Assembly (NCBI RefSeq): GCF_006717075.1
Contig: NZ_VFQC01000001.1
Span: 3,519,501-3,583,500, forward strand
Length of the DNA stretch: 64,000 nt
Reading direction: 5' to 3'
Source of the DNA: Haloactinospora alba
GTDB taxonomy: Bacteria > Actinomycetota > Actinomycetes > Streptosporangiales > Streptosporangiaceae
In this document: one piece after another, positions 1 to 64,000 of the stretch
How positions within the stretch are numbered: position 1 is the first letter of the stretch
Layout: each line of letters begins with the position of its first letter
The notes under the pieces: generated by a model
What the model was told of the DNA's origin: nothing
Databases searched by the model: none
The model's input: the letters and a program-made list of their open reading frames with translations, nothing else
Position numbers and translations under genes: made by a program

Positions 1-809
1 ATGATGTTGGCGATCCCCTGGCCGCGGGCCTCCTTGCCCTTGTCGGAGCGGGTGTCGGTCATCTCGTCCACCAGCTTGGCGGTCATCAGGGACTCCATCA
101 GCCCCGCCAGGGCGAGCGTGAACGCCACCGGCGCGATGGTCTGCAGTGTCTCCAGCGTCAGCGGGACGTCCGGCACGATCGGCACGGGGAACGCCTCCGG
201 CAGGTGGCCCATCTCGCCGACCGTGGGCATGCTGAGGCCGCCGCCCCAGGCGGCCGCCGTGATGACGACGATGGACACCAGCGGGGCGGGGATCGCCCTG
301 GTGAGTTTCGGCAGGACGGCGATGACCGCCAGCCCCACACCGATCAGGCTGTAGACCACCCAGCCGTCGCCCGCGAAGTGCGGAACCTGGGCGGTGAAGA
401 TCAGCACGGCCAGCGCGTTGACGAACCCGGTCATGACGCTGGGCGGCACGAACCGCATCAGTTTGGCGACACCGACCATTCCCAGCACCGCCTGGAACAC
501 GCCGGCCAGGATGGTGGCGGCCAGGATGTAGTCCAGGCCGTGTTCCTGCCCCAACGGGGCGACGATCAGCGTCATGGCGGCGGTCGCAGACGAGATCATC
601 GCGGGCCGCCCGCCCAGTAAGGCGGTCGTGACCGCCATGGTGAATGTCGCGTAGAGCCCCACGCGGGGGTCGACACCGGCGATGATTGAGAACGATATAG
701 CGTTCGGTATCAACGCCAGGGCCACGACCAGGCCGGACAGCGCTTCGGTGCGCAGCACCGACAGAGTGGAGAGGGTGGCCTGCGGCCACGTCAACTTCTG
801 CGTGGTCAT
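1..809 (-). CDS. SulP-family inorganic anion transporter (C-terminus beyond window edge)
   Basis: The reverse strand reads a hydrophobic protein beginning MTTQKLTWPQATLSTLS, open from the ATG at 809 to the window edge (about 269 residues seen). It contains features of the SulP/SLC26 fold: the early helix pair LSGLVVALALIPNAISFSII and GLYATFTMAVTTALLGGRPA, then PPSVMTGFVNALAVLIF. These match the conserved SulP transmembrane core that moves sulfate, bicarbonate or similar anions across the inner membrane. A C-terminal STAS domain would lie outside the window, so I cannot say whether it is present. No clear Shine-Dalgarno motif precedes the ATG. Substrate cannot be told from sequence. Confidence 0.88.
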   Translation of the reverse strand, partial: MTTQKLTWPQATLSTLSVLRTEALSGLVVALALIPNAISFSIIAGVDPRVGLYATFTMAVTTALLGGRPAMISSATAAMTLIVAPLGQEHGLDYILAATILAGVFQAVLGMVGVAKLMRFVPPSVMTGFVNALAVLIFTAQVPHFAGDGWVVYSLIGVGLAVIAVLPKLTRAIPAPLVSIVVITAAAWGGGLSMPTVGEMGHLPEAFPVPIVPDVPLTLETLQTIAPVAFTLALAGLMESLMTAKLVDEMTDTRSDKGKEARGQGIANI

Positions 810-1307
810 GACGCCGCTCGCTTTCGGACAGCTCGGGTGGGACCGCGGAGCGGTGCGTACACCCTGGGGTCAGGCTGAAGGGACTCCGGGACACAGGCGG
901 GGCGCGAGCTGAACGTACGGGTGCGGGAAAGGGATCAGCCCCGCGGTAAAAGGTGACCTGACGAGTCCACGTGTTGTCCGCGCCCCGGCGACGCCGCCAC
1001 AGCCCCTGGGGGGCAGAACGGCGACCCAGTGGTCACGGATGGAAAAAGCGAAGGCGAACTTCGCACATCATCGCGAAGTTCTCAACATACCGACACTACC
1101 CACAGGCTGGCGAACCGGTCACGTATTCCCGGCTGAGAGGGTACTCACAGCCGGTGGTGGACCGGGGACTCCCCGACCTGGGGTACTACACATCTGACGG
1201 ACACGCTGCGCCGTCGCAACGGAACGTTCCGGGGCACTTTCCCACGGGTGCCAGCCACCCCACAAGAGTCTGCGCCACACCGAAACGAGCGCTCCGGGGA
1301 ACGGGCC
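810..1307. other. Intergenic region with an inverted repeat
   Basis: No convincing gene. It holds the upstream region of the SulP gene and the 3' side of the DUF6221-like gene. At 1056-1081 there is an inverted repeat with 9 bp arms (GAACTTCGC / GCGAAGTTC) and an 8 bp loop, which could be an operator or a hairpin. It is not followed by a T-tract. Confidence 0.4.
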
Positions 1308-1604
1308 TCACGACTGCCAGGACGGGTCGTAGTCCGGGTGCGTGTCGTAGATCGCCGCCAGGTGCTCCAGCGCCTGGCGCCACGCGTGCAGCGCCGCCCA
1401 CGTGTCGCTCCCGTCCGCCTGGCCGCTCCCGTCGCCCATGGCCGCCACACACGCGCGGTAGGTCTCGGTGTAGCTCTGGAGGATCCTCCGCTTCGCCGCG
1501 ACGTCCGCCCGCGCCCGCTGCGGACCCCCGGTCGCCCGGGAAGCCGCGTGCGCCGCGCGTTCGTCCTCGTACAGCCGGGCGTCCAGAAACTCCACGATGG
1601 TCAC
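1308..1604 (-). CDS. DUF6221-like small actinobacterial protein
   Basis: A 98-residue protein starting VTIVEFLDARLYEDERAA and ending THPDYDPSWQS. This resembles the DUF6221 family of Streptomyces-type actinobacteria, which begin with a 'hxxFLxARLxEDExxA' helix and end with a Y-x-x-HPDYxxxW motif; function is unknown. The GTG at 1604 is chosen because AAGGAG lies 7 bp upstream; the GTG at 1610 is only 1 bp from that site. It follows the glnX-like gene on the same strand after a 98 bp gap and could be co-transcribed, but nothing else ties it to that operon. Confidence 0.72.
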   Translation of the reverse strand: MTIVEFLDARLYEDERAAHAASRATGGPQRARADVAAKRRILQSYTETYRACVAAMGDGSGQADGSDTWAALHAWRQALEHLAAIYDTHPDYDPSWQS

Positions 1605-1702
1605 GAACACACTCCTTCCGAGGCCGCGCGCCCTTGGCGAACCCCATTGCACCATCCCCGCGGGAAGTGAAGCACAGCCGCGCGCAGCCGACCGGACGGG
1701 AT

Positions 1703-3181
1703 CTACCGGTACTCGGCGAGACGGGGGTAGACACCCGCCACGATCAGAACGCCGACCGCGACGGCCATCGCGGGGACCTGCCAGTACCGGCCGGCGAGTT
1801 CGCGCTCCCCGGCGGTGACAGCGTCCCCGAACGTCTCCCGGTGGGAGGCGATCAACGACTCCACGGACGCGTCGTAGGAGCGGAACGTCTCCGACACGGA
1901 GTCCTTGCCGTCCAGGTGCGCCTCCACCGCCGACCGGAACCGCCCGTCCTCCACCAGACCGCGCAGGTGCTGGTCGGACCGCTGGAACGCGGCGTAGCCC
2001 TCCAACACCTCGGCGAGCTCGGACTCCGCGGACCCCGTGGACGGGTTCCGCGCCTCCCGGCCCAGGAACCCGCCCACGGACGCGTCCACCCCGTCGGGGC
2101 CGTCCGCCACAGCGCGGGTCACCGCGTCCGCGTAGCCGTCTGCGCCCTCCGCGTCCACGGCGAGCACCCTCCGCGCGCCCGCCAGGTACTCCTCCTCGTA
2201 CACGTCGCCACGCGCCGGGTCGAGCAGGTAGCGGTTCTGGTCGGCGTGGATGGCGGTACTCACCGCCCGCGTCTGGGAGAGGGACAGGACCGGGTCCAGC
2301 CCGTCCTCCTTGGCGGTCCGCAACTGCTGCGCCTCGGTCACCAGGATCGCGCAGGGACCCAGCGTCAGCACGGCCGCGGCGAGCGCCGCCCCGGCGATGG
2401 GCACGTTCATCCTGCGGCGGAAACGGACACTGAGGTAGTGGTGCAGCCACACCAGGATTCCGGTGGCGACGGCACCGGCGGCGACCACCCACACCGCACC
2501 GGACAGGATCGCCGACCGTTTGTCCTCGTACCTCTCGGTCACCGCGGAGCGGCTGTCCTCCATGAGCTCGGAGGCCTGCGGAAGCAGGTCCTCCTGCATG
2601 AGCGTGCTCGCCTCCCGCTGGCGCCGGAGCGCCTCGCCCGACAGGGCTCCGGCCCCCTCCCCCGCCGCGTCGTTGTGGATCCGCGCCCGGGCGACGAGCT
2701 GCTCGTAGGAACCCAGCCCGTCCATCAGCTCGCGAACGTCGTTCTCGTCCGCGTCCCCCTCGGAGGCGAGCTGCGCGGCCTGGGCCAGGGCGTGGTTCGC
2801 GTCGCCGCGGCGCTGTTCGTAGTGCCGCAGCGCCTCCGCCCGGCCGCGGCCCAGACCGTGCTCGTCACCCATCAGCAGCACGGTGGTGGCCTGCGCCTCC
2901 ATGTCGCTGAGCGCGGAGTACACGTCGTGGGCGGCGATCGTCCGCGGGCCCGCGCTGTCCCCGAGCGCGTTCACCCCGTCCCGCGCCTGGCTGAGGGACA
3001 CGGTGACCACCAGGAACAGCGCCGCCACGGCGGCCAGCGCCGCCAGGGTGAGTATCCGGATCCGCGACGGTGTGGTCCGCGGCCCGACGGTCTCGGGCAT
3101 GCGGCCCTCCGCCCGTGCGCGCTGCACCGCCCGGGCGGCGTGGCGGTCGGCGATGTCGGGGCGCGCGGTGGAACCCTTCAT
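1703..3181 (-). CDS. GlnX-like membrane sensor with two extracellular helical domains
   Basis: This 492-residue protein has a short cytoplasmic N-terminus and four hydrophobic segments (near 40-63, 235-257, 268-290 and the C-terminal 470-488). They separate two long, charged, helix-rich outside domains. This is the layout of mycobacterial GlnX, whose tandem four-helix-bundle sensor domains work with the binding protein GlnH to control PknG. It is the last gene of the pknG operon: its ATG overlaps the FHA stop by 4 bp (ATGA). The overlap implies translational coupling and makes a role in the same signalling pathway likely. No glnH is adjacent. Assignment rests on topology and neighbourhood rather than motif identity. 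Confidence 0.72.
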   Translation of the reverse strand: MKGSTARPDIADRHAARAVQRARAEGRMPETVGPRTTPSRIRILTLAALAAVAALFLVVTVSLSQARDGVNALGDSAGPRTIAAHDVYSALSDMEAQATTVLLMGDEHGLGRGRAEALRHYEQRRGDANHALAQAAQLASEGDADENDVRELMDGLGSYEQLVARARIHNDAAGEGAGALSGEALRRQREASTLMQEDLLPQASELMEDSRSAVTERYEDKRSAILSGAVWVVAAGAVATGILVWLHHYLSVRFRRRMNVPIAGAALAAAVLTLGPCAILVTEAQQLRTAKEDGLDPVLSLSQTRAVSTAIHADQNRYLLDPARGDVYEEEYLAGARRVLAVDAEGADGYADAVTRAVADGPDGVDASVGGFLGREARNPSTGSAESELAEVLEGYAAFQRSDQHLRGLVEDGRFRSAVEAHLDGKDSVSETFRSYDASVESLIASHRETFGDAVTAGERELAGRYWQVPAMAVAVGVLIVAGVYPRLAEYR

Positions 3182-3840
3182 CCGTCCCTCCCGGTCTCGT
3201 GCCGCACGGTGATCACCGTCCAGGCGCCCATGCGGAGTCGGTCCTCGCTGCGCAACGACACCTCCGTTCCGCTCGCCAGGGGGACGGTGTCCCCGTTGAG
3301 GGTCGTGCCGTTGGTGGAGCCCAGGTCCGCCACCGCCCAGGAACCGTCCGCCCGGGCGAGCAGCGCCGCGTGCGCGTGCGACACCGCCGGGTCCCCGGAG
3401 CAGGCGTCGAGGTCGATGCCGAGCGCGCCGCCGGGTGCGACGCCGCCGCGCCCGATGGTGACCTGCCACCCGTGCAGCACGGTCCGGTGCTGGCGCGCGT
3501 GGGACGGGAACGGGACCGCCTCGGAGTCGAGGAGGCCGCGTTCCACCATGCTCCGGTACTGGTCAAGGTCGGTGTCCACGACCGCGACCCAGCCACCGCC
3601 GCGCGCGCCGGGGCCGCGCGTGCGCGGGTGGGGAGTGCCGGTGGTGAAGTCGTAGCCGCACGCCTCACAGAACCTCCCGAACCGCACGAGTCCGCACTCG
3701 GGGCAGGGAGGCCGCGCGGGAGGCGTCCCCTCCTCCGCGGGGGCGGCCACCTCCGCGGGCTCGACGGCGCCGACCCCGCACACCCCGCACCGGTCACTGG
3801 GTGCGGGGCCGTGCCCGGCGGGACAGTGCGGCATACTCAT
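3178..3840 (-). CDS. FHA domain protein with N-terminal double zinc ribbon
   Basis: A 220-residue protein. Residues 1-65 carry paired zinc-ribbon knuckles (CPAGH, CGVCG, CPECG, FCEACG). The C-terminal FHA domain at about 120-215 shows the conserved phosphothreonine-binding residues: G130-R131, S154-x-x-H157 and the GSTNGT loop (S175, N177). FHA domains bind phosphothreonine peptides, so it probably reads phosphorylation by PknG or another Ser/Thr kinase. It is translationally coupled on both sides by ATGA overlaps, with the VWA gene at 3837-3840 and the glnX-like gene at 3178-3181. It lacks the N-terminal ETTS phospho-site of GarA, the classical PknG substrate, so it is not a direct GarA equivalent. 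Confidence 0.85.
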   Translation of the reverse strand: MSMPHCPAGHGPAPSDRCGVCGVGAVEPAEVAAPAEEGTPPARPPCPECGLVRFGRFCEACGYDFTTGTPHPRTRGPGARGGGWVAVVDTDLDQYRSMVERGLLDSEAVPFPSHARQHRTVLHGWQVTIGRGGVAPGGALGIDLDACSGDPAVSHAHAALLARADGSWAVADLGSTNGTTLNGDTVPLASGTEVSLRSEDRLRMGAWTVITVRHETGRDG

Positions 3841-5150
3841 CCCCGCCGCCCCGGTTCCGTCCCGGAGGCCGGGGTGATCGGCACGGTCCGCGTGGAGCAC
3901 GTGTCCAGCGCCATGGCGTCCGTGGCCGCCACCTCCGGGCGCAGCCGCACCGTCCCGCTCACGGGGTCGACGACGTCCACGACCCGGGCCAGCAGGGCCG
4001 CGGTGGTCTCGTTGCCGGACTCGTGGGCGAGCGCCACCGCCCGCCCCAGCCGGGAGGTGGCCGTGCCGGTGTCCCCGCGCTCCCGCGCGCGCAGCCCCTC
4101 CTGGACAGCCGCCGCCAGCTCCACCTGACCGGTGTAGTGCGCCACCCGCGGTTCGATGGTGGCGGTTCTCGTCTCGTTCTCGGTCCACTCGGCGAGGATG
4201 TCGCCGTGGGCCAGCGTCCGGTCCCCGCGCGGCGTGCGGACACTGACCCGCCCCGCGCGCATGCGGCGCCCGGTGTCCGCGGGCGGCACGGACACGCGGA
4301 CGTGGTACTCCCGGGTTTCCACCCCCCACGAACCGGTGGGGTAGTCGCCGTTCTGCGGGCCGCTGTCCCTGCGGCGGGCGGTGACGTCCTCGACCGTGGG
4401 GGACACCTGCCGGACGGACACGACGTCCGCCCCGCGCGGCGTCCACAGCCGCAGCTCGACGTCGGGGACGGTCTTGGCCATCGCCGACCGGGTCATGGCG
4501 CGGAAGTCCTCCGCCAGCTCCGCGGGGTCGGTGACCATACCGACGCTTCCGAGCAGCACCGAGGCCACCTCCCGGAGTTCGTCCACGTTCCAGTCGGTGC
4601 CGACACCGCGGCAGTCGCAGACGAACTCCCCCTCGTGGGCGGCGAGGACGCGGCCGAACTCCGGGGAGGGGTCGTTGTTCTTCCCGTCGGTCAGCAGGAT
4701 GGCGTGCTTGAGCTCCGCCTCGGTGCGGGAGAACAGCTCCGCCGCCTGTTCCACCCACCTGCCCATCCGGGTGCCGCCGCCAGCCGTCAGGCCCCGCAGC
4801 GCCTCCTTGGCGGCGGCGCGGCTCCGCGGGTCCGCCGTGGCCAGCTCCCGCCGCGTCGGGTAGACCATGGTGGCGGTGTGGTCGCCCGCCACCAGCGCGA
4901 ACCGCGCCCCCTCGCGCAGCGTGTCCACGGCGGCGCGGGCGGCCCGCCGGGCGTGGGCGAGCCGGTCACCGTACATCGACCCCGAGGTGTCCAGGATGAT
5001 GACCTCCGCCGGGGGTTCCTGCGCGCCGGGGGCACCACCGCCGTCGGAGGCGACGGTCACGACGGCGTGCACCTCGGTGCCACCGGGGGGAAGGTACTGG
5101 TTCTGCGCGACGCGCACGGTGAAACCGGGCTGCTCCGGAGCGTCCGGCAT
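3837..5150 (-). CDS. VWA domain protein of the pknG operon
   Basis: A 437-residue protein with a von Willebrand type A domain. The MIDAS metal site is visible as D54-T-S56-G-S58 (ILDTSGSM), with a downstream GGGTRMG threonine and LLTDGKNND aspartate. The N-terminal ~30 residues and the region after residue 240 are beta-rich. There is no signal peptide or membrane segment, so it is probably cytoplasmic. VWA domains mediate metal-dependent protein contacts. It starts 2 bp after the pknG stop and overlaps the FHA gene by 4 bp, so it is co-expressed with the kinase and probably scaffolds or delivers a partner. ATG at 5150 is preferred, but GTG codons 6-12 bp upstream inside pknG are possible. Confidence 0.85.
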   Translation of the reverse strand: MPDAPEQPGFTVRVAQNQYLPPGGTEVHAVVTVASDGGGAPGAQEPPAEVIILDTSGSMYGDRLAHARRAARAAVDTLREGARFALVAGDHTATMVYPTRRELATADPRSRAAAKEALRGLTAGGGTRMGRWVEQAAELFSRTEAELKHAILLTDGKNNDPSPEFGRVLAAHEGEFVCDCRGVGTDWNVDELREVASVLLGSVGMVTDPAELAEDFRAMTRSAMAKTVPDVELRLWTPRGADVVSVRQVSPTVEDVTARRRDSGPQNGDYPTGSWGVETREYHVRVSVPPADTGRRMRAGRVSVRTPRGDRTLAHGDILAEWTENETRTATIEPRVAHYTGQVELAAAVQEGLRARERGDTGTATSRLGRAVALAHESGNETTAALLARVVDVVDPVSGTVRLRPEVAATDAMALDTCSTRTVPITPASGTEPGRRG

Positions 5151-5152
5151 CC

Positions 5153-7411
5153 CTACACCCACGTCCAGGGCCGGATCCTGTTGGCGCGGTCGATGAGAGC
5201 GTAGCGGTCGGCGTCCCCGGCGGTACGGGCCAGCATCCGGTAGGTGTGCTCCAGGTTGCGGCGCAGCCCCTCCTCGTGCATGGGGTTGCCCAGCAGCGTC
5301 GGGGGGTGCGGGTTCGCCGCGGCGGGACGCGCCAGCCGCAGCGCCGCCTCGAGCAGCCGGATCGCGAGGCGCTGGTGGGACTCGTCCGGCAGTTTCAGCC
5401 CCTCCAACCGGTCTCCGGCCTCGCGCAGGTCGTGGTCGCCGGGCGGCTGGGAGCCGGCGCTGGTGATCAGCGCCTCGACAGCCGCTATCCGCGCGTGCGC
5501 GCGCAGGTTGGACAGCTCCGGAACCGTGTCCAGGGTGCGCACGGCCTCCGCCCGCTCCCCGCCGGCCAGGTACAGCCGCGCGAGGCCGAAGGCGGCGCTG
5601 ACGTAGGCGTGGTCGGTGTTCCACAACAGCGCGTAGTACCGCGCGGCGGTCTCGGGTGCGCCGTCGCACTCGCAGGCCATCCCCAGGGCGAGCTTGGGCG
5701 CGGCCTCCCCGGGAAGGCGGTCCCGGATCTCCTCGAACTGCTCCCGGGCGCCAGCGGTGTCGCCGGAGCTCAACGCCAGCGCGGCCAGGTACCAGAACGC
5801 CCGCCAGTCCTGGGACGTGAACATCCGCAGCGGGACGTGGGCGTCCTCGGGCCGCCGCAGGTTGATGTGGGCGCGGGCCAGCATCAACCGGATCTCCGGG
5901 GTCGGGTCGTCGACCTCCTCCAGGGTCGCCGCGAGCTGTTCGGTGGGGACACCGGACAGGCCGGCGAGGAAACCGGCCGCGGGGTCGTCGGGGTCGACCA
6001 GCGGTGTGGGCAGGTCCACGGCGGCAGCGGACGGGTCGGGCGTCCGCAGCATCTGGTCGACCTCGTCGATCGTGGCGGCGCTGCCGGCGTTGGACGCGAA
6101 GTGTTCCGGGCTGAACAGGGTGGAACGCGCCGGGTACGGGCGCCCCCGTTCGTGCGAGAGCACCTCCCGCAGCACCCCGGTGAGTTGTTCCGCCATCGTC
6201 GCCGCGTCCTGGAACCGCAGTGCGGGTTCGGGGTTCGTGGCGCGGCGCAGGAACCGGTCGTAGGAGGGGTAGCGGGCGAGCAGGGGCTCCTCGCTGGGGT
6301 CCGGCAGGCTGTGCGGATACTGGCGGACGTAGTCGAACCGGAAACTGAGCACGGCGAGGGCCCGGCCGACGGCGTACAGGTCGGAACTGACCGTGGGCCC
6401 GATCCCGCAGAGTTCGCTCTCGGGAACCCGGTAGCCGGCCGTGGCGTACACCGGGCTCACCGTGTCCTCCATCCTGCGCATCCCGCCCAGGTCGATGAGT
6501 TTGATCTGCTCCTCGCTCTGGATGACGTTCTCCGGTTTGAAGTCGCAGTACAACAGGCCGGCGCTGTGCAGGTAGCCCAAGGCGCGCACCGCCTCCAACC
6601 CGTAGGCGATGACGTGCTCGACGGGCAGGCCGTCCTCCCCGCCGCTGCGTGCGCGCCGCTCCTGGTTCAGTTCCCCCAGCGACTTCCCGCCGATGTACTC
6701 CATGACGATGTGGCCGACCGCCTCGCCGGTGCGCGGGTCGGGGTGCCGCACGAAGTTGTGGATCTTCACGATGCTGGGGTGCTCGACCTCGGCCAGCATG
6801 GAGCGCTCCACCGCCGCGGTCTTGTGGGCCTCGGCGTCGCCGCTGTTGAGCAGGCCCTTGAGGACGACCCACCTGCCGTCCACGTTGTGGTCCCGTGCCA
6901 GGTAGGTCCAGCCGAGTCCGCCGTGGGCCAGACACCCCAGCACCTCGTACTGGCCGGCCACCCACTCCCCGGGTGAGATCTTGGGTGCGAACGAGAACTC
7001 CACGCCGCACGACCAGCAGAACCCCTCCGTCCGGCCCGGAACCCCGTCGTGCGACCGTCCCACCGCCGCGCTGCAGTTGCCGCAGAACCGCTTGCGTTCG
7101 GCGACGACCGGGTTCGTCATGACCGCGTCCTGCGGGTCCCGGTAGGGAACCGGCGGAACGTCCACCATCCCCAGCCCGAGGGTGCCGCGCGTGGCCGGTT
7201 CGGCCCAGGGGCTGGCCCATTCCAGTGACTCCCGCCCGGTGGCGGGCCACTCGGTTTCGGCGAGGTCGGGAGCGGAGTCCTGGCCTCCCCCCGGAACAGC
7301 GGCGCCGCCCGGCGCCGCGACGGGCCGGGAGAGTAGGGGCTCCATGCCGCACACGTCGCAGAAACCGTCGTCGATCTCGCCGGTGCAGTGGGGGTCGGTG
7401 CACTGGTTCAT
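5153..7411 (-). CDS. pknG: Serine/threonine protein kinase PknG (rubredoxin-kinase-TPR)
   Basis: A 752-residue soluble kinase with PknG architecture. An extra zinc ribbon (C4, C9, C18, C21) leads into the rubredoxin-like redox module (C110-x-x-C113 and C132-x-x-C135). The kinase domain spans about 150-430: glycine loop HGGLGW, lysine K185, catalytic loop YCDFKPEN with D290, and DLG at 307-309 instead of DFG. A C-terminal TPR region follows. In mycobacteria PknG adjusts glutamate and 2-oxoglutarate metabolism by phosphorylating GarA, in response to extracellular amino acids via GlnH/GlnX. It heads a tight operon with VWA, FHA and glnX-like genes. The start has only a weak GGGA upstream. Confidence 0.93.
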   Translation of the reverse strand: MNQCTDPHCTGEIDDGFCDVCGMEPLLSRPVAAPGGAAVPGGGQDSAPDLAETEWPATGRESLEWASPWAEPATRGTLGLGMVDVPPVPYRDPQDAVMTNPVVAERKRFCGNCSAAVGRSHDGVPGRTEGFCWSCGVEFSFAPKISPGEWVAGQYEVLGCLAHGGLGWTYLARDHNVDGRWVVLKGLLNSGDAEAHKTAAVERSMLAEVEHPSIVKIHNFVRHPDPRTGEAVGHIVMEYIGGKSLGELNQERRARSGGEDGLPVEHVIAYGLEAVRALGYLHSAGLLYCDFKPENVIQSEEQIKLIDLGGMRRMEDTVSPVYATAGYRVPESELCGIGPTVSSDLYAVGRALAVLSFRFDYVRQYPHSLPDPSEEPLLARYPSYDRFLRRATNPEPALRFQDAATMAEQLTGVLREVLSHERGRPYPARSTLFSPEHFASNAGSAATIDEVDQMLRTPDPSAAAVDLPTPLVDPDDPAAGFLAGLSGVPTEQLAATLEEVDDPTPEIRLMLARAHINLRRPEDAHVPLRMFTSQDWRAFWYLAALALSSGDTAGAREQFEEIRDRLPGEAAPKLALGMACECDGAPETAARYYALLWNTDHAYVSAAFGLARLYLAGGERAEAVRTLDTVPELSNLRAHARIAAVEALITSAGSQPPGDHDLREAGDRLEGLKLPDESHQRLAIRLLEAALRLARPAAANPHPPTLLGNPMHEEGLRRNLEHTYRMLARTAGDADRYALIDRANRIRPWTWV

Positions 7412-7717
7412 GTCGCTGTGTCCCGCGCCGCCGCACCCGCGCCAGCGGCCACCGCCGCTCCGCTGTCGACCCGTACGCGCACGGCGTCGGCGCCCCTCCT
7501 CTCTCCGCTCACCCCGCTCCCGGCGGACGTCCCGGCAACGCGGCGGCCCGGCCGTGGCGCCCACCGGAACCGGTCGACCGTGCCCGCCGGCCACGCGCCG
7601 CCGGAGAACACGGATCGTGCATCAGGCCCTCTCAGGGAGTGTCGTCGCCACACGGCCGGCACACAAGAGGATGCGTCCAATTCGACCGTGTCCAGCCGAT
7701 CCGGCCGGCGGGGCCGG
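7412..7717. other. Intergenic region upstream of pknG
   Basis: About 300 bp between the pknG start and the stop of the response regulator. It should contain the pknG promoter, but I see no clear -10/-35 pair, repeat or small gene. Confidence 0.4.
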
Positions 7718-8398
7718 TCAGCTCAACCAGCCGGGTCGGACCACTCCCGCCTCGTAGGCGAACACGACCAACTGCGCCCGGTCCCGCGCCCCCAGTTTGG
7801 TCATGACCCGACTGACGTGGGTTTTCGCGGTAGCGGGGCTGACGACCAGGCGCTGGGCGAGCTCCTCGTTCGACAGGCCGTTGGCGACCGCCGTGAGGAC
7901 CTCCCGCTCCCGTTCGGTGAGGCCGTTCAGTTCCGGTGTCGGGGGCGGGTCCTTGATCCGGCCGGCGAACTCCCCGATGAGCCGCCGGGTGACCGAGGGC
8001 GCAAGCAGCGCCTCACCCCGCGCCACGACCCGGACCCCGTGGATGAGCTCCGCCGGTTCGGTGTCCTTCACCAGGAAACCGCTGGCTCCGGCCTTCAACC
8101 CGCTGTACACGTACTCGTCCAGGTCGAACATGGTCAGGATGACCACCCGGACATCGCGCAGCTGCGGTTCGGCGACGATCGCGCGGGTGGCGGCCACCCC
8201 GTCGACGCGGGGCATCCGGACGTCCATCAGCACCACGTCGGGGCGGTGCTCCCGGGCGGCCCGGAGCGCTTCGGTGCCGTCACCCGCCTCGGCGACCACC
8301 GATATGTCGTCCTCCCCGTCGAGCATCGAACGGAACCCGGCCCGCACCAGTTGCTGGTCGTCGGCCAGGACGACTCGGACGACACCGTCCCGCTCCAC
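7718..8398 (-). CDS. NarL/LuxR-family response regulator
   Basis: A 226-residue regulator. The receiver domain starts VVRVVLADDQQLVRAG (acidic DD pocket), with phospho-acceptor aspartate in VVLMDVRMP and lysine in GFLVKDTEP. A C-terminal LuxR helix-turn-helix follows (LTEREREVLTAVANGLSNEE...AKTHVSRVMTKL). It is paired with the histidine kinase encoded upstream on the same strand (kinase stop at 8617), although a 218 bp gap separates them. GTG at 8398 gives the usual receiver N-terminus. A GTG at 8440 sits only 1 bp after a strong AAGGAG and would add 14 residues. Targets unknown. Confidence 0.9.
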   Translation of the reverse strand: MERDGVVRVVLADDQQLVRAGFRSMLDGEDDISVVAEAGDGTEALRAAREHRPDVVLMDVRMPRVDGVAATRAIVAEPQLRDVRVVILTMFDLDEYVYSGLKAGASGFLVKDTEPAELIHGVRVVARGEALLAPSVTRRLIGEFAGRIKDPPPTPELNGLTEREREVLTAVANGLSNEELAQRLVVSPATAKTHVSRVMTKLGARDRAQLVVFAYEAGVVRPGWLS

Positions 8399-8616
8399 AC
8401 CGGACCCCCCTCTCTCTGCCACCCCCGGAACCGGGATCACACTCCTTCCTACCAACAGGACCGCCCCTCGTTCCCGGGTTCGGGGAGGTGCGGCGCGAGG
8501 ACGCCAGGTACCACCACTCCCACCGGTGGGGTTCGCACTACGGACACCCGTCCCGCCGCGCGCCGCCCCAGCACCGCTGGGGCGGCGTCCCTGTCACTCG
8601 ACGGGGTACCCACTCC

Positions 8617-9864
8617 TCATCCCCCTCGGCCATGCCGACGCGGCACCGGCCGCACCGCCCGCGAGGGGCCGCGTCCGTCACACAGGCCCTGGGCGCCACC
8701 GCACGACGGCAGCAGCGCCACCACCCGGAACCCGCCCGCGGGCCGCGGCGCCGCGGAAAAGCTGCCGCCGAGGGCGGTGACACGCTCGCGCATCCCCCGT
8801 ATCCCCGCGCCCTCCACGGCGCCGGGTTCGGGACCGCAGCCGTCGTCGTCGACACTGACCCGCAGCCGGGCGGGGCCGTAACGCACCGACACGCGCACCG
8901 ACCGGGCCCGCGCGTGCCGCAGCGCGTTGGTCAGCGCCTCCTGGACCACGCGGTAGGCGACGAGTCCCACGGAGGCGGGAAGCTCCACCTCCCGCCCCGC
9001 GGTTTCCACCGCCACCGGAAGCCCCTCAGCGGTGAACCGGTCCGCGAGGTCGGTGAGCTGGTCCAGGGACGGTGCCGCGGTACGGGGCATGGTCTCCTCA
9101 CCCGCCCGGTTCAGCACGCCCATCGTGCGGCGCACCTCCCGCAGGGTCTCCGTGCTGGCCGTGCGGATGGTCTCCAGCGCGGCCCGGGTCCGTTGCGGGT
9201 CGCACTGGTGCGTGGCCGCGTTGGCCTGCACGTTCACCAGCGAGATGTTGTGCGCGACGACGTCGTGCAGCTCCCGCGCCACCCGCATCCGCTCCTCGGT
9301 GGCGCGCCTGCGCACCTCCTCGTCCCGGCCGCGTTCGGCCTCGGCCGCACGGTGCTGCGCCTCGCGCAGGTAGTCACGCCGGCCGAGGACGATCTCGCAG
9401 GCGGCGACGACCGCGAGCACCCACCCGAGCACGGCCAGCGACCTGCCCAACTCGGCGTCGACGAGTTCCGCCGACGCGAACGCGCCCAGGGCGAGGCCCA
9501 CACCGGTGTAGGCCCACCGCCGGTGGCCGTCGGCGGCCAGCCGCAGGCTTCCGGCGACGAACGCCAGCCAGGCCGTCCCGTTGTCGACCGGGCCCAGCAC
9601 GTAGTACAGCGGTGTCGCCGCGCCCACGGTGAGGGCGGTCACCGCGGGGAAGCGGCCCGCCGCCGCGAGGGAGGCGGCGGCGCACAGCAGCGCGGCGAAG
9701 CCCGCCAGACGCGGCTGGACACCGGAGCTCTCCGCGACGAGGAGTTCCGTTCCGGTGGTGACGGCACCCACCGCCACCGCCAGCATCCCGTCAACAGCCG
9801 CGGCCGGCAGGCGGGAGAGCGGGTTTCCCGCCGGCGTTCCTTCCGAGGGTGTCCTGTCCGGCAC
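8617..9864 (-). CDS. Sensor histidine kinase (HisKA_3 type)
   Basis: A 415-residue kinase. The N-terminal half has several membrane helices (about residues 22-160). The HisKA_3 dimerisation helix follows, with phospho-histidine H200 in RVARELHDVVAHNISLV, then an HATPase domain with N-box VVQEALTNALRHA and G-box GAGIRGMRERV. It lacks an extracellular sensor loop of any size, so it is an intramembrane-sensing type. GTG at 9864 is chosen because AGGGAA precedes it and it starts 2 bp after the stop of the small membrane protein. That linkage suggests the small protein helps the kinase sense or fold. Its partner is the NarL-type regulator at 7718-8398. Confidence 0.9.
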   Translation of the reverse strand: MPDRTPSEGTPAGNPLSRLPAAAVDGMLAVAVGAVTTGTELLVAESSGVQPRLAGFAALLCAAASLAAAGRFPAVTALTVGAATPLYYVLGPVDNGTAWLAFVAGSLRLAADGHRRWAYTGVGLALGAFASAELVDAELGRSLAVLGWVLAVVAACEIVLGRRDYLREAQHRAAEAERGRDEEVRRRATEERMRVARELHDVVAHNISLVNVQANAATHQCDPQRTRAALETIRTASTETLREVRRTMGVLNRAGEETMPRTAAPSLDQLTDLADRFTAEGLPVAVETAGREVELPASVGLVAYRVVQEALTNALRHARARSVRVSVRYGPARLRVSVDDDGCGPEPGAVEGAGIRGMRERVTALGGSFSAAPRPAGGFRVVALLPSCGGAQGLCDGRGPSRAVRPVPRRHGRGG

Positions 9865-9866
9865 GA

Positions 9867-10082
9867 TCAGGTTTCCCTGCGCCACAGGAACACGGCCGGA
9901 GCCGCGAGGCCGCCCGCGAGCGCGAGGACCGACGGTGCGAGCCTCATCGCCCGCAACCACGTCGGCGGTTCGCCGGTGGCCACCATCCCGACGATGCCGA
10001 TCGCCTCCGACACGAGGAGCCCCAGCAGGAACCCGCCGAGCATCCCGAGCACGGCCACGCCGAGCGTCCTGAGTACCGTCAT
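9867..10082 (-). CDS. Small two-helix membrane protein upstream of histidine kinase
   Basis: A 71-residue protein starting MTVLRTLGVAVLGMLGGFLL with two hydrophobic segments (about 5-35 and 48-66) and a WRRET end. ATG at 10082 follows a purine-rich GGAGAGGCGGAAG stretch. Its stop lies 2 bp before the kinase GTG, so it is the first gene of the two-component operon. No family recognised. Short membrane partners encoded just upstream of actinobacterial HisKA_3 kinases are common, but a sensory role here is inference. Confidence 0.72.
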   Translation of the reverse strand: MTVLRTLGVAVLGMLGGFLLGLLVSEAIGIVGMVATGEPPTWLRAMRLAPSVLALAGGLAAPAVFLWRRET

Positions 10083-10414
10083 CGCTTCCGCCTCTCTCCC
10101 GGTTGTCCTGGCTACCGTCAGGGTGGGGAGGAGACGGGGCCGTGGTCGTCCCACCGCGGTGGACACCCGGTCTGCATCCCCGGATGGAGTCGTGCCCCCC
10201 GATCCCCGCCGAAAGTAGGGGACGGGCGACCGCCGAACGTGGTCCCTACCGCCCGGGTGGCACGATTCCGCTGGTCCCGGCCCCGGCTACGTCCGTCACA
10301 CCGCACCCGTGGTTACGATGTGTTCCTGCCGGGGAACGTTTCGCTACCGCGAGAGGCGCCGACGCACCGCGCCTGTTGCCCGGGCACTCCGTGGAGAGGG
10401 GGGTCGACCACTCG
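10083..10414. other. Divergent intergenic region
   Basis: Upstream of both the two-component operon and the FNT gene. GC-rich; no repeat, RNA gene or convincing promoter hexamers recognised. Confidence 0.4.
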
Positions 10415-11257
10415 ATGGGCACTGACGACTCCGGCCAGAGGGCCGACGGGACGGACTCGAAGGGCCGCCACCCCGGGATCCGTGAGGACCAGGTGGAGAG
10501 CGCCCTCGACACCATGGTCGCGGGAGGACGACCGCGGTTGTACCGGACGTTCCCGGAACTGTTGGCTAGCGGCACCATCGCGGGCGTCGAGATCTCGCTC
10601 GGTGTGGTGGCGTTCCTCGCGGTCGAGCAGGCCACCGGGAGCAAACTGCTGGCGGGGATCGCGTTCGGTGTGGGGTTCGTCGTGCTGCTGCTGGGCAACA
10701 GCGAACTGTTCACCGAGGGGTTCCTGGTGCCGGTGGCCGTGGTCGCGGCCAAGGAAGCCAGCGTGTGGCGGCTGCTGCGCTTCTGGCTGATCACCCTGGT
10801 GGGGAACCTCCTGGGCGGTTGGATCACCATGTGGATGGTGATCACCGCGTTCCCCGACCTGACGGACACGGCGGTGAAAACGGGGAAGACGTTCGCCGAG
10901 GCGCCGCTCGACCTGGGCGGGTTCCTGCTGTCCGTGCTCGCGGGAAGCGTGATGACGCTGCTGACCCGCATGCGGATCGGCACCGAGAACGACGTCGCGC
11001 GGATCGTCGCCTCGTTCGTCGTCGCGTTCCTCGTCGCGGGGCTCGGCCTGTTCCACTCGATCCTGGACACGCTGTTCCTGTTCGGCGGTATCCACGCCGA
11101 CGCCTCCTACGGCTACGCGCAGTGGCTGTCGTTCTTCGGCTGGACCGTGGTGGGCAACATGCTCGGAGGGCTCGGCCTGACGACGTTCCTGCGGCTGGTG
11201 CGCAGCCACGAACGCCTCTACGAGTGGCGCAAGGCGCGCCGGCCGGTCCAGGGGTGA
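10415..11257 (+). CDS. Formate/nitrite transporter (FNT) family channel
   Basis: A 280-residue membrane protein with the six-helix FNT fold. Recognisable stretches are the GNSELFTEGFLVPV loop of the first repeat, GNLLGGW after helix 3 and WTVVGNMLGGLG in the second repeat. FNT channels pass small monovalent anions (formate, nitrite, hydrosulfide) through the inner membrane. This subtype lacks a clear substrate signature. The N-terminal ~45 residues are polar and cytoplasmic. ATG at 10415 is preceded at a distance by GGAGAGGGGGG; a GTG at 10391 could add 8 residues. It is convergent with the HdeD-like gene 28 bp downstream. Confidence 0.85.
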   Translation: MGTDDSGQRADGTDSKGRHPGIREDQVESALDTMVAGGRPRLYRTFPELLASGTIAGVEISLGVVAFLAVEQATGSKLLAGIAFGVGFVVLLLGNSELFTEGFLVPVAVVAAKEASVWRLLRFWLITLVGNLLGGWITMWMVITAFPDLTDTAVKTGKTFAEAPLDLGGFLLSVLAGSVMTLLTRMRIGTENDVARIVASFVVAFLVAGLGLFHSILDTLFLFGGIHADASYGYAQWLSFFGWTVVGNMLGGLGLTTFLRLVRSHERLYEWRKARRPVQG

Positions 11258-11285
11258 CGAGGGGAGTGGTGCCCTCGCGCCCGTC

Positions 11286-11834
11286 TCAGGCGGGGGCGCC
11301 ACCATCCGGTCCGGCCCGGCGCACCCGCAGGCCCAACGCGATCAGCACCACGCCGAACACGATCGCGTAGATCCCGATGATGAAGGCGATCACCACGGCT
11401 CCGGCCGTGGGCCAGAACCACACCAGCAGACCGAAGAACACGGAGAGCGCGCCTCCCAGGATGTAGCGCCACTCCCCCTCGATCTCCTCGCGCAGTTTCA
11501 CCGCGGTCAGCACCTCGAGCACGCCGGTGATGACCGCCCATGTTCCGATGAGGATCGCCAGCGCCACGACCCCGGCTCCCGGCAGCAGCAGGACCAGCAG
11601 CCCGAGGACGATGCCGACCGCGGCCTCCAGCGCCAGCGGGATCCGGTTGTTGCCCTCGGTGTGGTACGCGGAGACGGCCGCCGCTCCCCCCTCGACGATC
11701 GCGTACACCCCGAACAGGACAGCCAACGCGAACAGGGTGATACCCGGCCAGACGATGGCGACGATTCCGAACAGGACAGCCAACGCGCCGCGGACGACGA
11801 ATATCCACCAGTGCCGCGCCAGGTAGTCGAGCAT
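11286..11834 (-). CDS. HdeD-family (DUF308) membrane protein
   Basis: A 182-residue protein made of six hydrophobic helices in three repeated pairs. The signature WWIFVVRGALAVLFGIVAI is repeated in degenerate form at WRYILGGALSVFFGLLVWF. This is the DUF308/HdeD fold, linked to acid resistance in enterobacteria and of unknown role in actinobacteria. The start has GGGGGAGAG 3 bp upstream. It is divergent from the small secreted peptide gene, with a 284 bp gap that shows no recognised promoter. Confidence 0.88.
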   Translation of the reverse strand: MLDYLARHWWIFVVRGALAVLFGIVAIVWPGITLFALAVLFGVYAIVEGGAAAVSAYHTEGNNRIPLALEAAVGIVLGLLVLLLPGAGVVALAILIGTWAVITGVLEVLTAVKLREEIEGEWRYILGGALSVFFGLLVWFWPTAGAVVIAFIIGIYAIVFGVVLIALGLRVRRAGPDGGAPA

Positions 11835-12118
11835 GCTCTCCCCCGCTCATGCATGCGATGGTCCCACTGGGGCTCTGCCCGGACACACCCGCCGCGATCA
11901 TCAACAGCGGGGAAAGAATTCACCAACAGGTTTTTGCCCGCGCTCGCCGCGCTCCCCTGCGTCCCCGCGCCAGCGGGCCGACCGGCGGCGCCGTGGCGCG
12001 CCGGAACGGGCCCGAGGCACTCACCCGCCAGCGCCTTCCGTGCAGGACACGGCCTCCTATGTCACACTCCCGAAACGAAACGTGTTCATCCGGAGCTCTG
12101 CGTGAAAGGAGTCGTCGA

Positions 12119-12301
12119 GTGCGTCGTCCCATGATCGCCTTGGCCGTTGGCGCCGCCATGGCCCTCGGCCCCTTCGCGGCCGGCACCGCCCAGGCCTCCC
12201 CGCAGCCCCAGCCGTCCCAGGAGGATCCTCCGCCGGTGATCGAGCTTCCCCGGGAGACGATGTGCCGGATAGTCCTAGAAGGCATTCCCGGCTGCGATTA
12301 G
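12119..12301 (+). CDS. Small secreted peptide (60 residues)
   Basis: GTG at 12119 follows AAAGGAG at ideal spacing (7 bp). The product has a classic signal peptide: MRRP, a hydrophobic core MIALAVGAAMALGPFAAG, and an AQA cleavage site near residue 26. The mature peptide is about 34 residues, Pro/Gln-rich, and ends in a segment with two cysteines 13 apart (MCRIVLEGIPGCD) that could form one disulfide. It resembles the short exported peptides common in actinomycetes, but I recognise no family. It is monocistronic and convergent with the MFS gene. It could be a bacteriocin-like, signalling or wall peptide; nothing decides. Confidence 0.72.
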   Translation: MRRPMIALAVGAAMALGPFAAGTAQASPQPQPSQEDPPPVIELPRETMCRIVLEGIPGCD

Positions 12302-12398
12302 CACGTTGGTCCGGGGCCTCCCGCTCAGGCCGGCGCCTCTGAACGGGAGGCACCGTCCGTCGGCGCCGCATGGCCCCGGCCCTCGTCGGCGCGGCGTC

Positions 12399-13589
12399 TC
12401 AGGGGGCGGGCGCGGGCGTGCCAGGGCGGCGGGGTGTGCGGGCGAACAGCGCCAGCACGGCGATGAGGGCGGCGGGCACGGCCATCACCAGCACCACCGG
12501 GACGTACGAGCCGGCGAGGTCGTAACCGGCCGACAGCAGCAGCGGCCCCACGGCGGTGGAACCGACCGCGACCGACTGGGTGAGCCCGCGCAGCGTGCCG
12601 AGGCTGTTGGTGCCGTAGTAGTACGGGAACGCCGCCGCCTCGACAGCGCGGGCGGCCGAGGCGGCCGCCCCGAGGGAGGCCCCGTAGGCGAGCGCCGTGA
12701 CGCCGGGCGAGACCAGCGGGAGCATCGCCAGGGTGACGGCGTGTACCGCCATCGCCGCGCTGACGAGCAGTTTCGGCGAGATCCGGTCGGTGGCGGAGCT
12801 GACCGCCATGGACGCCGCCAGCCCGGCCAGGGTCTGGGGGAGGAAGTTCGCCGCGGCCTGGGTGGGGGTGAGTCCCTGTTCCCCCAGCACCGACACCTGG
12901 TGGAAGAACACCGCCGTGGTGAGCAGGCCGCTGCACGCCACGGCGCTGGTGATGGCCCAGAACATCGAGGTGCGCACGATCGCCCGCAGCGGCCACGCCG
13001 GGGATCCGTCCCCACCGTCGGTCCCGTCGGAGCTCTCCCCTTCCTCGGGCGCGCGGCGCACCCCGCGCAGCCCCCACCACGCGATGGGCAGCACCACGGC
13101 CCACACCAGGCCCGCCTCGGCGACGAACGTCCAGCGCCAGCCGAGTTCGACGATGACGCGCTCGGCCAGCAGAGGGAAGAACGAGATACCCGCGTTGCCG
13201 GCGGCCGCGGTGATCCCCAGCGCGGTTCCGCGTTTGCGGGTCACCGCTATGCCGACGGCGGTCGTGGAGATCATCGTCATCCCGCCCTGGCCCAGGGCGC
13301 GCGCACCGACGAAACCGGCGGTCAACCCGACCAGCTCCCGCACGCTGGACAGCAGGAGCAGGAACGCGCCGAACGCGAGCGCCACCGTGGCGAGGACGCG
13401 CCGCACGCCGAAGCGGTCCACCGCCCGCCCGATCCACGGCAGTGCCAGCGCGCCGGCCAGCGTGCCGATCATGTAGGCGGTGGACACGGCCGACCGGCTG
13501 ACGTCCAGGTCGGTGATGATGTGGTCGACGAAGACGGACATCCCGGCGGTCTGGCCGGGCCCGCTCAGTGCCATGACCGCACCGGTCAT
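12399..13589 (-). CDS. MFS transporter (OFA/monocarboxylate-like)
   Basis: A major facilitator protein of at least 396 residues with 12 hydrophobic segments. The motif-A-like loop between helices 2 and 3 reads GRAVDRFGVRR, and a central hydrophilic loop (EEGESSDGTDGGDG) divides the halves. The first helix contains ALSGPGQTAGMSVFVD, typical of transporters of the OFA/NreB-like group. Substrate unknown. The only canonical start, ATG 13589, truncates helix 1. The frame stays open upstream to a CTG at 13682 preceded by GAGGAG at 5 bp, so the true start may be that CTG. Confidence 0.82.
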   Translation of the reverse strand: MTGAVMALSGPGQTAGMSVFVDHIITDLDVSRSAVSTAYMIGTLAGALALPWIGRAVDRFGVRRVLATVALAFGAFLLLLSSVRELVGLTAGFVGARALGQGGMTMISTTAVGIAVTRKRGTALGITAAAGNAGISFFPLLAERVIVELGWRWTFVAEAGLVWAVVLPIAWWGLRGVRRAPEEGESSDGTDGGDGSPAWPLRAIVRTSMFWAITSAVACSGLLTTAVFFHQVSVLGEQGLTPTQAAANFLPQTLAGLAASMAVSSATDRISPKLLVSAAMAVHAVTLAMLPLVSPGVTALAYGASLGAAASAARAVEAAAFPYYYGTNSLGTLRGLTQSVAVGSTAVGPLLLSAGYDLAGSYVPVVLVMAVPAALIAVLALFARTPRRPGTPAPAP

Positions 13590-13771
13590 GGTGACCAGCG
13601 CCGCCGTCGTCGGCGCCCGGGACGGGGCCGGGGCGGGAGTGGTGTCCTCAGGTGCGGTGTTGTCGGACGCGGCCGGGGACAGGACGGCTCCTCAGACAGT
13701 GGGTGATCGGATGTCTCGGGGGCGGGCGGCGACACGGGTGGCTGCCCGTGCCGGCCCGGGGCCGGTCGGCG

Positions 13772-15406
13772 TCAGCCTTCCGAGGCGTCGGCACCGCCGG
13801 CCAGCAGGGGCTCCAGCACGGCGTCGGGGTACTCGCGCTCGATGACGCGCAGCCGCCACTTGTTGTGCACCAGCATCAGCAGCTCCGAGTCGGAGCGGCG
13901 CTGCATGACCTCGGCTCCGGACAGCGCGTGCAGCGTGGGAGCCCACGTCTCGTCGGTGCGGCGGGCGAGCGTGTAGTCCAGGTGGGACAGTTCGACCGTG
14001 GCGCGGAACTCGTTCTCCATGCGGTGTTTGACCACGTCGAACTGGAGCGGTCCGACCGCGGCCAGTACCGGCGCCTGGCTCCCGCGCACGTCGGAGGTGA
14101 GGACCTGCACCACGCCCTCGCTGTCCAGCTGGGCGATGCCGCGCTGGAACTGCTTGTAGCGGCTGGAGTCCACCGCCCGCACCACGGCGAAGTGCTCCGG
14201 GGCGAAGCTCGGGATCGGCGGGAACTCGACCTTGGGACCCTCGTAGAGGGTGTCGCCCACACTCAGCGCCTGGGCGTTGACCAGGGTGATCACGTCACCC
14301 GGGTAGGCGGTCTCGATGGTGTTTCGCTCGTTGCCGAACACGGCCTGGGTGTACTTGGTGGCGAACGGCCGGCCGGTGGTGGCGTGGGTGAGCACCATGC
14401 CTCGTTCGAACCGCCCCGAGCTGATCCGCAGGAAGGCCGTGCGGTCGCGGTGCGCCCGGTCCATGTTCGCCTGCATCTTGAACACCTGGCCGGAGAACGG
14501 GGCGGAGACGGGCCGTTCGGTCCCGGTGGTGTCCCGGTGTCCGCGCGGAGCGGGCGCCAGCCGCACCAGGACGTCCAGCAACTGGGAGATGCCGAAGTTC
14601 GGCAGGGCGGCGCCGAACAGCACCGGGGAGGACACCCCGGCCAGGAAGGACTCCTCGTCGAAGTCGGCGTCGAGCCCGGACAGGAGCTCCATCTCCTCCT
14701 GGGCCTGGGTCCAGGCCTCCTGCTCCAGCTCGGCCGCCCGCTGGGCGTCCATGGTCTCCTCGACGGCGCGCTCGGCGCCGCCGGAGGAGCGCTGCATCCT
14801 GGTGTAGTTGCCGCTCTCCCGGTTGAGGAGGCCGCGGAAGTCGCCGGCGATACCCACGGGCCAGTTCATGGGGGTGGGGTGCAGCCCGAGGCGCTGTTCG
14901 ATCTCGTCCATCAGCTCCAGGGGCTCGCGGCCCGGCCGGTCCCACTTGTTCACGAAGGTGATCACCGGCACGCCGCGGCTGCGGCACACGTCGAACAGCT
15001 TCAGGGTCTGGGACTCCAGGCCCTTGGCCGAGTCCAGCAGCATGATGGCGCAGTCCACGGCGGACAGCACCCGGTAGGTGTCCTCGGAGAAGTCGGCGTG
15101 GCCGGGGGTGTCCAGGAGGTTCAGCACGCAGCCGTCGTAGTCGACCCGCAGCGCCGCCGAGGTGATGGATATCCCGCGGGAACGCTCCATGTCCATCCAG
15201 TCCGACGTGACCCCGCTGCGGCCGCCCTTGCCGTGTACCGCCCCCGCGGAGGAGATGGCGGAGGCGTGCAGTGCCAGCGCCTCCGTGAGGGTCGACTTTC
15301 CGGCGTCCGGGTGGGAGATCACCGCGAACGTGCGCCGCCGCCCGGCCTCCGCCGCGACGTCCGGATCGTGGTGCGTCTCGTTCCTGGCCTCCGCTGTGGC
15401 ACTCAC
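13772..15406 (-). CDS. prfC: Peptide chain release factor 3 (RF3)
   Basis: A 544-residue translational GTPase. The G domain shows G1 SHPDAGKST, the RF3-specific switch SDWMDMERSRGISITSA, G3 DTPGHADFSEDT and G4 NKWD. Domains II and III follow, with VGPLQFDVVKHRMENEF near the C-terminus. RF3 recycles RF1/RF2 from the ribosome after termination. GTG at 15406 overlaps the merR stop (GTGA), with AAGGA upstream. Being coupled behind a MerR regulator is unusual for a housekeeping factor and suggests induction by a signal that MerR senses. Confidence 0.95.
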   Translation of the reverse strand: MSATAEARNETHHDPDVAAEAGRRRTFAVISHPDAGKSTLTEALALHASAISSAGAVHGKGGRSGVTSDWMDMERSRGISITSAALRVDYDGCVLNLLDTPGHADFSEDTYRVLSAVDCAIMLLDSAKGLESQTLKLFDVCRSRGVPVITFVNKWDRPGREPLELMDEIEQRLGLHPTPMNWPVGIAGDFRGLLNRESGNYTRMQRSSGGAERAVEETMDAQRAAELEQEAWTQAQEEMELLSGLDADFDEESFLAGVSSPVLFGAALPNFGISQLLDVLVRLAPAPRGHRDTTGTERPVSAPFSGQVFKMQANMDRAHRDRTAFLRISSGRFERGMVLTHATTGRPFATKYTQAVFGNERNTIETAYPGDVITLVNAQALSVGDTLYEGPKVEFPPIPSFAPEHFAVVRAVDSSRYKQFQRGIAQLDSEGVVQVLTSDVRGSQAPVLAAVGPLQFDVVKHRMENEFRATVELSHLDYTLARRTDETWAPTLHALSGAEVMQRRSDSELLMLVHNKWRLRVIEREYPDAVLEPLLAGGADASEG

Positions 15407-15837
15407 CGACGTTCCTTCTCCCTGCTGTGCTGTGCGCCTTCGTGCTCTCCGCGCCGCGCGCGCAGTAGATCCCCGAACTCCTCGGCGATCGCGAGCTGCT
15501 CCCGCAGCTGAGCGCACCGGTTCGCCACGGCTTCCTCGAACCCGGCCAGACTGTCGAGGAGGGCGGCGCGCTCGCCCGCGGTGCTTGTGGCACCCGCGAG
15601 CCTGTCCAGCAGGGTCAGCAGCTCCCGCATGTCCTCAACGCTGAAGTCGAGCGGCTTCATCCGTTTGACCAGGAGCAGCCGCTCGATGTCGGATTCGGTG
15701 TAGAGCCGGAACCCGCCGCGGGACCGCGCCGAGGGCTCGACCAGCCCCATTTCGCCGTAGTACCGGATGGTTCGTAGGGAAAGGCCCGTGCGCTCGGCCA
15801 CCTCACCGATCCGCCTGCGGGCGGCCGGTTGCGACAT
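15403..15837 (-). CDS. MerR-family transcriptional regulator coupled to prfC
   Basis: A 144-residue MerR protein. The N-terminal winged HTH has RRRIGEVAERTGLSLRTIRYY and GLVEPSARSRGGFRLYTESD. A long dimerisation coiled coil covers residues 75-125, followed by a short charged tail without the cysteines of metal sensors, so the ligand is not obvious. Its stop overlaps the prfC start by 4 bp. A MerR-style promoter-operator lies 16-38 bp upstream of its ATG (15853-15875), and a matching site faces the gene at 16164. Autoregulation and control of both transcripts are therefore likely. Confidence 0.9.
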   Translation of the reverse strand: MSQPAARRRIGEVAERTGLSLRTIRYYGEMGLVEPSARSRGGFRLYTESDIERLLLVKRMKPLDFSVEDMRELLTLLDRLAGATSTAGERAALLDSLAGFEEAVANRCAQLREQLAIAEEFGDLLRARRGEHEGAQHSREKERR

Positions 15838-15852
15838 CAGTACTCCCCTCAG

Positions 15853-15875
15853 ACTCTACCCTAACGTGAGAGAAG
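15853..15875 (-). promoter_or_regulatory. Putative MerR operator/-10 upstream of merR-prfC
   Basis: Read on the minus strand, the core is CTCACGTTAGGGTAGAGT: a near-palindrome around ACGT with a TAGAGT -10-like hexamer. In the same orientation it matches the plus-strand site at 16021-16043 at all but two core positions (CTCACGTNAGGNTAGAGT). The location just upstream of merR fits MerR autoregulation. Confidence 0.6.
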
Positions 15876-16020
15876 CGTGGCTGGCCGCGCTCACGGGGCC
15901 GGTCACCACGCTCCCGGGCGGCGCCTCCCGCTTCCCTCCTGCGCTGCCGGTGCGGGGCACTCCTACCCGCCCCCAAGCCTACGCGGGAATGTCCGATCCC
16001 ACACTCCGTTCACCCCACCC

Positions 16021-16043
16021 CTACCCTCACGTGAGGATAGAGT
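16021..16043 (+). promoter_or_regulatory. Putative MerR operator/-10 upstream of the 80-residue gene
   Basis: This is a 20 bp near-perfect palindrome (one mismatched pair) with central CCTCACGTGAGG, followed by TAGAGT at the same offset as in the merR-proximal site. It lies about 120 bp upstream of the small gene at 16164. Because MerR proteins act on operators inside promoter spacers, this site predicts that the small gene belongs to the same regulon as prfC. Confidence 0.58.
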
Positions 16044-16163
16044 TCTCCCCGGGCGCTTCCGCACTCCTACGAGCGCCCGTTCCGCAGCGCCCGACCCGGT
16101 CCGACCGCGGTCGCCCGTGTCGGCGCCTCCATCGCATCTCGAACGCGACACCACGAGGGATCC

Positions 16164-16406
16164 ATGCCGACGTACCGTGTCCAAACACACAGCGGAGATG
16201 TGCACACCGTCCAAGCGCTGCGCGCCCGCGCCGATACCCAGACCCTCTACCTGGAGAGCCGGTCGGCCGGACTGTGGAAGTCCGAGCTGGACCTCCCGCT
16301 CGACCAGGTGCAGCGGGTACAGCGCCGTTTCACCGAGAACGACGGCCGGTGGACCTGGCTGACCGAGCAGATCTCGGTTCCGTCCGGCGGCGTCAGCACC
16401 GGCTGA
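16164..16406 (+). CDS. Hypothetical 80-residue protein in the MerR regulon
   Basis: A small soluble protein beginning MPTYRVQTHSGDVHTVQALR. Predicted beta strands (YRVQT, TLYLESR, WTWLTEQI) alternate with charged turns and end in a disordered tail. ATG at 16164 is preceded by GAGGG at good spacing. I do not recognise a family. It is transcribed away from merR-prfC, and its upstream region carries a palindrome matching the merR-proximal site, so a role linked to the same signal is inferred. Confidence 0.62.
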   Translation: MPTYRVQTHSGDVHTVQALRARADTQTLYLESRSAGLWKSELDLPLDQVQRVQRRFTENDGRWTWLTEQISVPSGGVSTG

Positions 16407-16477
16407 ACGCCGCCGCCACCGGAAAGCGCCCGGGCGCCCCGGACCCGCTGACGCGGGCCGGGAGCCGGGGTGCTGTC

Positions 16478-17215
16478 TCAGCCCTCCGGATCGTCGAGGG
16501 CCGCCCGGACGCGGCGGAGCACCTCGTGCTTTCCCGCTGAGGCCGGATAGACGGCCACCAGCACATCCTCGTCGGCCTCCCCGTGCGGTGTCCCGGCGGC
16601 CGGGGACTGATCGTCGCGGAGGACCGCCCCGAGCGAACGGGTGACGAACTCCATCGCCCGGTCGAACCGCTGCCAGGGCACGGGCTGTTGCGGGTCGTGC
16701 AGCCAGGAGCGCAACACGTGGTTGTGCGCGGCGATGACCGACGCCGCCAGCGCCTCCCCCGCCAGCACACGCTGGCCCTCCGTCTCGCCGCGCGCCAGGT
16801 AGCGGCTGAACGCGGTCTGGTACCGCGCCGTCATGGCGATCTCGCGGTCCCGCAGCCGTGACTGCGCCCGTACCAGCCGGAACCGGGGGATCGTGATCTC
16901 GGGAACGTCCACGTAGGCCCGGAAGACCATCCGGGCCGCGGCGCACACGGTGGCGGCGGGATCACCGGCCGGGGACGCCTCCAGGTAGCTCTCCACCGTG
17001 CCGAACAGCTCGTCGTGCTCGGCGAAGAGGATGTCCTCCTTGGAACCGAAGCGGCGGAACAGGCTGCGCCTGCTCACTCCGGACTCGGCGGCGACGGCGT
17101 CCATCGTCGTCGCGTCGTAGCCCTCCCGCTCGAACAGCCGCACGGCGGCGGCGACCACCTCGTGGTGCCGGGAGGGCCCACCGCGTTCCCGCCCGCTGCC
17201 GCTGACCTCCCCCAC
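16478..17215 (-). CDS. TetR-family regulator divergent to acyl-CoA dehydrogenase
   Basis: A 245-residue TetR protein. The HTH at about 12-60 reads HHEVVAAAVRLFEREGYDAT, then VSRRSLFRRFGSKEDILF. The ligand-binding C-terminal domain has a long variable tail. GTG at 17215 is preceded by GGGGAG at 5 bp. The divergent neighbour is an acyl-CoA dehydrogenase, and two tandem 15 bp palindromes lie between the genes. The likely role is a FadR/KstR-type repressor of fatty-acid or branched acyl-CoA oxidation, with an acyl-CoA ligand; that is inference from context. Confidence 0.88.
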   Translation of the reverse strand: MGEVSGSGRERGGPSRHHEVVAAAVRLFEREGYDATTMDAVAAESGVSRRSLFRRFGSKEDILFAEHDELFGTVESYLEASPAGDPAATVCAAARMVFRAYVDVPEITIPRFRLVRAQSRLRDREIAMTARYQTAFSRYLARGETEGQRVLAGEALAASVIAAHNHVLRSWLHDPQQPVPWQRFDRAMEFVTRSLGAVLRDDQSPAAGTPHGEADEDVLVAVYPASAGKHEVLRRVRAALDDPEG

Positions 17216-17305
17216 GGCATCTCCCCTCGTTAGGTCTCCGCTCTTTCGGGGCAGCTCAGTAACCACCCGCCCCGAGCCTGACACACTCCCGGACAACAAC
17301 TATCG

Positions 17306-17340
17306 TGGCACTTAATGCCATAACTAGGCACCCAGTGCCA
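17306..17340. promoter_or_regulatory. Tandem palindromic TetR operators
   Basis: Two 15 bp palindromes with centres 20 bp apart: TGGCACTTAATGCCA (17306-17320) and AGGCACCCAGTGCCA (17326-17340). They share GGCAC-N3-RTGCC and lie in the divergent TetR/acyl-CoA dehydrogenase region, 25-59 bp upstream of the dehydrogenase start. The arrangement fits two repressor dimers covering both promoters. Confidence 0.65.
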
Positions 17341-17364
17341 TGCCTGGCGAGCGGAAGGGGACCC

Positions 17365-18525
17365 ATGACCGAGCTGTACACCACCACGGAGGAGCACGAG
17401 GAGCTGCGCTCCGCCGTACGCGCCGTCGCCGACGACAAGATCGAACCGAACGCCGCCGCCGTGGACGCCGCGAGCGCGTTCCCGCAACAGGCCTACGACG
17501 CCCTGCGCGCCACCGACTTCCACGCCGCCCACATCCCCGAGGAGTACGGCGGGGTCGGCGCCGACGCCCTGGCCACCTGCATCATCATCGAGGAGGTGGC
17601 CCGCGCCTGCGCCTCCTCCTCCCTGATCCCGGCCGTCAACAAGCTCGGAACCATGCCGCTCCTCCTGGGAGCCTCCGAGGACGTGAAGCAGCGCTACCTG
17701 CCCCAGACGACGCGCGGCGAGACGATGTTCTCCTACGGCCTCTCCGAGCGGGAGGCCGGCTCGGACACCGCCAACATGCGCACCCGCGCCGACGCCGACG
17801 GCGACGACTGGGTCCTCAACGGGCAGAAGTCCTGGATCACCAACGCCGGCGTCAGCGACTACTACACCGTCATGGCCGTCACCGACCCGGAGGGCAAACG
17901 CGGCGGCAACATCAGCGCCTTCGTGGTGCACGCCGACGACCCCGGTTTCACCCTGGGTGAGCCGGAGAAGAAGCTCGGCATCAAGGGTTCGCCCACGCGG
18001 GAGCTGTTCTTCGACGACGTCCGCATCCCCGGTGACCGCCTGGTGGGCTCGGTCGGCGAGGGACTGAAGATCGCGCTGCGCACCCTGGACCACACCCGGA
18101 TCACCATCGGCGCCCAGGCGATCGGCATCGCCCAGGGGGCCCTGGACCACGCCCTGGCATACACCAAGGAGCGCCAGCAGTTCGGCACCGCCATCTCCGA
18201 GTTCCAGGGGGTGCAGTTCATGCTCGCCGACATGGGGATGAAGCTGGAGACCGCCCGCCAGATGGTGTACGCCGCCGCGGCCAAGTCCGAGCGGGAGGAC
18301 TCCGACCTGTCCTTCTTCGGCGCCGCCGCCAAGTGCTACGCCTCCGACGCCGCGATGGAGATCACCACCGACGCCGTCCAGCTGCTGGGCGGCTCCGGCT
18401 ACGTCTCCGACTTCCCGGTGGAGCGCATGATGCGCGACGCCAAGATCACCCAGATCTACGAGGGCACCAACCAGATCCAGCGCCTGGTGATGGCCCGCCA
18501 GATGCTGAAGGGCGGCACCCGCTAG
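17365..18525 (+). CDS. Acyl-CoA dehydrogenase
   Basis: A 386-residue flavoenzyme of the standard length for the ACAD family. It carries the FAD-binding signatures SEREAGSDTANMRT and WITNAGVSDYY and the middle-domain motif GIKGSPTRELFFDDVRIP. The C-terminal helix has the catalytic-base glutamate in QIYEGTNQIQRLVMAR. It oxidises acyl-CoA to the enoyl-CoA and passes electrons to ETF. GGAAGGGG precedes the ATG. The gene is monocistronic; its TAG stop codon is the first three bases of a MITE-like element inserted between stop and terminator. Chain-length preference cannot be told. Confidence 0.94.
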   Translation: MTELYTTTEEHEELRSAVRAVADDKIEPNAAAVDAASAFPQQAYDALRATDFHAAHIPEEYGGVGADALATCIIIEEVARACASSSLIPAVNKLGTMPLLLGASEDVKQRYLPQTTRGETMFSYGLSEREAGSDTANMRTRADADGDDWVLNGQKSWITNAGVSDYYTVMAVTDPEGKRGGNISAFVVHADDPGFTLGEPEKKLGIKGSPTRELFFDDVRIPGDRLVGSVGEGLKIALRTLDHTRITIGAQAIGIAQGALDHALAYTKERQQFGTAISEFQGVQFMLADMGMKLETARQMVYAAAAKSEREDSDLSFFGAAAKCYASDAAMEITTDAVQLLGGSGYVSDFPVERMMRDAKITQIYEGTNQIQRLVMARQMLKGGTR

Positions 18526-18688
18526 GTCCTGTTTTTTGGACGCTGTTCGTCACGAGCGGCGTCTCCGGTGCCGCCCGGCAAGGCCGGTCAGGGAGGCGGA
18601 GCGGACCCTCCGCCGACCGACGAGAACGCCGCCGGGCGGTGCCCTGGGGCGGCGCGCAGCAGGACAAGCGTCCGAAAAACAGGACCTA
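18523..18688 (+). repeat. MITE-like element, copy 1 (at the acd stop codon)
   Basis: A ~162 bp element (18525-18686) flanked by TA on both sides. Its terminal inverted repeats run GGTCCTGTTTTTTGGACGC at the left and GCGTCCGAAAAACAGGACC at the right. It has no coding capacity and can fold on itself. A second, inverted copy at 56155-56309 shares long internal stretches (for example GAGCGGCGTCTCCGGTGCCG). The left TAGG provides the TAG stop of the upstream acyl-CoA dehydrogenase. Confidence 0.8.
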
Positions 18689-18699
18689 CGAGCGACTAC

Positions 18700-18734
18700 G
18701 GCCGCCCTCTCCGCGCACCGGCCAGAGGGCGGCC
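18700..18734 (+). terminator. Hairpin terminator of the acyl-CoA dehydrogenase gene
   Basis: An 11 bp perfect stem GGCCGCCCTCT / AGAGGGCGGCC with a 13 bp loop, lying just past the MITE-like element. The element appears to have separated this hairpin from the gene it serves. No T-tract follows, as is common in high-GC actinomycetes. Confidence 0.55.
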
Positions 18735-18871
18735 CCGGCTCCACACCTCCCCAGCGTTCCCACCGCTGGGATGAACGGGAAAAGCGCGCCCACCCGCCCC
18801 TCGGCCGACCGGCGAACCCCGCCCCGTCCGGGGCGACGGAACGCGCGGCTCGGCAGGGGCGGAGCGGTGTC

Positions 18872-19486
18872 CTAGTGCTCGTCCCGACGCGCCCGCTCGA
18901 TGAGGCGTTCGGGGTCCCAGTCGAGCTCCCCGCTGGCGATCTCCCCGAGTGTCCGGTCGATCCAGGCGATCTCGGCCTCTCCCATGGCGACGGCGTACTC
19001 GTCCTCGATGAGGTGGATCCGTGGCAGGGCCTCCGCGGCGCGCCGCGTCGTCTCCGCCGTCCGCGCGACCGTCTCGGCGAGTTCGGCACGGCGCTGCCGC
19101 AGCAGCTCGGCTGCGGTGCTAGTGGTGACGATGGCCATGTAGGAGAGGGCGGCCGGGAACAGCGGGAACTCGCGGGCCGGCGTGGAAAGCAGGCGGTGCA
19201 GCGAACCGAGCAGTTCGCTGCACCCCCGCGCCGTGATCTCGTAGACCGTCCGCTGCGGGTACCTGCCCGCCTGTTCGGTACCGCTGGCCGCGATCAGCCC
19301 CTCCCGTTCGAGCCTGCCCACCGTCTGCTGGACGCTGTTGCGGCTGCGGACGTTGACGACCCTGTCCTTGCCGCGCTCCCGGATGAGCGTGTGCATCCGG
19401 TACGGGTGCATCGGGGCCTCGTACAGCAGCGCGAGCACGACGAGGTTCAGCGGGGACCGCGTCCCCTCTCCGGCATTCTCGGGCAT
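18872..19486 (-). CDS. PadR-family transcriptional regulator
   Basis: A 204-residue PadR/Vir-type regulator. The N-terminal winged helix reads LNLVVLALLYEAPMHPYRMHTLI, followed by VNVRSRNSVQQTVGRLEREGLI and a YEITARGCSEL wing. The C-terminal part (from about residue 110) is an alpha-helical dimerisation domain ending in acidic/basic repeats. ATG at 19486 is preferred; a TTG 15 bp upstream is possible but without a ribosome site. It is divergent from the membrane protein at 19546, and a 17 bp palindrome sits between them. It probably represses that membrane protein and itself. Confidence 0.88.
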   Translation of the reverse strand: MPENAGEGTRSPLNLVVLALLYEAPMHPYRMHTLIRERGKDRVVNVRSRNSVQQTVGRLEREGLIAASGTEQAGRYPQRTVYEITARGCSELLGSLHRLLSTPAREFPLFPAALSYMAIVTTSTAAELLRQRRAELAETVARTAETTRRAAEALPRIHLIEDEYAVAMGEAEIAWIDRTLGEIASGELDWDPERLIERARRDEH

Positions 19487-19502
19487 GCGCTCACAGTACA
19501 AC

Positions 19503-19519
19503 TAGTCATATTATGACTA
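19503..19519. promoter_or_regulatory. Palindromic PadR operator
   Basis: A 17 bp AT-rich palindrome, TAGTCATATTATGACTA, in the 59 bp divergent space between the padR and membrane protein starts. It is the only AT-rich stretch there, so it probably overlaps the promoter elements of both genes. Confidence 0.65.
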
Positions 19520-19545
19520 TAGGTACTGGTTGAGAGGAGCCGGAC

Positions 19546-20259
19546 ATGGCCACACCGAACACTCCGCAGCGACGGCACCCCCCGGTGCGGGCGAGTATCG
19601 TTCTCCTGCTCGCGGGAACGGCGCTCTACGTCATACCGAGCGCGGTTCACGGAAACCCGCCGGTCGACTCGGCCCAGGACACTCTGGAGTACGTACGCCA
19701 ACGCCCGTCGTGGCGCCTCGTCCACATGGCCAACATCCTCGCGGTCCTGCTGTGGGCCGGCGCGTTCACAGCCCTGGCGCCGGTCGCCGCACCCGCATCC
19801 CGGACCCTGGGGTCGTGGCTCCGTGTACTGTTCACGGCCTCGGCCGCGGTGTTCGCGGTCTACTTCAGCCTGCACGCGTTCGGACTCAGCACTCTCGCCG
19901 ACCGGTACACCGCCCAGGGTGCGGATCCCGCCGCCGTGCTGCAGCAGACGGAGGCGGTACTGACCGCCCTGGGGAGTACCGCGTTCACCGCCCAGGCGAT
20001 GCTCGGCGCCTCCGTGGCGCTCTCCGGGGCGGTGTTCTCCCGTTCCCACCTCGTGCCCGGCTGGGTCGGATGGTGCGGTGCCGTGGCCGGGACCGGCTGG
20101 CTGGTCGGGGCGCTGCTGGTGAACTTCGCCGTGATCGTGCCGTTCACCGCCCTGACGTGGCTGTGGACCGTGATGCTCGCGGTACCGCTGTGGCGCGGCG
20201 CCACCAGGGAGACAGCACCACCCGCGTCAGCCGTCCCTTCGGGCAGTTCCGGCGACTGA
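19546..20259 (+). CDS. Multi-pass membrane protein under PadR control (DUF4386-like)
   Basis: A 237-residue protein with six to seven hydrophobic helices, for example SIVLLLAGTALYVIPSAVHG and LVHMANILAVLLWAGAFTALAPV. It resembles DUF4386-type actinobacterial membrane proteins of unknown function. ATG has GAGAGGAG at good spacing. Its partner is the divergent PadR regulator, and the palindrome in the shared promoter suggests inducible expression. No transport motif, catalytic residue or signal peptide is seen. Family call is tentative; membrane topology is clear. Confidence 0.7.
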   Translation: MATPNTPQRRHPPVRASIVLLLAGTALYVIPSAVHGNPPVDSAQDTLEYVRQRPSWRLVHMANILAVLLWAGAFTALAPVAAPASRTLGSWLRVLFTASAAVFAVYFSLHAFGLSTLADRYTAQGADPAAVLQQTEAVLTALGSTAFTAQAMLGASVALSGAVFSRSHLVPGWVGWCGAVAGTGWLVGALLVNFAVIVPFTALTWLWTVMLAVPLWRGATRETAPPASAVPSGSSGD

Positions 20260-20473
20260 GGCCGTGGCGTCGGCAACACCAGACCCAATCCCACAAGCGT
20301 TCACCGGACCGGAGTGACCTCACTCCCCCGCGGCGTGGGTCCGGCCATCCCGAAAACACCGTGCCACCAGCCCATTGGCACCACTCGTAGCTCATCGTTT
20401 CAATCACGAACACTCCGTAAACACCGGCATCAGACAGAACCGGACTCGCTGCGAAGCCAAGACGAACAGGCCG

Positions 20474-20515
20474 TTGACACTGGACAGATCCAGGTATTTA
20501 ATGAAAGTAATCATT
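20474..20515 (+). promoter_or_regulatory. Near-consensus promoter and palindrome for the NRPS operon
   Basis: TTGACA (20474-20479) and TTTAAT (20497-20502) with a 17 bp spacer form a housekeeping-sigma promoter about 85 bp upstream of the aminotransferase. Overlapping the -10 is AATGA-N6-TCATT (20500-20515), a palindrome suited to a repressor. The AT-rich sequence loosely recalls metal-responsive operators such as Zur, but it is 3 bp shorter than the usual 15 bp core. Confidence 0.62.
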
Positions 20516-20587
20516 GGTCACGGAGTGACAGACGTGTCCCACCTGCGAAGACGCCCCACGGGGTGATCGACGGCCGAGGTGATACAT

Positions 20588-21898
20588 GTGCGTCCTGCTT
20601 CCCAGCCCGACTTGGCCACCCGGCACAGGGACGTGATGCCACCCTGGTCACCGCTTTACCACAGGGACGACCCCCTGGAGATCGCTTCCGGGCAGGGGTG
20701 CTGGGTGCGTGACGGTCACGACCGTAGCTACCTCGATTTCTACTCGGGGATAGCCGCCAACATCCTCGGTTACGACGTTCCCGAGGTACGCGCGGCGGTG
20801 GAGCGTCAGCTGCGTACCGGAATCGTCCATACGTCAACGTTCTATCTCATCCGGTCCCAGGTGGAATTGGCCGAACGCGTTGCGAGGGTATCCGGGATCG
20901 CGGACCCCGTGGTGTTCTTCACCTGTTCCGGAACCGAAGCGGTGGAGACGGCTCTGCTACTCGCCACGGAATACCGACGCAGCCACCAGGTCGTCGCGCT
21001 GCGGCACGGTTACCATGGCCGCTCGTTCGGGGCTCTCGCGGTAACGGGCGACAACCGTTGGAAGGGCATGGGACTCTCCCCCGTGAACGTCGCTCACATC
21101 CCCGCCGGCCGGCCTGAAGGCAGTACGTCCGCGGACCTGGACGGGCCGGCGTACGTGCGACTGTGCGCGGAGGAACTGGAGCACCTGGTCGACACGGAAC
21201 TTCCGCAGCCGGTGGCGGCCCTGCTTGCGGAACCGGTGCAGGGGGTGGCCGGTGCGGTGCCGTTGGAGTCGGGCCAGTTGGCAGCGTACGCCGAGATACT
21301 CAGAGAGCGGGGCATCCTCCTCATCGTCGATGAGGTGCAGACCGGGTGGGGGCGCACCGGCCGCTACTGGGGATATCAGTGGGAGAACGTGCGACCCGAT
21401 CTCCTGGTGTTCGCCAAGGGGGTCGGCAACGGACTCGCTCTGGGCGGGGTGGTCGGACGGCGCGAGGTCATGTCCTGTCTGACGATGCCCTCTATATCGA
21501 CGTTCGGTGGCAACCCACTGGCCACCACCGCGGCGGTGGCGACCCTCGACGCGATCGAGGACCGCGACCTGCCCGCCCACGCGCACCGGGTCGGCGACCT
21601 GTTGCGGGAACGGTTGGACCGACAGCTGTGCGACCTGTCCTCCGTACTTCGGGTGCAGGGCCAGGGTCTGCTCCTGGGGCTCGCGTTCGTACGTCCGGGA
21701 ACGCACGCGCCCAGCCCGGAACGGGCAGTGGCCGTCCAGGAGGAGTGCCGCTCGAACGGCCTGCTGGTCGGGACCGGGGGTAGGGCGGGAAACCGTCTAC
21801 GCATCATGCCGCCCCTGACCGTAACGGCCGAGGAAGCGCTACACGGCGCGGATGTCATCGCCGCTGCCGCCCGCAGGACGGACACCCATTGGAGGTGA
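20588..21898 (+). CDS. Class III PLP aminotransferase of the NRPS operon
   Basis: A 436-residue fold-type I aminotransferase. GSGTE-like loop CSGTEAVETAL binds phosphate, D248 in VDEVQTGWGRTG contacts the PLP nitrogen, and K277 (VFAKGVGNGLALGG) is the Schiff-base lysine. The class covers ornithine, diaminobutyrate and beta-alanine aminotransferases; the exact substrate is not evident. GTG at 20588 is chosen because GAGGTGAT precedes it at proper spacing. Its TGA lies 8 bp before the NRPS ATG and overlaps the NRPS ribosome site, so the genes are co-translated. A role in supplying an amino donor or unusual amino acid to the NRPS product is inferred. Confidence 0.9.
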   Translation: MRPASQPDLATRHRDVMPPWSPLYHRDDPLEIASGQGCWVRDGHDRSYLDFYSGIAANILGYDVPEVRAAVERQLRTGIVHTSTFYLIRSQVELAERVARVSGIADPVVFFTCSGTEAVETALLLATEYRRSHQVVALRHGYHGRSFGALAVTGDNRWKGMGLSPVNVAHIPAGRPEGSTSADLDGPAYVRLCAEELEHLVDTELPQPVAALLAEPVQGVAGAVPLESGQLAAYAEILRERGILLIVDEVQTGWGRTGRYWGYQWENVRPDLLVFAKGVGNGLALGGVVGRREVMSCLTMPSISTFGGNPLATTAAVATLDAIEDRDLPAHAHRVGDLLRERLDRQLCDLSSVLRVQGQGLLLGLAFVRPGTHAPSPERAVAVQEECRSNGLLVGTGGRAGNRLRIMPPLTVTAEEALHGADVIAAAARRTDTHWR

Positions 21899-21906
21899 AG
21901 GTTGGT

Positions 21907-24900
21907 ATGCGTATCGAAGGCGACAAGACCACAGCACCGCGGCGCTTCCCCCTGACATCCGTTCAGCGCGCGTACAGGCTGGGGAGGGAGGATGAACAGC
22001 CGCTCGGTGGTGTGGCCTGTCACATGTACTTCGAGTTCGACGCCGCCACGGCACCGGATCCGAAGCGGCTGGAGACCGCGTACCAACGGTTGCAGGACCG
22101 GCACCCCATGCTGCGCGCTGTGTTTCCCACCGAGGAGGACGGGGTCCTCCACCCCCAGCCCGTGGACGAGGTGACGGTCCACGACCTCTCCGGATCGCAG
22201 CAGGACAGTACGGGAACTCTGACACGGCTGCGGGAGGACCTCTCACGCCGCAGGTCCGACGCGGCGCGTGGGCCGATGATGGACCTCCACCTCTCCCTGC
22301 TGCCCGGAGGCGGGTCCCGGCTCCACGTCGACGTCGACCTGATGGCCGCGGACCCGCCCAGCATCAGAACCGCCCTGAACGACCTTGCTGAGTTTTACGG
22401 ACACGGCGATCTGCCGCCGCTGGACTACGACTTCCCCCAACACCAACGGCAGTACGGTCGGCAGGAGGCCGAGCGGCGGGAGCACCACGCCGCGAGCGCG
22501 GACCAGGCGATGAACGGCACCGACCTGACACCCCCGCGGCTTCCCATGGCACAGGCTCCGAACACCACGTCCGGGGCCCGGTTCCAGCGGCGAACGCTCC
22601 CGGTGCTCCCGGACGAGTGGCATCGGATCCGCGAGAGGGCGTCGCGGGCAGGCGTTCGACCGGAGACCGTCCTGTACGCCACCTACGCCCACACCTTGGA
22701 GCGTTGGGACGAAGGGCGCCAGTTCCTGCTCAACGTTCCCGTATTCGACAGGCCGCGGCTGCACTCCGGAATCGACCGGATCGTCGGCGACTTCACCCGC
22801 CTCCTGGTATCCCCGGTCACCACGTCCGACGCCGACAGTCTCCAGGAGTTGGTAAACGCCGCACAAGCCACCGACAACACCCTGCGCCGGGAACACGACG
22901 CCCCCACGGTGCAGGCCGTCGTCGAGGCGGCACACCGCCGCGGGGAGGCAGCTCCCGAGCTTGGCGCCGTCTACACCGAACTGACGCGGCCCTGGACCTC
23001 GGAACTGTTCACCCAGTGCTTCGGCGCGCTGTCCTGGATGGTGACGCAGACCCCGCAGGTATGGCTGGATTGCCTCACCTACCCCCAGGACGAGGGCGTG
23101 TGCATGGCCTGGGACACCGTGGACGAGCTCTTCCTTCCCGGCGTTCTCGACGGTATGGCCGAGTACTGCTCCACCATGCTCACCGCGTTCGCCGACCGGG
23201 ATTGGCGCAATCCACCCCCCAACGGACTGCCCAAGGCCCAGCGCGCCACCCGCGACCGGGTCAACAACACGCGCGCTCCGCAGAGCTCGCTGCTGCTGCA
23301 CGAACGGTTCTTCGCCCAAGCCGCCGTGGAACCCGAGCCCGCCGCCCTGCTACACGACGGGCACGCCCTGAGCCGGGGCGAGCTCGCTGAGCGCGCACTG
23401 CGACTGGCCGCGTTCCTAGGCGAGCGGGGTGTGGACAAGGGCGAGCCGGTCGGTATCTGCCTGGAACCGGGACCGGAGCAGGTTACCGCCGTACTGGGCG
23501 TGTTGGCGGCCGGCGGCTGCTACGTACCCGTCGGGCCGGAACAACCCGTCCTGCGTCGAAACCACATCCTGGACACGGCGGGAGCGAGGTTCGTCATCGC
23601 CGAGCGGCCGACGGACACGGGTGAGCCGGAAGGCGATGGCGGTTCGCCTGACATCACCCGCGTCTCCCCCACAGAGGCGAACAACCACAGGCCCCTGGAC
23701 CGACCCGTCGGGGTGGAGCCACGGTCCCTCGCGTACATCATCTTCACCTCCGGGTCGACAGGCAGCCCGAAGGGTGTGGAGATCGAGCACCGGTCGGCAG
23801 CCAACACGCTCGAGGACCTCAACGAGCGCTGGGGAGTCGGGACGGAGGACCGCTGCCTGACCGTATCGGCACTCGACTTCGACCTGTCCGTGTACGAGAT
23901 CTTCGGGCCTCTCATGGCAGGAGGGTCCGTGGTCGTACCGACGGTTGACGAGCAGCGCGACCCCGACGCCTGGCTGCGGCTGATCCACGGGCACCGTGTC
24001 ACGATGTGGGACTCGGTGCCCGCGCTGCTCGACATGCTTGTGTCAGCGGCAGAGACACCGGATACGGGGAACGCGGCGAATCCCGGGACGTCCGGGGAGA
24101 AAGGAGTGGACCTGCTGCGCAGCCTGCGGCTCGTACTCACCGGTGGCGACTGGATCGCCCTCGACCTACCCGACCGCCTCCGACGCCTGGCACCGTCCTG
24201 CCGCTTCGTCGCCTGCGGGGGTGCCACCGAAGGAGCGGTCTACTCCAACTACTTCGAGGTGGACAGCATCGGGGCTGAGTGGACTTCCATACCCTATGGG
24301 GTCCCTCTACGGAACCAGCACTATCGCGTTGTGGATCCGCAGGAGCGGGACTGTCCGGACTGGGTTCCCGGAGAGCTGTGGATCGGCGGTGCCGGGGTCG
24401 CCCGTGGCTACCGCAACGACCCCGACCGCACAGCCGAGCGCTTCCGCGAGTCCGACAGCGTGCGCTGGTACCGCACGGGTGACATGGGCCGCTACCGCCA
24501 CGACGGCGTCCTGGAGTTCCTGGGACGCATGGACCACCAGATCCAACTGCACGGCTACCGCATCGAGCTCGGCGAGATAGAAGCCGCCTTGAGCTCCCAC
24601 CCGGATGTGTCCCGGGCGGTCGCCGTCGTCTCCGGGGAGGGGCCACAGCGCCGCATCGTGGCTTTCCTACAGCCCGCCGGGAAAACCGCGAACCTGGACA
24701 CCGTACGACAGCTCGCTCGACGCTGGCTCCCCGACTACGCCTGGCCCTCCGACTATTTCGTGCTTTCCGAACTGCCGCTGAACGACAACGGCAAGGTGGA
24801 CCGGAAGACACTTACCGCATGGGCGCTACCGGAACGTGAGCCGGCACCCCACGAGCCGCCCCACACCGGCACGGAGGAGGCCCTGGCCCAGGAGTGGACC

Positions 24901-25137
24901 GCGGTGCTGGGCGACGTCGTCTCCTCCCGCCACCAGAACTTCTTCGATCTGGGAGGGAACAGTTTCCACGCGATGCGGCTGGCCTCCGCGATCACCCGGC
25001 GCTTCGGCCTGAGGGTGCCGCTGCGGCAGCTCCAGTCCGCAGCCACACTGGCCGGGATGGCCCAAGCGGTCGACGAGGCGGCGAGGGACGCTCACGCCCC
25101 CGAGGCGACTCGATCCGCATCCCAGGCGGCAACATGA
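21907..25137 (+). CDS. Single-module NRPS: heterocyclization-adenylation-carrier (Cy-A-PCP)
   Basis: A 1076-residue synthetase. Residues 14-440 form a cyclization-type condensation domain: the Cy opening FPLTSVQRAYRLGR...PLGGVACH, and DLMAADPPS (D144-x4-D149-x2-S152) instead of HHxxxDG, then IVGDFTRLL. The A domain (about 465-985) has TSGSTGSPKG at 614-623 and an aspartate anchor in DFDLSVYEIFG; the first binding-pocket residues D-L-Y match cysteine-type codes but later ones differ. The PCP near the C-terminus has LGGNS with phosphopantetheine Ser1019. Cy domains condense and cyclise Cys/Ser/Thr to thiazoline or oxazoline rings. No loading module, oxidase or C-terminal TE is in the gene. The thioesterase gene overlaps its end by 4 bp. 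Confidence 0.93.
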   Translation: MRIEGDKTTAPRRFPLTSVQRAYRLGREDEQPLGGVACHMYFEFDAATAPDPKRLETAYQRLQDRHPMLRAVFPTEEDGVLHPQPVDEVTVHDLSGSQQDSTGTLTRLREDLSRRRSDAARGPMMDLHLSLLPGGGSRLHVDVDLMAADPPSIRTALNDLAEFYGHGDLPPLDYDFPQHQRQYGRQEAERREHHAASADQAMNGTDLTPPRLPMAQAPNTTSGARFQRRTLPVLPDEWHRIRERASRAGVRPETVLYATYAHTLERWDEGRQFLLNVPVFDRPRLHSGIDRIVGDFTRLLVSPVTTSDADSLQELVNAAQATDNTLRREHDAPTVQAVVEAAHRRGEAAPELGAVYTELTRPWTSELFTQCFGALSWMVTQTPQVWLDCLTYPQDEGVCMAWDTVDELFLPGVLDGMAEYCSTMLTAFADRDWRNPPPNGLPKAQRATRDRVNNTRAPQSSLLLHERFFAQAAVEPEPAALLHDGHALSRGELAERALRLAAFLGERGVDKGEPVGICLEPGPEQVTAVLGVLAAGGCYVPVGPEQPVLRRNHILDTAGARFVIAERPTDTGEPEGDGGSPDITRVSPTEANNHRPLDRPVGVEPRSLAYIIFTSGSTGSPKGVEIEHRSAANTLEDLNERWGVGTEDRCLTVSALDFDLSVYEIFGPLMAGGSVVVPTVDEQRDPDAWLRLIHGHRVTMWDSVPALLDMLVSAAETPDTGNAANPGTSGEKGVDLLRSLRLVLTGGDWIALDLPDRLRRLAPSCRFVACGGATEGAVYSNYFEVDSIGAEWTSIPYGVPLRNQHYRVVDPQERDCPDWVPGELWIGGAGVARGYRNDPDRTAERFRESDSVRWYRTGDMGRYRHDGVLEFLGRMDHQIQLHGYRIELGEIEAALSSHPDVSRAVAVVSGEGPQRRIVAFLQPAGKTANLDTVRQLARRWLPDYAWPSDYFVLSELPLNDNGKVDRKTLTAWALPEREPAPHEPPHTGTEEALAQEWTAVLGDVVSSRHQNFFDLGGNSFHAMRLASAITRRFGLRVPLRQLQSAATLAGMAQAVDEAARDAHAPEATRSASQAAT

Positions 25138-25898
25138 CCGCCCCCCAAGCCTCCGACCCCTTGAGCCGATGGATCAAGAAGCTTCACGCCCCGCCGGGCG
25201 CCACCACCCGGCTGGTCTGCTTCCCCTACGCGGGAGGCGGAGCCAGCGTCTACCGCCGCTGGATTCCCTACCTGCCCGACACCTACGAGTTGTGGTCAGT
25301 CCAATACCCGGGCCGCGAGGACCGCTCCGGCGAAGAACTCCCGCGCGCCATGCAGGAACTGGCCCGCTCGGTCGCCTTCGCTCTCCAGTGGTTGAAGGGC
25401 AAGCCCTACACTCTGTTCGGCCACAGCATGGGGGCCATCGTCTCCTACGAGACCTGCCGCGAGATCGACAAACTCGGCATCACCGCCCCCGAGTACCTCG
25501 TCGTTTCCGGAAGTCCACCCCCGGACCAGGCAGCGGCATCCTGCCGCGCCGGGGCCGACCAGCACAGCCCGCCCCGGATCGCGAAGGGCGACGCCACAGA
25601 GATCGAGACGGAGGCGAACTCCCTCATCACCGCGACCCTTGAGGGGGACATCGAACTGCTCGCCGACCACACGCTCGAACCCGGCACTCGGACGGTCCCG
25701 ATACCCGTGACGGTGCTCCACAACGACGCCGACCCAGGGGCCGACGCGAAGACGGTGCACGGTTGGCACTCCTTCACCGACCGCCGGTGCCGCTTCACCA
25801 CACTGCCCGGCGATCACTTCGCCTGCTTCACCCACCCCGAGAGAACCGTACGAGAGGTCACTTCGGACCTGGCCCCACTCCGCCAGCCGGAATTCTGA
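25134..25898 (+). CDS. Type II thioesterase (alpha/beta hydrolase)
   Basis: A 254-residue thioesterase. It has the RLVCFPYAGGGASVYRRW entry of type II NRPS thioesterases, catalytic serine in GHSMG, the aspartate region TVLHNDADPGADAKTV and catalytic histidine in PGDHF. Type II enzymes clear misprimed acyl groups from carrier proteins; here it might also release the product because the NRPS has no TE domain. The lid region between GSPPP and the aspartate strand looks shorter than usual. ATG overlaps the NRPS stop (ATGA). Its stop is 26 bp before the SnoaL-like gene. Confidence 0.9.
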   Translation: MTAPQASDPLSRWIKKLHAPPGATTRLVCFPYAGGGASVYRRWIPYLPDTYELWSVQYPGREDRSGEELPRAMQELARSVAFALQWLKGKPYTLFGHSMGAIVSYETCREIDKLGITAPEYLVVSGSPPPDQAAASCRAGADQHSPPRIAKGDATEIETEANSLITATLEGDIELLADHTLEPGTRTVPIPVTVLHNDADPGADAKTVHGWHSFTDRRCRFTTLPGDHFACFTHPERTVREVTSDLAPLRQPEF

Positions 25899-25924
25899 GC
25901 AGCACAGGGAAGGAACAAAGGATC

Positions 25925-26359
25925 ATGGACGTGACACCCAGCCTCAGCAACACCACCGAGGAGCTCATCGGTAAACGCCAAGCGCTGTTCGCCAACCTGG
26001 AAACCCCGGAGACGATCCCCCGGTTTTTCGAGGGGGTCGCCGACAACGTGAGCTGGACCCTGCACGGCAATCATTCCCTCGCCGGGGAATACACATCCAA
26101 GCAATCTTTCATCAACCAGGTCATAAACCGCCTCGGCCCTATGATGCGCAACGGTCTGCGCTTCCAGATCAACCGCCTGCACGTCGGAAGCCCTGTGACC
26201 GTAGCCGAGATGGAAAGCACCTCCGTCGGAATGGACGGCGCTCCCTACGATCAGATCTACGCCTGGATCTGCACCTTTGAGAACGGCACCATCGTGAACG
26301 TGCACGCCTATGTCGACTCGGTCGCCGTTATCGACTTCCTTCGCCGTAACGAAGGGTGA
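25925..26359 (+). CDS. SnoaL-like (NTF2 superfamily) protein of the NRPS operon
   Basis: A 144-residue single-domain protein with the NTF2/SnoaL pattern: an N-terminal helix (ELIGKRQALFANLE), then PRFFEGVADNVSWTLHG, and a late strand pair YAWICTFENGTIVNVHAYVDS. Superfamily members are polyketide cyclases, ketosteroid isomerases or binding proteins. GGAAGGA precedes the ATG at 14 bp and AAAGGA at 5 bp. It closes the operon behind the thioesterase, so it probably acts on the NRPS intermediate, as a cyclase, dehydratase or carrier. No catalytic residues can be assigned with confidence. Confidence 0.82.
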   Translation: MDVTPSLSNTTEELIGKRQALFANLETPETIPRFFEGVADNVSWTLHGNHSLAGEYTSKQSFINQVINRLGPMMRNGLRFQINRLHVGSPVTVAEMESTSVGMDGAPYDQIYAWICTFENGTIVNVHAYVDSVAVIDFLRRNEG

Positions 26360-26903
26360 ATCACAGGGAAGCGTGGGTATGTGAGAGGAACCCACGTGCT
26401 CCGTTCCCGGTTATGCCGGAGCTGTTCGCGGATGGGTGGAGAGCAGGGCCGCACGGAGTTCACGGCCTCACTGCCCCCTGTCCCCAGCCGCATGTATGGG
26501 GCCGCCGGGAGAGACCCCTCAGGGGACGCACCGAAATACAGGGCCACACCGACGCGCGAAGGCATCCTCATAACCACTGAGGGCGTCCGCCGATGCGCCT
26601 ATCGCAGATTACGGGGGCAAGCTTCGGAAACGCTGGGGCTGCGAGGGCCGTGGTCCGCGCGGAGACGTGGTGTTCCTCGTGGGGAAACCGTCAAGGGACG
26701 AGAGGTCTTCAGCGTGTCAGGTCCGGTTCCGTAGCTGTCTCCATTCGCTCAGCGCCCCGGTTGAGCAGCACGTGCCGACGATGACCGGGACCCGGTCGGT
26801 ACCCGCGTCCCCCGGCGCCACACGCGGAACTCTCTTGTCGTAGCCGGGCTTACGCGGGAGCGGACGGCGTTCCAGGGGCGCGGGCACCCGCTCGCAGCGC
26901 CCG
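26360..26903. other. Gene-poor stretch after the NRPS operon
   Basis: No convincing gene. A 7 bp inverted repeat CGTGGGT / ACCCACG (26372-26396, 11 bp loop) just past the SnoaL stop could end the NRPS transcript, though no T-tract follows. A small CCCCT/AGGGG repeat lies further on (near 26515). The base composition is less biased than in neighbouring genes, and the open frames lack homology that I recognise; it may be decayed DNA. Confidence 0.4.
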
Positions 26904-27362
26904 TCATCCGTTGAGTAGCGCCACGATCCCGGCACGCACCCCGTCGTCGGGCTCCTCGGCCAGGGCCTCCCGCAGCGCCGCCAGGTAGCTCTCCCGCGCC
27001 TCGGCCACTTTCGCCCGCCCCTGCTCGGTGATCTGGGTGTAGACCCCGCGGCGGTCGTCCGCGCAATGGTAGCGCTCGGTAAGCCCGTTGCGCTCCAGCC
27101 GGTCGACCATCCTGCTCAACGAACTCTGGTTGATCGGGATCGACTCGGCCAGGAACTGCTGGCGCAGATGGCCGCCGTCGTCGGAGTAGTGCAGCGCCGC
27201 CAGCGCAGCGTACTCCGAGTACGTGAGGTCGTGCGGCTCCAGGGCGACCTCCAGGCGCTCGCGTACGCGCGCCTCGAACAGGCGCAGTGCCTGCCACCGG
27301 TGCTCCAGGGGGCTGGGTAGCTCGATGCGGGGGGACGGGGACGAGGAGGTCGCCGGACTCAT
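26904..27362 (-). CDS. MarR-family regulator divergent to an MFS pump
   Basis: A 152-residue MarR protein with the winged helix LTYSEYAALAALHYSDDGGH and recognition helix QSSLSRMVDRLERNGLTERY, followed by the DDRRGVYTQITEQG wing. GGAGCGGCC precedes ATG 27362. The divergent neighbour is a broken drug-efflux-type MFS gene, the usual partner of such regulators. The AT-rich space between them has three equally spaced TATACAT boxes, which are likely operators. It presumably responds to small aromatic or drug ligands. Because the pump is frameshifted, its regulatory role may now be vestigial. Confidence 0.9.
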   Translation of the reverse strand: MSPATSSSPSPRIELPSPLEHRWQALRLFEARVRERLEVALEPHDLTYSEYAALAALHYSDDGGHLRQQFLAESIPINQSSLSRMVDRLERNGLTERYHCADDRRGVYTQITEQGRAKVAEARESYLAALREALAEEPDDGVRAGIVALLNG

Positions 27363-27406
27363 GGCCGCTCCTTGCTCGTGCGGGCTTTGCACCAGCGTAC
27401 CCCCTC

Positions 27407-27473
27407 TATACATCTATTGCACGGACGTAATTTTGATATACATATAACCCATATGAAATTATTGTATATACAT
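27407..27473. promoter_or_regulatory. Three TATACAT boxes with 30 bp phasing
   Basis: TATACAT occurs at 27407-27413, 27437-27443 and 27467-27473, exactly 30 bp apart (about three helical turns), in an otherwise GC-rich genome. The third lies in the palindrome TGTATATACA. It occupies the marR/MFS divergent promoter region and is probably the MarR operator array plus -10 elements. Confidence 0.6.
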
Positions 27474-27543
27474 AGGAATCACTCCGTGCGTCCCGTCCAG
27501 CCGCTCGTCCCCGCGGAACCCGAGCCAGGAGGAGGAAACCGTC

Positions 27544-28757
27544 ATGCCCCTCGCCGTGTTCGCTCTGATGATCGCCAGCTTCGGCATCGGAACGACCGAG
27601 TTCGTCATCATGGGCCTGTTACCTGAGGTGGCCGACGACATGTCCGTCAGCCTCACCACGGCCGGCCTGCTCATCTCCGGTTACGCCATGGGCGTCGTCC
27701 TCGGCGGCCCGCTCTTCACCGCCGCGGCCACCCGCATGCCCCGCAAGAGCATGCTGCTGGTCCTCATGGTGCTGTTCATCATCGGCAACGCGCTCGCCGC
27801 GCTCGCGCCGTCCTACTGGGTCCTCATGGCCGGCCGGATCTTCGCCGCCGTCTGCCACGGCGCGTTCCTCGGCATCGCCTCCGTGGTCGCCGCGGACATG
27901 GTCGACCAGAGCAAGCGCTCCCGCGCCATCTCGCTGGTCTTCACCGGCCTCACGTCGCCAACGTCTTCGGCGCCCCCATGGGCACCTGGATCGGCCAGTA
28001 CGCCGACTGGCGCGCCACCTTCTGGATGATCACCGCGATCGGCGTGGTCAGCCTGGTCGGCCTCGTCGCCCTCGTCCCCCACCAGCGGAACGCGGCTCCC
28101 GCACGGCTGCGGAGCGAGCTCGCGGTGTTCACCCGCGGCCAGGTCTGGCTGGCCCTGGCCACCGCCGGCCTGAGCATCGGGTCGCTCTTCGCGGCGTTCA
28201 GCTACGTCTCCCCGCTGATGACCGACGTCGCCGGGTTCGCCCCCGGGATGATCACCCCGCTGCTGATGCTCTTCGGAGTCGGCCTGGTCGTCGGCAACCT
28301 GCTGGGAGGCCGCTACGCCGACCGCGCCCAGGTCGCCACGCTCCTCACCGCCCAAGCTGTCCTGGCCGTGGTGCTGGTCGCCTTCACCCTGACCGTCCAC
28401 GTCCAGCTGGCCGCCGCGGCCACGCTGGCGCTGCTCGGTGGCGCCGGCTTCGCCACCGTCCCCGGCTTCATGACCCGCGTCATCGACAAGGCCGAGGGAG
28501 CCCCCACCTTGGCCTCGGCGGTCGCCTCCTCAGCCGCCAACGCCGGGATCGCCGTCGGTTCCTACCTCGCCGGCGCCACCATCGACGCCGGGCTCGGCCT
28601 CACCGCCCCGCTCTGGGTGGGGGCGGCCATGGCCGTCGCCGCGCTCCTCGTCACCCTCGCCTCCGGCGCGCTCGACCGCTCCCGCCACCGCACGCGCGGC
28701 GCGGACGCAACGCTGGCGGGAGCACCCGACGAACCGGTCCGGGAGACGGCCACCTGA
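27544..28757 (+). pseudogene. Frameshifted MFS drug-efflux-type transporter (DHA1/AraJ-like)
   Basis: The start MPLAVFALMIASFGIGTTEF and motif SGYAMGVVLGGPLF are those of DHA1 efflux proteins of the Cmx/AraJ group. Frame 1 runs to about residue 137 (FTGLT). The homologous sequence then resumes in another frame at NVFGAPMGTWIGQYADWRAT and continues to the C-terminus. One G seems to be missing near 27955, where ACGTCGCC stands for ACGGTCGCC (T-V-A). Restoring it gives a normal ~404-residue 12-helix protein. GGAGGAGG precedes the ATG. Either a true loss-of-function or a sequencing error; the rest of the gene is intact, so the change is recent or artefactual. Confidence 0.85.
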
Positions 28758-28984
28758 CCAGTGACGGGACCGCGCCCCGGGCGGTACGGGAGCAACCCGG
28801 CCGTCCGGTGGCGTTCGTCCCCGAGCCCCCGCGCTCGCGGAACCGGGTCGGGAACCGACCCCCGTACCGGCCGTTCCGCCGGAGGACACCACCGGCCTGC
28901 CACCAGAGACACCGCACATCTCCTCATGACCGCCGCGGTCTCTCGCCACCCCGCCCGCCCCGGGCTCCTATTACGCTTGCGGCC

Positions 28985-30565
28985 ATGGTGGGACGTCGCT
29001 GGGGTGGGGAACTCGCTCTCTGGGCCCTTCTCGCCGCCACGCTCGCTGTGGAACTCGCCGATACGGACAGCACCGCGCCCCTACCACCGGCTGCGGGAAC
29101 AGTCGCTGGTGCGGCGCTCGCCATGTCCCTACGGCACTTCCTCCCCCACACGGCCCTGGCGCTCACCACGGCCACCGCCCTCCTCCACACCCTCGCCGGC
29201 ATCCACGGCGTGCTGGGAACCGGCCTCACCACCTGCTGGATCACCGTGGCCGTCACGAGCTACCACGTGGGGCGGTGGAACGTTCCGCTGCGCCCCGCGG
29301 CCGTCCTCTTCACTGCCGCTGCCACGGCGACACTGCTGCTGTGCGAGGTTCTCGGCATCATCCAGGGCGGTCCGCGGCAACTACTGGAGGGACTGTGGCA
29401 CTGGGCCGCAACGACCGTTCTCCTGCTCCTCGCGGGTGTGGGTCCCTGGCTGTTCGGGCGGTTCTGGCGGTTGCGCACCGAGCTGAACACCGGCGGGTGG
29501 AGTATCGCCGAGCGTGTGGAGCGGGAACGCGACGTCGACATCGAGCGTGCCCGGCTACGGGAACGCACCCGCATCGCGGCCGAGATGCACGACTCCCTGG
29601 GGCACGACCTCGCGCTCATCGCGGTCCGGGCGTCCGCCCTGGAGATGGCCCACAACGGCGACCCCGACCAGGCAGCCGCGGCGGGCGAGCTGCGCGAGGC
29701 CACCCACGCCGCGACCTCGCGGCTGAGTGACATCGTCCGCGTGCTCCGGGAGGGCGGCGACGCCCCTGTCACCCGTGGCACCGACCCCGACATCACCACC
29801 GTGATCGAACGGACCTCCGCCGCCGGGGTTCCGGTGCGGTGGCTGCGGGAAGGCCCGCCACCGGATACCGCGACGGAGGCGGGACGCACCGCGTGCCGGA
29901 TCGTGCAAGAGGCGCTGACGAACACGATGAAACACGCGGCCGACCCGCGCGTCACCGTGGAGACCGCACAGCTCGCCGCGGAGCTCGTCGTCACGGTACG
30001 CGAGACGGGAGGGGCCGGACAGCAGGCCACCGCTCCCGGGCACGGTTCCGGATCCGGCCTCGCGGAGCTGCGGTCGCTGGTGGAGGACCTCGGCGGCACC
30101 TTCGAAGCGGGTCCCGGCAGCGACGGTTTCGTGGTCACGGCACGCTTACCACGTGACGACGGCGCCACCACCGCGTCGGCCGCGGCCCAACAGCCGGATG
30201 CGGCCAGGAAGCGCACGGAGGCCGCCCACCGCACCCGGCGCGGGCTGCGGCGGCTGATCGTGGTCCCCCTCGCCCTGGCAGGGGTGGTGTCGGTGCTGGG
30301 AGCGGCGGTGAACTACGTGGTCGTGGCAAACTCGGTGCTGTCGCATTCGGAGTACGCGGGACTCTCCACCGGCACGCCCCGCCCCGAGGTGGACCGTCGG
30401 CTTCCCGCGTTCCAGGAACCCGACGGCCGTTCGGTCGACCAACCTCCCGTGCCCTCCGGAGCGTCCTGCCAGTACTACCCGGAGAACGTGTGGAGCGGGG
30501 AGCCGTTGTACCGACTGTGCTTCAGGGACTCGACACTGGTCGCCAAGGACGTGGTGCGACGTTGA
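28985..30565 (+). CDS. Histidine kinase with C-terminal membrane-anchored outside domain
   Basis: A 526-residue kinase. Four or five N-terminal helices (about 8-160) are followed by HisKA_3 with phospho-histidine H202 (RIAAEMHDSLGHDLAL) and HATPase (CRIVQEALTNTMKHA, GSGLAELRSL). Unusually a transmembrane helix at 424-447 follows the ATPase. Beyond it is an ~80-residue extracytoplasmic domain with GTPRPEVDRRLP, resembling the BamE/SmpA fold, and two cysteines (C495, C512). No ribosome site is seen; TATTAC ends 10 bp before the ATG, so the message is probably leaderless. The response regulator gene follows. Confidence 0.88.
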   Translation: MVGRRWGGELALWALLAATLAVELADTDSTAPLPPAAGTVAGAALAMSLRHFLPHTALALTTATALLHTLAGIHGVLGTGLTTCWITVAVTSYHVGRWNVPLRPAAVLFTAAATATLLLCEVLGIIQGGPRQLLEGLWHWAATTVLLLLAGVGPWLFGRFWRLRTELNTGGWSIAERVERERDVDIERARLRERTRIAAEMHDSLGHDLALIAVRASALEMAHNGDPDQAAAAGELREATHAATSRLSDIVRVLREGGDAPVTRGTDPDITTVIERTSAAGVPVRWLREGPPPDTATEAGRTACRIVQEALTNTMKHAADPRVTVETAQLAAELVVTVRETGGAGQQATAPGHGSGSGLAELRSLVEDLGGTFEAGPGSDGFVVTARLPRDDGATTASAAAQQPDAARKRTEAAHRTRRGLRRLIVVPLALAGVVSVLGAAVNYVVVANSVLSHSEYAGLSTGTPRPEVDRRLPAFQEPDGRSVDQPPVPSGASCQYYPENVWSGEPLYRLCFRDSTLVAKDVVRR

Positions 30566-30621
30566 CACCAGCGGGGACGGACCGTCCGGACCACGAACCG
30601 ACGACCGCGGAACGGGACGCC

Positions 30622-31290
30622 ATGATCCGAGTCATGCTGGCCGACGACGAGTCGATGTTTCGCGCGGGCATGCGGTCGATACTCTCGAGCCAACCCGACA
30701 TCGAGGTGGTGGCCGAAGCCGGTGACGGCGCCGAGGCGATCACGGCGGCACGCCGGTACCGCCCGGACATAGCGCTGTTGGACGTCCGGATGCCGGGCGT
30801 GGACGGTCTGCAGGCCACAGCGACGATCCGCGCGGAGCTTCCGGGAACCGCAGTGGTCATGCTGACCACGTTCTCCGACGACGCCTACATCGCACGCGCA
30901 CTCACCGGCGGCGCCAGCGGCTTCGTGCTGAAAACCGGCGACCCCCGGGCGCTGCTCGGTGGCCTGCGCGCCGTCGCCGACGGCGGCGCCTACCTGTCGC
31001 CGGAGGTGGCGCACCGCGTCATCACCGAACTCACCACGAGCGGAGCCGCCAGCAGTATGTCGCGCGGCTCCGCGGCCCGGGACCGGGTAGCGGAGCTGTC
31101 CGAGCGCGAGCGCGAGGTCCTGTCCCTGATCGGAGAGGGTCTGTCCAACGCGCAGATCGCCCGGCGTCTCTCGATCGCTCCGGGAACCGCGAAAATCCAC
31201 GCGAGCGCGGTACTGACCCGCCTCGACGCGCAGAACCGGGTGCAAGCGGCGATCCTGGCCTACGAGGCGGGGCTCGTGGACCGGGGCTGA
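30622..31290 (+). CDS. NarL/LuxR-family response regulator
   Basis: A 222-residue regulator. Receiver domain MIRVMLADDESMFRAG, phospho-aspartate in IALLDVRMPG, conserved lysine in GFVLKTGDP, and a LuxR HTH near the C-terminus (LSEREREVLSLIGEGLSNAQ). It follows the kinase with the unusual C-terminal domain on the same strand, 56 bp after its stop, and is its obvious partner. ATG at 30622 gives the standard receiver start. The frame is open back to a TTG at the kinase stop. Target promoters are not evident; the lipase and ABC exporter downstream are possible targets. Confidence 0.9.
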   Translation: MIRVMLADDESMFRAGMRSILSSQPDIEVVAEAGDGAEAITAARRYRPDIALLDVRMPGVDGLQATATIRAELPGTAVVMLTTFSDDAYIARALTGGASGFVLKTGDPRALLGGLRAVADGGAYLSPEVAHRVITELTTSGAASSMSRGSAARDRVAELSEREREVLSLIGEGLSNAQIARRLSIAPGTAKIHASAVLTRLDAQNRVQAAILAYEAGLVDRG

Positions 31291-31404
31291 ACCTCCACAG
31301 GGCAGCCCGCGACCCGCGCGGAACGGGTATATGCCCATGGGTATAGGGCGAGCACCACGTTCGGGCGATGTGCCGGCCAGGGTGTGTTCCCGAGAATCGC
31401 TCCC

Positions 31405-32706
31405 ATGACCACACTCCGGAAAGCACCAGCGCCTCCCTCGCTCCCGCGGCTGCGGGCGGCGTGCTACTCGGCGGCCGTCGCCGTCCTCGCAGCGGCCTGC
31501 GCGGTACCGCCCGCCCTCGCCGAACTGGGTGGCCCCGAAGCGGTGCGGTTGTCCCCACCGGAACCCACCGGTCCTCATCCCGTGGGACGGGCCACCATGC
31601 ACCTCATCGACGAGGACCGCGCCGACCCCTGGAACGGCCAGCAGGAACGCGAGATCATGACGAGCCTCTGGTACCCCGCCGCCGCGGAGGAGGGCGAACC
31701 CGCCCCCTACGTGTCCGACGCGATGGCCGAGCAGCTGTCCCTGCAACTCGAACAGGCGGGGATCTCCCGCGGCGCCGTCGACATCGAGGGGTCCGAGGCC
31801 AACGCCACCGTCGGTTCCGGACTCGCCGGCGAGGTGGGGGAACTACCGACGGTGCTCTACTCCCCGGGTATGGAAGTGTCCCGGCACCAGTCCACCGCCC
31901 AGGCGGAGGAGCTCGCGTCCCGGGGCTACCTCGTGGTGACGATGGACCACACCTACGAGGGGAAGGCCGTGGAGTTCCCGGACGGCCGGGTGAAGAAACA
32001 GGACCTGCCCGAGGAACAGGAGTTCACCGAGACGTACCGGACGGCTGTCAAAGCGCGTAAGGCCGACGCGCGACTGGTCCTCGACAGCCTCGAACGGCTG
32101 GCCGGGGGCGACAATCCCGACGCGGCGAACCGTGACCTGCCGGAGGGGTTGGGCGAGGCCGTCGACCTTTCCCGGATCGGCATGTTCGGCCATTCCGCCG
32201 GCGGTTTCACGGCCGCGGAGGTGATGCTCACGGACGAACGCGTCGACGCGGGGATCAACCTCGACGGTTCACTCGCCTACCACGTGGGCGACGAGGAGTG
32301 GGGGGAATCCACCACCCGCGGCGTCGAGAGGCCGTTCCTGATCCTCGGGGCCGGGACCGTCAGCAACAGTGGCGGTTCGCCGCACACCAGCAGGAACTCC
32401 CCCGACTGGGCGATGTTCCGGGACGCCTCCCCCGAGACGCTGGAACTCTACATGGAACGGGCCGAGCACATGAGCTACCTGGACACGCAGTGGATCCTCC
32501 CGCAGCTCGACGAACGGCTGCGGCCCGACTCCCCGTCGTGGGACGACGGAATGCGCGCGTCCGTCGGCACCATCGGTCCCGAAGCGAGTGTCGCCGCGCA
32601 GCGCGCCTACATCACCGCCTACCTCGACGAGCACGTGCGCGGCGTGGAGCGGCCGCTGCTGGACGGCCCCTCGGACGAGCACCCCGAGGTCGAATTCGTC
32701 GAGTGA
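31405..32706 (+). CDS. Secreted PAF-acetylhydrolase-like lipase/esterase
   Basis: A 433-residue exported alpha/beta hydrolase. Residues 1-42 form a signal peptide (arginine-rich start, hydrophobic YSAAVAVLAAACAVPPALA with AxA cleavage). The enzyme core shows TSLWYPA, the oxyanion region TVLYSPGMEVSR, nucleophile in GMFGHSAGGFTAAE, and a histidine in ERAEHMSY. This is the pattern of platelet-activating-factor acetylhydrolases (PF03403) and related lipases, which cleave short acyl esters. An imperfect palindrome around 31328-31345 (TATATGCCCATGGGTATA) lies upstream. The ATG is weakly preceded by GAGAAT. Natural substrate unknown. Confidence 0.87.
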   Translation: MTTLRKAPAPPSLPRLRAACYSAAVAVLAAACAVPPALAELGGPEAVRLSPPEPTGPHPVGRATMHLIDEDRADPWNGQQEREIMTSLWYPAAAEEGEPAPYVSDAMAEQLSLQLEQAGISRGAVDIEGSEANATVGSGLAGEVGELPTVLYSPGMEVSRHQSTAQAEELASRGYLVVTMDHTYEGKAVEFPDGRVKKQDLPEEQEFTETYRTAVKARKADARLVLDSLERLAGGDNPDAANRDLPEGLGEAVDLSRIGMFGHSAGGFTAAEVMLTDERVDAGINLDGSLAYHVGDEEWGESTTRGVERPFLILGAGTVSNSGGSPHTSRNSPDWAMFRDASPETLELYMERAEHMSYLDTQWILPQLDERLRPDSPSWDDGMRASVGTIGPEASVAAQRAYITAYLDEHVRGVERPLLDGPSDEHPEVEFVE

Positions 32707-32720
32707 GCACTCCGGCGGGT

Positions 32721-32758
32721 ACCGTCCGGCGCCTCCCGGGCGGAACCCGCCGGACGGT
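32721..32758. terminator. Bidirectional hairpin between convergent genes
   Basis: An 11 bp perfect stem (ACCGTCCGGCG / CGCCGGACGGT) with a 16 bp loop between the stop codons of the lipase and the ABC permease. It is placed to end both transcripts. Confidence 0.6.
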
Positions 32759-33585
32759 CACACGTCCCGACCCTGCAGTTCCGCGTATCCGACGAGCTGC
32801 GCCGCGAGGGCCCAGCCCGCGAGGCTGGACAACAGGACGGGCGCACTGTCGTGGGCGGCCGTGTAGAGTCCGGCGTCCCCACCGGAGTAGAACTCGAGAC
32901 CGGCATACCCCGGAAGGTGGGCGGCGAGGTCGTCCAACCACAGCACGCCCGACAGTTGCAGTATCAGCGGCCCGACCAGCAGCAGCGCGAACCCGGCCGT
33001 GATCGTGCCGGCCACGCTGCGCAGTGCCGTACCGATGCCGACCACCGTCACCGCGAACAACGCCATGCACACGCCGGCGCGCACGGCCATGGACAGGCTC
33101 TCCCCGACGCCCGCTCCGGTCGGGCCGCCGATGAGCGCGCCCAAGGTGGCGAGGCCGAGCGCACTGGCCAGCGTGCCCAGTGCGAAGGCGACCGCGGCCG
33201 CCACCAGGGTCCGGGCGGCCAGAACCCGGCCGCGTCGCGGGGTGGTCTGCAGCGTCACCACGATCCCGCGGTTGGCGTACTCGCCCGCGCCGGCCAGCGC
33301 CGCCAACGCGAGCACCGCGAACTGCACCAGGTAGAAGATCCCGTGCGAGGCGAGCTGGGTGACCGAGACGCCCGCGGCGGACGCCGGATCCTCGGCGATG
33401 GCCGACTGCTTCGTGTATCCCATGAGACCGGCGAAAACCAGCATGGCACCAGCGCCGACCGCCGCACACCACCAGGTGGAGCGCACGGAGCGCAGCTTCG
33501 TCCATTCCGAGGCGACAGTCCTCGCGAGCCACCCCGGTTCTCCCCGGGCGCGCTGTCCGGCGGGTTCGGATGTTGCCGGAGTCAT
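32758..33585 (-). CDS. ABC-2 type transporter permease
   Basis: A 275-residue membrane protein with six hydrophobic helices after a cytoplasmic N-terminus containing ASEWTKLRSVRSTWW, typical of actinobacterial ABC-2 permeases (the 'E-x-x-K-L-R-S' amphipathic helix). Its ATG overlaps the ATPase stop by 4 bp, so it forms a two-gene exporter with the upstream ATP-binding protein. Such systems export drugs, lipids or antibiotics. Nothing in the sequence defines the substrate. Confidence 0.88.
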   Translation of the reverse strand: MTPATSEPAGQRARGEPGWLARTVASEWTKLRSVRSTWWCAAVGAGAMLVFAGLMGYTKQSAIAEDPASAAGVSVTQLASHGIFYLVQFAVLALAALAGAGEYANRGIVVTLQTTPRRGRVLAARTLVAAAVAFALGTLASALGLATLGALIGGPTGAGVGESLSMAVRAGVCMALFAVTVVGIGTALRSVAGTITAGFALLLVGPLILQLSGVLWLDDLAAHLPGYAGLEFYSGGDAGLYTAAHDSAPVLLSSLAGWALAAQLVGYAELQGRDV

Positions 33586-34541
33586 CTCCCGCCCTCCTGC
33601 CCGCTCGCCTGTCCGCTCGGCGCGGGAGGGGACGCGGTGTGTTCGGTGACCGACTCGGTCAGTTCCATGTAGGCCTGTTCCAACGACGCTTCCTCGCCGT
33701 AGAGGGCGTGTATCCGCGCTCCCGCGGCATGGGCGATGTCGCCGACCGTCTCCGGGGCGGCACCCGAGACACGCAGCTCACCAGCGTCGCCCCGGCCGAC
33801 AGAGACACCGTGCTCGGAGCCCGCCGCTTCCACGCGCCGCGCGAGCAGCTCGGTGTCGGGGCTGCGCACCACAACGACAGTGCCCGCAGCGCTTCCGACC
33901 ACCTCGGAGGTGGGAGCGTCGGCGATCAGGCGCCCCTGCCCGAGCAGCACGACCCGGTCCGCGACGAGTTGGACCTCGCTCATGAGATGGCTGGAGACGA
34001 ACACGGTCCGCCCCTCGTCGGCCAGCGACCGCACCAGGTCCCGCACCCACCGCACCCCGTCCGGGTCGAGGCCGTTCACCGGCTCGTCCAGCATGAGGGT
34101 TTCGGGCTCCCCCAACAACGCCCCGGCTATCCCCAGCCGCTGGCGCATACCGAGCGAGAACTCCCCCGCCCGTTTCGCCCCGACGTCGGCCAGCCCGACC
34201 CGGGCGAGCACGGCATCCACCCGGTGCTTGGCCACACCGCCGGCCCGCGCCATGGCGAGCAGGTGGTCGCGGGCCCGACGCCCCGGGTGCACGGCTCCCG
34301 CGTCCAGCAGGGCACCGATTTCCCGCACGGGGCAGTCCAGCTCCCGGCAGTCACGGCCGTTGACCCGCGCGGTTCCCGCCGTGGGATGGTCGAGACCGAG
34401 AACCATCCGCATCGTGCTCGACTTACCCGCCCCGTTCGGCCCGAGGAAACCGGTCACCTCACCGGGGCGCACGTCAAGGGTGAGCCGGTCGACGACGGTC
34501 CTGGCCCCGCGGCGTTTCGTCAGTCCTCGCAGTGAAAGCAC
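33582..34541 (-). CDS. ABC transporter ATP-binding protein (drug/lipid exporter type)
   Basis: A 319-residue ATPase. Walker A GPNGAGKS, signature EFSLGMRQRLG (replacing the usual LSGGQ), Walker B LMLDEPVNGLDPDG and the H-loop FVSSHLMSE. The ~90-residue C-terminal extension has the DrrA-like domain found in antibiotic exporters. GTG at 34541 is preceded by GGAGGAGAGGGG. The stop overlaps the permease start, so the two are translated together. It powers export through the ABC-2 permease. Confidence 0.9.
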   Translation of the reverse strand: MLSLRGLTKRRGARTVVDRLTLDVRPGEVTGFLGPNGAGKSSTMRMVLGLDHPTAGTARVNGRDCRELDCPVREIGALLDAGAVHPGRRARDHLLAMARAGGVAKHRVDAVLARVGLADVGAKRAGEFSLGMRQRLGIAGALLGEPETLMLDEPVNGLDPDGVRWVRDLVRSLADEGRTVFVSSHLMSEVQLVADRVVLLGQGRLIADAPTSEVVGSAAGTVVVVRSPDTELLARRVEAAGSEHGVSVGRGDAGELRVSGAAPETVGDIAHAAGARIHALYGEEASLEQAYMELTESVTEHTASPPAPSGQASGQEGGR

Positions 34542-34659
34542 CGGCTGTGCCCCTCTCCTCCGTGGAGTTCAGTTCCGCGAGGGAACGTACCGAGCGGAAA
34601 GGGCAGCGCACATCGGCTCTTCGTCAGCCGGCGGATACCCCGAAGGGCATAGTGTCCGC

Positions 34660-36327
34660 CTACCCCGCCGGTTCGAAGGACCTCGTGATGTCCTCCAGCA
34701 GCGCGCGGTTGCGGTCCCAGTCGCTCTCGGGGGACACCAGGAACAGGGCGTAGCCCTTGTCGTCGGTGTGGAACGCGCGGTTCACCGCGTGCATCCGCCC
34801 CTTGTCCCCCTCGAACGTGAACTCCCAGTCCGCGGCGCTCTCGTAACGCTGCAGGTAGGGCTTGTCCAGCGCGACGATGTCGGAACCCTGGTAGTCGTCG
34901 AACCCGCTGGAGATGGCGTCCTCCTGCTCCTCCCAGTCCTTCTTCGCGTTGCCGGCCGGGTTGTCGGTCTGGTCGATCTGCAGGTACCCGCCGCCGGGGA
35001 TGTCGAAGAACACGCTGCTGCCCACGCGGCGATCCTGCTCCCAGCCGGCCGGGACGTCGACGGCGAACCCGGTCTCGTCGCTGTGGCGCTCCATCTCGGG
35101 GCCGTCGTCCTCCGGCGGGGAGGACGACGAGGAGGAGGTGGACCCGTCGCCGTCGGTCGCGCCCGACGACTCCGCCGCCTCCGGTGCCGGGCCCTCCGCG
35201 CTGTTCGACCCCAACCACAGCCCGGTGAGGATCGACAGCACCAGCGCGAGCGCCCCGCCCACGAGCGGGAGCAGCACGCGCGGCCGCCGCACGGGGCGGC
35301 TCGCCCGCACCACCGAGGACCATCCGCTTCCCACCGCGCGGGCCACCACCGGTGCGGCGCGGGAGACAGCGCCCGCGCCCCGTGCCGCCGCCGCGCGCCC
35401 GGCCGAGGTCGCACCGGACACCGCCGGGGCGAGGTGGGAGGCGACCGCGGCACCCGCACCGGAAGGCGCGGCCGCGCGGGACGAGGCCGCGCCTTCCGGT
35501 GCCTCGGCCACGGCGGTGAGCAGCTGGTGTGCCTCCTGGGCGGAGGGGCGGCCCGCGGCGTCCTTGTTGAGGATCCGTTCCAGCACCGGCGCCAGCGGCC
35601 CGGCCCGCGACGGCGTCGGTACCTCCTCGGTGACGATCGCGGCGAGCGTCGCCATGGGAGTGGGCCGGTGGAACGGGGCGGCGCCCTCCACCACCTGGTA
35701 CAGCGTGATCCCGAGCGACCACATGTCGGTGGCTGTGCTGGCCTGGTTCCCGTGCGCCTGCTCCGGGGCGAGGTAACCGGGGGAACCGACGAGGAGTCCC
35801 GTGCTGGTGAGGTTGGTGGTGCCCTCCAACCGGGCGATACCGAAATCGGTGAGGACCGCCCGGTCCCCCTGCGCCAGCATGACGTTGCCGGGCTTGATGT
35901 CCCGGTGCACCACACCGCGGTCGTGCGCGAGGGCCAGGGCGGCGGCGAGCTGCGCCCCGATCCGGGCCACGCGCCGCGGCGGCAGCGGACCCTCCTCGTT
36001 CAGCACCCCGCTCAACGACGGCCCGCCCACCAGCTCCATCACGATCCAGGGGCGCCCGTCCACCTCGGCGACGTCGAACATCGTGATGATGGAGGGGTGG
36101 CTGAGCTGGGCCGCGCTGCGCGCCTCACGCAGCATGCGGGAACGCAGCACGTCCACCTCGTGCTGCGGCAGGTTCCCGGAGATGCTGAGTTCCTTGACGG
36201 CGACCGGCCGGTCCAGCAGCTCGTCGGTGCCCTGCCAGACGCGCCCCATGCCGCCCTCGCCGAGGAGTTCGTTCAGCCGGTAACGCCCGGCGAGCAGGTA
36301 TCCCGGCTCGGCTCTCTGGGTGCTCAT
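34660..36327 (-). CDS. Transmembrane serine/threonine protein kinase (PknB/Pkn2-like)
   Basis: A 555-residue kinase. The catalytic domain spans about 14-272: glycine loop GEGGMGRVW, ATP lysine K45, HRDIKPGN (D143), DFG at 161-163 and SPGYLAPEQ activation segment. An Ala/Pro linker leads to one transmembrane helix at 350-371. A ~175-residue outside domain follows, with an acidic Ser-rich stretch and a beta-rich module (GFAVDVPAGWEQDRRVGSSV) that resembles small surface or lipoprotein-like domains. It has no PASTA repeats. It probably phosphorylates cytoplasmic FHA-containing partners in response to an external cue. The ABC exporter follows on the same strand. Confidence 0.9.
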   Translation of the reverse strand: MSTQRAEPGYLLAGRYRLNELLGEGGMGRVWQGTDELLDRPVAVKELSISGNLPQHEVDVLRSRMLREARSAAQLSHPSIITMFDVAEVDGRPWIVMELVGGPSLSGVLNEEGPLPPRRVARIGAQLAAALALAHDRGVVHRDIKPGNVMLAQGDRAVLTDFGIARLEGTTNLTSTGLLVGSPGYLAPEQAHGNQASTATDMWSLGITLYQVVEGAAPFHRPTPMATLAAIVTEEVPTPSRAGPLAPVLERILNKDAAGRPSAQEAHQLLTAVAEAPEGAASSRAAAPSGAGAAVASHLAPAVSGATSAGRAAAARGAGAVSRAAPVVARAVGSGWSSVVRASRPVRRPRVLLPLVGGALALVLSILTGLWLGSNSAEGPAPEAAESSGATDGDGSTSSSSSSPPEDDGPEMERHSDETGFAVDVPAGWEQDRRVGSSVFFDIPGGGYLQIDQTDNPAGNAKKDWEEQEDAISSGFDDYQGSDIVALDKPYLQRYESAADWEFTFEGDKGRMHAVNRAFHTDDKGYALFLVSPESDWDRNRALLEDITRSFEPAG

Positions 36328-36593
36328 CGGTAGCGGAGTCCTCGGGTGGAAAGAGGGAAGGAACGGTTGTCGCGGCGTCGGACCCGGCCGCCCCCTTGGG
36401 GACGGCGCCGCGGGACGGGCGGTGCCGCGCCGCGCGCGTCCCGCGGTCCAGCACGGTGGCGGCGGCACCTGCCGCGAGTTTAGGGCAACGGTGGTACCGC
36501 GCCGGCCGTGCCGGGCGCCCGCCGCCCGGGGCGGGAAGAGCCCGCACCGGGCGGTACGGCTGGTGCCGGGGCGTTCATCACCCCGGCGGGGGT

Positions 36594-37784
36594 TCACTGG
36601 TTCAGTAGCACCGGCAGCGCGGTGACACCGTTGGAGACGATGGAGGGAACGGGCTGCAGCTCCTCCTCGGCGAGCTCCATGCGGGGGAAACGCTCCCACA
36701 GTTTGGGCAGCGCGGTGGCGAGCTCCATCCGGGCCAGGTTCGCCCCGAGGCAGTAGTGCACGCCGTGGGAGAAGGCGACGTGCGACTTGTCCTGCCGGGT
36801 GATGTCGAACAGGTGGGCGGTCTCGCCGTGCCGGTCGGGGTCACGGCCCGCCGAGCCGTAGGACACCAGCACCGCCTCCCCCTCGCTGATGGGGGTGCCG
36901 GCGATCTCCACGTCCTCGGCGGTGTAGCGCAGCGGGACGTTCTGGATGGAGGTGTCCCACCGCAGCGTCTCCTCGATGACGTCGTTGAAGGTGTACTCCC
37001 CGCCGCGGACCAGTTCGAGCTGGTCCGGGTGGGTCAGCAGCGCCCGGACGGCGTTGGTGAGGAGGTTCATCGTGGTCTCGAACCCGGCCCCGATGATCAG
37101 GATCAGCGTCCACACCAGCTCGGACTCGCTGAGCCGGTCGTTCTCGTCGCGGGCGGCGATGAGGGCGCTGGTCATGTCGTCGCCCGGGTTCTCGCGTTTG
37201 GCGGCGACGAGGTTGGCGAGGTAGTTCTGCAGTCCCGCGTGGGTGGCCGCCGCCTGCTCGGGGGTGATGGTCTGGTCGAACAGGTTGTCGATGTAGCCGT
37301 GCAGCTCCACGCTCTCCTCGGGCCCCACCCCGAACAGGTCGCTGATGACGGTCATCGGCAGCGGCAGCGCGAGGTCGCTCTTCACATCGGCCCTGCCGCC
37401 GCCGGCGGCCATGTGGTCCAGCTGCCGGTCCACGATCTCCTCGACCCGGTCCCGCAGCCCCTCGACCCGGCGCGGGGTGAACGCTTTCGACACGAGCTTG
37501 CGCAGCCGGGTGTGGTCGTCGTCGTCGCGGGCGAGCATGTTCTCGTTGGCGACCCAGGAGATGAGCTGCCAGTCCGGCGGGATCTCCCCGTCCCGCCAGG
37601 CGCGCCAGTGCACCGGGTTCTTCTTGACCCGGGGGTCGGCGAGCACCTCCATGACGGCGGAGTGACGGGTCACCGCCCACGCATCAACTTCGCCAGGAAG
37701 CTGGACAGGGACGACCGGACCGAGTTCGCGGAGCTGCTCTGCTTGCTCGTGGAGGTCTCCGGTTGCGAGGGGGACTGCTCCCAT
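36594..37784 (-). CDS. Cytochrome P450 (CYP154-like), second gene of an overlapping pair
   Basis: A 396-residue soluble P450. The I-helix oxygen site is GAGFETTMN, ExxR is ETLR (E272, R275) and the heme-binding loop is AFSHGVHYCLGANLAR with Cys345. Together with the start MGAVPLATGDLHEQAE this matches the CYP154 group. These act on macrolides, flavonoids or steroids in other actinomycetes; the native substrate is unknown. ATG at 37784 has GAGGAAGGA upstream. The first 115 bp overlap the 3' end of the upstream P450 in another frame, so expression is coupled. Confidence 0.9.
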   Translation of the reverse strand: MGAVPLATGDLHEQAEQLRELGPVVPVQLPGEVDAWAVTRHSAVMEVLADPRVKKNPVHWRAWRDGEIPPDWQLISWVANENMLARDDDDHTRLRKLVSKAFTPRRVEGLRDRVEEIVDRQLDHMAAGGGRADVKSDLALPLPMTVISDLFGVGPEESVELHGYIDNLFDQTITPEQAAATHAGLQNYLANLVAAKRENPGDDMTSALIAARDENDRLSESELVWTLILIIGAGFETTMNLLTNAVRALLTHPDQLELVRGGEYTFNDVIEETLRWDTSIQNVPLRYTAEDVEIAGTPISEGEAVLVSYGSAGRDPDRHGETAHLFDITRQDKSHVAFSHGVHYCLGANLARMELATALPKLWERFPRMELAEEELQPVPSIVSNGVTALPVLLNQ

Positions 37785-39004
37785 TGTTTTCCTTCCTCAG
37801 TGGGGGGTTGTGCCGTGAACGTGACAGGAAGGCTGGTGAGCGAGCGGGAGAACGTGGAGACGCGCCACTGCAGCTCCTGGGGATCGACCGCGAGGCGCAG
37901 TCCCGGAAGCCGGCGGATGAGGGTCTGGATGCCGGTGGTGGCGATGATGGTGCCCAGGTCCTGGGCGGGACAGCGGTGCGGCCCCACGCCCCAGGCCAGG
38001 TGCGCGCGGTTGGCGCTCTCCCCCATCTGCTGTGCGTTCTCCTCCGCGACGAACCGGTTCGCGGCAGCGTAGCCCAGCAGGACCGGACTGCCCTCCGGAA
38101 CGGTCTGGTTCCCCACCGACACGTCGGTGGTGGGGTACATCACCGGGTAGTTGGTGACGGGTGGCGCCGTCCACAGGACGTGTTCGATGGCGTCCTGGAC
38201 GCTGACCCGCGACCCGGCGACGTCCTCCCCCAGAGCGGGGTCGGTCAGCAGGACCCGCATGCTGTTGGCGATCAGGTTGGCGCTGGGCTCGGTGCCCGCG
38301 CCGACGATCATCACGAGCTGCTGGATCACCTCCTCGTCGGTGAGGCCGGCGCGGTGCTCCATCAACCAGCTCGTGACGTCGGGGCCCGGGTTCCTGCGCT
38401 TGTCGGTGATGACCTCCGACAGCACGCGTTCTATCTCGGCGTTGGCGCGCTCGGCCTCGACGCCGTCCCACATCTCCCGCAGGGCCGTGAAGAAGCGGCG
38501 GCCGCTCTCCTCGTCGAACCCGAACATCTGGTTGACCACCAGCAGCGGGAGAAGCCGGGCGTACTCGCCCAGCAGCTCGGCCTCGCCGCGCTCGCAGAAC
38601 GCGTCGATGAGCTGGTCGGAGGCGGTGCGCGCGTGGTTCGCGATCCGGGCGGAGTCCAGCTTGCCGAGGCTGTCCGTGACGGCCCGGCGCAGCCGCCGGT
38701 GTTCCTCCCCGTCGGTGAACAGCACGTTGGGGCGGGGCATCATCATGCCGACCAGTGAGGACTCGTCGGAGATCCGGCCCTCGCGCCAGTCCCGCCAGCG
38801 GTGGGAGTCGCGGCTGAACGTCCGGGTGTCCCGGCACCAGGAGATGATGGTGGCGTAGTCGATCACCACCCACCCGTGTACACCCGGTTCCAGTTCGGCC
38901 GGTACGACGGGGCCGTACCTCTCCCGCAGCCGCTCGAACACGGCGTGCTGGTCCACGTGGAAATCGGGATCGTACAGGGCGGCGTAGGGGCATTCGTCAG
39001 TCAC
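37670..39004 (-). CDS. Cytochrome P450 lacking the ExxR motif (CYP157-like)
   Basis: A 444-residue P450 with three unusual core motifs. The K-helix site reads EHVLW (274-278), so the ExxR arginine is replaced. The I helix has GAGTEPSAN, and the heme loop is AWGVGPHRCPAQDLG with Cys345 but proline where the G after C-x is expected. Loss of ExxR with a leucine-tryptophan is the hallmark of the CYP157 family, which pairs with CYP154 in Streptomyces, usually beside conservons. The last ~40 residues are a Ser/Thr/Gln-rich tail that overlaps the next P450. GTG at 39004 is preceded by GAGGA. A redox function may be lost or altered. Confidence 0.87.
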   Translation of the reverse strand: MTDECPYAALYDPDFHVDQHAVFERLRERYGPVVPAELEPGVHGWVVIDYATIISWCRDTRTFSRDSHRWRDWREGRISDESSLVGMMMPRPNVLFTDGEEHRRLRRAVTDSLGKLDSARIANHARTASDQLIDAFCERGEAELLGEYARLLPLLVVNQMFGFDEESGRRFFTALREMWDGVEAERANAEIERVLSEVITDKRRNPGPDVTSWLMEHRAGLTDEEVIQQLVMIVGAGTEPSANLIANSMRVLLTDPALGEDVAGSRVSVQDAIEHVLWTAPPVTNYPVMYPTTDVSVGNQTVPEGSPVLLGYAAANRFVAEENAQQMGESANRAHLAWGVGPHRCPAQDLGTIIATTGIQTLIRRLPGLRLAVDPQELQWRVSTFSRSLTSLPVTFTAQPPTEEGKQWEQSPSQPETSTSKQSSSANSVRSSLSSFLAKLMRGR

Positions 39005-39413
39005 TCGAGGAGGTCCTCGCTCGTCTCAGGTGGGGGAGGAACAATGACACACAGAATAGAGCGGGGTGGGACATCCGGCCATTCCTCACTGGATCCACTG
39101 CATGACGGACGTTCCGCAACGGACTCTAGCGTTTCGGCAACAGGAGGTAAAAGGCCGGGCCCATCCGTTGTGGAAACCGCGGGGAACGGCGCGCGACTGA
39201 CCAGGCGTGTGTTTCCGGGAGAACAGCCGGGCCGGTTCCGGGAACATACGCCCACCGCGAACGCCGCCGGGGGCAGCGGTGCGGCGGCACGGTGGCAGCA
39301 CGAAAGCCTCCCGGCCGCCGGTGCGGATATCGCGCCCGCACCGGGCCCGGAAGGCCCTCGTACCGTTCAACCGCCCGCCGGGGCGTACCGCCCGTGCCCG
39401 ACGCGCCGGGGCG
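39005..39413. other. Intergenic region between the P450 pair and copA
   Basis: It holds the P450 pair's upstream region and the copA 3' side. A plus-strand frame begins after GGGGGAGGAACA near 39042, but its product is low-complexity and I do not call it. No repeat or RNA gene seen. Confidence 0.4.
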
Positions 39414-41719
<2,306 letters not shown>

Positions 41720-41723
<4 letters not shown>

Positions 41724-41884
41724 GCCAGTTCCTCCGCCGAGAGGGACGCGCGGCCGCCGACCGTGGCGTCGGCGTCCGCAGCGTCGTCGTACACCGGCCC
41801 CACGAGCCGCCCCACCCCGAACGCCGCGGCGAGCACCAGCGCGGCGCCGAGGAGGAAGACACCCAGTTTCACCGGGGCACTCAT
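41720..41884 (-). CDS. 54-residue single-pass membrane protein of the copper operon
   Basis: This gene is too short for standard ORF calls. It reads [20 protein letters not shown], one transmembrane helix with a [10 protein letters not shown] end, then an acidic tail ending in LSAEELA. Start 41884 is 2 bp after the copZ stop; its TGA overlaps the copA ATG (ATGA), so both junctions are tight. Similar mini-proteins lie between copZ and copA in other actinomycetes. It could hand copper from CopZ to CopA or stabilise the pump, but this is inference. Codon use and coupling support a real gene. Confidence 0.75.
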
Positions 41885-41886
41885 TG

Positions 41887-42102
41887 TCAGCCCTTCACCT
41901 CGTATCCGGCTTCGCGCACCGCGCCCCGGACGAGCTCGTCGGAGACGCCGCCCTCGCTGGCGACGGTGACGCGCCCCGTGTCGAGGTCCACCTGGACGTC
42001 GGTGACGCCCGCGAGGGCACCGACCTCCTCACGGACCGCGTTGACGCAGTGTCCGCAGCTCATGCCCTCGACCTCGTAAACCGCGCTGGTTGTGCCAGCC
42101 AT
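41887..42102 (-). CDS. copZ: Copper chaperone CopZ (HMA domain)
   Basis: A 71-residue heavy-metal-associated protein with the ferredoxin-like fold and the metal site GMSCGHC (C16, C19), plus the conserved VREAGY near the end. It binds Cu(I) and delivers it to CopA or a sensor. GAAGGAGG lies 4 bp before ATG 42102. It heads the operon behind a promoter carrying a CsoR-type operator. Confidence 0.93.
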
Positions 42103-42149
42103 TCCCGCCTCCTTCGCGACGTTCGTATTCCGTATCCCGACAATACAGC

Positions 42150-42179
42150 ACGATACCCTACCCCCCTGGGGTATTTCAA
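42150..42179 (-). promoter_or_regulatory. Copper operon promoter with CsoR-type operator
   Basis: On the minus strand TTGAAA (-35, 42174-42179) and TATCGT (-10, 42150-42155) are separated by 18 bp. The spacer and -35 border contain the perfect 6-3-6 repeat TACCCCCCTGGGGTA at 42159-42173, the pattern of CsoR copper-sensing repressor sites. The operator inside the spacer explains copper-inducible expression of copZ-copA. Confidence 0.78.
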
Positions 42180-42291
42180 TCCGCCGCCGGGGCCGCTCGG
42201 AAACGGGCGCGGCCCGCGCCCGGAATGCCGCCCCTCTCCCCGGCATCCCGGCGCTGCGCAACGCGGTCAACCGGACCGCGCGCCCGGCCCC

Positions 42292-42891
42292 CTACTCGTC
42301 CTTCAGCCCCAGGCGCGCCACGGGCCGGCCGCTCTTGGGGTGCGGCTGGCAGGTGAAGCCCGCCTTCTCGAACATCCGCACCGTCCCGGTGTACACTTCG
42401 GCGCTGGGCGCCCGCCCTCCGACCGTGTCCACCGGGTAGGCCTCCAGCACCCGCCCGCCGTTGGCACGGGCGTGCTGCACGGCCGCGTCGAGCAGCCGCG
42501 TCCCCAACCCGCCGCCGCGGCGGCGCGGCGGGAGCCAGAAGCACACCAGCGACCAGACCCCGACCTCGGTGGGGTCGGTCGGGCGCAGGGACCGCGACCT
42601 GCTCAACCGGACGTACTGCTCCCGCGGGGCCACCGACACCCACCCACAGGGCTGTTCCCCCTCGTAGGCGATCAGTCCGGGAACGTGGTTGTCCACGGTC
42701 AGTCTGCGCAACGTCTCCCGGTTGGTGTCGCCGCGCTCCGGCTGGGCGCACCCGACACTCGCGGAGAAGTCCTTGGCGCGGCGCCGGAAGTACGCGCACC
42801 AGCAGTGCCCGTAGGCTCCGGTGGGCCCGAACAGGCCTTCCAGGTCCTCCCATCGCTCCGGCGTAACGGGCTCGATCGAGACGGCTGTCAT
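42292..42891 (-). CDS. GNAT-family N-acetyltransferase
   Basis: A 199-residue acetyltransferase. The acetyl-CoA loop reads RRRGGGLGTRLLDAAVQHAR (Q/RxxGxG type), preceded by a long beta strand VWSLVCFWLPP. A cysteine-rich N-terminal stretch (YGHCWCAYFRRRAKDF) matches a group of actinobacterial GNATs. ATG 42891 has GGGGG upstream. Substrate unknown. It lies downstream of the ion channel gene on the same strand, 79 bp away, but nothing shows that they share a function. Confidence 0.85.
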   Translation of the reverse strand: MTAVSIEPVTPERWEDLEGLFGPTGAYGHCWCAYFRRRAKDFSASVGCAQPERGDTNRETLRRLTVDNHVPGLIAYEGEQPCGWVSVAPREQYVRLSRSRSLRPTDPTEVGVWSLVCFWLPPRRRGGGLGTRLLDAAVQHARANGGRVLEAYPVDTVGGRAPSAEVYTGTVRMFEKAGFTCQPHPKSGRPVARLGLKDE

Positions 42892-42970
42892 CCGACCCCC
42901 TAGACACACGATCGCTTGTTGTGACCCAGAACACTAGCGATTCGGCGCCGCCGCCAACACCCGCCGTCGG

Positions 42971-43921
42971 TCAGCACGGGTCCGCGACAGGGGGCTCCGA
43001 CCGCCGGTCGGCGGCACGTTCGGAGCGCATCGCGGCGACCTCGGCGCGCAGGGCGCGCAGTTCCTCCAACAGGAGGTCCCGGTCCTGCTGCGGGGGCTCC
43101 TGCTGGCCCTCCCCGCCGGTCCGGGTGTTGGCGTCGTGTTCCAGCGCCTCCACCGCCACCGCGATGAAGAGGTTCAGGGCCACGAACGAGGACGCCAGGA
43201 TGTAGCCGACGAAGAACACCCACGCCGCGGGCTGGTCCGTCATGACCTCCCGCGCCACCTTCCCCCAGCTGTCGCCCGTCATGATCTGGAACAGCGTGAA
43301 CAGGGAGGAGGGAAGGTCCCCGAAGTACTGGGGCGCGGTCACGCGGAACAGGTTCGTGGCCATGACCGCGGCGACGTACAGCAGCAGGGCGAGCAGGAAC
43401 AGGATGGACACCATCCCCGGCATCGCCTTGAACAGTCCGGTCACCACATGCCGCAGCGTGGGGATGACGGACAGGAGCCGCAGCACCCGCAGCACCCGCA
43501 GAACCCGCAGCACCCCGAACGGCCCCCAGTCCGGCAGCAGCGCGATGAGCACCACGACGAGGTCGAACCAGTTCCACGGGTCACTGAAGAAGGTCCAGCG
43601 GTGGGCGGCGATCCGCAGGGAGAGTTCCAGCACGAACGCCGCGAGGACGGCCATGTCCACCAGGTGGAGCAGGCGCCCGTAGTCCGCCATGAGCCGCGGT
43701 GAGGTCTCCAGTCCCAGAACCAGCGCGTTCACCAGGATGAGGACGGTGATGGTGGTCTGGAACCAGGGGGCGTTGACGGCACTGCTGAGGCGGTCGCGCG
43801 TGGACAACGGTGCGGGCTCCGGTGGTGGGTCGAGGGGGTGGGAGCGACGCTCGGGCCTGGGGTTCGACGGGACGGGGACAGCGGCGGCCGCGGCGGGCCC
43901 CTGCCGCTCCCGGGCGGGCAC
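42971..43921 (-). CDS. Voltage-gated sodium/cation channel (NaChBac superfamily)
   Basis: A six-helix ion channel monomer of about 316 residues. S4 has the arginine ladder GVLRVLRVLRVLRLL, S5 follows, and the pore reads FTLFQIMTGDSWGKV, where the filter is TGDSW instead of the common TLESW. S6 ends ALNLFIAVAVEALE. A C-terminal coiled coil (LLEELRALRAEVAAMRSE) would assemble the tetramer. Bacterial channels of this type pass sodium or calcium. GTG at 43921 is the best start (GGGGAC upstream), but the frame is open to a TTG at 44086, so the Arg/Pro-rich N-terminus is uncertain. The channel gene is not linked to an obvious operon. Confidence 0.83.
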   Translation of the reverse strand: MPARERQGPAAAAAVPVPSNPRPERRSHPLDPPPEPAPLSTRDRLSSAVNAPWFQTTITVLILVNALVLGLETSPRLMADYGRLLHLVDMAVLAAFVLELSLRIAAHRWTFFSDPWNWFDLVVVLIALLPDWGPFGVLRVLRVLRVLRLLSVIPTLRHVVTGLFKAMPGMVSILFLLALLLYVAAVMATNLFRVTAPQYFGDLPSSLFTLFQIMTGDSWGKVAREVMTDQPAAWVFFVGYILASSFVALNLFIAVAVEALEHDANTRTGGEGQQEPPQQDRDLLLEELRALRAEVAAMRSERAADRRSEPPVADPC

Positions 43922-44380
43922 GTGGCTGCCGTCCCCGGCTCCGCGGGGCCGGTTCCCGCGGCCGGGCGGGCGGGAGCGCGTCGCGCCGATCCGGTTCCCC
44001 TGTCCACGGGCGACGAACGCGCACAGCACACGAACCGGAGGACGGGGAATCCCTTTCGCCCGAGAACGATGCGCGTCGGGAAACAATTATCACGCCCGGC
44101 GTTGCATGTCATTTTCACCGAGAAAACCCGGTTCCGGACGCTTCGCGGAGATTTTCGGAAGCCGCCCACAGCCCCGAACACGCGGCCGTCCCGGCAATTC
44201 TTCTGCTCCGCCCGGGAAACACGGTGCGCGGCAGCGGGAATTCACCACGGACGACACCCGCCCCACCGTCCGTGCCGACCATTGGCGAACAACCGAAAAA
44301 GCGGTGCCCTTTCCGGTCGGAAAGGGCACCGCCGACTGTTCCACCGGTCCCGCTGGGGGCACGGACCGGAGGGGGACTAG
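43922..44380. other. Intergenic region between channel gene and IS element
   Basis: Apart from the terminator at 44301-44332, no gene is seen. The AT-richer part near 44081-44120 (ACAATTATCACG) probably holds the channel promoter. The terminator and the bases up to CTAG (44377-44380) are the original downstream region of the alanine symporter, now cut off by the IS. Confidence 0.45.
44301..44332 (-). terminator. Intrinsic terminator of the alanine symporter, displaced by the IS
   Basis: On the minus strand a 15 bp perfect stem (GCGGTGCCCTTTCCG and complement) with a 2 bp central gap is followed by TTTTTCGG, the classic intrinsic form. It is oriented to end transcripts from the symporter, and the IS sits between that gene's stop codon and this hairpin. 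Confidence 0.75.
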
Positions 44381-45415
44381 GCCGTGTTTAAGAAGGTGTT
44401 GTTGCGAGGTCGCGTAGCCAGATGTCGATCACGGCGATGTGGACCGTGGCCTCGTAGCGCAGGGCGAGCTTGTCGTAGCGCGTGGCCACCGCGCGGAATT
44501 GCTTGAGCAGCCCTACGCCGCACTCCACCGCATGGCGGTCCCGATAGGCCCGGGCATCGAAAGCGGGCGGCCGGCCGCCCGCCGACCCCCGGGCTTTGCG
44601 GTGGGCCCGCTGGTCGGCGGGCTCGGCGATGGTCGCGGGGATCTTCCTGCGCCGTAGGTAGGCGCGATTGCTCCGGGAGGAGTAGGCCTTGTCGGCCAGC
44701 ACGCGGTCGGGCCGGGTGCGCGGGCGCCCTGGCCCCGGGCGGGCCACGCGGATGCGCTCCAGCACTCGCGCGAACTGCGGGCTGTCGCCGCGGTGGCCGG
44801 CGCCCACCACCACCGCCAGGGGTTTGCGGCCCTGCTCTCCGGCGAGGTGGAGCTTGGTGCCCCACCCGCCGCGCGAGCGTCCCAGTGCGTGGTCGCGGGG
44901 TTCGTCCCCGGGCGGTTCGACCTGGTCGTAGGGGGTGCGGCGGGCGCCGGCGGCGTGGGGGTGGGCCCGGCACGTCGTGGAGTCGACCGAGACCCGCCAG
45001 TCGATGAGCCCGGCCGTATCGGCCCAGGCCCGCAGTTTCGCCGCGATCAGTGTCCAGATCCCGGCGCGCTGCCAGGTCCGCAGCAGGTGGTAGACCGATT
45101 GCCAGTGGCCGTAGCGTTCGGGCACGTCGCGCTAGGGCGCGCCGATGCGGGTGCGCCAGCGGATGCCGTCCAGCAGTTGGCGGCGGCTCCATGTGGGCGG
45201 CTTTCCGCGTCCGCTCCTGGCGGGCAGCAGCGGTTCGAGCACGCGCCACTGCTTGTCGGTGAGATCGTTGCGTCCTCCGATCGATACCCTGGCCACCGAG
45301 GTCTCCGTGTAGATGGGCTGCTTGGTCGTTGTCCCATCTACCGGAGACCTCGCTCATGCGCAGCCCCGACATGCCGGAGAAGCAGGACAAGCCGGACTTC
45401 TTAAACAGGACCTAG
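44377..45415. mobile_element. IS5-like insertion sequence (about 1.03 kb)
   Basis: The element (44381-45411) is bounded by CTAG on both sides, a 4 bp target duplication typical of the IS5 group (target YTAR). Terminal repeats: left GCCGTGTTTAAGAAG, right (reverse complement) GTCCTGTTTAAGAAG. It encodes one transposase on the minus strand, interrupted by an amber codon. The right end supplies the TAG stop of the symporter gene. Confidence 0.85.
44388..45296 (-). pseudogene. IS5-family DDE transposase with an internal amber codon
   Basis: From GTG 45296 (GGAGACC upstream) the frame reads VARVSIGGRNDLTDKQWRVL, LEPLLPARSGRGKPP and WSRRQLLDGIRWRTRIGAP. A TAG then stands where family members have tryptophan (TGG) in GAPWRDVPERYG. 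After it the frame continues: VSVDSTTCRAH (first D), VLADKAYSS (second D), and RHAVECGVGLLKQFRAVATR (E), the DDE triad and Y-R-E-like end. About 302 codons. Either the copy is dead or relies on readthrough; a truncated product from GTG 45125 retains the DDE part but loses the DNA-binding N-terminus. Confidence 0.87.
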
Positions 45416-46857
45416 CTCCTGCTCTTCTCCTCCTCCGGATCCCAGCACTCCACACCCTGCAGACCCGGAATCCGGTCCCGGGTGAACACCGGGTCCCGGC
45501 CCTGCTTCAGCTGGGTGACGTAGTCCTTGAGCATCAGCGAGGTCACACCGCTGAGCAGGACCAGGGCGAGGAGGTTCACCAGCGCCATGAAGCCCATCGT
45601 GCTGTCGGCCAGGGTCCAGACCACGTCCACCTTGCCGATGGCCCCGAGGAACACCGCCGCCAGGAAGACGAACTGGTACCCCCGCACCAGGGGCTTGCGG
45701 TCGGCCATGAAGCGGACGTTGGCCTCGCCGTAGTAGTAGTTGCCCAGCATGGAGCTGAACGCGAGCAGCAGCAGGATCACCGTGAGCGCGTGCAGCGACC
45801 AGGTACCCAGGCTCGCCTGCATCGCCTCCTGGGTCATCACCGGGCCGCGCTCCTCACCGTAGGTGGGGTTGGACACCAGGATCACGAACGCCGTCACGGA
45901 GCAGATGATCAGGGTGTCGAAGTACACGCCCAGGGTCTGCACCAGTCCCTGCTTCACCGGGTGGCTGACCGAGGCCGTGGCTCCGGCGTTGGGGGCGGAG
46001 CCCATCCCGGCCTCGTTGGAGAACATGCCGCGACGGACGCCTTCCACCAGCACCGTACCGACCGCGGCACCGGCGAACTGTTCGACCCCGAGCGCGCCCT
46101 GCACGATCTGCCCGAACATGGCGGGGACCTGGTTGACGTTCAACGCGATGGCGGCCAGCCCGATGAGGATGTAGAACAGTGCCATGAACGGCACCAGGGT
46201 CTGGGCCACGTGCGCGATCCGCCGCACGCCGCCGAAGATCACCAGCCCGGCCATCGCGACCAGGAGCGCGCCCACCAGGGGTTTCAGGCCGAACGCGAGC
46301 TCGTCACCGGTGGCCTGCTCCATCGAGGTGTTCAGTGCCCCCGAGATCGTGTTGCTCTGCACCGCGCTGAACACGAACCCGAAGGTGATGGTGATGAGGA
46401 TCGCGAACAGCACCCCCATCCACCGGGAGCGCAGTCCGCGCTGCATGTAGTAGGCGGGTCCGCCCCGGTAACCGGTCGACTCCCGGACCTTGTAGAGCTG
46501 CCCCAGGGTGGACTCGACGAAGCTCGCCGCGCCGACGAGCAACCCCATCAGCCACATCCACAGGACCGCTCCCGGCCCCCCGATGGCGATCGCACCCGCG
46601 ACGCCGACGACGTTGCCGGTTCCCACCCGGGTGGCGGCCGAGATGGCGAACGCCTGGAAGGAGGAGATCGCCTTCTTCCCGTCCGGCGCTGTCTCCGGGG
46701 TGCTGAACAACTGGCGGAACATGTCCGGCAACAGCCGCACCTGGACAGCGCCCAGCCGCACGGTGAAGTACACGCTCGCCAGGGTCAGCAGGGGGATCAG
46801 CAGGTACATCCAGAACGTGTCACCCGCTGTGCCGATCCATTCGTTTATTTGGTCCAC
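45412..46857 (-). CDS. Alanine/sodium (or proton) symporter, AGCS family
   Basis: A 481-residue transporter with about 11 helices. AGCS landmarks are visible: RVGTGNVVGVAGAIAIGGPGAVLWMW, STGYRGGPAYYM and RGMFSNEAGMGSAPNAGA, plus a C-terminal LKDY motif. It imports alanine or glycine with a cation. GTG at 46857 is chosen with AAGGAG 11 bp upstream; the frame extends to a TTG at 46896. The final codons before the stop read EEEKSRS; the stop TAG is part of the CTAG duplicated by the IS insertion, so the protein end seems intact. Its terminator lies beyond the IS. Confidence 0.93.
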   Translation of the reverse strand: MDQINEWIGTAGDTFWMYLLIPLLTLASVYFTVRLGAVQVRLLPDMFRQLFSTPETAPDGKKAISSFQAFAISAATRVGTGNVVGVAGAIAIGGPGAVLWMWLMGLLVGAASFVESTLGQLYKVRESTGYRGGPAYYMQRGLRSRWMGVLFAILITITFGFVFSAVQSNTISGALNTSMEQATGDELAFGLKPLVGALLVAMAGLVIFGGVRRIAHVAQTLVPFMALFYILIGLAAIALNVNQVPAMFGQIVQGALGVEQFAGAAVGTVLVEGVRRGMFSNEAGMGSAPNAGATASVSHPVKQGLVQTLGVYFDTLIICSVTAFVILVSNPTYGEERGPVMTQEAMQASLGTWSLHALTVILLLLAFSSMLGNYYYGEANVRFMADRKPLVRGYQFVFLAAVFLGAIGKVDVVWTLADSTMGFMALVNLLALVLLSGVTSLMLKDYVTQLKQGRDPVFTRDRIPGLQGVECWDPEEEKSRS

Positions 46858-46988
46858 GACGTTGTGTGCTCCTTCGTTCCGAGATAAACGCGGCAACCAT
46901 GCCTACCCTGCGCTGCCCGGAACATCACGTTAAATCCAGATACGTTGTCATATGACAACTGTTCTGTGACCAGGAGCAATGTTCGGCC

Positions 46989-47297
46989 TCACAACGCAGT
47001 GCCGCCCGGGGCGCTCTCGTCGACAAGGTCGGCGTACTCCGGATGGTGCTGGATCCACCCCTGAACGTAGGGGCACCGGGGCGCCACCGACAGCCCGCGC
47101 GTGCGCGCGTCGTCCATCACCCCGCGCACCAGCTGGTCGGCGACCCCCTGGTTCCGGTGGCCGGGGCTGACCTCGGTGTGCGCGAGCGTGATCCACTCCC
47201 CCTCCAACTCGTAGTCGACCCGGCCCACGGCGTCACCGTAGCCGTCCCGGATCACGTACTGTGCCCGCTCCGGCACCTCGACCACGGTCAGTTCCAT
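46989..47297 (-). CDS. Small GNAT-like acetyltransferase (YjdJ/DUF-type)
   Basis: A 102-residue protein of the short GNAT class. The acetyl-CoA motif is EVSPGHRNQGVADQLVRGVM, preceded by a Y-E-L-EGEWITLAHTE strand, and PRCPYVQGWIQHHPEYADL at the end. These match the YjdJ/GCN5-related group of about 90-110 residues. ATG 47297 has GGGAGG at good spacing. Target substrate unknown; possibly stress-related. It is transcribed toward the symporter and ends 131 bp upstream of that gene's start. Confidence 0.87.
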   Translation of the reverse strand: MELTVVEVPERAQYVIRDGYGDAVGRVDYELEGEWITLAHTEVSPGHRNQGVADQLVRGVMDDARTRGLSVAPRCPYVQGWIQHHPEYADLVDESAPGGTAL

Positions 47298-48005
47298 CGT
47301 TGGCCTCCCTGTGCGTGTGACGCCCCGTCCGCGGCCGCGGACGGTCATGACCACCCCTGGCGCGGGGCTCGTGCGGCGCGTACCGGTCGCCGGTCGCGCG
47401 CCCGGTGGACGATCGCGGGACGGAACGGGTAGTCCACCGGGGCAGAGCGCGGGTCGCCAACGGGTCCGGAGACGAGCGTCGCGGACAGCCCGGCGCCGGA
47501 GCCGGGACCACGGACGCCGGTTCGTGACCGCGGGTGGCCGCGTCGGGCACCGGGCCGAGGAACTCGGCCGGCCGACGGCGCCGTGGTTCTCCCCGGAATC
47601 GCCCATGGTGCCCTCTCACTCTCCCGCCACGACCGCGCAGCGGGCGGGCGTAGCTGCCCGATCCGACCGGTGGCCGCGGGCTCCGCCGCGCCGCCCGTGG
47701 TCCTCCCGCGCGGTCGGTCCGGTGCCGTTTCCGCCACGCGCAGCGGAGCGCACCGCCGCTCCCTCCTCGTATCCTCGCTGATCCACCATGGCGGAACCAG
47801 TTCCTCACCGCGCGTTGCGCCGCTGTGCCACCGGCGCCGCCCCTCTCCGGGCGGTTCCCGGAGATCCCGGGGAGGAGACGCGTTTCCCGCGAACACGGGA
47901 TACACCACCCCGCGCCGGCGGCGGACAATCACGAAGCAAGAGATCCGACGGTTCCGCGCGCAGCGCCCGTTCCGGACCGCGCCGCAGACCTGGAGGCAAC
48001 GCGCC
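47298..48005. other. Long GC-rich intergenic region
   Basis: About 700 bp with no gene that I can support. Several long frames exist on both strands, but all are Arg/Pro/Gly-rich, as expected from random high-GC DNA, and none shows a domain or start signal. The promoter of the NarK-like gene should lie at its 3' end. Confidence 0.45.
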
Positions 48006-49208
48006 ATGGACGACGGAGGAACGGCCACCCGCCCCCGGGAATGCCGCCGAGCGACCCCCGCGGCCAACCTCGCCCTCGCGACGGCGGCGTTCACCCTCAC
48101 CTTCTGGGCGTGGAACCTCATCGGGCCGCTGTCGCGGACCTACACCCGCGAACTGGACCTTGCCCCGGCACAGACGTCGCTGCTGGTGGCCTTCCCGGTG
48201 CTCGTGGGTTCCCTCGGCCGCGTCCCAGCCGGGATCCTCACCGACCGCCTCGGCGGCCGGGCCATGCTCACGGCGCTGTGCTTCGCCAGCATCGTCCCCA
48301 CCCTGCTGGTGGGCCTGTCCGGCGACTCCTACCCGCTCCTGCTGGTGTGGGGGTTCCTCCTGGGCATCGCCGGAACATCCTTCGCGGTGGGACTCCCGTT
48401 CGTCAACGCCTGGCACGCCCCGTCCCGGCGCGGGTTCGCCACCGGCGTCTTCGGCGCCGGCATGGGCGGCACGGCCCTGTCCGCGTTCTGCACCCCGCGG
48501 CTCGTGGAGACGGTCGGTCTGCCGGCCACCCACGTCGCCATGGGGGTGGCCCTGGCCGCCATGGGAACCGTCACCTGGGTGTTCGGCCGCAACCCGCCCG
48601 ACTGGCGCCCCAGCGCGCAGTCGGCGCTACCGCGGATGGGCGAGGCCCTGCGCCGGCGGGTGACGTGGCGGATGTCCCTGCTGTACGCGATCGCGTTCGG
48701 CGGGTTCGTCGCCTTCTCCACCTACCTGCCGACCCTGCTGACCACCGCGTACCACTTCACCCAGAGCGAGGCGGGACTGCGCACCGCCGGGTTCTCCCTG
48801 GCCGCCGTCCTCGCCCGCCCCCTCGGCGGTGCCCTGTCCGACCGGATCGGCCCGGCCCGGGTGTGCACCGCCTCCTTCCTGGGCACCTGCGTGTTCGCGG
48901 TGCCCCTGTCCCTCCACCCGCCCGCGGAGCTCCCGGCCGGCGTGTCCTTCGTCCTCATCGCGGTCGCGCTGGGGCTGGGCTCCGGGAGTGTCTTCGCCCT
49001 GCTCGCCGCGGTCGTGGAACCGTCCCGGGTCGGCACGGTCGGCGGTCTCGTCGGCGCCGCCGGCGGACTCGGCGGATACGTCCCACCGCTGCTCATGGGT
49101 GTGATCTATCAGACCACCGGGGCCTACACCATCGGGTTCGTCCTCCTCTCGGTCACCGCGCTCGGCACCGCGCTGTACGCCTCACGCGCGTTCGCCCGCA
49201 CCGGCTGA
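48006..49208 (+). CDS. NarK/NasA-like MFS transporter (nitrate/nitrite porter type)
   Basis: A 400-residue MFS protein with 12 helices. The NNP-like signatures are partial: FTLTFWAWNLIGPLS, GSLGRVPAGILTDRLGGR after helix 2, and GVFGAGMGGTALSAF in helix 5, where nitrate porters have a glycine-rich 'nitrate signature'. In the second half ARPLGGALSDRIGPAR repeats the DRxGGR motif. It probably carries nitrate, nitrite or a related anion. ATG 48006 follows GGAGG by 9 bp. It is convergent with the methyltransferase; stop codons are 3 bp apart. Confidence 0.78.
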   Translation: MDDGGTATRPRECRRATPAANLALATAAFTLTFWAWNLIGPLSRTYTRELDLAPAQTSLLVAFPVLVGSLGRVPAGILTDRLGGRAMLTALCFASIVPTLLVGLSGDSYPLLLVWGFLLGIAGTSFAVGLPFVNAWHAPSRRGFATGVFGAGMGGTALSAFCTPRLVETVGLPATHVAMGVALAAMGTVTWVFGRNPPDWRPSAQSALPRMGEALRRRVTWRMSLLYAIAFGGFVAFSTYLPTLLTTAYHFTQSEAGLRTAGFSLAAVLARPLGGALSDRIGPARVCTASFLGTCVFAVPLSLHPPAELPAGVSFVLIAVALGLGSGSVFALLAAVVEPSRVGTVGGLVGAAGGLGGYVPPLLMGVIYQTTGAYTIGFVLLSVTALGTALYASRAFARTG

Positions 49209-49211
49209 TCC

Positions 49212-49949
49212 TCACCCACCGGCCACGTCCGCGGCCCGCACGAGCACCGCCGCCCGGTTGCCCACCCGCACCCGCTCCAGCGGGGACACGCCCGCGGGCA
49301 GGGGCACCTTGCGCGTGCGGGCCGTCACCCCCACCACCGCGCCTCCCGGCAGCACGGACGCCAGGGCCGCCATCAGGGACACGGCCGGTTCGGTCTCCGC
49401 GGGCGCCAAGCCCCGCCACTGGCTGAGCCCGCCGTAGGGAACGTCCGTGAGCACCACGTCGACCGGGACGTCCGGCGGATCGGGCGCGAACGCGTCCTGG
49501 CGGCGCACCACCGCCGGCAGGGCACCGCCCGCCCGCGAGAACCGCCCGGCGAGCCTGCGGGCGGCCTCGGCCCGTTCGGTGAGGGCGGGTTTGCCGAACC
49601 GCTCCGCGTCGGCACGCAGTTCCCGTTCCCGGCGTCGCAGACCGCCCTCCGCCAGCAGGTCGAGGTTGCGCTCGGCCACCGCGACGGCGTCGGCGTCGAC
49701 GTCCGAGGCGAGGACGCGGGCCAACCGCTCGCGGTGCAGCAGCCCCAGCACCGTCGCCAGGTACCCGCTGCCGCAGCACGGGTCCCACATTCCCACCGGC
49801 CCGTCGTGCTCCACCCGCGCCGCCGCCCGTTGCAGCAGCTCGCTCGCGAACCGCACCGGAAACCCGGGATATCCGGGCGCGGAACGCAGCACGCACCCCT
49901 GCGCCAGGTCGGTGTGGTCGGCGCGCTGCCTCGCGTACCGGTAACCCAT
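49212..49949 (-). CDS. AviRa-like rRNA methyltransferase
   Basis: A 245-residue SAM-dependent methyltransferase. It starts MGYRYARQRADHTDLAQG, then LRSAPGYPGFPVRFASELLQ. The SAM motif is WDPCCGSGYLATVLGLLHRE, the acidic post-I is VLASDVDADAVAVAERN, and the catalytic-type motif is VLTDVPYGGLSQW. This agrees with the AviRa family, which methylates 23S rRNA and gives resistance to avilamycin-type orthosomycins. ATG 49949 is preferred (GAGACGGGG upstream). An ABC-F protein is encoded nearby on the same strand. Resistance activity here is untested. Confidence 0.8.
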   Translation of the reverse strand: MGYRYARQRADHTDLAQGCVLRSAPGYPGFPVRFASELLQRAAARVEHDGPVGMWDPCCGSGYLATVLGLLHRERLARVLASDVDADAVAVAERNLDLLAEGGLRRRERELRADAERFGKPALTERAEAARRLAGRFSRAGGALPAVVRRQDAFAPDPPDVPVDVVLTDVPYGGLSQWRGLAPAETEPAVSLMAALASVLPGGAVVGVTARTRKVPLPAGVSPLERVRVGNRAAVLVRAADVAGG

Positions 49950-50067
49950 GCCCCCGTCTCCCACTGGTTCTCTCGACCGCCCCGCCGGGCGGGGCGGTCC
50001 GATCGTATCCGCGGACCACGGCCATCCCGGAAAGCCCCACCATCGGCGTCCCCACCGGGTCCGAAAG

Positions 50068-50537
50068 ACGACGCGGCGCTGGGCGGACTGGACGCCGCCC
50101 GGCTGGACCGCCACTGGGCCGTGGACGCCCGCTCCTGCGTCCTGCTCACCCAGGCGTTCGCCGGCCAGCACGACGCCCGCCCCGGCGGTGCCGTCACGCT
50201 GCTGACGTCCGGCCAGCACCTCGGTCCGCTTCCGGGAGAGGTCGCCTACGCCGCCGCGAAGTCCGCCCTGGCCGGGATCACCGTCACACTCGCTGACCAG
50301 CTCGCCGAGCAGGGGATCCGGCTGAACACGATCAACCCCGGCCCGGTCGATACCGGCCACCTCACCAACCAGGCGCGGCGGTCGATCGCGCCCATGTTCC
50401 CGTTCGGCCGCTTCGGCCGACCCGACGACCCGGCACGACTCATCGCGTGGCTCGCCACCGACGAGGCGCGGTGGGTCACCGGCCAGGTCATCAACAGCGA
50501 GGGCGGGTTCGGGCGCTGGCGCCCGCGCGGCGGGTGA
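50068..50537 (+). pseudogene. N-terminally truncated short-chain dehydrogenase (SDR)
   Basis: The frame shows only the C-terminal half of an SDR: LDRHWAVDARSCVLLTQAF, serine in LLTSGQHLGPLPGE, catalytic AYAAAK (Y-x-x-x-K), LNTINPGPVDTG and WLATDEARWVTGQVINSEGGF. The Rossmann TGxxxGIG motif and first ~90 residues are absent, and the upstream DNA has no start with a ribosome site. It is a deletion remnant, probably of a 3-ketoacyl-ACP reductase-like gene. Its 3' end faces the ABC-F stop. Confidence 0.8.
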
Positions 50538-50547
50538 GGCATCCCGG

Positions 50548-52218
50548 TCAGGCACGCTCCCGCCGCACCCGGCCCTCGTCCCACACCGGAGTGTCCGACT
50601 CGTACACCTCCCCGGAGGCGCCGAACACGAGGTAGCGGTCGAAGGAACGCGCGAACCACCGGTCGTGGGTGACGGCGAACACGGTCCCCTCGAACGCCCC
50701 CAGCGCCGACTCCAGCGCCTCGGCGGACTCCACGTCGAGGTTGTCGGTGGGCTCGTCCAGCAACAGCATCGTCGCGCCGGACAGTTCCAGCAGCAGGATC
50801 TGGAACCGGGCCTGCTGGCCGCCTGACAGGGTGCCGAAGCGCTGCTCGCGCTGGTGCACCAGCTCGTAGCGGTGCAGCGCCGGAGCGGCCCGGTCCAGCG
50901 GCAGCGAGTACTCCTCGGCGAGGATCGCGGCGAGGGTGCGGCCGGCCCACTCCGGGTGGTTGTGGGTCTGGGCGAAGTGCCCCGGCACCACACGCGCCCC
51001 CAGACGCGCCTCGCCGGTGTGGGACACACTGTCCGGGTCGGCCAGCAGCCCCAGGAAGTGCGACTTGCCCGACCCGTTGGAACCCAGCACCGCCACCCGG
51101 TCGCCGAAGAACACCTCCAGCGAGAACGGCCGCATCAGCCCGGTGAGTTCCAGGTCGCGGCACATCACCGCGCGGCGGCCCGTGCGCCCGCCCCGCAGCC
51201 GCATCGCCAGGTTCTGCGGCCGGGGCGGTTCCGGGGGCGGACCGATCTCCTCGAACTTGCGCAGCCGCGTCAACGCCGCCCGGTAGCGGCTGGCCATGGA
51301 GTCGTTGGCGTGGGCCTTGTTGCGCAGCTCCTGCACCAGATCGCGCAGTTGGGCGTGGCGCTCGTCCCACCGGCGGCGCAGCTCCTCGAACCGCTCGTGC
51401 CGCTGCTCCCGGGCCTCGTGGTAGCCGGCGAAACCGCCGCCGTGCACCCAGGCGGAGTTCCCCATTCCGGTCCCGCCCTCCAGGGTGATGACGTGGGTGG
51501 CGGTGCGGTCCAGGACCTCGCGGTCGTGGCTGATGAACAGCACCGTCTTGGCGGTGGCGCGGAGCTGCTCCTCCAACCACTGCTTCCCGGGAACGTCCAG
51601 AAAGTTGTCGGGCTCATCCAGCAGCAGCACCTCGTCGGGGCCGCGCAGCAGCGCCTCCAGCACCAGCCGTTTCTGCTCCCCGCCGGACAGCGTCCCGAGC
51701 TCGCGGTGGTGCGCGCGGGAGAACGGCACCCCGAACGCGGCGACGGTGCACACGTCCCACAACACCTCGGCGTCGTGGCCGCCCACCTCGGACCAGTCCG
51801 CCAGCGCCTGGGCGTAGCGCAGCTGCACCTGTTCGGCGTCGCTGTCCATCATGGCCAGCTCGGCCGCGTCGAGCTCCCGCGCGGCCCTGCGCAGCGGTTC
51901 CGCGGAGACGGACAGCAGCAGGTCCCGCACCGTGGCGCCGGACGACAGGGGCGTGCTCACCCCGTCGGACTCCTCCGTGGCGGTGGCGTGCGAGCCGATG
52001 AACTGGCGCATCACCCCCACCCGGCCGCTGCGGGTCACCGTCCCGGACGACGGTGTCTCATCCCCGGCGACGATGCGCATCAGCGTCGTCTTGCCGCTGC
52101 CGTTCACGCCGACGAGGACGGCTTTCATCCCGTCGCCGACCCGGAACGACACCTCGTCCAGCAGCATCTGCCCGTTGGGCAGCTGGAATCCGACACCGGA
52201 GACGTCGATATGACCCAT
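50548..52218 (-). CDS. ABC-F family ribosome-associated ATPase
   Basis: A 556-residue protein with two ABC domains and no membrane region. Domain 1: GVNGSGKTT, signature LSGGEQKR, LLLDEPDNFLD. Domain 2: GSNGSGKS, LSGGQQAR, LLLDEPTDNLD. The P-site-interaction linker between them (residues ~270-350) is Arg- and Glu-rich (EQRHERFEELRRRWDERHAQL). ABC-F proteins bind the ribosomal E site; some displace antibiotics. It could be a housekeeping translation factor or a resistance protein, and the nearby AviRa-like methyltransferase favours the second only weakly. ATG at 52218 has no strong ribosome site. Confidence 0.9.
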   Translation of the reverse strand: MGHIDVSGVGFQLPNGQMLLDEVSFRVGDGMKAVLVGVNGSGKTTLMRIVAGDETPSSGTVTRSGRVGVMRQFIGSHATATEESDGVSTPLSSGATVRDLLLSVSAEPLRRAARELDAAELAMMDSDAEQVQLRYAQALADWSEVGGHDAEVLWDVCTVAAFGVPFSRAHHRELGTLSGGEQKRLVLEALLRGPDEVLLLDEPDNFLDVPGKQWLEEQLRATAKTVLFISHDREVLDRTATHVITLEGGTGMGNSAWVHGGGFAGYHEAREQRHERFEELRRRWDERHAQLRDLVQELRNKAHANDSMASRYRAALTRLRKFEEIGPPPEPPRPQNLAMRLRGGRTGRRAVMCRDLELTGLMRPFSLEVFFGDRVAVLGSNGSGKSHFLGLLADPDSVSHTGEARLGARVVPGHFAQTHNHPEWAGRTLAAILAEEYSLPLDRAAPALHRYELVHQREQRFGTLSGGQQARFQILLLELSGATMLLLDEPTDNLDVESAEALESALGAFEGTVFAVTHDRWFARSFDRYLVFGASGEVYESDTPVWDEGRVRRERA

Positions 52219-52271
52219 GCCGGAAACTATGCCCGCGGACGCGGGGTCCGGTCGAACCGTTTTCCCACCCG

Positions 52272-52781
52272 TCAGTCGCGCTGCGCCGGGCGCCGCGCCC
52301 ACCTCCCGTCCGCGGTCCGCTCGATCACCGCCGGCACCAGCCCGTACGGGTCGGGGTGGACTCCGCGGGCGAAGTCCATGACCTCGACGCGGTACGGCAC
52401 CAGGCGCAGCAGCACGAAGTCGTCGCCGTGGGGTCCGGCCGGGAAGAACGCGGCCAGCCCCTCCTCCCACCGGCGGGCCCGCTCCCGCGGGTCGTCCACG
52501 ATCTCGGCGTCCGCCTGGGCCGTCACGTAACCGAAGGCGTCCCGGTCCTCCACCGCGTAAGCCACGCGGGGATCCCGCCGCACGTCGGCCACCTTGCGGG
52601 AACGGGGACTGGCTCCCACCCACACGGTGCCGTCCTCCTCGACGGCGAGGTGCTGCACGAGCCGGGCGTGGGGCTCCCCCTCGCCCACTGTGACGACTGT
52701 GCCGAACGGGACGGCGCGCAGCCGCTCCACGGCGAGCCCGAGGAGGGATGCCGCCTCGGCCGCCTCAGCGTAGTTCTCCAT
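52272..52781 (-). CDS. Pyridoxamine 5'-phosphate oxidase-like flavin-binding protein
   Basis: A 169-residue split beta-barrel protein. Characteristic strands: VPFGTVVTVGEGEPHARLVQ, GTVWVGASPRSRKVADVRRD and DAFGYVTAQADAEIVDDPRE. The family (PNPOx/F420- or FMN-dependent) binds FMN or F420 and reduces small molecules. ATG 52781 without a clear ribosome site; the frame extends to 52835. It lies downstream of the S4-domain gene on the same strand, with no evident functional link. Cofactor cannot be told from sequence. Confidence 0.83.
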   Translation of the reverse strand: MENYAEAAEAASLLGLAVERLRAVPFGTVVTVGEGEPHARLVQHLAVEEDGTVWVGASPRSRKVADVRRDPRVAYAVEDRDAFGYVTAQADAEIVDDPRERARRWEEGLAAFFPAGPHGDDFVLLRLVPYRVEVMDFARGVHPDPYGLVPAVIERTADGRWARRPAQRD

Positions 52782-52859
52782 GCCGACACGGTAGTCCGCG
52801 TCGCCGTCCGGGGGCCGTCCGGCGGGACCGGCCACCCGGACGGCCCCGCGGGTACCAGG

Positions 52860-53309
52860 TCACTCGCCGTGGAACCGGAACCGGTCGAGCTGGCGGCGTT
52901 CGCGTTTGGTGGGGCGGCCTGCGCCGCGTGCCCGGCGCGCCACCGGTTGGGGCGGTTGGGCGGGAGCGGGAGGGGTGTGGTCGGTGTAGCACCGCACGGC
53001 GAGCGGCGCGCCCACGCGTTTGTCGATGACGTGCGTCACCACGACGGTCCTGGTCGTCCCGTGGACCCGCACCCGGACCGTGTCGCCGACGTTCACCGAC
53101 GTCGCGGGTTTGGCGGTGCGGTCGTTCACGCGCACGTGCCCGCCGCGGCACGCCTCGGCGGCCTCCGCGCGGGTCTTGGTGAGCCGTACCGCCCACAGCC
53201 AACGGTCCGCCCGGGTGCTGTCCAGACCGGGCGGCAGGGGCCGGGCCGGCCGTCCGGCCTCGCCCGAGTCCTGTGAGGTGCCTGCTGGCGGCTGTCCCGC
53301 GTCCTGCAC
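52860..53309 (-). CDS. S4-domain RNA-binding protein (Hsp15/HslR-like)
   Basis: A 149-residue basic protein. The S4 RNA-binding domain (about 32-80) reads TRADRWLWAVRLTKTRAEAAE and GGHVRVNDRTAKPATSVNVGDTV, followed by a basic tail that ends with GRPTKRERRQLDRFRF, as in Hsp15. Hsp15 rescues stalled 50S subunits carrying peptidyl-tRNA. GTG at 53309 follows AAGGAG. It is the first of two same-strand genes with the flavin-binding protein downstream. Confidence 0.88.
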   Translation of the reverse strand: MQDAGQPPAGTSQDSGEAGRPARPLPPGLDSTRADRWLWAVRLTKTRAEAAEACRGGHVRVNDRTAKPATSVNVGDTVRVRVHGTTRTVVVTHVIDKRVGAPLAVRCYTDHTPPAPAQPPQPVARRARGAGRPTKRERRQLDRFRFHGE

Positions 53310-53540
53310 GGTTGCTCCTTGTTCAGCGACGGCGACGGGACTCGTCACTGGAGTTCCCACTGTGCACTGTAGCCGCACCACCCCTTGCGCTCCCAGTAGA
53401 GCGCCGTCACGCCTGCCTTCCCCAAGTGCCGGGAAGGACGTGTCGTTGACCGCCGCCGGCCGACTGCGGTCGACCCGACCGGTACCGACCGCGGGGAGTC
53501 TGGAGGGGAACCGAACGCGAGACACCGCACTGCGGACACG

Positions 53541-53571
53541 AAAAAAGCCCGGCGCCTTCCGGCTCCGGGCT
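53541..53571 (-). terminator. Intrinsic terminator after the tRNA operon
   Basis: On the minus strand AGCCCGG...CCGGGCT forms a 7 bp stem, extendable inward, followed by TTTTTT (53541-53546). It lies 20 bp past tRNA-Phe and should end the tRNA Glu-Asp-Phe transcript. Confidence 0.75.
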
Positions 53572-53590
53572 TCCCTACTACTCAGGGAGG

Positions 53591-53664
53591 TGGCCAGGGG
53601 CGGGGTCGAACCGCCGACCTTCCGCTTTTCAGGCGGACGCTCGTACCTACTGAGCTACCTGGCC
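53591..53664 (-). tRNA. tRNA-Phe (GAA)
   Basis: A cloverleaf on the minus strand: GGCCAGG acceptor, D-arm TAGCTCAGTAGGTA, anticodon loop CTGAAAA between TCCGC/GCGGA arms, T-loop GGTTCGACC, and discriminator A. CCA is not encoded. Third gene of a Glu-Asp-Phe tRNA cluster. Confidence 0.93.
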
Positions 53665-53690
53665 CCAGGCACACTCTCTCATGTGCTGAG

Positions 53691-53765
53691 CGGTCCTGAC
53701 GGGATTTGAACCCGCGACCTCCACCTTGACAGGGTGGCGAGCACTCCTCACTGCTCCACAGGACC
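53691..53765 (-). tRNA. tRNA-Asp (GTC)
   Basis: Minus-strand cloverleaf with acceptor GGTCCTG/CAGGACC, discriminator G, anticodon loop CTGTCAA in CCACC/GGTGG arms, and T-loop GGTTCAAATCC. Middle gene of the tRNA cluster. Confidence 0.93.
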
Positions 53766-53881
53766 TTGTTTTCTTTTTTCCGCGTTCCGCGGCTCACCCG
53801 ATCCTACACGGTGTTCCGCGTCCCGCGCTCCGTTCCTCCACCATCCTGCCACATCCTGAGCAGTGCTTCGGCCGGAGCCTG

Positions 53882-53954
53882 TACCCCCAACCGGATTCGA
53901 ACCGGCGTTACCGCCTTGAAAGGGCGGCGTCCTAGGCCACTAGACGATGGGGGC
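53882..53954 (-). tRNA. tRNA-Glu (TTC)
   Basis: Minus-strand cloverleaf, acceptor GCCCCCA with TGGGGGT, D-arm TCGTCTAGTGGCCTAGGA, anticodon loop CTTTCAA in CCGCC/GGCGG arms, and GGTTCGAATCC T-arm. First gene of the Glu-Asp-Phe cluster. Confidence 0.93.
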
Positions 53955-54103
53955 CTCGACGACGAACGAGCCGTCATTCCCACTTCGCCTGCCGTCGGGG
54001 ACGTGTTAAGCATAGAGCAGATCCGCCTCCGATGCCAAAACAATAGGACCGGCGGCGGGCTCCCGCAGCGCACCCCTCCCCACGGCGGGAACGGAACCGC
54101 AGC

Positions 54104-55696
54104 TCAGGAGGGCGGCCGGGACGCCTCCCCGCTCGTGGCATCCGGAGGCGAGGACGGCGGTGACGGCGAGGAGGGAGTCACCGGAGGCGGGGAGGCCGGG
54201 GTGATCTCCCGGTCCGGGTTCTCCGCGATGTGGCGCTCGATCTGCGCCGAGGTGAGGCCGACCCCGCCCAGTGTCACGTTGTCCCACGCCTGCAGGCGTT
54301 TCGTCTCGGCGTCGAAGTACAGCACCGACGCCTCGTACGGCGTGGGCTCGTCGGAGTCCTGCTCCAACCCGCTCAGGCCGGCGCCACCGGTCGACCCCTG
54401 CACGAAGAACCGCGTTCCCGTGTCCGCCACCTCGGTGGAGCGCTGGTGCTCGCTGCCCGCCAACACCAGCGGCACCTCACCGCTGAACGCCCGGCCCTGC
54501 ACTTGGTCGTGCAGCACGCTGACGTCGACCGGGGGTTCGGCGCCGGCGATGGAACGGGCCTGCTCGGCCCCGATTCGGGCGACCTCCTCCGCGCTGGGGT
54601 TGTCCCGCGTCCGGTCCGGAGCGAACCGCGGATCCCCCGCCCCGTACAGCGTGAGACCACCGACCTCGCGAACCTCCCCGTCGAGGACGACGGCGTTGTC
54701 CTGCGCCGCCACCGCACGCTGGGTTCCCTGGGAGTCCTGCCTCCCCCGAACCCACACGTAGGGGGCGTCGATACCGGAGATCTCCTCGGCGAACGTGTCC
54801 TCGGCCGTGCTCCCCCGGTCGGTGAGGTCGCCGGTGTCGACCACGAAGTCCGCCTGGAACTCCTCCTGGAGGGAGCCGATGACGTTCCAGGCGGCCGGGT
54901 TGAGGTGGATGTCCGAGACGTGCAGCACACGGATCGTCGAACTGTCGTCCTCGTAGACCGGCAGCGTGGACGTCGCCTCGTACAGTTGTGAGACGTTTCC
55001 CATAAGACCCGCCAGCTGCTCCTGGTACTCGGAGAACCGGCTGACGGCGTCCTCGACGCTGCCCACCACCTGGGGGGCGCCCGCGAGCAGCCCCGAGTAG
55101 CGGGGTTCGGCGATGGAGCTGGGGTTGAACGTCGCCGCGGCCATCCCCGACGCCGAGGCGAACGTCACCAACGCGGTCACCGCGCTCCACCCGGCACGTC
55201 GCCGGTCCCGGAACACCAGCAGCGCACCGCCGGCCGCCCCCAGGACGGCGGTCACTCCGGAACGCACGAACAGCCGTATGACGCCGTCGCGCAGGTCGGA
55301 GCCCACCTGTTCGGAGATGCGGCTGATGTCGTCCGGGTTCTGGAACATCCGTTCGGCGGCGTCCAGCCGGATCTCCGCGACGTTGGCCTTCATCCGCAAC
55401 GGGGCGGAGTGCGTGTCGAACTGGAGGGTTCCCAACGGCGCCACGTTGACGACGGTCTCCCCGTTCCAGCTCGGCCGCATACTGAGGTCGACGTCGGCGG
55501 GGCCGATCGGGGTGAGCACCTGGCCCCCCAGCACGAGTCCCAGCCACCCGCCGGCCAGACCCGCGCCCACCACGGCCGCGCCCCGCCACAGACGGCCGCG
55601 CCGTACGCGGGAGATCCAGCCGCGGACACGGGCGGCCCAACCGGACAGGCGGCGCCACCGGACAACGTCCCGTATCGATCGCACGCGTGGGAACAC
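54104..55696 (-). CDS. Membrane-anchored metallophosphoesterase
   Basis: About 530 residues. The N-terminus has a basic stretch and helix AAVVGAGLAGGWLGLVLGGQ, a folded region to about 170, then another hydrophobic pair. The calcineurin-like domain (about 265-450) has VLHVSDIHLNPAAWN (D-x-H), VVDTGDLTDRG (GD) and a degenerate GNH[DE] site reading RGRQD, plus GSEHQRS where GHxH is expected. It ends in a Pro/Ser-rich tail. Catalytic metal sites are partly substituted, so activity may be reduced or altered. Two closely spaced GTG starts (55696, 55684) are possible. Divergent neighbour is the small zincin. It is probably anchored with the catalytic domain outside. Confidence 0.82.
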   Translation of the reverse strand: MFPRVRSIRDVVRWRRLSGWAARVRGWISRVRRGRLWRGAAVVGAGLAGGWLGLVLGGQVLTPIGPADVDLSMRPSWNGETVVNVAPLGTLQFDTHSAPLRMKANVAEIRLDAAERMFQNPDDISRISEQVGSDLRDGVIRLFVRSGVTAVLGAAGGALLVFRDRRRAGWSAVTALVTFASASGMAAATFNPSSIAEPRYSGLLAGAPQVVGSVEDAVSRFSEYQEQLAGLMGNVSQLYEATSTLPVYEDDSSTIRVLHVSDIHLNPAAWNVIGSLQEEFQADFVVDTGDLTDRGSTAEDTFAEEISGIDAPYVWVRGRQDSQGTQRAVAAQDNAVVLDGEVREVGGLTLYGAGDPRFAPDRTRDNPSAEEVARIGAEQARSIAGAEPPVDVSVLHDQVQGRAFSGEVPLVLAGSEHQRSTEVADTGTRFFVQGSTGGAGLSGLEQDSDEPTPYEASVLYFDAETKRLQAWDNVTLGGVGLTSAQIERHIAENPDREITPASPPPVTPSSPSPPSSPPDATSGEASRPPS

Positions 55697-55803
55697 GCGT
55701 CCATGATGCCTGGTACCTCCGGTGTGACAACGCCCGTCGCGCGTCGCAGCCTCCGAGGCCGCCGCACGGTGCCGGTATCGCCGTGGCGGGGCGCGGGCGC
55801 ACA

Positions 55804-56157
55804 ATGCGGGGCGTGGTGGAACTATCCCGTACCCAGTTCGAAGAGCTCGTCGGTGACGCCCTCGACACCATTCCGACCGAGCTGACCCGGTTCATGGACA
55901 ACGTCGTCATCACGGTCGAGGAGGACCCGCCGCAGCCGGGCCTGCTCGGACTGTACGAGGGGGTTCCCCTCACCGAGCGCGGGGAGGGCTACGCCGGGTT
56001 CCTGCCCGACCAGATCTCCCTCTACTGGCGGGAGATCTGCCGGATCTGCGACACCGCCGAACAGGTCGTCACCGAGGTACGCGTCACCGTCGTACACGAG
56101 ATCGCGCACCATTTCGGTATCGACGACGCCCGGCTGCACGAGCTCGGGTGGGGGTAG
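55804..56157 (+). CDS. Minimal metallopeptidase-like protein (HExxH zincin)
   Basis: A 117-residue actinobacterial zincin of the 'metallopeptidase family protein' group. The motif VVHEIAHHFGIDDARLHELGW gives HEIAHH with a downstream aspartate as third ligand. Residues 1-95 are a compact alpha/beta domain (FMDNVVITVEEDPP, LPDQISLYWREICRIC). Many close relatives in actinomycetes are uncharacterised. ATG at 55804 lacks a strong ribosome site; a GTG 9 bp downstream is possible. Its TAG stop is formed by the first bases of MITE copy 2, so the end may have been altered, though the GW ending matches relatives. Confidence 0.85.
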   Translation: MRGVVELSRTQFEELVGDALDTIPTELTRFMDNVVITVEEDPPQPGLLGLYEGVPLTERGEGYAGFLPDQISLYWREICRICDTAEQVVTEVRVTVVHEIAHHFGIDDARLHELGWG

Positions 56158-56309
56158 GTCCTGTTTTCGGACGCTCGTCCTGCCGCGCGTCGCCCCGGCG
56201 GCGTTCCCGTCGGTCGACGGAGGGGCCGCTCCGCCTCCCCCCCCTCGCTGCCGTGCCGGACGGCACCGGAGACGCCGCTCGCGACGAACAGCGTCCGAAA
56301 AACATGCCC
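56155..56309 (-). repeat. MITE-like element, copy 2 (inverted, at the zincin stop codon)
   Basis: Its left end TAGGTCCTGTTTTCGGACGCT is that of copy 1's complementary end. Read on the minus strand it matches copy 1 over most of its length (for example GGACGCTGTTCGTCGCGAG and GAGCGGCGTCTCCGGTGCCG). The far end (AAAAACATGCCCA) has lost the perfect TIR, so this copy looks older. The TAG of the element is the stop codon of the zincin. 56310-56491 beyond it holds no gene except the MFS upstream region. Confidence 0.75.
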
Positions 56310-56491
56310 AGGCCCGCAGCACGGCAACGCTCCCGGCCTACCGGGAAATGTCTCGCTCGTACCGGTCGGATGTGGTTACGCCCGGGTTGAATTCCGGTGA
56401 ACCGCTTGCGAAACGCATCCCGATAACAGACTCTGGGTCATAAGTTAACGACTGAGCGTTATCAGATGCGGACCAGTAAGGGAGCCGCCGG

Positions 56492-57865
56492 GTGGACCAA
56501 CCGCGTGCGGACGACCACACAATCTGCCCCCCACCGCACGACGAACAGGACGCTGACTCTCCCCCCACCGACCCCGCGACCGTTTCCGACGACACTGACG
56601 CCCGGGAACAGCCCGCTCCGCTGTCGGACTGGCGCCGCGGCTACCGCGAGGTGGTGCGCGTGCGCGAGTTCCAGGCGATGTGGCTCGCCCACGCCCTGTC
56701 GATGACGGGGAACTACCTCCTCAACCTCGCGGTGACGGTGCTGGTGTACCAGCAGACCTCCTCCGCGATGGCGGCCGGGGTCACCATGGCCCTGACCTTC
56801 CTGCCCCAGATCGTCGGCGGCCCTCTCCTCTCCGGGCTGGCCGACCTGTTCCCGCGCCGGCGCGTGCTGCTGGTCAGCGACATAACCCGGGCGGTGCTCG
56901 TCTCCGGGATCGGCATACCCGGACTGCCCCTGTGGGGTATCTGGGCCCTGCTGTTCGCCTCGATACTGCCCCTGGTGCCGTTCAGCGCTGCCCGGGCGGC
57001 GCTCCTCACCGAGGTCGTCCAGGGGGAGCGTTACATCGCCGGGTCGGCCATCATCAATATCACCTCCCAGGCGGGGACCCTGGTGGGCCTGCTCAGCGGA
57101 GGGTGGGTCGTCGCCATGATCGGCCCGAACTCGGCCGTCATGTACAACGGGCTGACGTTCCTGGTGTCGGGTCTCATCATCTACGTGGGGGTGCGCGCAC
57201 GCCCCTCCCCGCGGCCCGACGGGGACGCGGGTCCCGGCCTGTGGCGGATGACCCGGGACGGGACCCAGCTCGTGTTCCGCGATCCCCGGCTGCGCACGCT
57301 CGGCCTTCTCGCCTGGTTGGCCGGCCTGTACATGGTTCCCTACGGGCTCGCCAACCCCCTGGCCGACGAGATGGGCGGCGGCGCGGTGACCGCCAGCCTG
57401 ATCATGGCCGGTCCGTCCATGGGCGCCGTCGTGGGTGGTTTCGTGCTGACCCGACTGGTCACGCCGCACACGCGGATGCGGATGCTGGGCCCGCTGGCGG
57501 TGGCCGCGTCGCTGCCGCTCACCGTCTGGTTCCTCCACCCGCCCCTGTGGCTGGTGGTGGTGCTGTTGATGATTTCCGGTATGACCGCCGCCTACCAGTT
57601 CGTCGCGAACGCGGCGTTCGTGCTGTGCGTTCCCGCCGACGGGCGCGGCCTGGCGTTCGGTCTCGTCGCGGCGGGATTGCAGGCTGCCCAGGGGATCGGT
57701 ATCGCCCTGGCGAGCGTTCTCGCCGAGACCGTGGCGACCCACACCATCGTCACCGTCGCGGGCGTGCTCGGTGTGGTGTGCGCCCTCGGGTTGGCCCTGT
57801 CCTGGTCCCGGTGGTGCGACGGGGCGATAGCGGCGATGGACGCGACGGAGGAGGAGACCGGGTGA
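56492..57865 (+). CDS. MFS transporter (enterobactin/drug exporter-like, EntS type)
   Basis: A 457-residue MFS protein. After a ~55-residue polar N-terminus comes FQAMWLAHALSMTGNYLLNLAVTVLVYQ, typical of MFS_3/EntS-like exporters, then SGLADLFPRRRVLLVSDITRA. The second half repeats the fold with 11-12 helices in total. It probably exports a metabolite or siderophore. GTG at 56492 follows GGGAG. Convergent with the PspC gene 14 bp downstream. No partner operon indicates a substrate. Confidence 0.88.
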   Translation: MDQPRADDHTICPPPHDEQDADSPPTDPATVSDDTDAREQPAPLSDWRRGYREVVRVREFQAMWLAHALSMTGNYLLNLAVTVLVYQQTSSAMAAGVTMALTFLPQIVGGPLLSGLADLFPRRRVLLVSDITRAVLVSGIGIPGLPLWGIWALLFASILPLVPFSAARAALLTEVVQGERYIAGSAIINITSQAGTLVGLLSGGWVVAMIGPNSAVMYNGLTFLVSGLIIYVGVRARPSPRPDGDAGPGLWRMTRDGTQLVFRDPRLRTLGLLAWLAGLYMVPYGLANPLADEMGGGAVTASLIMAGPSMGAVVGGFVLTRLVTPHTRMRMLGPLAVAASLPLTVWFLHPPLWLVVVLLMISGMTAAYQFVANAAFVLCVPADGRGLAFGLVAAGLQAAQGIGIALASVLAETVATHTIVTVAGVLGVVCALGLALSWSRWCDGAIAAMDATEEETG

Positions 57866-57879
57866 GCGGCCCTCGGACC

Positions 57880-58140
57880 TCAGACGTTGTCCTGCCGGCC
57901 CTGGGCGTTGCGGATGAGGCGTTCCAGCAGCGACGCGTCGGCGCCGCGTTCCGGCATCACCAGCCACGCGATGATGTACAGCAGGACACCGCTGCCGACG
58001 AAGAAGGTGAACACGGCGAACACCAGCCGGACGAGGTTGGCGTCCACGCCGAGGAACTCCCCGATTCCGCCGCACACGCCGGTGAGGAGACGCTGGTCGG
58101 TGCTACGGCGCAGGCTGCGCTTCTCGAAGTTCTCAGTCAT
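57880..58140 (-). CDS. PspC-domain membrane protein
   Basis: An 86-residue PspC domain: LRRSTDQRLLTGVCGGIGEF, then a hydrophobic helix LVRLVFAVFTFFVGSGVLLYIIAWLVMPE. PspC senses envelope stress or organises the membrane. ATG 58140 sits 1 bp after GGAGG, too close for normal initiation; GTG 58161 in frame would add seven residues and may be the true start. Confidence 0.87.
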   Translation of the reverse strand: MTENFEKRSLRRSTDQRLLTGVCGGIGEFLGVDANLVRLVFAVFTFFVGSGVLLYIIAWLVMPERGADASLLERLIRNAQGRQDNV

Positions 58141-58352
58141 ACCTCCAGCGTGCCGCCTCACCCCGTCTCGTGCCTATCGGGAAGCCCCCTGGCACGCCCC
58201 TGAACCACCCCTGACCGAGGTGTACGGACGGCGCGTGTCGCCCCGCCGGCCCGAGGGCACCGGAGAGAGGGCGGGCGACGGGGTCCGGGGCCGGGGTGTC
58301 CGCGTGGGGGGCCGCTCCCGCTGGGGGCGAGCGCCTCAGGGGTGGCGGCCTC

Positions 58353-58724
58353 TCAGTTCGGGGCGTGTTCCGGGAGCCACGTGTCGGCCCACCGGCTGAG
58401 TTCGGCGACCACATCGGAGAGCGCCTCCCCCTTGTCCGTGAGCCGGTACTCGATCCGTACCGGGGTCTCGTCGTGGACGACGCGCCGCACGATGCCCTCC
58501 TCCTCCAGCTCCTTGAGGCGCTGGGACAGGACGCGGTGCGACATGGCGGGCCAGGCCGCGGCGATGTCGTTGAACCGGGTCTCCCCGGCCAGGAGCGCGC
58601 GCACGATCGCCCCCGCCCACCGGCGCCCGATGATGTCCAGCGCGGCGTGGTAGCGGGGACAGGACGCGCTGTCGCCGGGCCGCAGCCGGGACGGCTGCCG
58701 TTCGTTTGCTGCTCTCTCACCCAT
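58353..58724 (-). CDS. HxlR-family transcriptional regulator
   Basis: A 123-residue winged-helix protein: CPRYHAALDIIGRRWAGAIVR, then GETRFNDIAAAWPAMSHRVLSQRLKELEEEGIV and YRLTDKGEALSDVV. The cysteine at position 16 near the start is where HxlR/DUF24 redox sensors have their reactive cysteine. ATG 58724 lies only a few bases from AAAGG, so the message may be leaderless. Divergent from an MFS pump; repeats around the promoter are probable operators. It probably derepresses the pump under thiol stress (quinones, aldehydes). Confidence 0.88.
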   Translation of the reverse strand: MGERAANERQPSRLRPGDSASCPRYHAALDIIGRRWAGAIVRALLAGETRFNDIAAAWPAMSHRVLSQRLKELEEEGIVRRVVHDETPVRIEYRLTDKGEALSDVVAELSRWADTWLPEHAPN

Positions 58725-58732
58725 ACCTTTGA

Positions 58733-58781
58733 GGTTACCAAAAATAACCCCGTTGACACAGGTAACCGCAACCAATAACTT
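58733..58781 (+). promoter_or_regulatory. Promoter of the MFS pump with HxlR repeat elements
   Basis: TTGACA (58753-58758), 17 bp spacer, TAACTT (58776-58781). The inverted repeat GGTTA-N7-TAACC (58733-58749) and a second GGTAACC at 58761-58767 inside the spacer are placed to let the HxlR regulator block RNA polymerase. Confidence 0.68.
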
Positions 58782-58875
58782 ACTCTTCGCAACTCGGTAT
58801 AACTATGTAACCTACTTCTCGGTCGGTACCGCGCCCGGAGCGCGGCCGACCCCGAAACGGAAGGGAAGCTCCGGC

Positions 58876-60093
58876 ATGGCCACAGCCACCGACTCCTCTC
58901 CACATCCCGCCCCCGACCGCGAGCAACGGGCACCGTGGAAGAGCTGGCTCGCCGTCCTCACCGTAGCGGTCGGGATCTTCTCCCTCGTCACGGCGGAACA
59001 GCTACCGGTGGGGCTGCTGACCTCCGTCGGGTCCAGCCTGGACGTGTCCGAGGGCACGGCCGGCCTGATGGTGACCGTCCCCGGTATCGTCGCCGGCGTG
59101 TCCGCGCCGCTGGTACCACTGCTGGCGGGCTCGCTCGACCGTCGGTGGCTGCTGGCGGCGCTGATGCTCCTCATGGCGGCGGCACACCTCGTCTCCACCG
59201 TCGCCCCCAACTTCGCCGTGCTCCTCACGTCCCGCGTCCTGGTCGGGCTGAGCATCGGCGGGTTCTGGGCGATCGCCGGCGGGTTGGCCACCCGGCTGGT
59301 TCCCCAGCGGTCGGTGGCCAGGGCCACCTCCCTCGTCTTCAGCGGGGTGGCGGCCGCCAACGTGCTGGGGGTTCCCATGGGCACCCTCATCGGTGAACTC
59401 GCCGGCTGGCGCACCGCCTTCGCCGCGCTCGGCGGGCTGGGCGCCGTCGTCCTGCTCGGCCTGCTCGTGCTGCTGCCGCACCTTCCCGCATCCGAACCCG
59501 TCCGGGTGCGCGCCCTGGCGCAGCAGTTCGGCAACACCGGGGTGCGCCGCGCCGCCCTGGCCACCTTCCTCGTGGTCACCGGCCACTTCGCCGCCTACAC
59601 CTTCGTCAGCCCCGTCCTGCAGCGCCTCTCCGGGATAGACAGCGGGATGATCAGCCAGCTCCTCCTGGTGTACGGCGCCGCCGGGCTGGTCGGGAACTTC
59701 CTCGTCGGCGCGGCCGTGGCCCGCGACGTCCGGCGCACCATGCTGACCATCAGCGCGGCACTGACGGTCATCCTCGTACTGTTCCCCCTGCTGGGGGGCA
59801 ACGGGATCGGCGGCACGGTCCTCCTCGTCCTCTGGGGGCTGGCCTTCGGCGGTGTGTCGGTGAGCCTGCAGACCTGGGTCATCAAGGCCGCGCCCGCGGC
59901 GGTGGAGGCGGCGACGTCCCTCTACGTGTTCGTGTTCAACACCTCCATCGCCCTGGGTGCCCTGCTCGGCGGGATCGTCGTCGACAGCCTCACCCTCACC
60001 GCCGCGCTGTGGTTCGGCGGGGCACTGGTCCTGCTCATGGGTCTCACCGCCGCGGGGTTGCGCAAAGCGCAGCTGGCGAGCACCGAGAGCTGA
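58876..60093 (+). CDS. MFS efflux transporter (AraJ/YdhP-like) under HxlR control
   Basis: A 405-residue DHA1-type MFS pump. It begins with VAVGIFSLVTAEQLPVGLLT, a signature of AraJ/YdhP arabinose-efflux permeases, then LVPLLAGSLDRRWLL (motif A position) and GGFWAIAGGLATRLVP. Twelve helices. It is divergent from HxlR with a consensus promoter. ATG 58876 follows GGAAG. Likely exports sugars, purine analogues or xenobiotics. A long hairpin ends the gene. Confidence 0.9.
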   Translation: MATATDSSPHPAPDREQRAPWKSWLAVLTVAVGIFSLVTAEQLPVGLLTSVGSSLDVSEGTAGLMVTVPGIVAGVSAPLVPLLAGSLDRRWLLAALMLLMAAAHLVSTVAPNFAVLLTSRVLVGLSIGGFWAIAGGLATRLVPQRSVARATSLVFSGVAAANVLGVPMGTLIGELAGWRTAFAALGGLGAVVLLGLLVLLPHLPASEPVRVRALAQQFGNTGVRRAALATFLVVTGHFAAYTFVSPVLQRLSGIDSGMISQLLLVYGAAGLVGNFLVGAAVARDVRRTMLTISAALTVILVLFPLLGGNGIGGTVLLVLWGLAFGGVSVSLQTWVIKAAPAAVEAATSLYVFVFNTSIALGALLGGIVVDSLTLTAALWFGGALVLLMGLTAAGLRKAQLASTES

Positions 60094-60111
60094 GGCCGGA
60101 CGCGCGGCAGC

Positions 60112-60147
60112 GTGTGTGGCGGACCGGGACTCCGGACCGCCACACAC
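60112..60147 (+). terminator. Hairpin terminator after the MFS pump
   Basis: Stem GTGTGTGGCGG / CCGCCACACAC (11 bp), with an inner CCGG/CCGG extension and a 4-base loop, starting about 20 bp after the stop codon. Confidence 0.72.
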
Positions 60148-60266
60148 CAGCGGGAAAGGGGCCACGTGACCGGCTCCCGGACCGCCTCTATTGCTGTGCG
60201 ACCACAACGCAACTGAGATACACTTCCCCGCAGTGGCACACCCCGGACACTCGGGACCTGTGCCGC

Positions 60267-60339
60267 GGGCCCTTAGCTCAACTGGCAGAGCAACGGACTT
60301 TTAATCCGTGGGTTCAGGGTTCGATCCCCTGGGGGCCCA
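60267..60339 (+). tRNA. tRNA-Lys (TTT)
   Basis: Plus-strand cloverleaf: acceptor GGGCCCT, D-arm TAGCTCAACTGGCAGAGCA, anticodon loop CTTTTAA between CGGA-type arms, T-loop GGTTCGATCCC, discriminator A. CCA follows in the DNA (60340-60342). A decayed tyrosine integrase just downstream suggests that the 3' half of this tRNA served as an att site. Confidence 0.94.
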
Positions 60340-60344
60340 CCACA

Positions 60345-60391
60345 AAACCCCAGGTCAGACCGCATTCAACCGGTTCTCTGGCCTGGGGTTT
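60345..60391. terminator. Bidirectional hairpin between tRNA-Lys and integrase remnant
   Basis: AAACCCCAGG at 60345-60354 pairs with CCTGGGGTTT at 60382-60391 (10 bp), with further imperfect pairing inside. The A- and T-rich ends make it usable as an intrinsic terminator in both directions. Confidence 0.68.
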
Positions 60392-60447
60392 CGTTGTGTG
60401 TGTGCTCCATGTGTGCTCATCAGTCTGGAGCTAGTCGCCGTCGCAGG

Positions 60448-60999
60448 TCAGACCCTTCTCTTACGGCTGCGATCCAGCGGCAACAGGGCCGCGGTTGCCT
60501 CAGCGGCCTGGTGGGCGACCTCGGGGAACACGTGCTGGTAGGTGTCCTGGGTGAAGCCGGTAGTGGCATGGCCCAGTTCGGTGGACACAACCGTGACATC
60601 GACTCCGGCAGCCAGACTCAGAGAGGCGGCCCCGTGGCGTAGGTCGTGCAGCCGGATCGGGGGCAATCCCGCCTGCTGGGCCAGACGGTGGAACAACGCA
60701 CTCACCCAGGCGGGATACAGAGGCGCTCCCGCAGAGTGGGTGAACACGAACCCACTGTCGTTCCATGCCTGGCCCACCTGCAGACGTTCGGCAGTCTGAG
60801 CGGCGCGCCAGTGCGTGAGCACTGTCGTGGTTTCCGTGTCAAGGGTGATGGTGCGCTGCCCGGCGCTGCTTTTCGGAGTGGTGGACACCGTGTCCCATCC
60901 CAGCTGCACCGTTTGGGAGCAGATATCGATGGCCTGATCGTTCAGGCGGGTGTGCTGCCAGACCAGACCGACCGCCCACCGCGACGTAGGGGGTTCTCC
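60448..60999 (-). pseudogene. Tyrosine recombinase (integrase) remnant
   Basis: Only the C-terminal catalytic half is readable: TVSTTPKSSAGQRTITL, GFVFTHSAGAPLYP, the box-II HDLRHGAASL (H-x-L-R-H) and LGHATTGFTQDTYQHVFPE with the catalytic tyrosine. Upstream, PPTSRWAVGL runs directly into VWQHTRLND. The usual ALGLRQGEALGL segment carrying the first catalytic arginine is missing, and the N-terminal core-binding domain is absent. An in-frame ATG at 60909 begins too late to make an active enzyme. It is next to tRNA-Lys, as expected for an integrated element that has mostly decayed. Confidence 0.82.
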
Positions 61000-61817
61000 C
61001 GGATGGAGGCCTTCGCCGGTGACCGGGCACCCACCACGAGAGGCTGAGCGCGCTCATCGGCTAGGCGCTGGCCGATCCAACGGTCGAAGCCACCTGATTC
61101 TCGGAGCTCTGTGGGCTGCGGCGGAGTCGGTGTCATCATGACGAGCTCTTGCTGGTCTCTGATGGTGGTAGCACGCGCACGCTTCTCCGCGTATTCCTTG
61201 TCTTTTCCCTTTCGTTTCCCTTCCGCAACACCACTAGTGGTGGTGCTGGCCACCGGCCCACAGCACCCCGGCGGGGAGAGCCGAACCCGACAGTGACCCA
61301 CACGAGGCACCCACCGCGGGGACACACCACCACCCCGCCCCCTGGACACCCGGGACAAACCCTCGGTTATTCCCGTGGCCGGAGCTGAACACACCCCGGA
61401 CTCCCGCGGGATAACCCTAGTGCTGGTCATCGTCCTACGCCGTTCCAGACCACCGCGATACCCCCGCCCGTGGCCAGACACCCCGACCACGGTCACCCCA
61501 ACCACGAACGGCACGGGGGGTGGGTGCGGAACAGAAGACCGTATGTTTGAGTGCTTCCTGAACCGAAACTGAGAACACTCTGAGAGATCCCGTGAGCCGC
61601 AGGGGTTCTCACCCCCCGTCCCAGGAGGCGCCCCACCCCTCTTCTCTTCGTGTGCCGCCGGCCCATGTGCGATCCCACCACCATCCACGGTGCTCGCGTT
61701 GCAGCCCCCGGGCGGTGGTGTCTCGCACCGCACCGCCGGCACGCCGTTGCCCTCGTGCTTGTCGCACCACACGTGTGGTGCGACAACTCCCCCACGCGCG
61801 ACCAGGTGAGGACAGAC
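61000..61817. other. Element-like DNA with a 28 bp perfect palindrome before the YD-repeat gene
   Basis: No confident gene. A minus-strand frame at 60942-61139 (MMTPTPPQPTELRESGGFDR..., 65 residues) has weak support and no recognised family. ACCACTAGTGGT is a 12 bp palindrome near 61232. At 61759-61786 a perfect 28 bp palindrome (half-site TTGTCGCACCACAC) lies 31 bp upstream of the WapA-like ATG and could be an operator or an mRNA hairpin. Confidence 0.45.
61759..61786. promoter_or_regulatory. Perfect 28 bp palindrome upstream of WapA-like gene
   Basis: Two 14-base halves, TTGTCGCACCACAC and its exact reverse complement, with no loop. Its position, 31 bp before the start codon, suggests a repressor operator or a translational hairpin controlling the YD-repeat protein. 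Confidence 0.55.
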
Positions 61818-64000
61818 ATGCCCGCACCCGCACACCCGCGAGGGTGGCTCGCTTCGATCGCGGTGGCCACCGCCGCCGTCACGACCGCAGCGCTGCTGCA
61901 CACCCCCGCCCACGCCGAACAGAACAGCAGCCCCGACACCCAGGACGTGCCGTCCGGCGATTCCTGGCAGCCCGACGAGGAGGTCGACCGGGACCCCTCG
62001 GGTGGCGAGCCGCCCGAGGAGGACTGGAAGCAACCCCACGAACGCGAGGCCGACCAGCAGGACGGCCTGTCAGCCCAGGACACCGACATCGACGCCGAGG
62101 ATTCCTGTGATGATGGCACCAACCGCGGCGTCCAGGACCACTACCCCCTCCAGCGCCACCAGATCAGCGACCGCCTGGAACTGGACGTCAACCTGGAGAA
62201 CGGCAACACCGTCCTGCGCCACCGCGAGCTGACCATCCCCGGCACCGGCATCGACCTGTCGCTGTCCAGCGTCTACAACAGCCAGGACCTGGGCACCAAC
62301 GGGTGGAAGCTCAACACCGGCACCGACGTGGGCCTGGACTTCATCACCGACTCCGACGACGTCGTCTTCCGCGGACCCTCCGGGTTCTGCGAGACCTTCA
62401 CCGACCAGGGCGACGGGACATTCGCGTCTCCGGAGGACATGGAAGCCGACCTGGAGGAATTGGACAACGGCCGCTACGCCCTGACCTTCCACCAGGGCCC
62501 CTACGCCGACCAGATGTGGACCTTCACCGCCGACGGGTGGCTATATGCCCAAAGCGACCACAACGGCAACACCACCACCCTCAACTACGACGACGACGGC
62601 CTGATCACCTCCATCACCGATGACCAGGACCGCGTCACCGAACTCGACTGGCACCAGAACCGCATCGGACTCACCGAGATCACCGACCCCACCGGAGCCA
62701 CCGCCGCCGACTACTCCTACAACGCCGACGGGCAACTCACCGAAATCACCGACCGCGCCGGCAACGACATCACCTTCGCCTACGACGACAACAACCACCT
62801 GTCCGAGATCACCAACGCCCGCGGCCACACCTGGAACCTCGACCACGACACCGCGGGCCAACTCACCGAGCTGGACCAGCCGGTCACCGGAGACGAACGC
62901 GCCGTGACCACCTACGACCACGGCGAGGCCGAAACCGAGGTCACCGACCCGCGCGGCAACACCTCCACCCACACCTTCGACGAGCAGGGCCGCCAGGAAG
63001 AGGCCACCGACCCCGAGGGCAACACCCGCTCGACCACCTGGACCGCCGCGGCCTCGGTGGCCGCCGCCACCGACCCCGCCGGAGCCTCCACCACCTACGA
63101 CTACGACGACCTCAACAACATGGTCGGCACCCAGCTGCCCTCCGGCGCCGAATACCAGATCGGATACGCCGATTCGGCCAACCCGCACAAACCCACCTCC
63201 ATCACCGCTCCCGAGGAGGAGGTGGAGCTGGACTACGACGACCGCGGCAACCTCACCCAGATCCGCCGCCCCGGCGCCGAGGAGCCCGAACAGAGTCTGG
63301 AGTACAACAACAACGGCACCCTGGCCTCCCAAACCAACGGCCAAGGCGCCAAAACCGAGTTCTCCTACGACGAGGACGGCAACCTCACCGAAATCGACCA
63401 ACCCGACCCGCTGGGCACCACCAGCTTCACCTACGACGCCCTGTCCCGGGTCACCAGCGTCACCGACGGCAACGGCACCACCCTCGAGTACGCCTACGAC
63501 AAGCTCGACCGCGTGGTCGAGATCGTCCACGACGGCGACATCCGGCAATCCACCGAATACAACCCCAACGGCGACGTCACCGCCACCCACACCCCCCAGG
63601 CCACCGTGGCCCACGCCTACAACAAACGCGGCGAGGTCGCCAACACCGGCCGCGACGACGGCCAGGACCACGAGTCCTACGACTACACCTACGACCAGGC
63701 CGGCAACCTCACCTCGCTGAGTGAACACGGCGCCACCACCGACTACGCCTACGACACCGCCAACCGGCTGACCACCGTCACCGACGACTCCGGCGGCGAG
63801 ACCACCATCGGCTACGACGAGGCCGGCAACCGCGACGAGATCACCTTCCCCGACGGGGCCACCCAGAGCCTGGACCACAACGAGGCCGGGCTCCTCACCG
63901 AGTCGGTGATGGCCAACGCCGACGGTGACACCCTGGCCGAGGCCGCCTACTCCTACACCGACGACGACGGCCAGGACACCACCAAGCTGCAGTCGCGCAC
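61818..64000 (+). CDS. Secreted YD/RHS-repeat protein (WapA-like), 3' end beyond window
   Basis: From ATG 61818 (AGGTGAGGA upstream) the frame is open for 727 codons to the window edge. A signal peptide (about 1-33, AHA cleavage) leads to an acidic linker, a beta domain with DRLELDVNLENGN, and then many ~20-residue YD repeats: FAYDDNNHLSEIT, YDYDDLNN, YAYDKLDRVVEI, YDQAGNLTSL, YDEAGNRDEI. YD repeats form the shell of Rhs/WapA contact-dependent toxins, whose variable C-terminal toxin and immunity gene would lie to the right. The repeats are Asp/Thr-rich. Together with the nearby integrase remnant, this suggests an accessory locus. Toxin type cannot be seen. Confidence 0.9.
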   Translation, partial: MPAPAHPRGWLASIAVATAAVTTAALLHTPAHAEQNSSPDTQDVPSGDSWQPDEEVDRDPSGGEPPEEDWKQPHEREADQQDGLSAQDTDIDAEDSCDDGTNRGVQDHYPLQRHQISDRLELDVNLENGNTVLRHRELTIPGTGIDLSLSSVYNSQDLGTNGWKLNTGTDVGLDFITDSDDVVFRGPSGFCETFTDQGDGTFASPEDMEADLEELDNGRYALTFHQGPYADQMWTFTADGWLYAQSDHNGNTTTLNYDDDGLITSITDDQDRVTELDWHQNRIGLTEITDPTGATAADYSYNADGQLTEITDRAGNDITFAYDDNNHLSEITNARGHTWNLDHDTAGQLTELDQPVTGDERAVTTYDHGEAETEVTDPRGNTSTHTFDEQGRQEEATDPEGNTRSTTWTAAASVAAATDPAGASTTYDYDDLNNMVGTQLPSGAEYQIGYADSANPHKPTSITAPEEEVELDYDDRGNLTQIRRPGAEEPEQSLEYNNNGTLASQTNGQGAKTEFSYDEDGNLTEIDQPDPLGTTSFTYDALSRVTSVTDGNGTTLEYAYDKLDRVVEIVHDGDIRQSTEYNPNGDVTATHTPQATVAHAYNKRGEVANTGRDDGQDHESYDYTYDQAGNLTSLSEHGATTDYAYDTANRLTTVTDDSGGETTIGYDEAGNRDEITFPDGATQSLDHNEAGLLTESVMANADGDTLAEAAYSYTDDDGQDTTKLQSR

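Follow-up and report, generated by a model that had tools for sequence, protein, structure and literature searches.

What might a single Cy-A-PCP module of an NRPS make when its compact operon supplies no loading module? The question is raised by a locus in Haloactinospora alba, examined here within a window of 64,000 nucleotides (the whole stretch of DNA analysed). The window contains a four-gene operon with the following features, given with their window positions and the basis of each call.

20474..20515, + strand: promoter-like TTGACA-N17-TTTAAT with an AATGA-N6-TCATT palindrome over the -10 element (consensus match; none in relatives)
20579..21898, + strand: class III PLP aminotransferase (Pfam Aminotran_3, clade, gatekeeper residue)
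21889..25137, + strand: lone-module NRPS, Cy-A-PCP (ORF, Pfam; likely start ATG 21907)
21946..23208, + strand: Cy domain with Thr363/Asp394 dyad, DxxxxD, Glu364 and Leu396 (multiple alignment)
23308..24816, + strand: A domain, code DLYDLGCVYK (domain match and alignment)
24010-24012, + strand: Asp708, the 278 equivalent (A-domain alignment)
24880..25071, + strand: PCP domain, LGGNSF, Ser1025 (Pfam PP-binding)
25134..25898, + strand: type II thioesterase, GHSMG (Pfam Thioesterase)
25925..26359, + strand: SnoaL-like protein, predicted NTF2/KSI fold (structure model; NRPS neighbour in 3/4 loci)

ORF coordinates, Pfam matches and the fold call agree with the gene positions given in an earlier, sequence-only reading of this DNA, and the translational linkage that it claimed applies to the first three genes. 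The likely NRPS start, ATG 21907, is preceded by GGAGG and follows the end of the aminotransferase gene by 8 nt, and the NRPS and thioesterase genes overlap at ATGA; the SnoaL-like gene lies 26 nt beyond the thioesterase gene and is thus co-directional but not translationally coupled. The consensus promoter was confirmed, with TTGACA at 20474, a 17-nt spacer and TTTAAT matching 11 of 12 consensus positions; an automatic promoter scan reported none because it requires A as the second -10 base. The palindrome was likewise found, exact, at 20500-20515, where 0.08 matches would be expected per 64 kb with one mismatch allowed. It is absent from 48 of the 49 loci compared, the three relatives described below included, and its sole carrier (L009) is the window's own stretch. 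A search of the same genome for the longer form TTTAATGA-N6-TCATTGG returned 12 sites, among which the operon site alone has fewer than 3 mismatches, against 11 for a reversed control. A regulon under the palindrome was rejected on its absence from relatives and the similarity of these two counts.

Across the whole window a single domain each of the Cy, A and PCP types was found (E 0.001), and no ligase or oxidase genes lie within the operon. The same synthetase occurs in Streptomyces iconiensis, where all four genes are present, in Streptomyces sp. NBC_01016, where a SagB-type dehydrogenase lies directly upstream (1/4 loci) and SnoaL is absent, and in Nocardia tenerifensis, where the locus has the NRPS and SnoaL genes only, the aminotransferase and thioesterase genes being absent and the best genome-wide match to the operon aminotransferase being 39%. 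Each of the four stretches has one domain of each kind, and the recurrence of this layout in three relatives makes a truncated cluster unlikely; that explanation was rejected. The earlier description of an uncharacterised small pathway with a lone module is borne out, and the reported lack of ligase and oxidase is true of the operon but, for the oxidase, not of the family. The SagB-type protein of NBC_01016 matches CyaGox and, more weakly, BmdC. S. iconiensis and N. tenerifensis encode weak relatives of it (30-33%) away from their operon loci; the window's genome has none at E 0.001, and the SagB-type query did not pick up the three nitroreductase-family matches of that genome.

At E 1e-238, the window's genome stood alone among 394 in a class-wide sampling and S. 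iconiensis alone among 295 of its genus (each counted with itself included); these figures are approximate, two candidates having been scored per genome and contigs scanned by exact peptide patterns (81 stretches matched, 3 confirmed). The operon is rare, carried by several actinobacteria and not a one-off. A plasmid collection yielded 2581 matching records, all below 60% identity, the highest being 42.2% among the 60 matches listed, and a literature search on the relatives' names gave no lead. The suggested search for free carrier proteins did find short ORFs with carrier domains in the genome, none of them linked to the operon as a donor in trans. Functional kinship with the lone Cy-A modules of ~1130-1220 aa in the same taxonomic family was rejected, as these have DLFNLGLIHK or Cys-type codes where read; DLFNLGLIHK modules presumably make siderophores. 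No aminotransferase match (E 1e-8) lay in the stretches examined other than the window's own.

The NRPS matches the Pfam domains Condensation, AMP-binding, AMP-binding_C and PP-binding, and the A domains of the window and its three relatives form one clade (support 100/100) with the code DLYD(L/F/I)GC(V/I)YK in 4/4. Asp278 is found in 4/4 family rows as against 0/53 other A-domain rows, of which 42 have Asn and about 10 lie outside the Cy-linked Cys/Ser/Thr types; the A- and Cy-domain alignments both exclude rows with in-frame stops or short alignment. Compared with DLYNLSLIWK, the window's code has Asp for Asn at 278, Gly for Ser at 301, Cys for Leu at 322 and Tyr for Trp at 331, all four residues being fixed in the family, while Val330 falls inside the published Cys-code range. 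The opening D-L-Y, earlier taken to match cysteine codes, does so, but it also opens DLYNLGLIHK, which we take to be a Ser/Thr type, and the remainder of DLYDLGCVYK is unlike Cys codes. Published Cys codes have Asn278, according to the available text of PMC12283262, and the window's Asp there, with the differences at 301, 322 and 331, tells against the thiazoline product once suggested. In the same text most Arg codes cluster on Asp278 plus Gly301, the Asp278 being accompanied by Glu239 and Thr/Asp331, whereas the window family has Tyr239 and Tyr331. A diaminobutyrate-type code given there, for a beta-hydroxylated form, is DVWQMIGDDK; this single diamino-acid code compared does not match that of the window, and diaminopropionate codes are said to be similar to those for diaminobutyrate.

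The Cy domain has likewise changed around a retained catalytic center (residues are counted from TTG at 21889). The Thr/Asp dyad and DxxxxD are present in the window, S. iconiensis, NBC_01016 and N. tenerifensis (4/4). The residue after the dyad Thr, Glu364 after Thr363 in the window, is Glu or Asp in 4/4 and acidic in 0/41 comparators of the multiple alignment, and the helper Gln two residues past the dyad Asp is replaced by Leu or Val in 4/4 (Leu396 in the window) but retained in 37/41 comparators; all 41 were counted, including 2 without Cy-type motifs, 3 more without the Thr and 10 close DLFNLGLIHK modules. Taken with the A-pocket Asp278, the acidic residue after the Thr means that the two sites that handle substrate in this protein acquired acidic residues jointly. 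Where the roles of the dyad and the helper Gln are described, in the available text of PMC9547227, mutation of the Gln harms cyclodehydration, and its loss in the family could mean that this activity has been lost; BmdB-Cy2 also lacks the Gln by the same account, so the residue is not strictly defining for Cy domains.

The operon aminotransferase (Aminotran_3, 1.5e-85) has Val instead of Glu at the gatekeeper position, and the operon aminotransferases (support 100/100) nest with three paralogues in a six-row clade (100/100). Gene neighbourhoods were classified for two of these paralogues (the third being L079): one adjoins dihydropyrimidinase, CN-hydrolase and PucR genes, and another lies near methylmalonate-semialdehyde dehydrogenase and CN-hydrolase genes. 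The operon enzyme combines pathway-linked homologues in its clade with a non-Glu gatekeeper, and beta-amino-acid transaminases of the pyrimidine-catabolism type are among its closest relatives. It is 47-53% identical to these enzymes, which share its clade and a Val/Ile gatekeeper but have catabolic neighbourhoods (2/3 classified) and no NRPS operon. The top two PDB hits of the operon enzyme are both racemases, so a role read from its sequence is tentative. The thioesterase matches Pfam Thioesterase at 1.5e-31. For the SnoaL-like protein, Pfam gives nothing at 0.001 and a weak SnoaL_2 match at E 0.1; among its five structure models, the one with the highest pLDDT, 84.9 (56.5 and 52.1 for the lowest two), has a predicted NTF2/KSI fold with 3grd as its closest PDB match (E 3.3e-9). 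Homologues occur in 2/199 other genomes of the taxonomic family, with no NRPS match nearby within stretches of 19.5 kb and 5.6 kb.

From the gene set, the codes, the active-site changes, their conservation and their phylogeny we infer a substrate, a donor, a ring and a series of catalytic steps, at a probability of roughly 35%: the A domain may activate a basic amino acid and the Cy domain join it to an outside donor, perhaps forming a cyclic amidine. The A domain would have descended from Cys/Ser/Thr types paired with Cy domains and been retuned through Asp278, Gly301, Cys322 and Tyr331, its substrate most likely bearing a cationic side chain (2,3-diaminopropionate or 2,4-diaminobutyrate) that the class III aminotransferase might help to make or trim. 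With its dyad intact and its surroundings changed, the Cy domain would couple the residue on the PCP to an acyl donor that the operon does not supply or, alternatively, to another molecule of that residue; ring closure by the side-chain amine onto the new amide may then give an imidazoline or tetrahydropyrimidine. Release or proofreading of the chain would fall to the type II thioesterase, and the NTF2-fold protein, or the SagB-type dehydrogenase in NBC_01016, might tailor the ring. Since the Cy and A parts are both unlike the usual cysteine type, an unfamiliar nitrogen ring is possible in place of a sulfur ring. The fuller version, in which a diamino-acid module with matched acidic A and Cy substitutions cyclodehydrates to a nitrogen ring that a SagB-type enzyme oxidises in one lineage, is rather unlikely as a whole. 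To our knowledge, the ring-closing residue of Cy domains is always Cys, Ser, Thr or an alpha-methyl form. Counting against the proposal are the family's helper Gln loss, the failure of literature searches to find a report of Cy-made amidines, the lack of a donor candidate, the N. tenerifensis locus without aminotransferase and thioesterase, and the presence of SagB in 1/4 loci; so do the dissimilar DVWQMIGDDK code and the Tyr239/Tyr331 pair, as set against the available text of PMC12283262.

If the Cy domain closes no ring, it would act as a plain condensation domain, with an unusual amino acid going into a small amide or a dipeptide, which is possible though somewhat doubtful. Such a reading is favored by the Leu/Val in 4/4 in place of the helper Gln, at which mutation impairs cyclodehydration (PMC9547227, available text), and the Cy domain of dithiolopyrrolone synthetases, as described in the parts of the literature available, is a precedent for a product lacking an azoline. 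The Thr/Asp dyad and DxxxxD are nevertheless kept in 4/4, where in the dithiolopyrrolone-type synthetase of S. finlayi the two dyad positions of the Cy domain are occupied by Ser and Glu, and one relative has the SagB-type dehydrogenase. Since this dehydrogenase resembles BmdC, which oxidises a carrier-bound thiazoline formed by a Cy domain (PMC8795117, available text), its presence speaks for ring formation. The bacillamide system BmdB/BmdC resembles the family in its Cy-A-PCP module, in its SagB/nitroreductase-type enzyme (as in NBC_01016) and in the Gln-less BmdB-Cy2, but by the same text a loading module is built into BmdB and the thiazoline that it forms comes from Cys, and the system includes a decarboxylase, for which the operon has no counterpart.

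The guess of the sequence-only reading, a cysteine-activating A domain and a thiazoline made by the Cy domain, is improbable: the family A clade does lie nearest to Cys-type rows (weak support, 86/70), and a PDB sequence search ranks PchE, the dihydroaeruginoic acid synthetase, first (648 bits, over Cy-A), but positions 278, 301, 322 and 331 are unlike DLYNLSLIWK and fixed as Asp, Gly, Cys and Tyr in 4/4. PchE itself has a Cys-type pocket with Asn at 278 in the alignment, a loading part and a siderophore role. The second-best PDB sequence match, 6lta, presumably FmoA3, is also Cy-A-PCP, has Asn at the 278 position in the alignment and, we assume, differs from the operon in its partner genes. 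Still less probable is a dithiolopyrrolone-like pathway, in which the lone module would couple two copies of its own amino acid without an outside donor, after the manner of the Cy-A-T dithiolopyrrolone synthetases (HlmE, DtpB, HolA), which use two cysteines of their own (PMC3826145, PMC10134970, available text) and are a published exception to the earlier premise that a Cy domain needs an upstream donor. They share with the operon the lone-module layout, the type II thioesterase and the lack of a loading module, and the S. finlayi cluster has a thioesterase 26% and an NRPS 36% identical to those of the window. In the available descriptions they differ in their Cys code, redox partner genes and a conserved Cys ~15 residues past A2 (PMC10134970), and, in one sequence, in a Ser/Glu Cy dyad. 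The S. finlayi control has the code DLYNLSLIWK and the reloading Cys (RCSVR) where the four family members have Ala-Gly or Ser-Gly. Among 7 S. finlayi partner genes tested, S. iconiensis and NBC_01016 have a match to the thioesterase alone, and N. tenerifensis has a match to none; only the window shows a match to acyl-CoA dehydrogenase (32%), which lies outside the operon at 17392-18504, and the family lacks the partner set of acyl-CoA dehydrogenase, GMC-type oxidoreductase and PPC-decarboxylase. Identity with a dithiolopyrrolone synthetase thus failed on the Cys code, the conserved Cys and the partner genes, as judged against one control sequence. Least probable is an A domain that takes another non-proteinogenic amino acid (e.g. 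beta-hydroxylated or N-modified) for a Cy-made oxazoline: Gly301 is common to DLFNLGLIHK-like codes, which we take to be of Ser/Thr type, but in these position 278 is Asn, or in a few cases Gln or Ser, and position 331 is His, and a hydroxylase is absent from the operon.

If the proposed activation of a basic amino acid and its cyclisation by the Cy domain are correct, the family would be a natural lineage in which a selecting pocket and a cyclising site changed together, showing how Cy chemistry is retargeted, in a three- or four-gene system small enough for rebuilding in vitro. Even without an amidine ring, these actinobacteria share a conserved pathway that is apparently uncharacterised, whose gene set is defined and whose predicted substrate can be tested directly.

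All four genes of the operon that the sequence-only reading had described lie on the + strand of the window, and their Pfam domains and spacing confirm an operon built around a lone Cy-A-PCP module. The host genome (4.94 Mb) is the only one of its genus in the collection used. The operon and the frames downstream of it are as follows.

20579-26359, + strand: operon of aminotransferase (Aminotran_3), NRPS (Condensation, AMP-binding, AMP-binding_C, PP-binding), thioesterase (Thioesterase) and SnoaL-like protein (weak SnoaL_2 match, E 0.1)
27544-28757: MFS transporter apparently divided between ORFs 27544-28029 and 27978-28757, which overlap, differ in frame and match successive parts of MFS_1, with a divergent MarR gene adjoining; the split appears to be a frameshift or sequencing error
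33736-36333: putative 865-aa ORF with no Pfam match at 0.001
36594-38993: cytochrome P450 beside a 398-aa ORF with no Pfam match at 0.001, perhaps a second small biosynthetic locus

A promoter-like site, TTGACA-N17-TTTAAT, is overlapped by a palindrome; the aminotransferase and NRPS genes are 8 nt apart, the NRPS and thioesterase genes share an ATGA overlap, and 26 nt separate the latter from the SnoaL-like gene. The best AlphaFold model of the SnoaL-like protein (pLDDT 84.9; built from three sequences, with two of five models poor) matches NTF2/ketosteroid-isomerase folds.

The operon belongs to a family that recurs in other genomes. When the genomes of 84,980 species were scanned once, with residues 655-815 (the A-domain core) as query, three loci came up, and no new copies were found at E 1e-238 among 394 genomes of the class or 295 of the genus of Streptomyces iconiensis. 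The S. iconiensis locus retains the gene order of the window (identities: aminotransferase 76%, NRPS 63%, thioesterase 53%, SnoaL 77%). That of Streptomyces sp. NBC_01016 (L048) encodes the first three proteins (66%, 56% and 50%) with no SnoaL-like match in the locus, and a SagB-family dehydrogenase lies directly upstream (TIGR03605, 112 bits with the cut-off at 78). The SagB-type gene there ends within the aminotransferase frame, and at 6740-6790 of L048 a GGAGG has no ATG, GTG or TTG directly after it in that frame. The Nocardia tenerifensis locus (L049) has the NRPS over two frames (57% and 43%), a SnoaL-like protein (36%) and then an APH-family gene, with no aminotransferase or thioesterase match in the locus; the frame change, at about 9535-9635 between the Cy and A parts, may be real decay or a draft-assembly error. 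Since nine flanking reading frames of the window are essentially unmatched in these relatives (weak TetR and MFS matches, both in N. tenerifensis, excepted), the four genes make up the shared unit. At E 0.001, a single copy each of the Cy, A and PCP domains was found in the whole window, and likewise in every one of the three 20-kb loci.

The ten-letter A-domain code, extracted by alignment at the GrsA positions, is DLYDLGCVYK, and those of the relatives are DLYDLGCVYK, DLYDFGCVYK and DLYDIGCIYK. A tree built from 57 A domains puts the four family members in one clade (100/100), itself part of a group of 38 Cy-linked rows (100/100), with cysteine types nearest at weak support (86/70). Asp278 occurs in all four and in none of the 53 other rows, which carry Asn (42), Gln (6) or five other residues once each, about 10 of these 53 not being Cy-linked Cys/Ser/Thr types. 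A published survey places Asn278 in the main cluster of cysteine-activating domains (PMC12283262), and the earlier guess of cysteine and a thiazoline is thus probably wrong. Because the same survey gives Asp278 with Gly301 for most arginine-activating domains (PMC12283262), a cationic side chain is the most economical guess at the substrate, with diaminopropionate or diaminobutyrate as candidates of a size to close a ring of five or six members. Against this, arginine codes combine Asp278 with Glu239 and Thr/Asp331, and one published diaminobutyrate-type code differs from that of the family (both PMC12283262).

The operon aminotransferases form one clade (100/100). It lies within a larger clade of six (100/100) that also includes a paralogue (47-53% identical) from each of three genomes, those of the window, of S. 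iconiensis and of NBC_01016. Two of the three paralogue neighbourhoods were classified (L079 being the third): that of NBC_01016 (L080) contains PucR, CN-hydrolase and dihydropyrimidinase genes, and the paralogue in the window's genome (L074) has genes for methylmalonate-semialdehyde dehydrogenase, Lrp and CN-hydrolase close by. These two point to a group of the beta-amino-acid transamination type. At the gatekeeper position all six enzymes have Val or Ile, whereas GABA- and ornithine-type aminotransferases have Glu as gatekeeper. The sequence alone would also be compatible with a racemase: both of its top PDB sequence matches are racemases. A beta-amino-acid enzyme adjoining an A domain whose pocket is of the cation type would be compatible with diaminopropionate.

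All four Cy domains retain DxxxxD and the Thr363/Asp394 dyad. The residue after the dyad Thr is Glu or Asp in all four, as against acidic in 0 of 41 comparators (Ser in 36), and that two after the dyad Asp is Leu or Val, compared with Gln in 37 of the 41. In published work, cyclodehydration suffered severely when the dyad or the Gln was mutated, and the Gln is naturally absent from BmdB-Cy2 (PMC9547227). Either the active site has been rebuilt for another nucleophile, or cyclisation has been weakened or lost. The SagB-type enzyme of NBC_01016 favours ring formation in the pathway: its matches include CyaGox (1e-24) and, as a weaker one, BmdC, which oxidises a carrier-bound thiazoline formed by a Cy domain (PMC8795117). 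No description of Cy-made amidines or imidazolines was found in listings of open-licence PubMed Central papers.

Among lone Cy-A-T proteins, the holomycin-type synthetases are the best known (PMC3826145, PMC10134970). Our control was one cluster, which Streptomyces finlayi carries on a linear plasmid of 180 kb, assigned by its genes (globin, flavoprotein, GMC oxidoreductase, thioesterase, acyl-CoA dehydrogenase), which resemble the published dithiolopyrrolone set, the record giving no product. Its NRPS has a cysteine code, a reloading Cys and Ser/Glu at the Cy dyad positions, and the window family is unlike it at each. By comparison with this one control, the non-cysteine code, the missing reloading Cys and the retained Thr/Asp dyad argue against a dithiolopyrrolone pathway.

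Any substrate, donor, ring or product proposed for the operon is an inference. Carrier domains do occur in short frames at other sites of the window's genome, and none of those frames can be tied to the operon. No description of the operon was found among the same open-licence PubMed Central listings. The earlier interpretation is partly supported: its small uncharacterised pathway stands, its cysteine and thiazoline probably do not. What the window family may have in common with the dithiolopyrrolone synthetases is that no loading module is needed.
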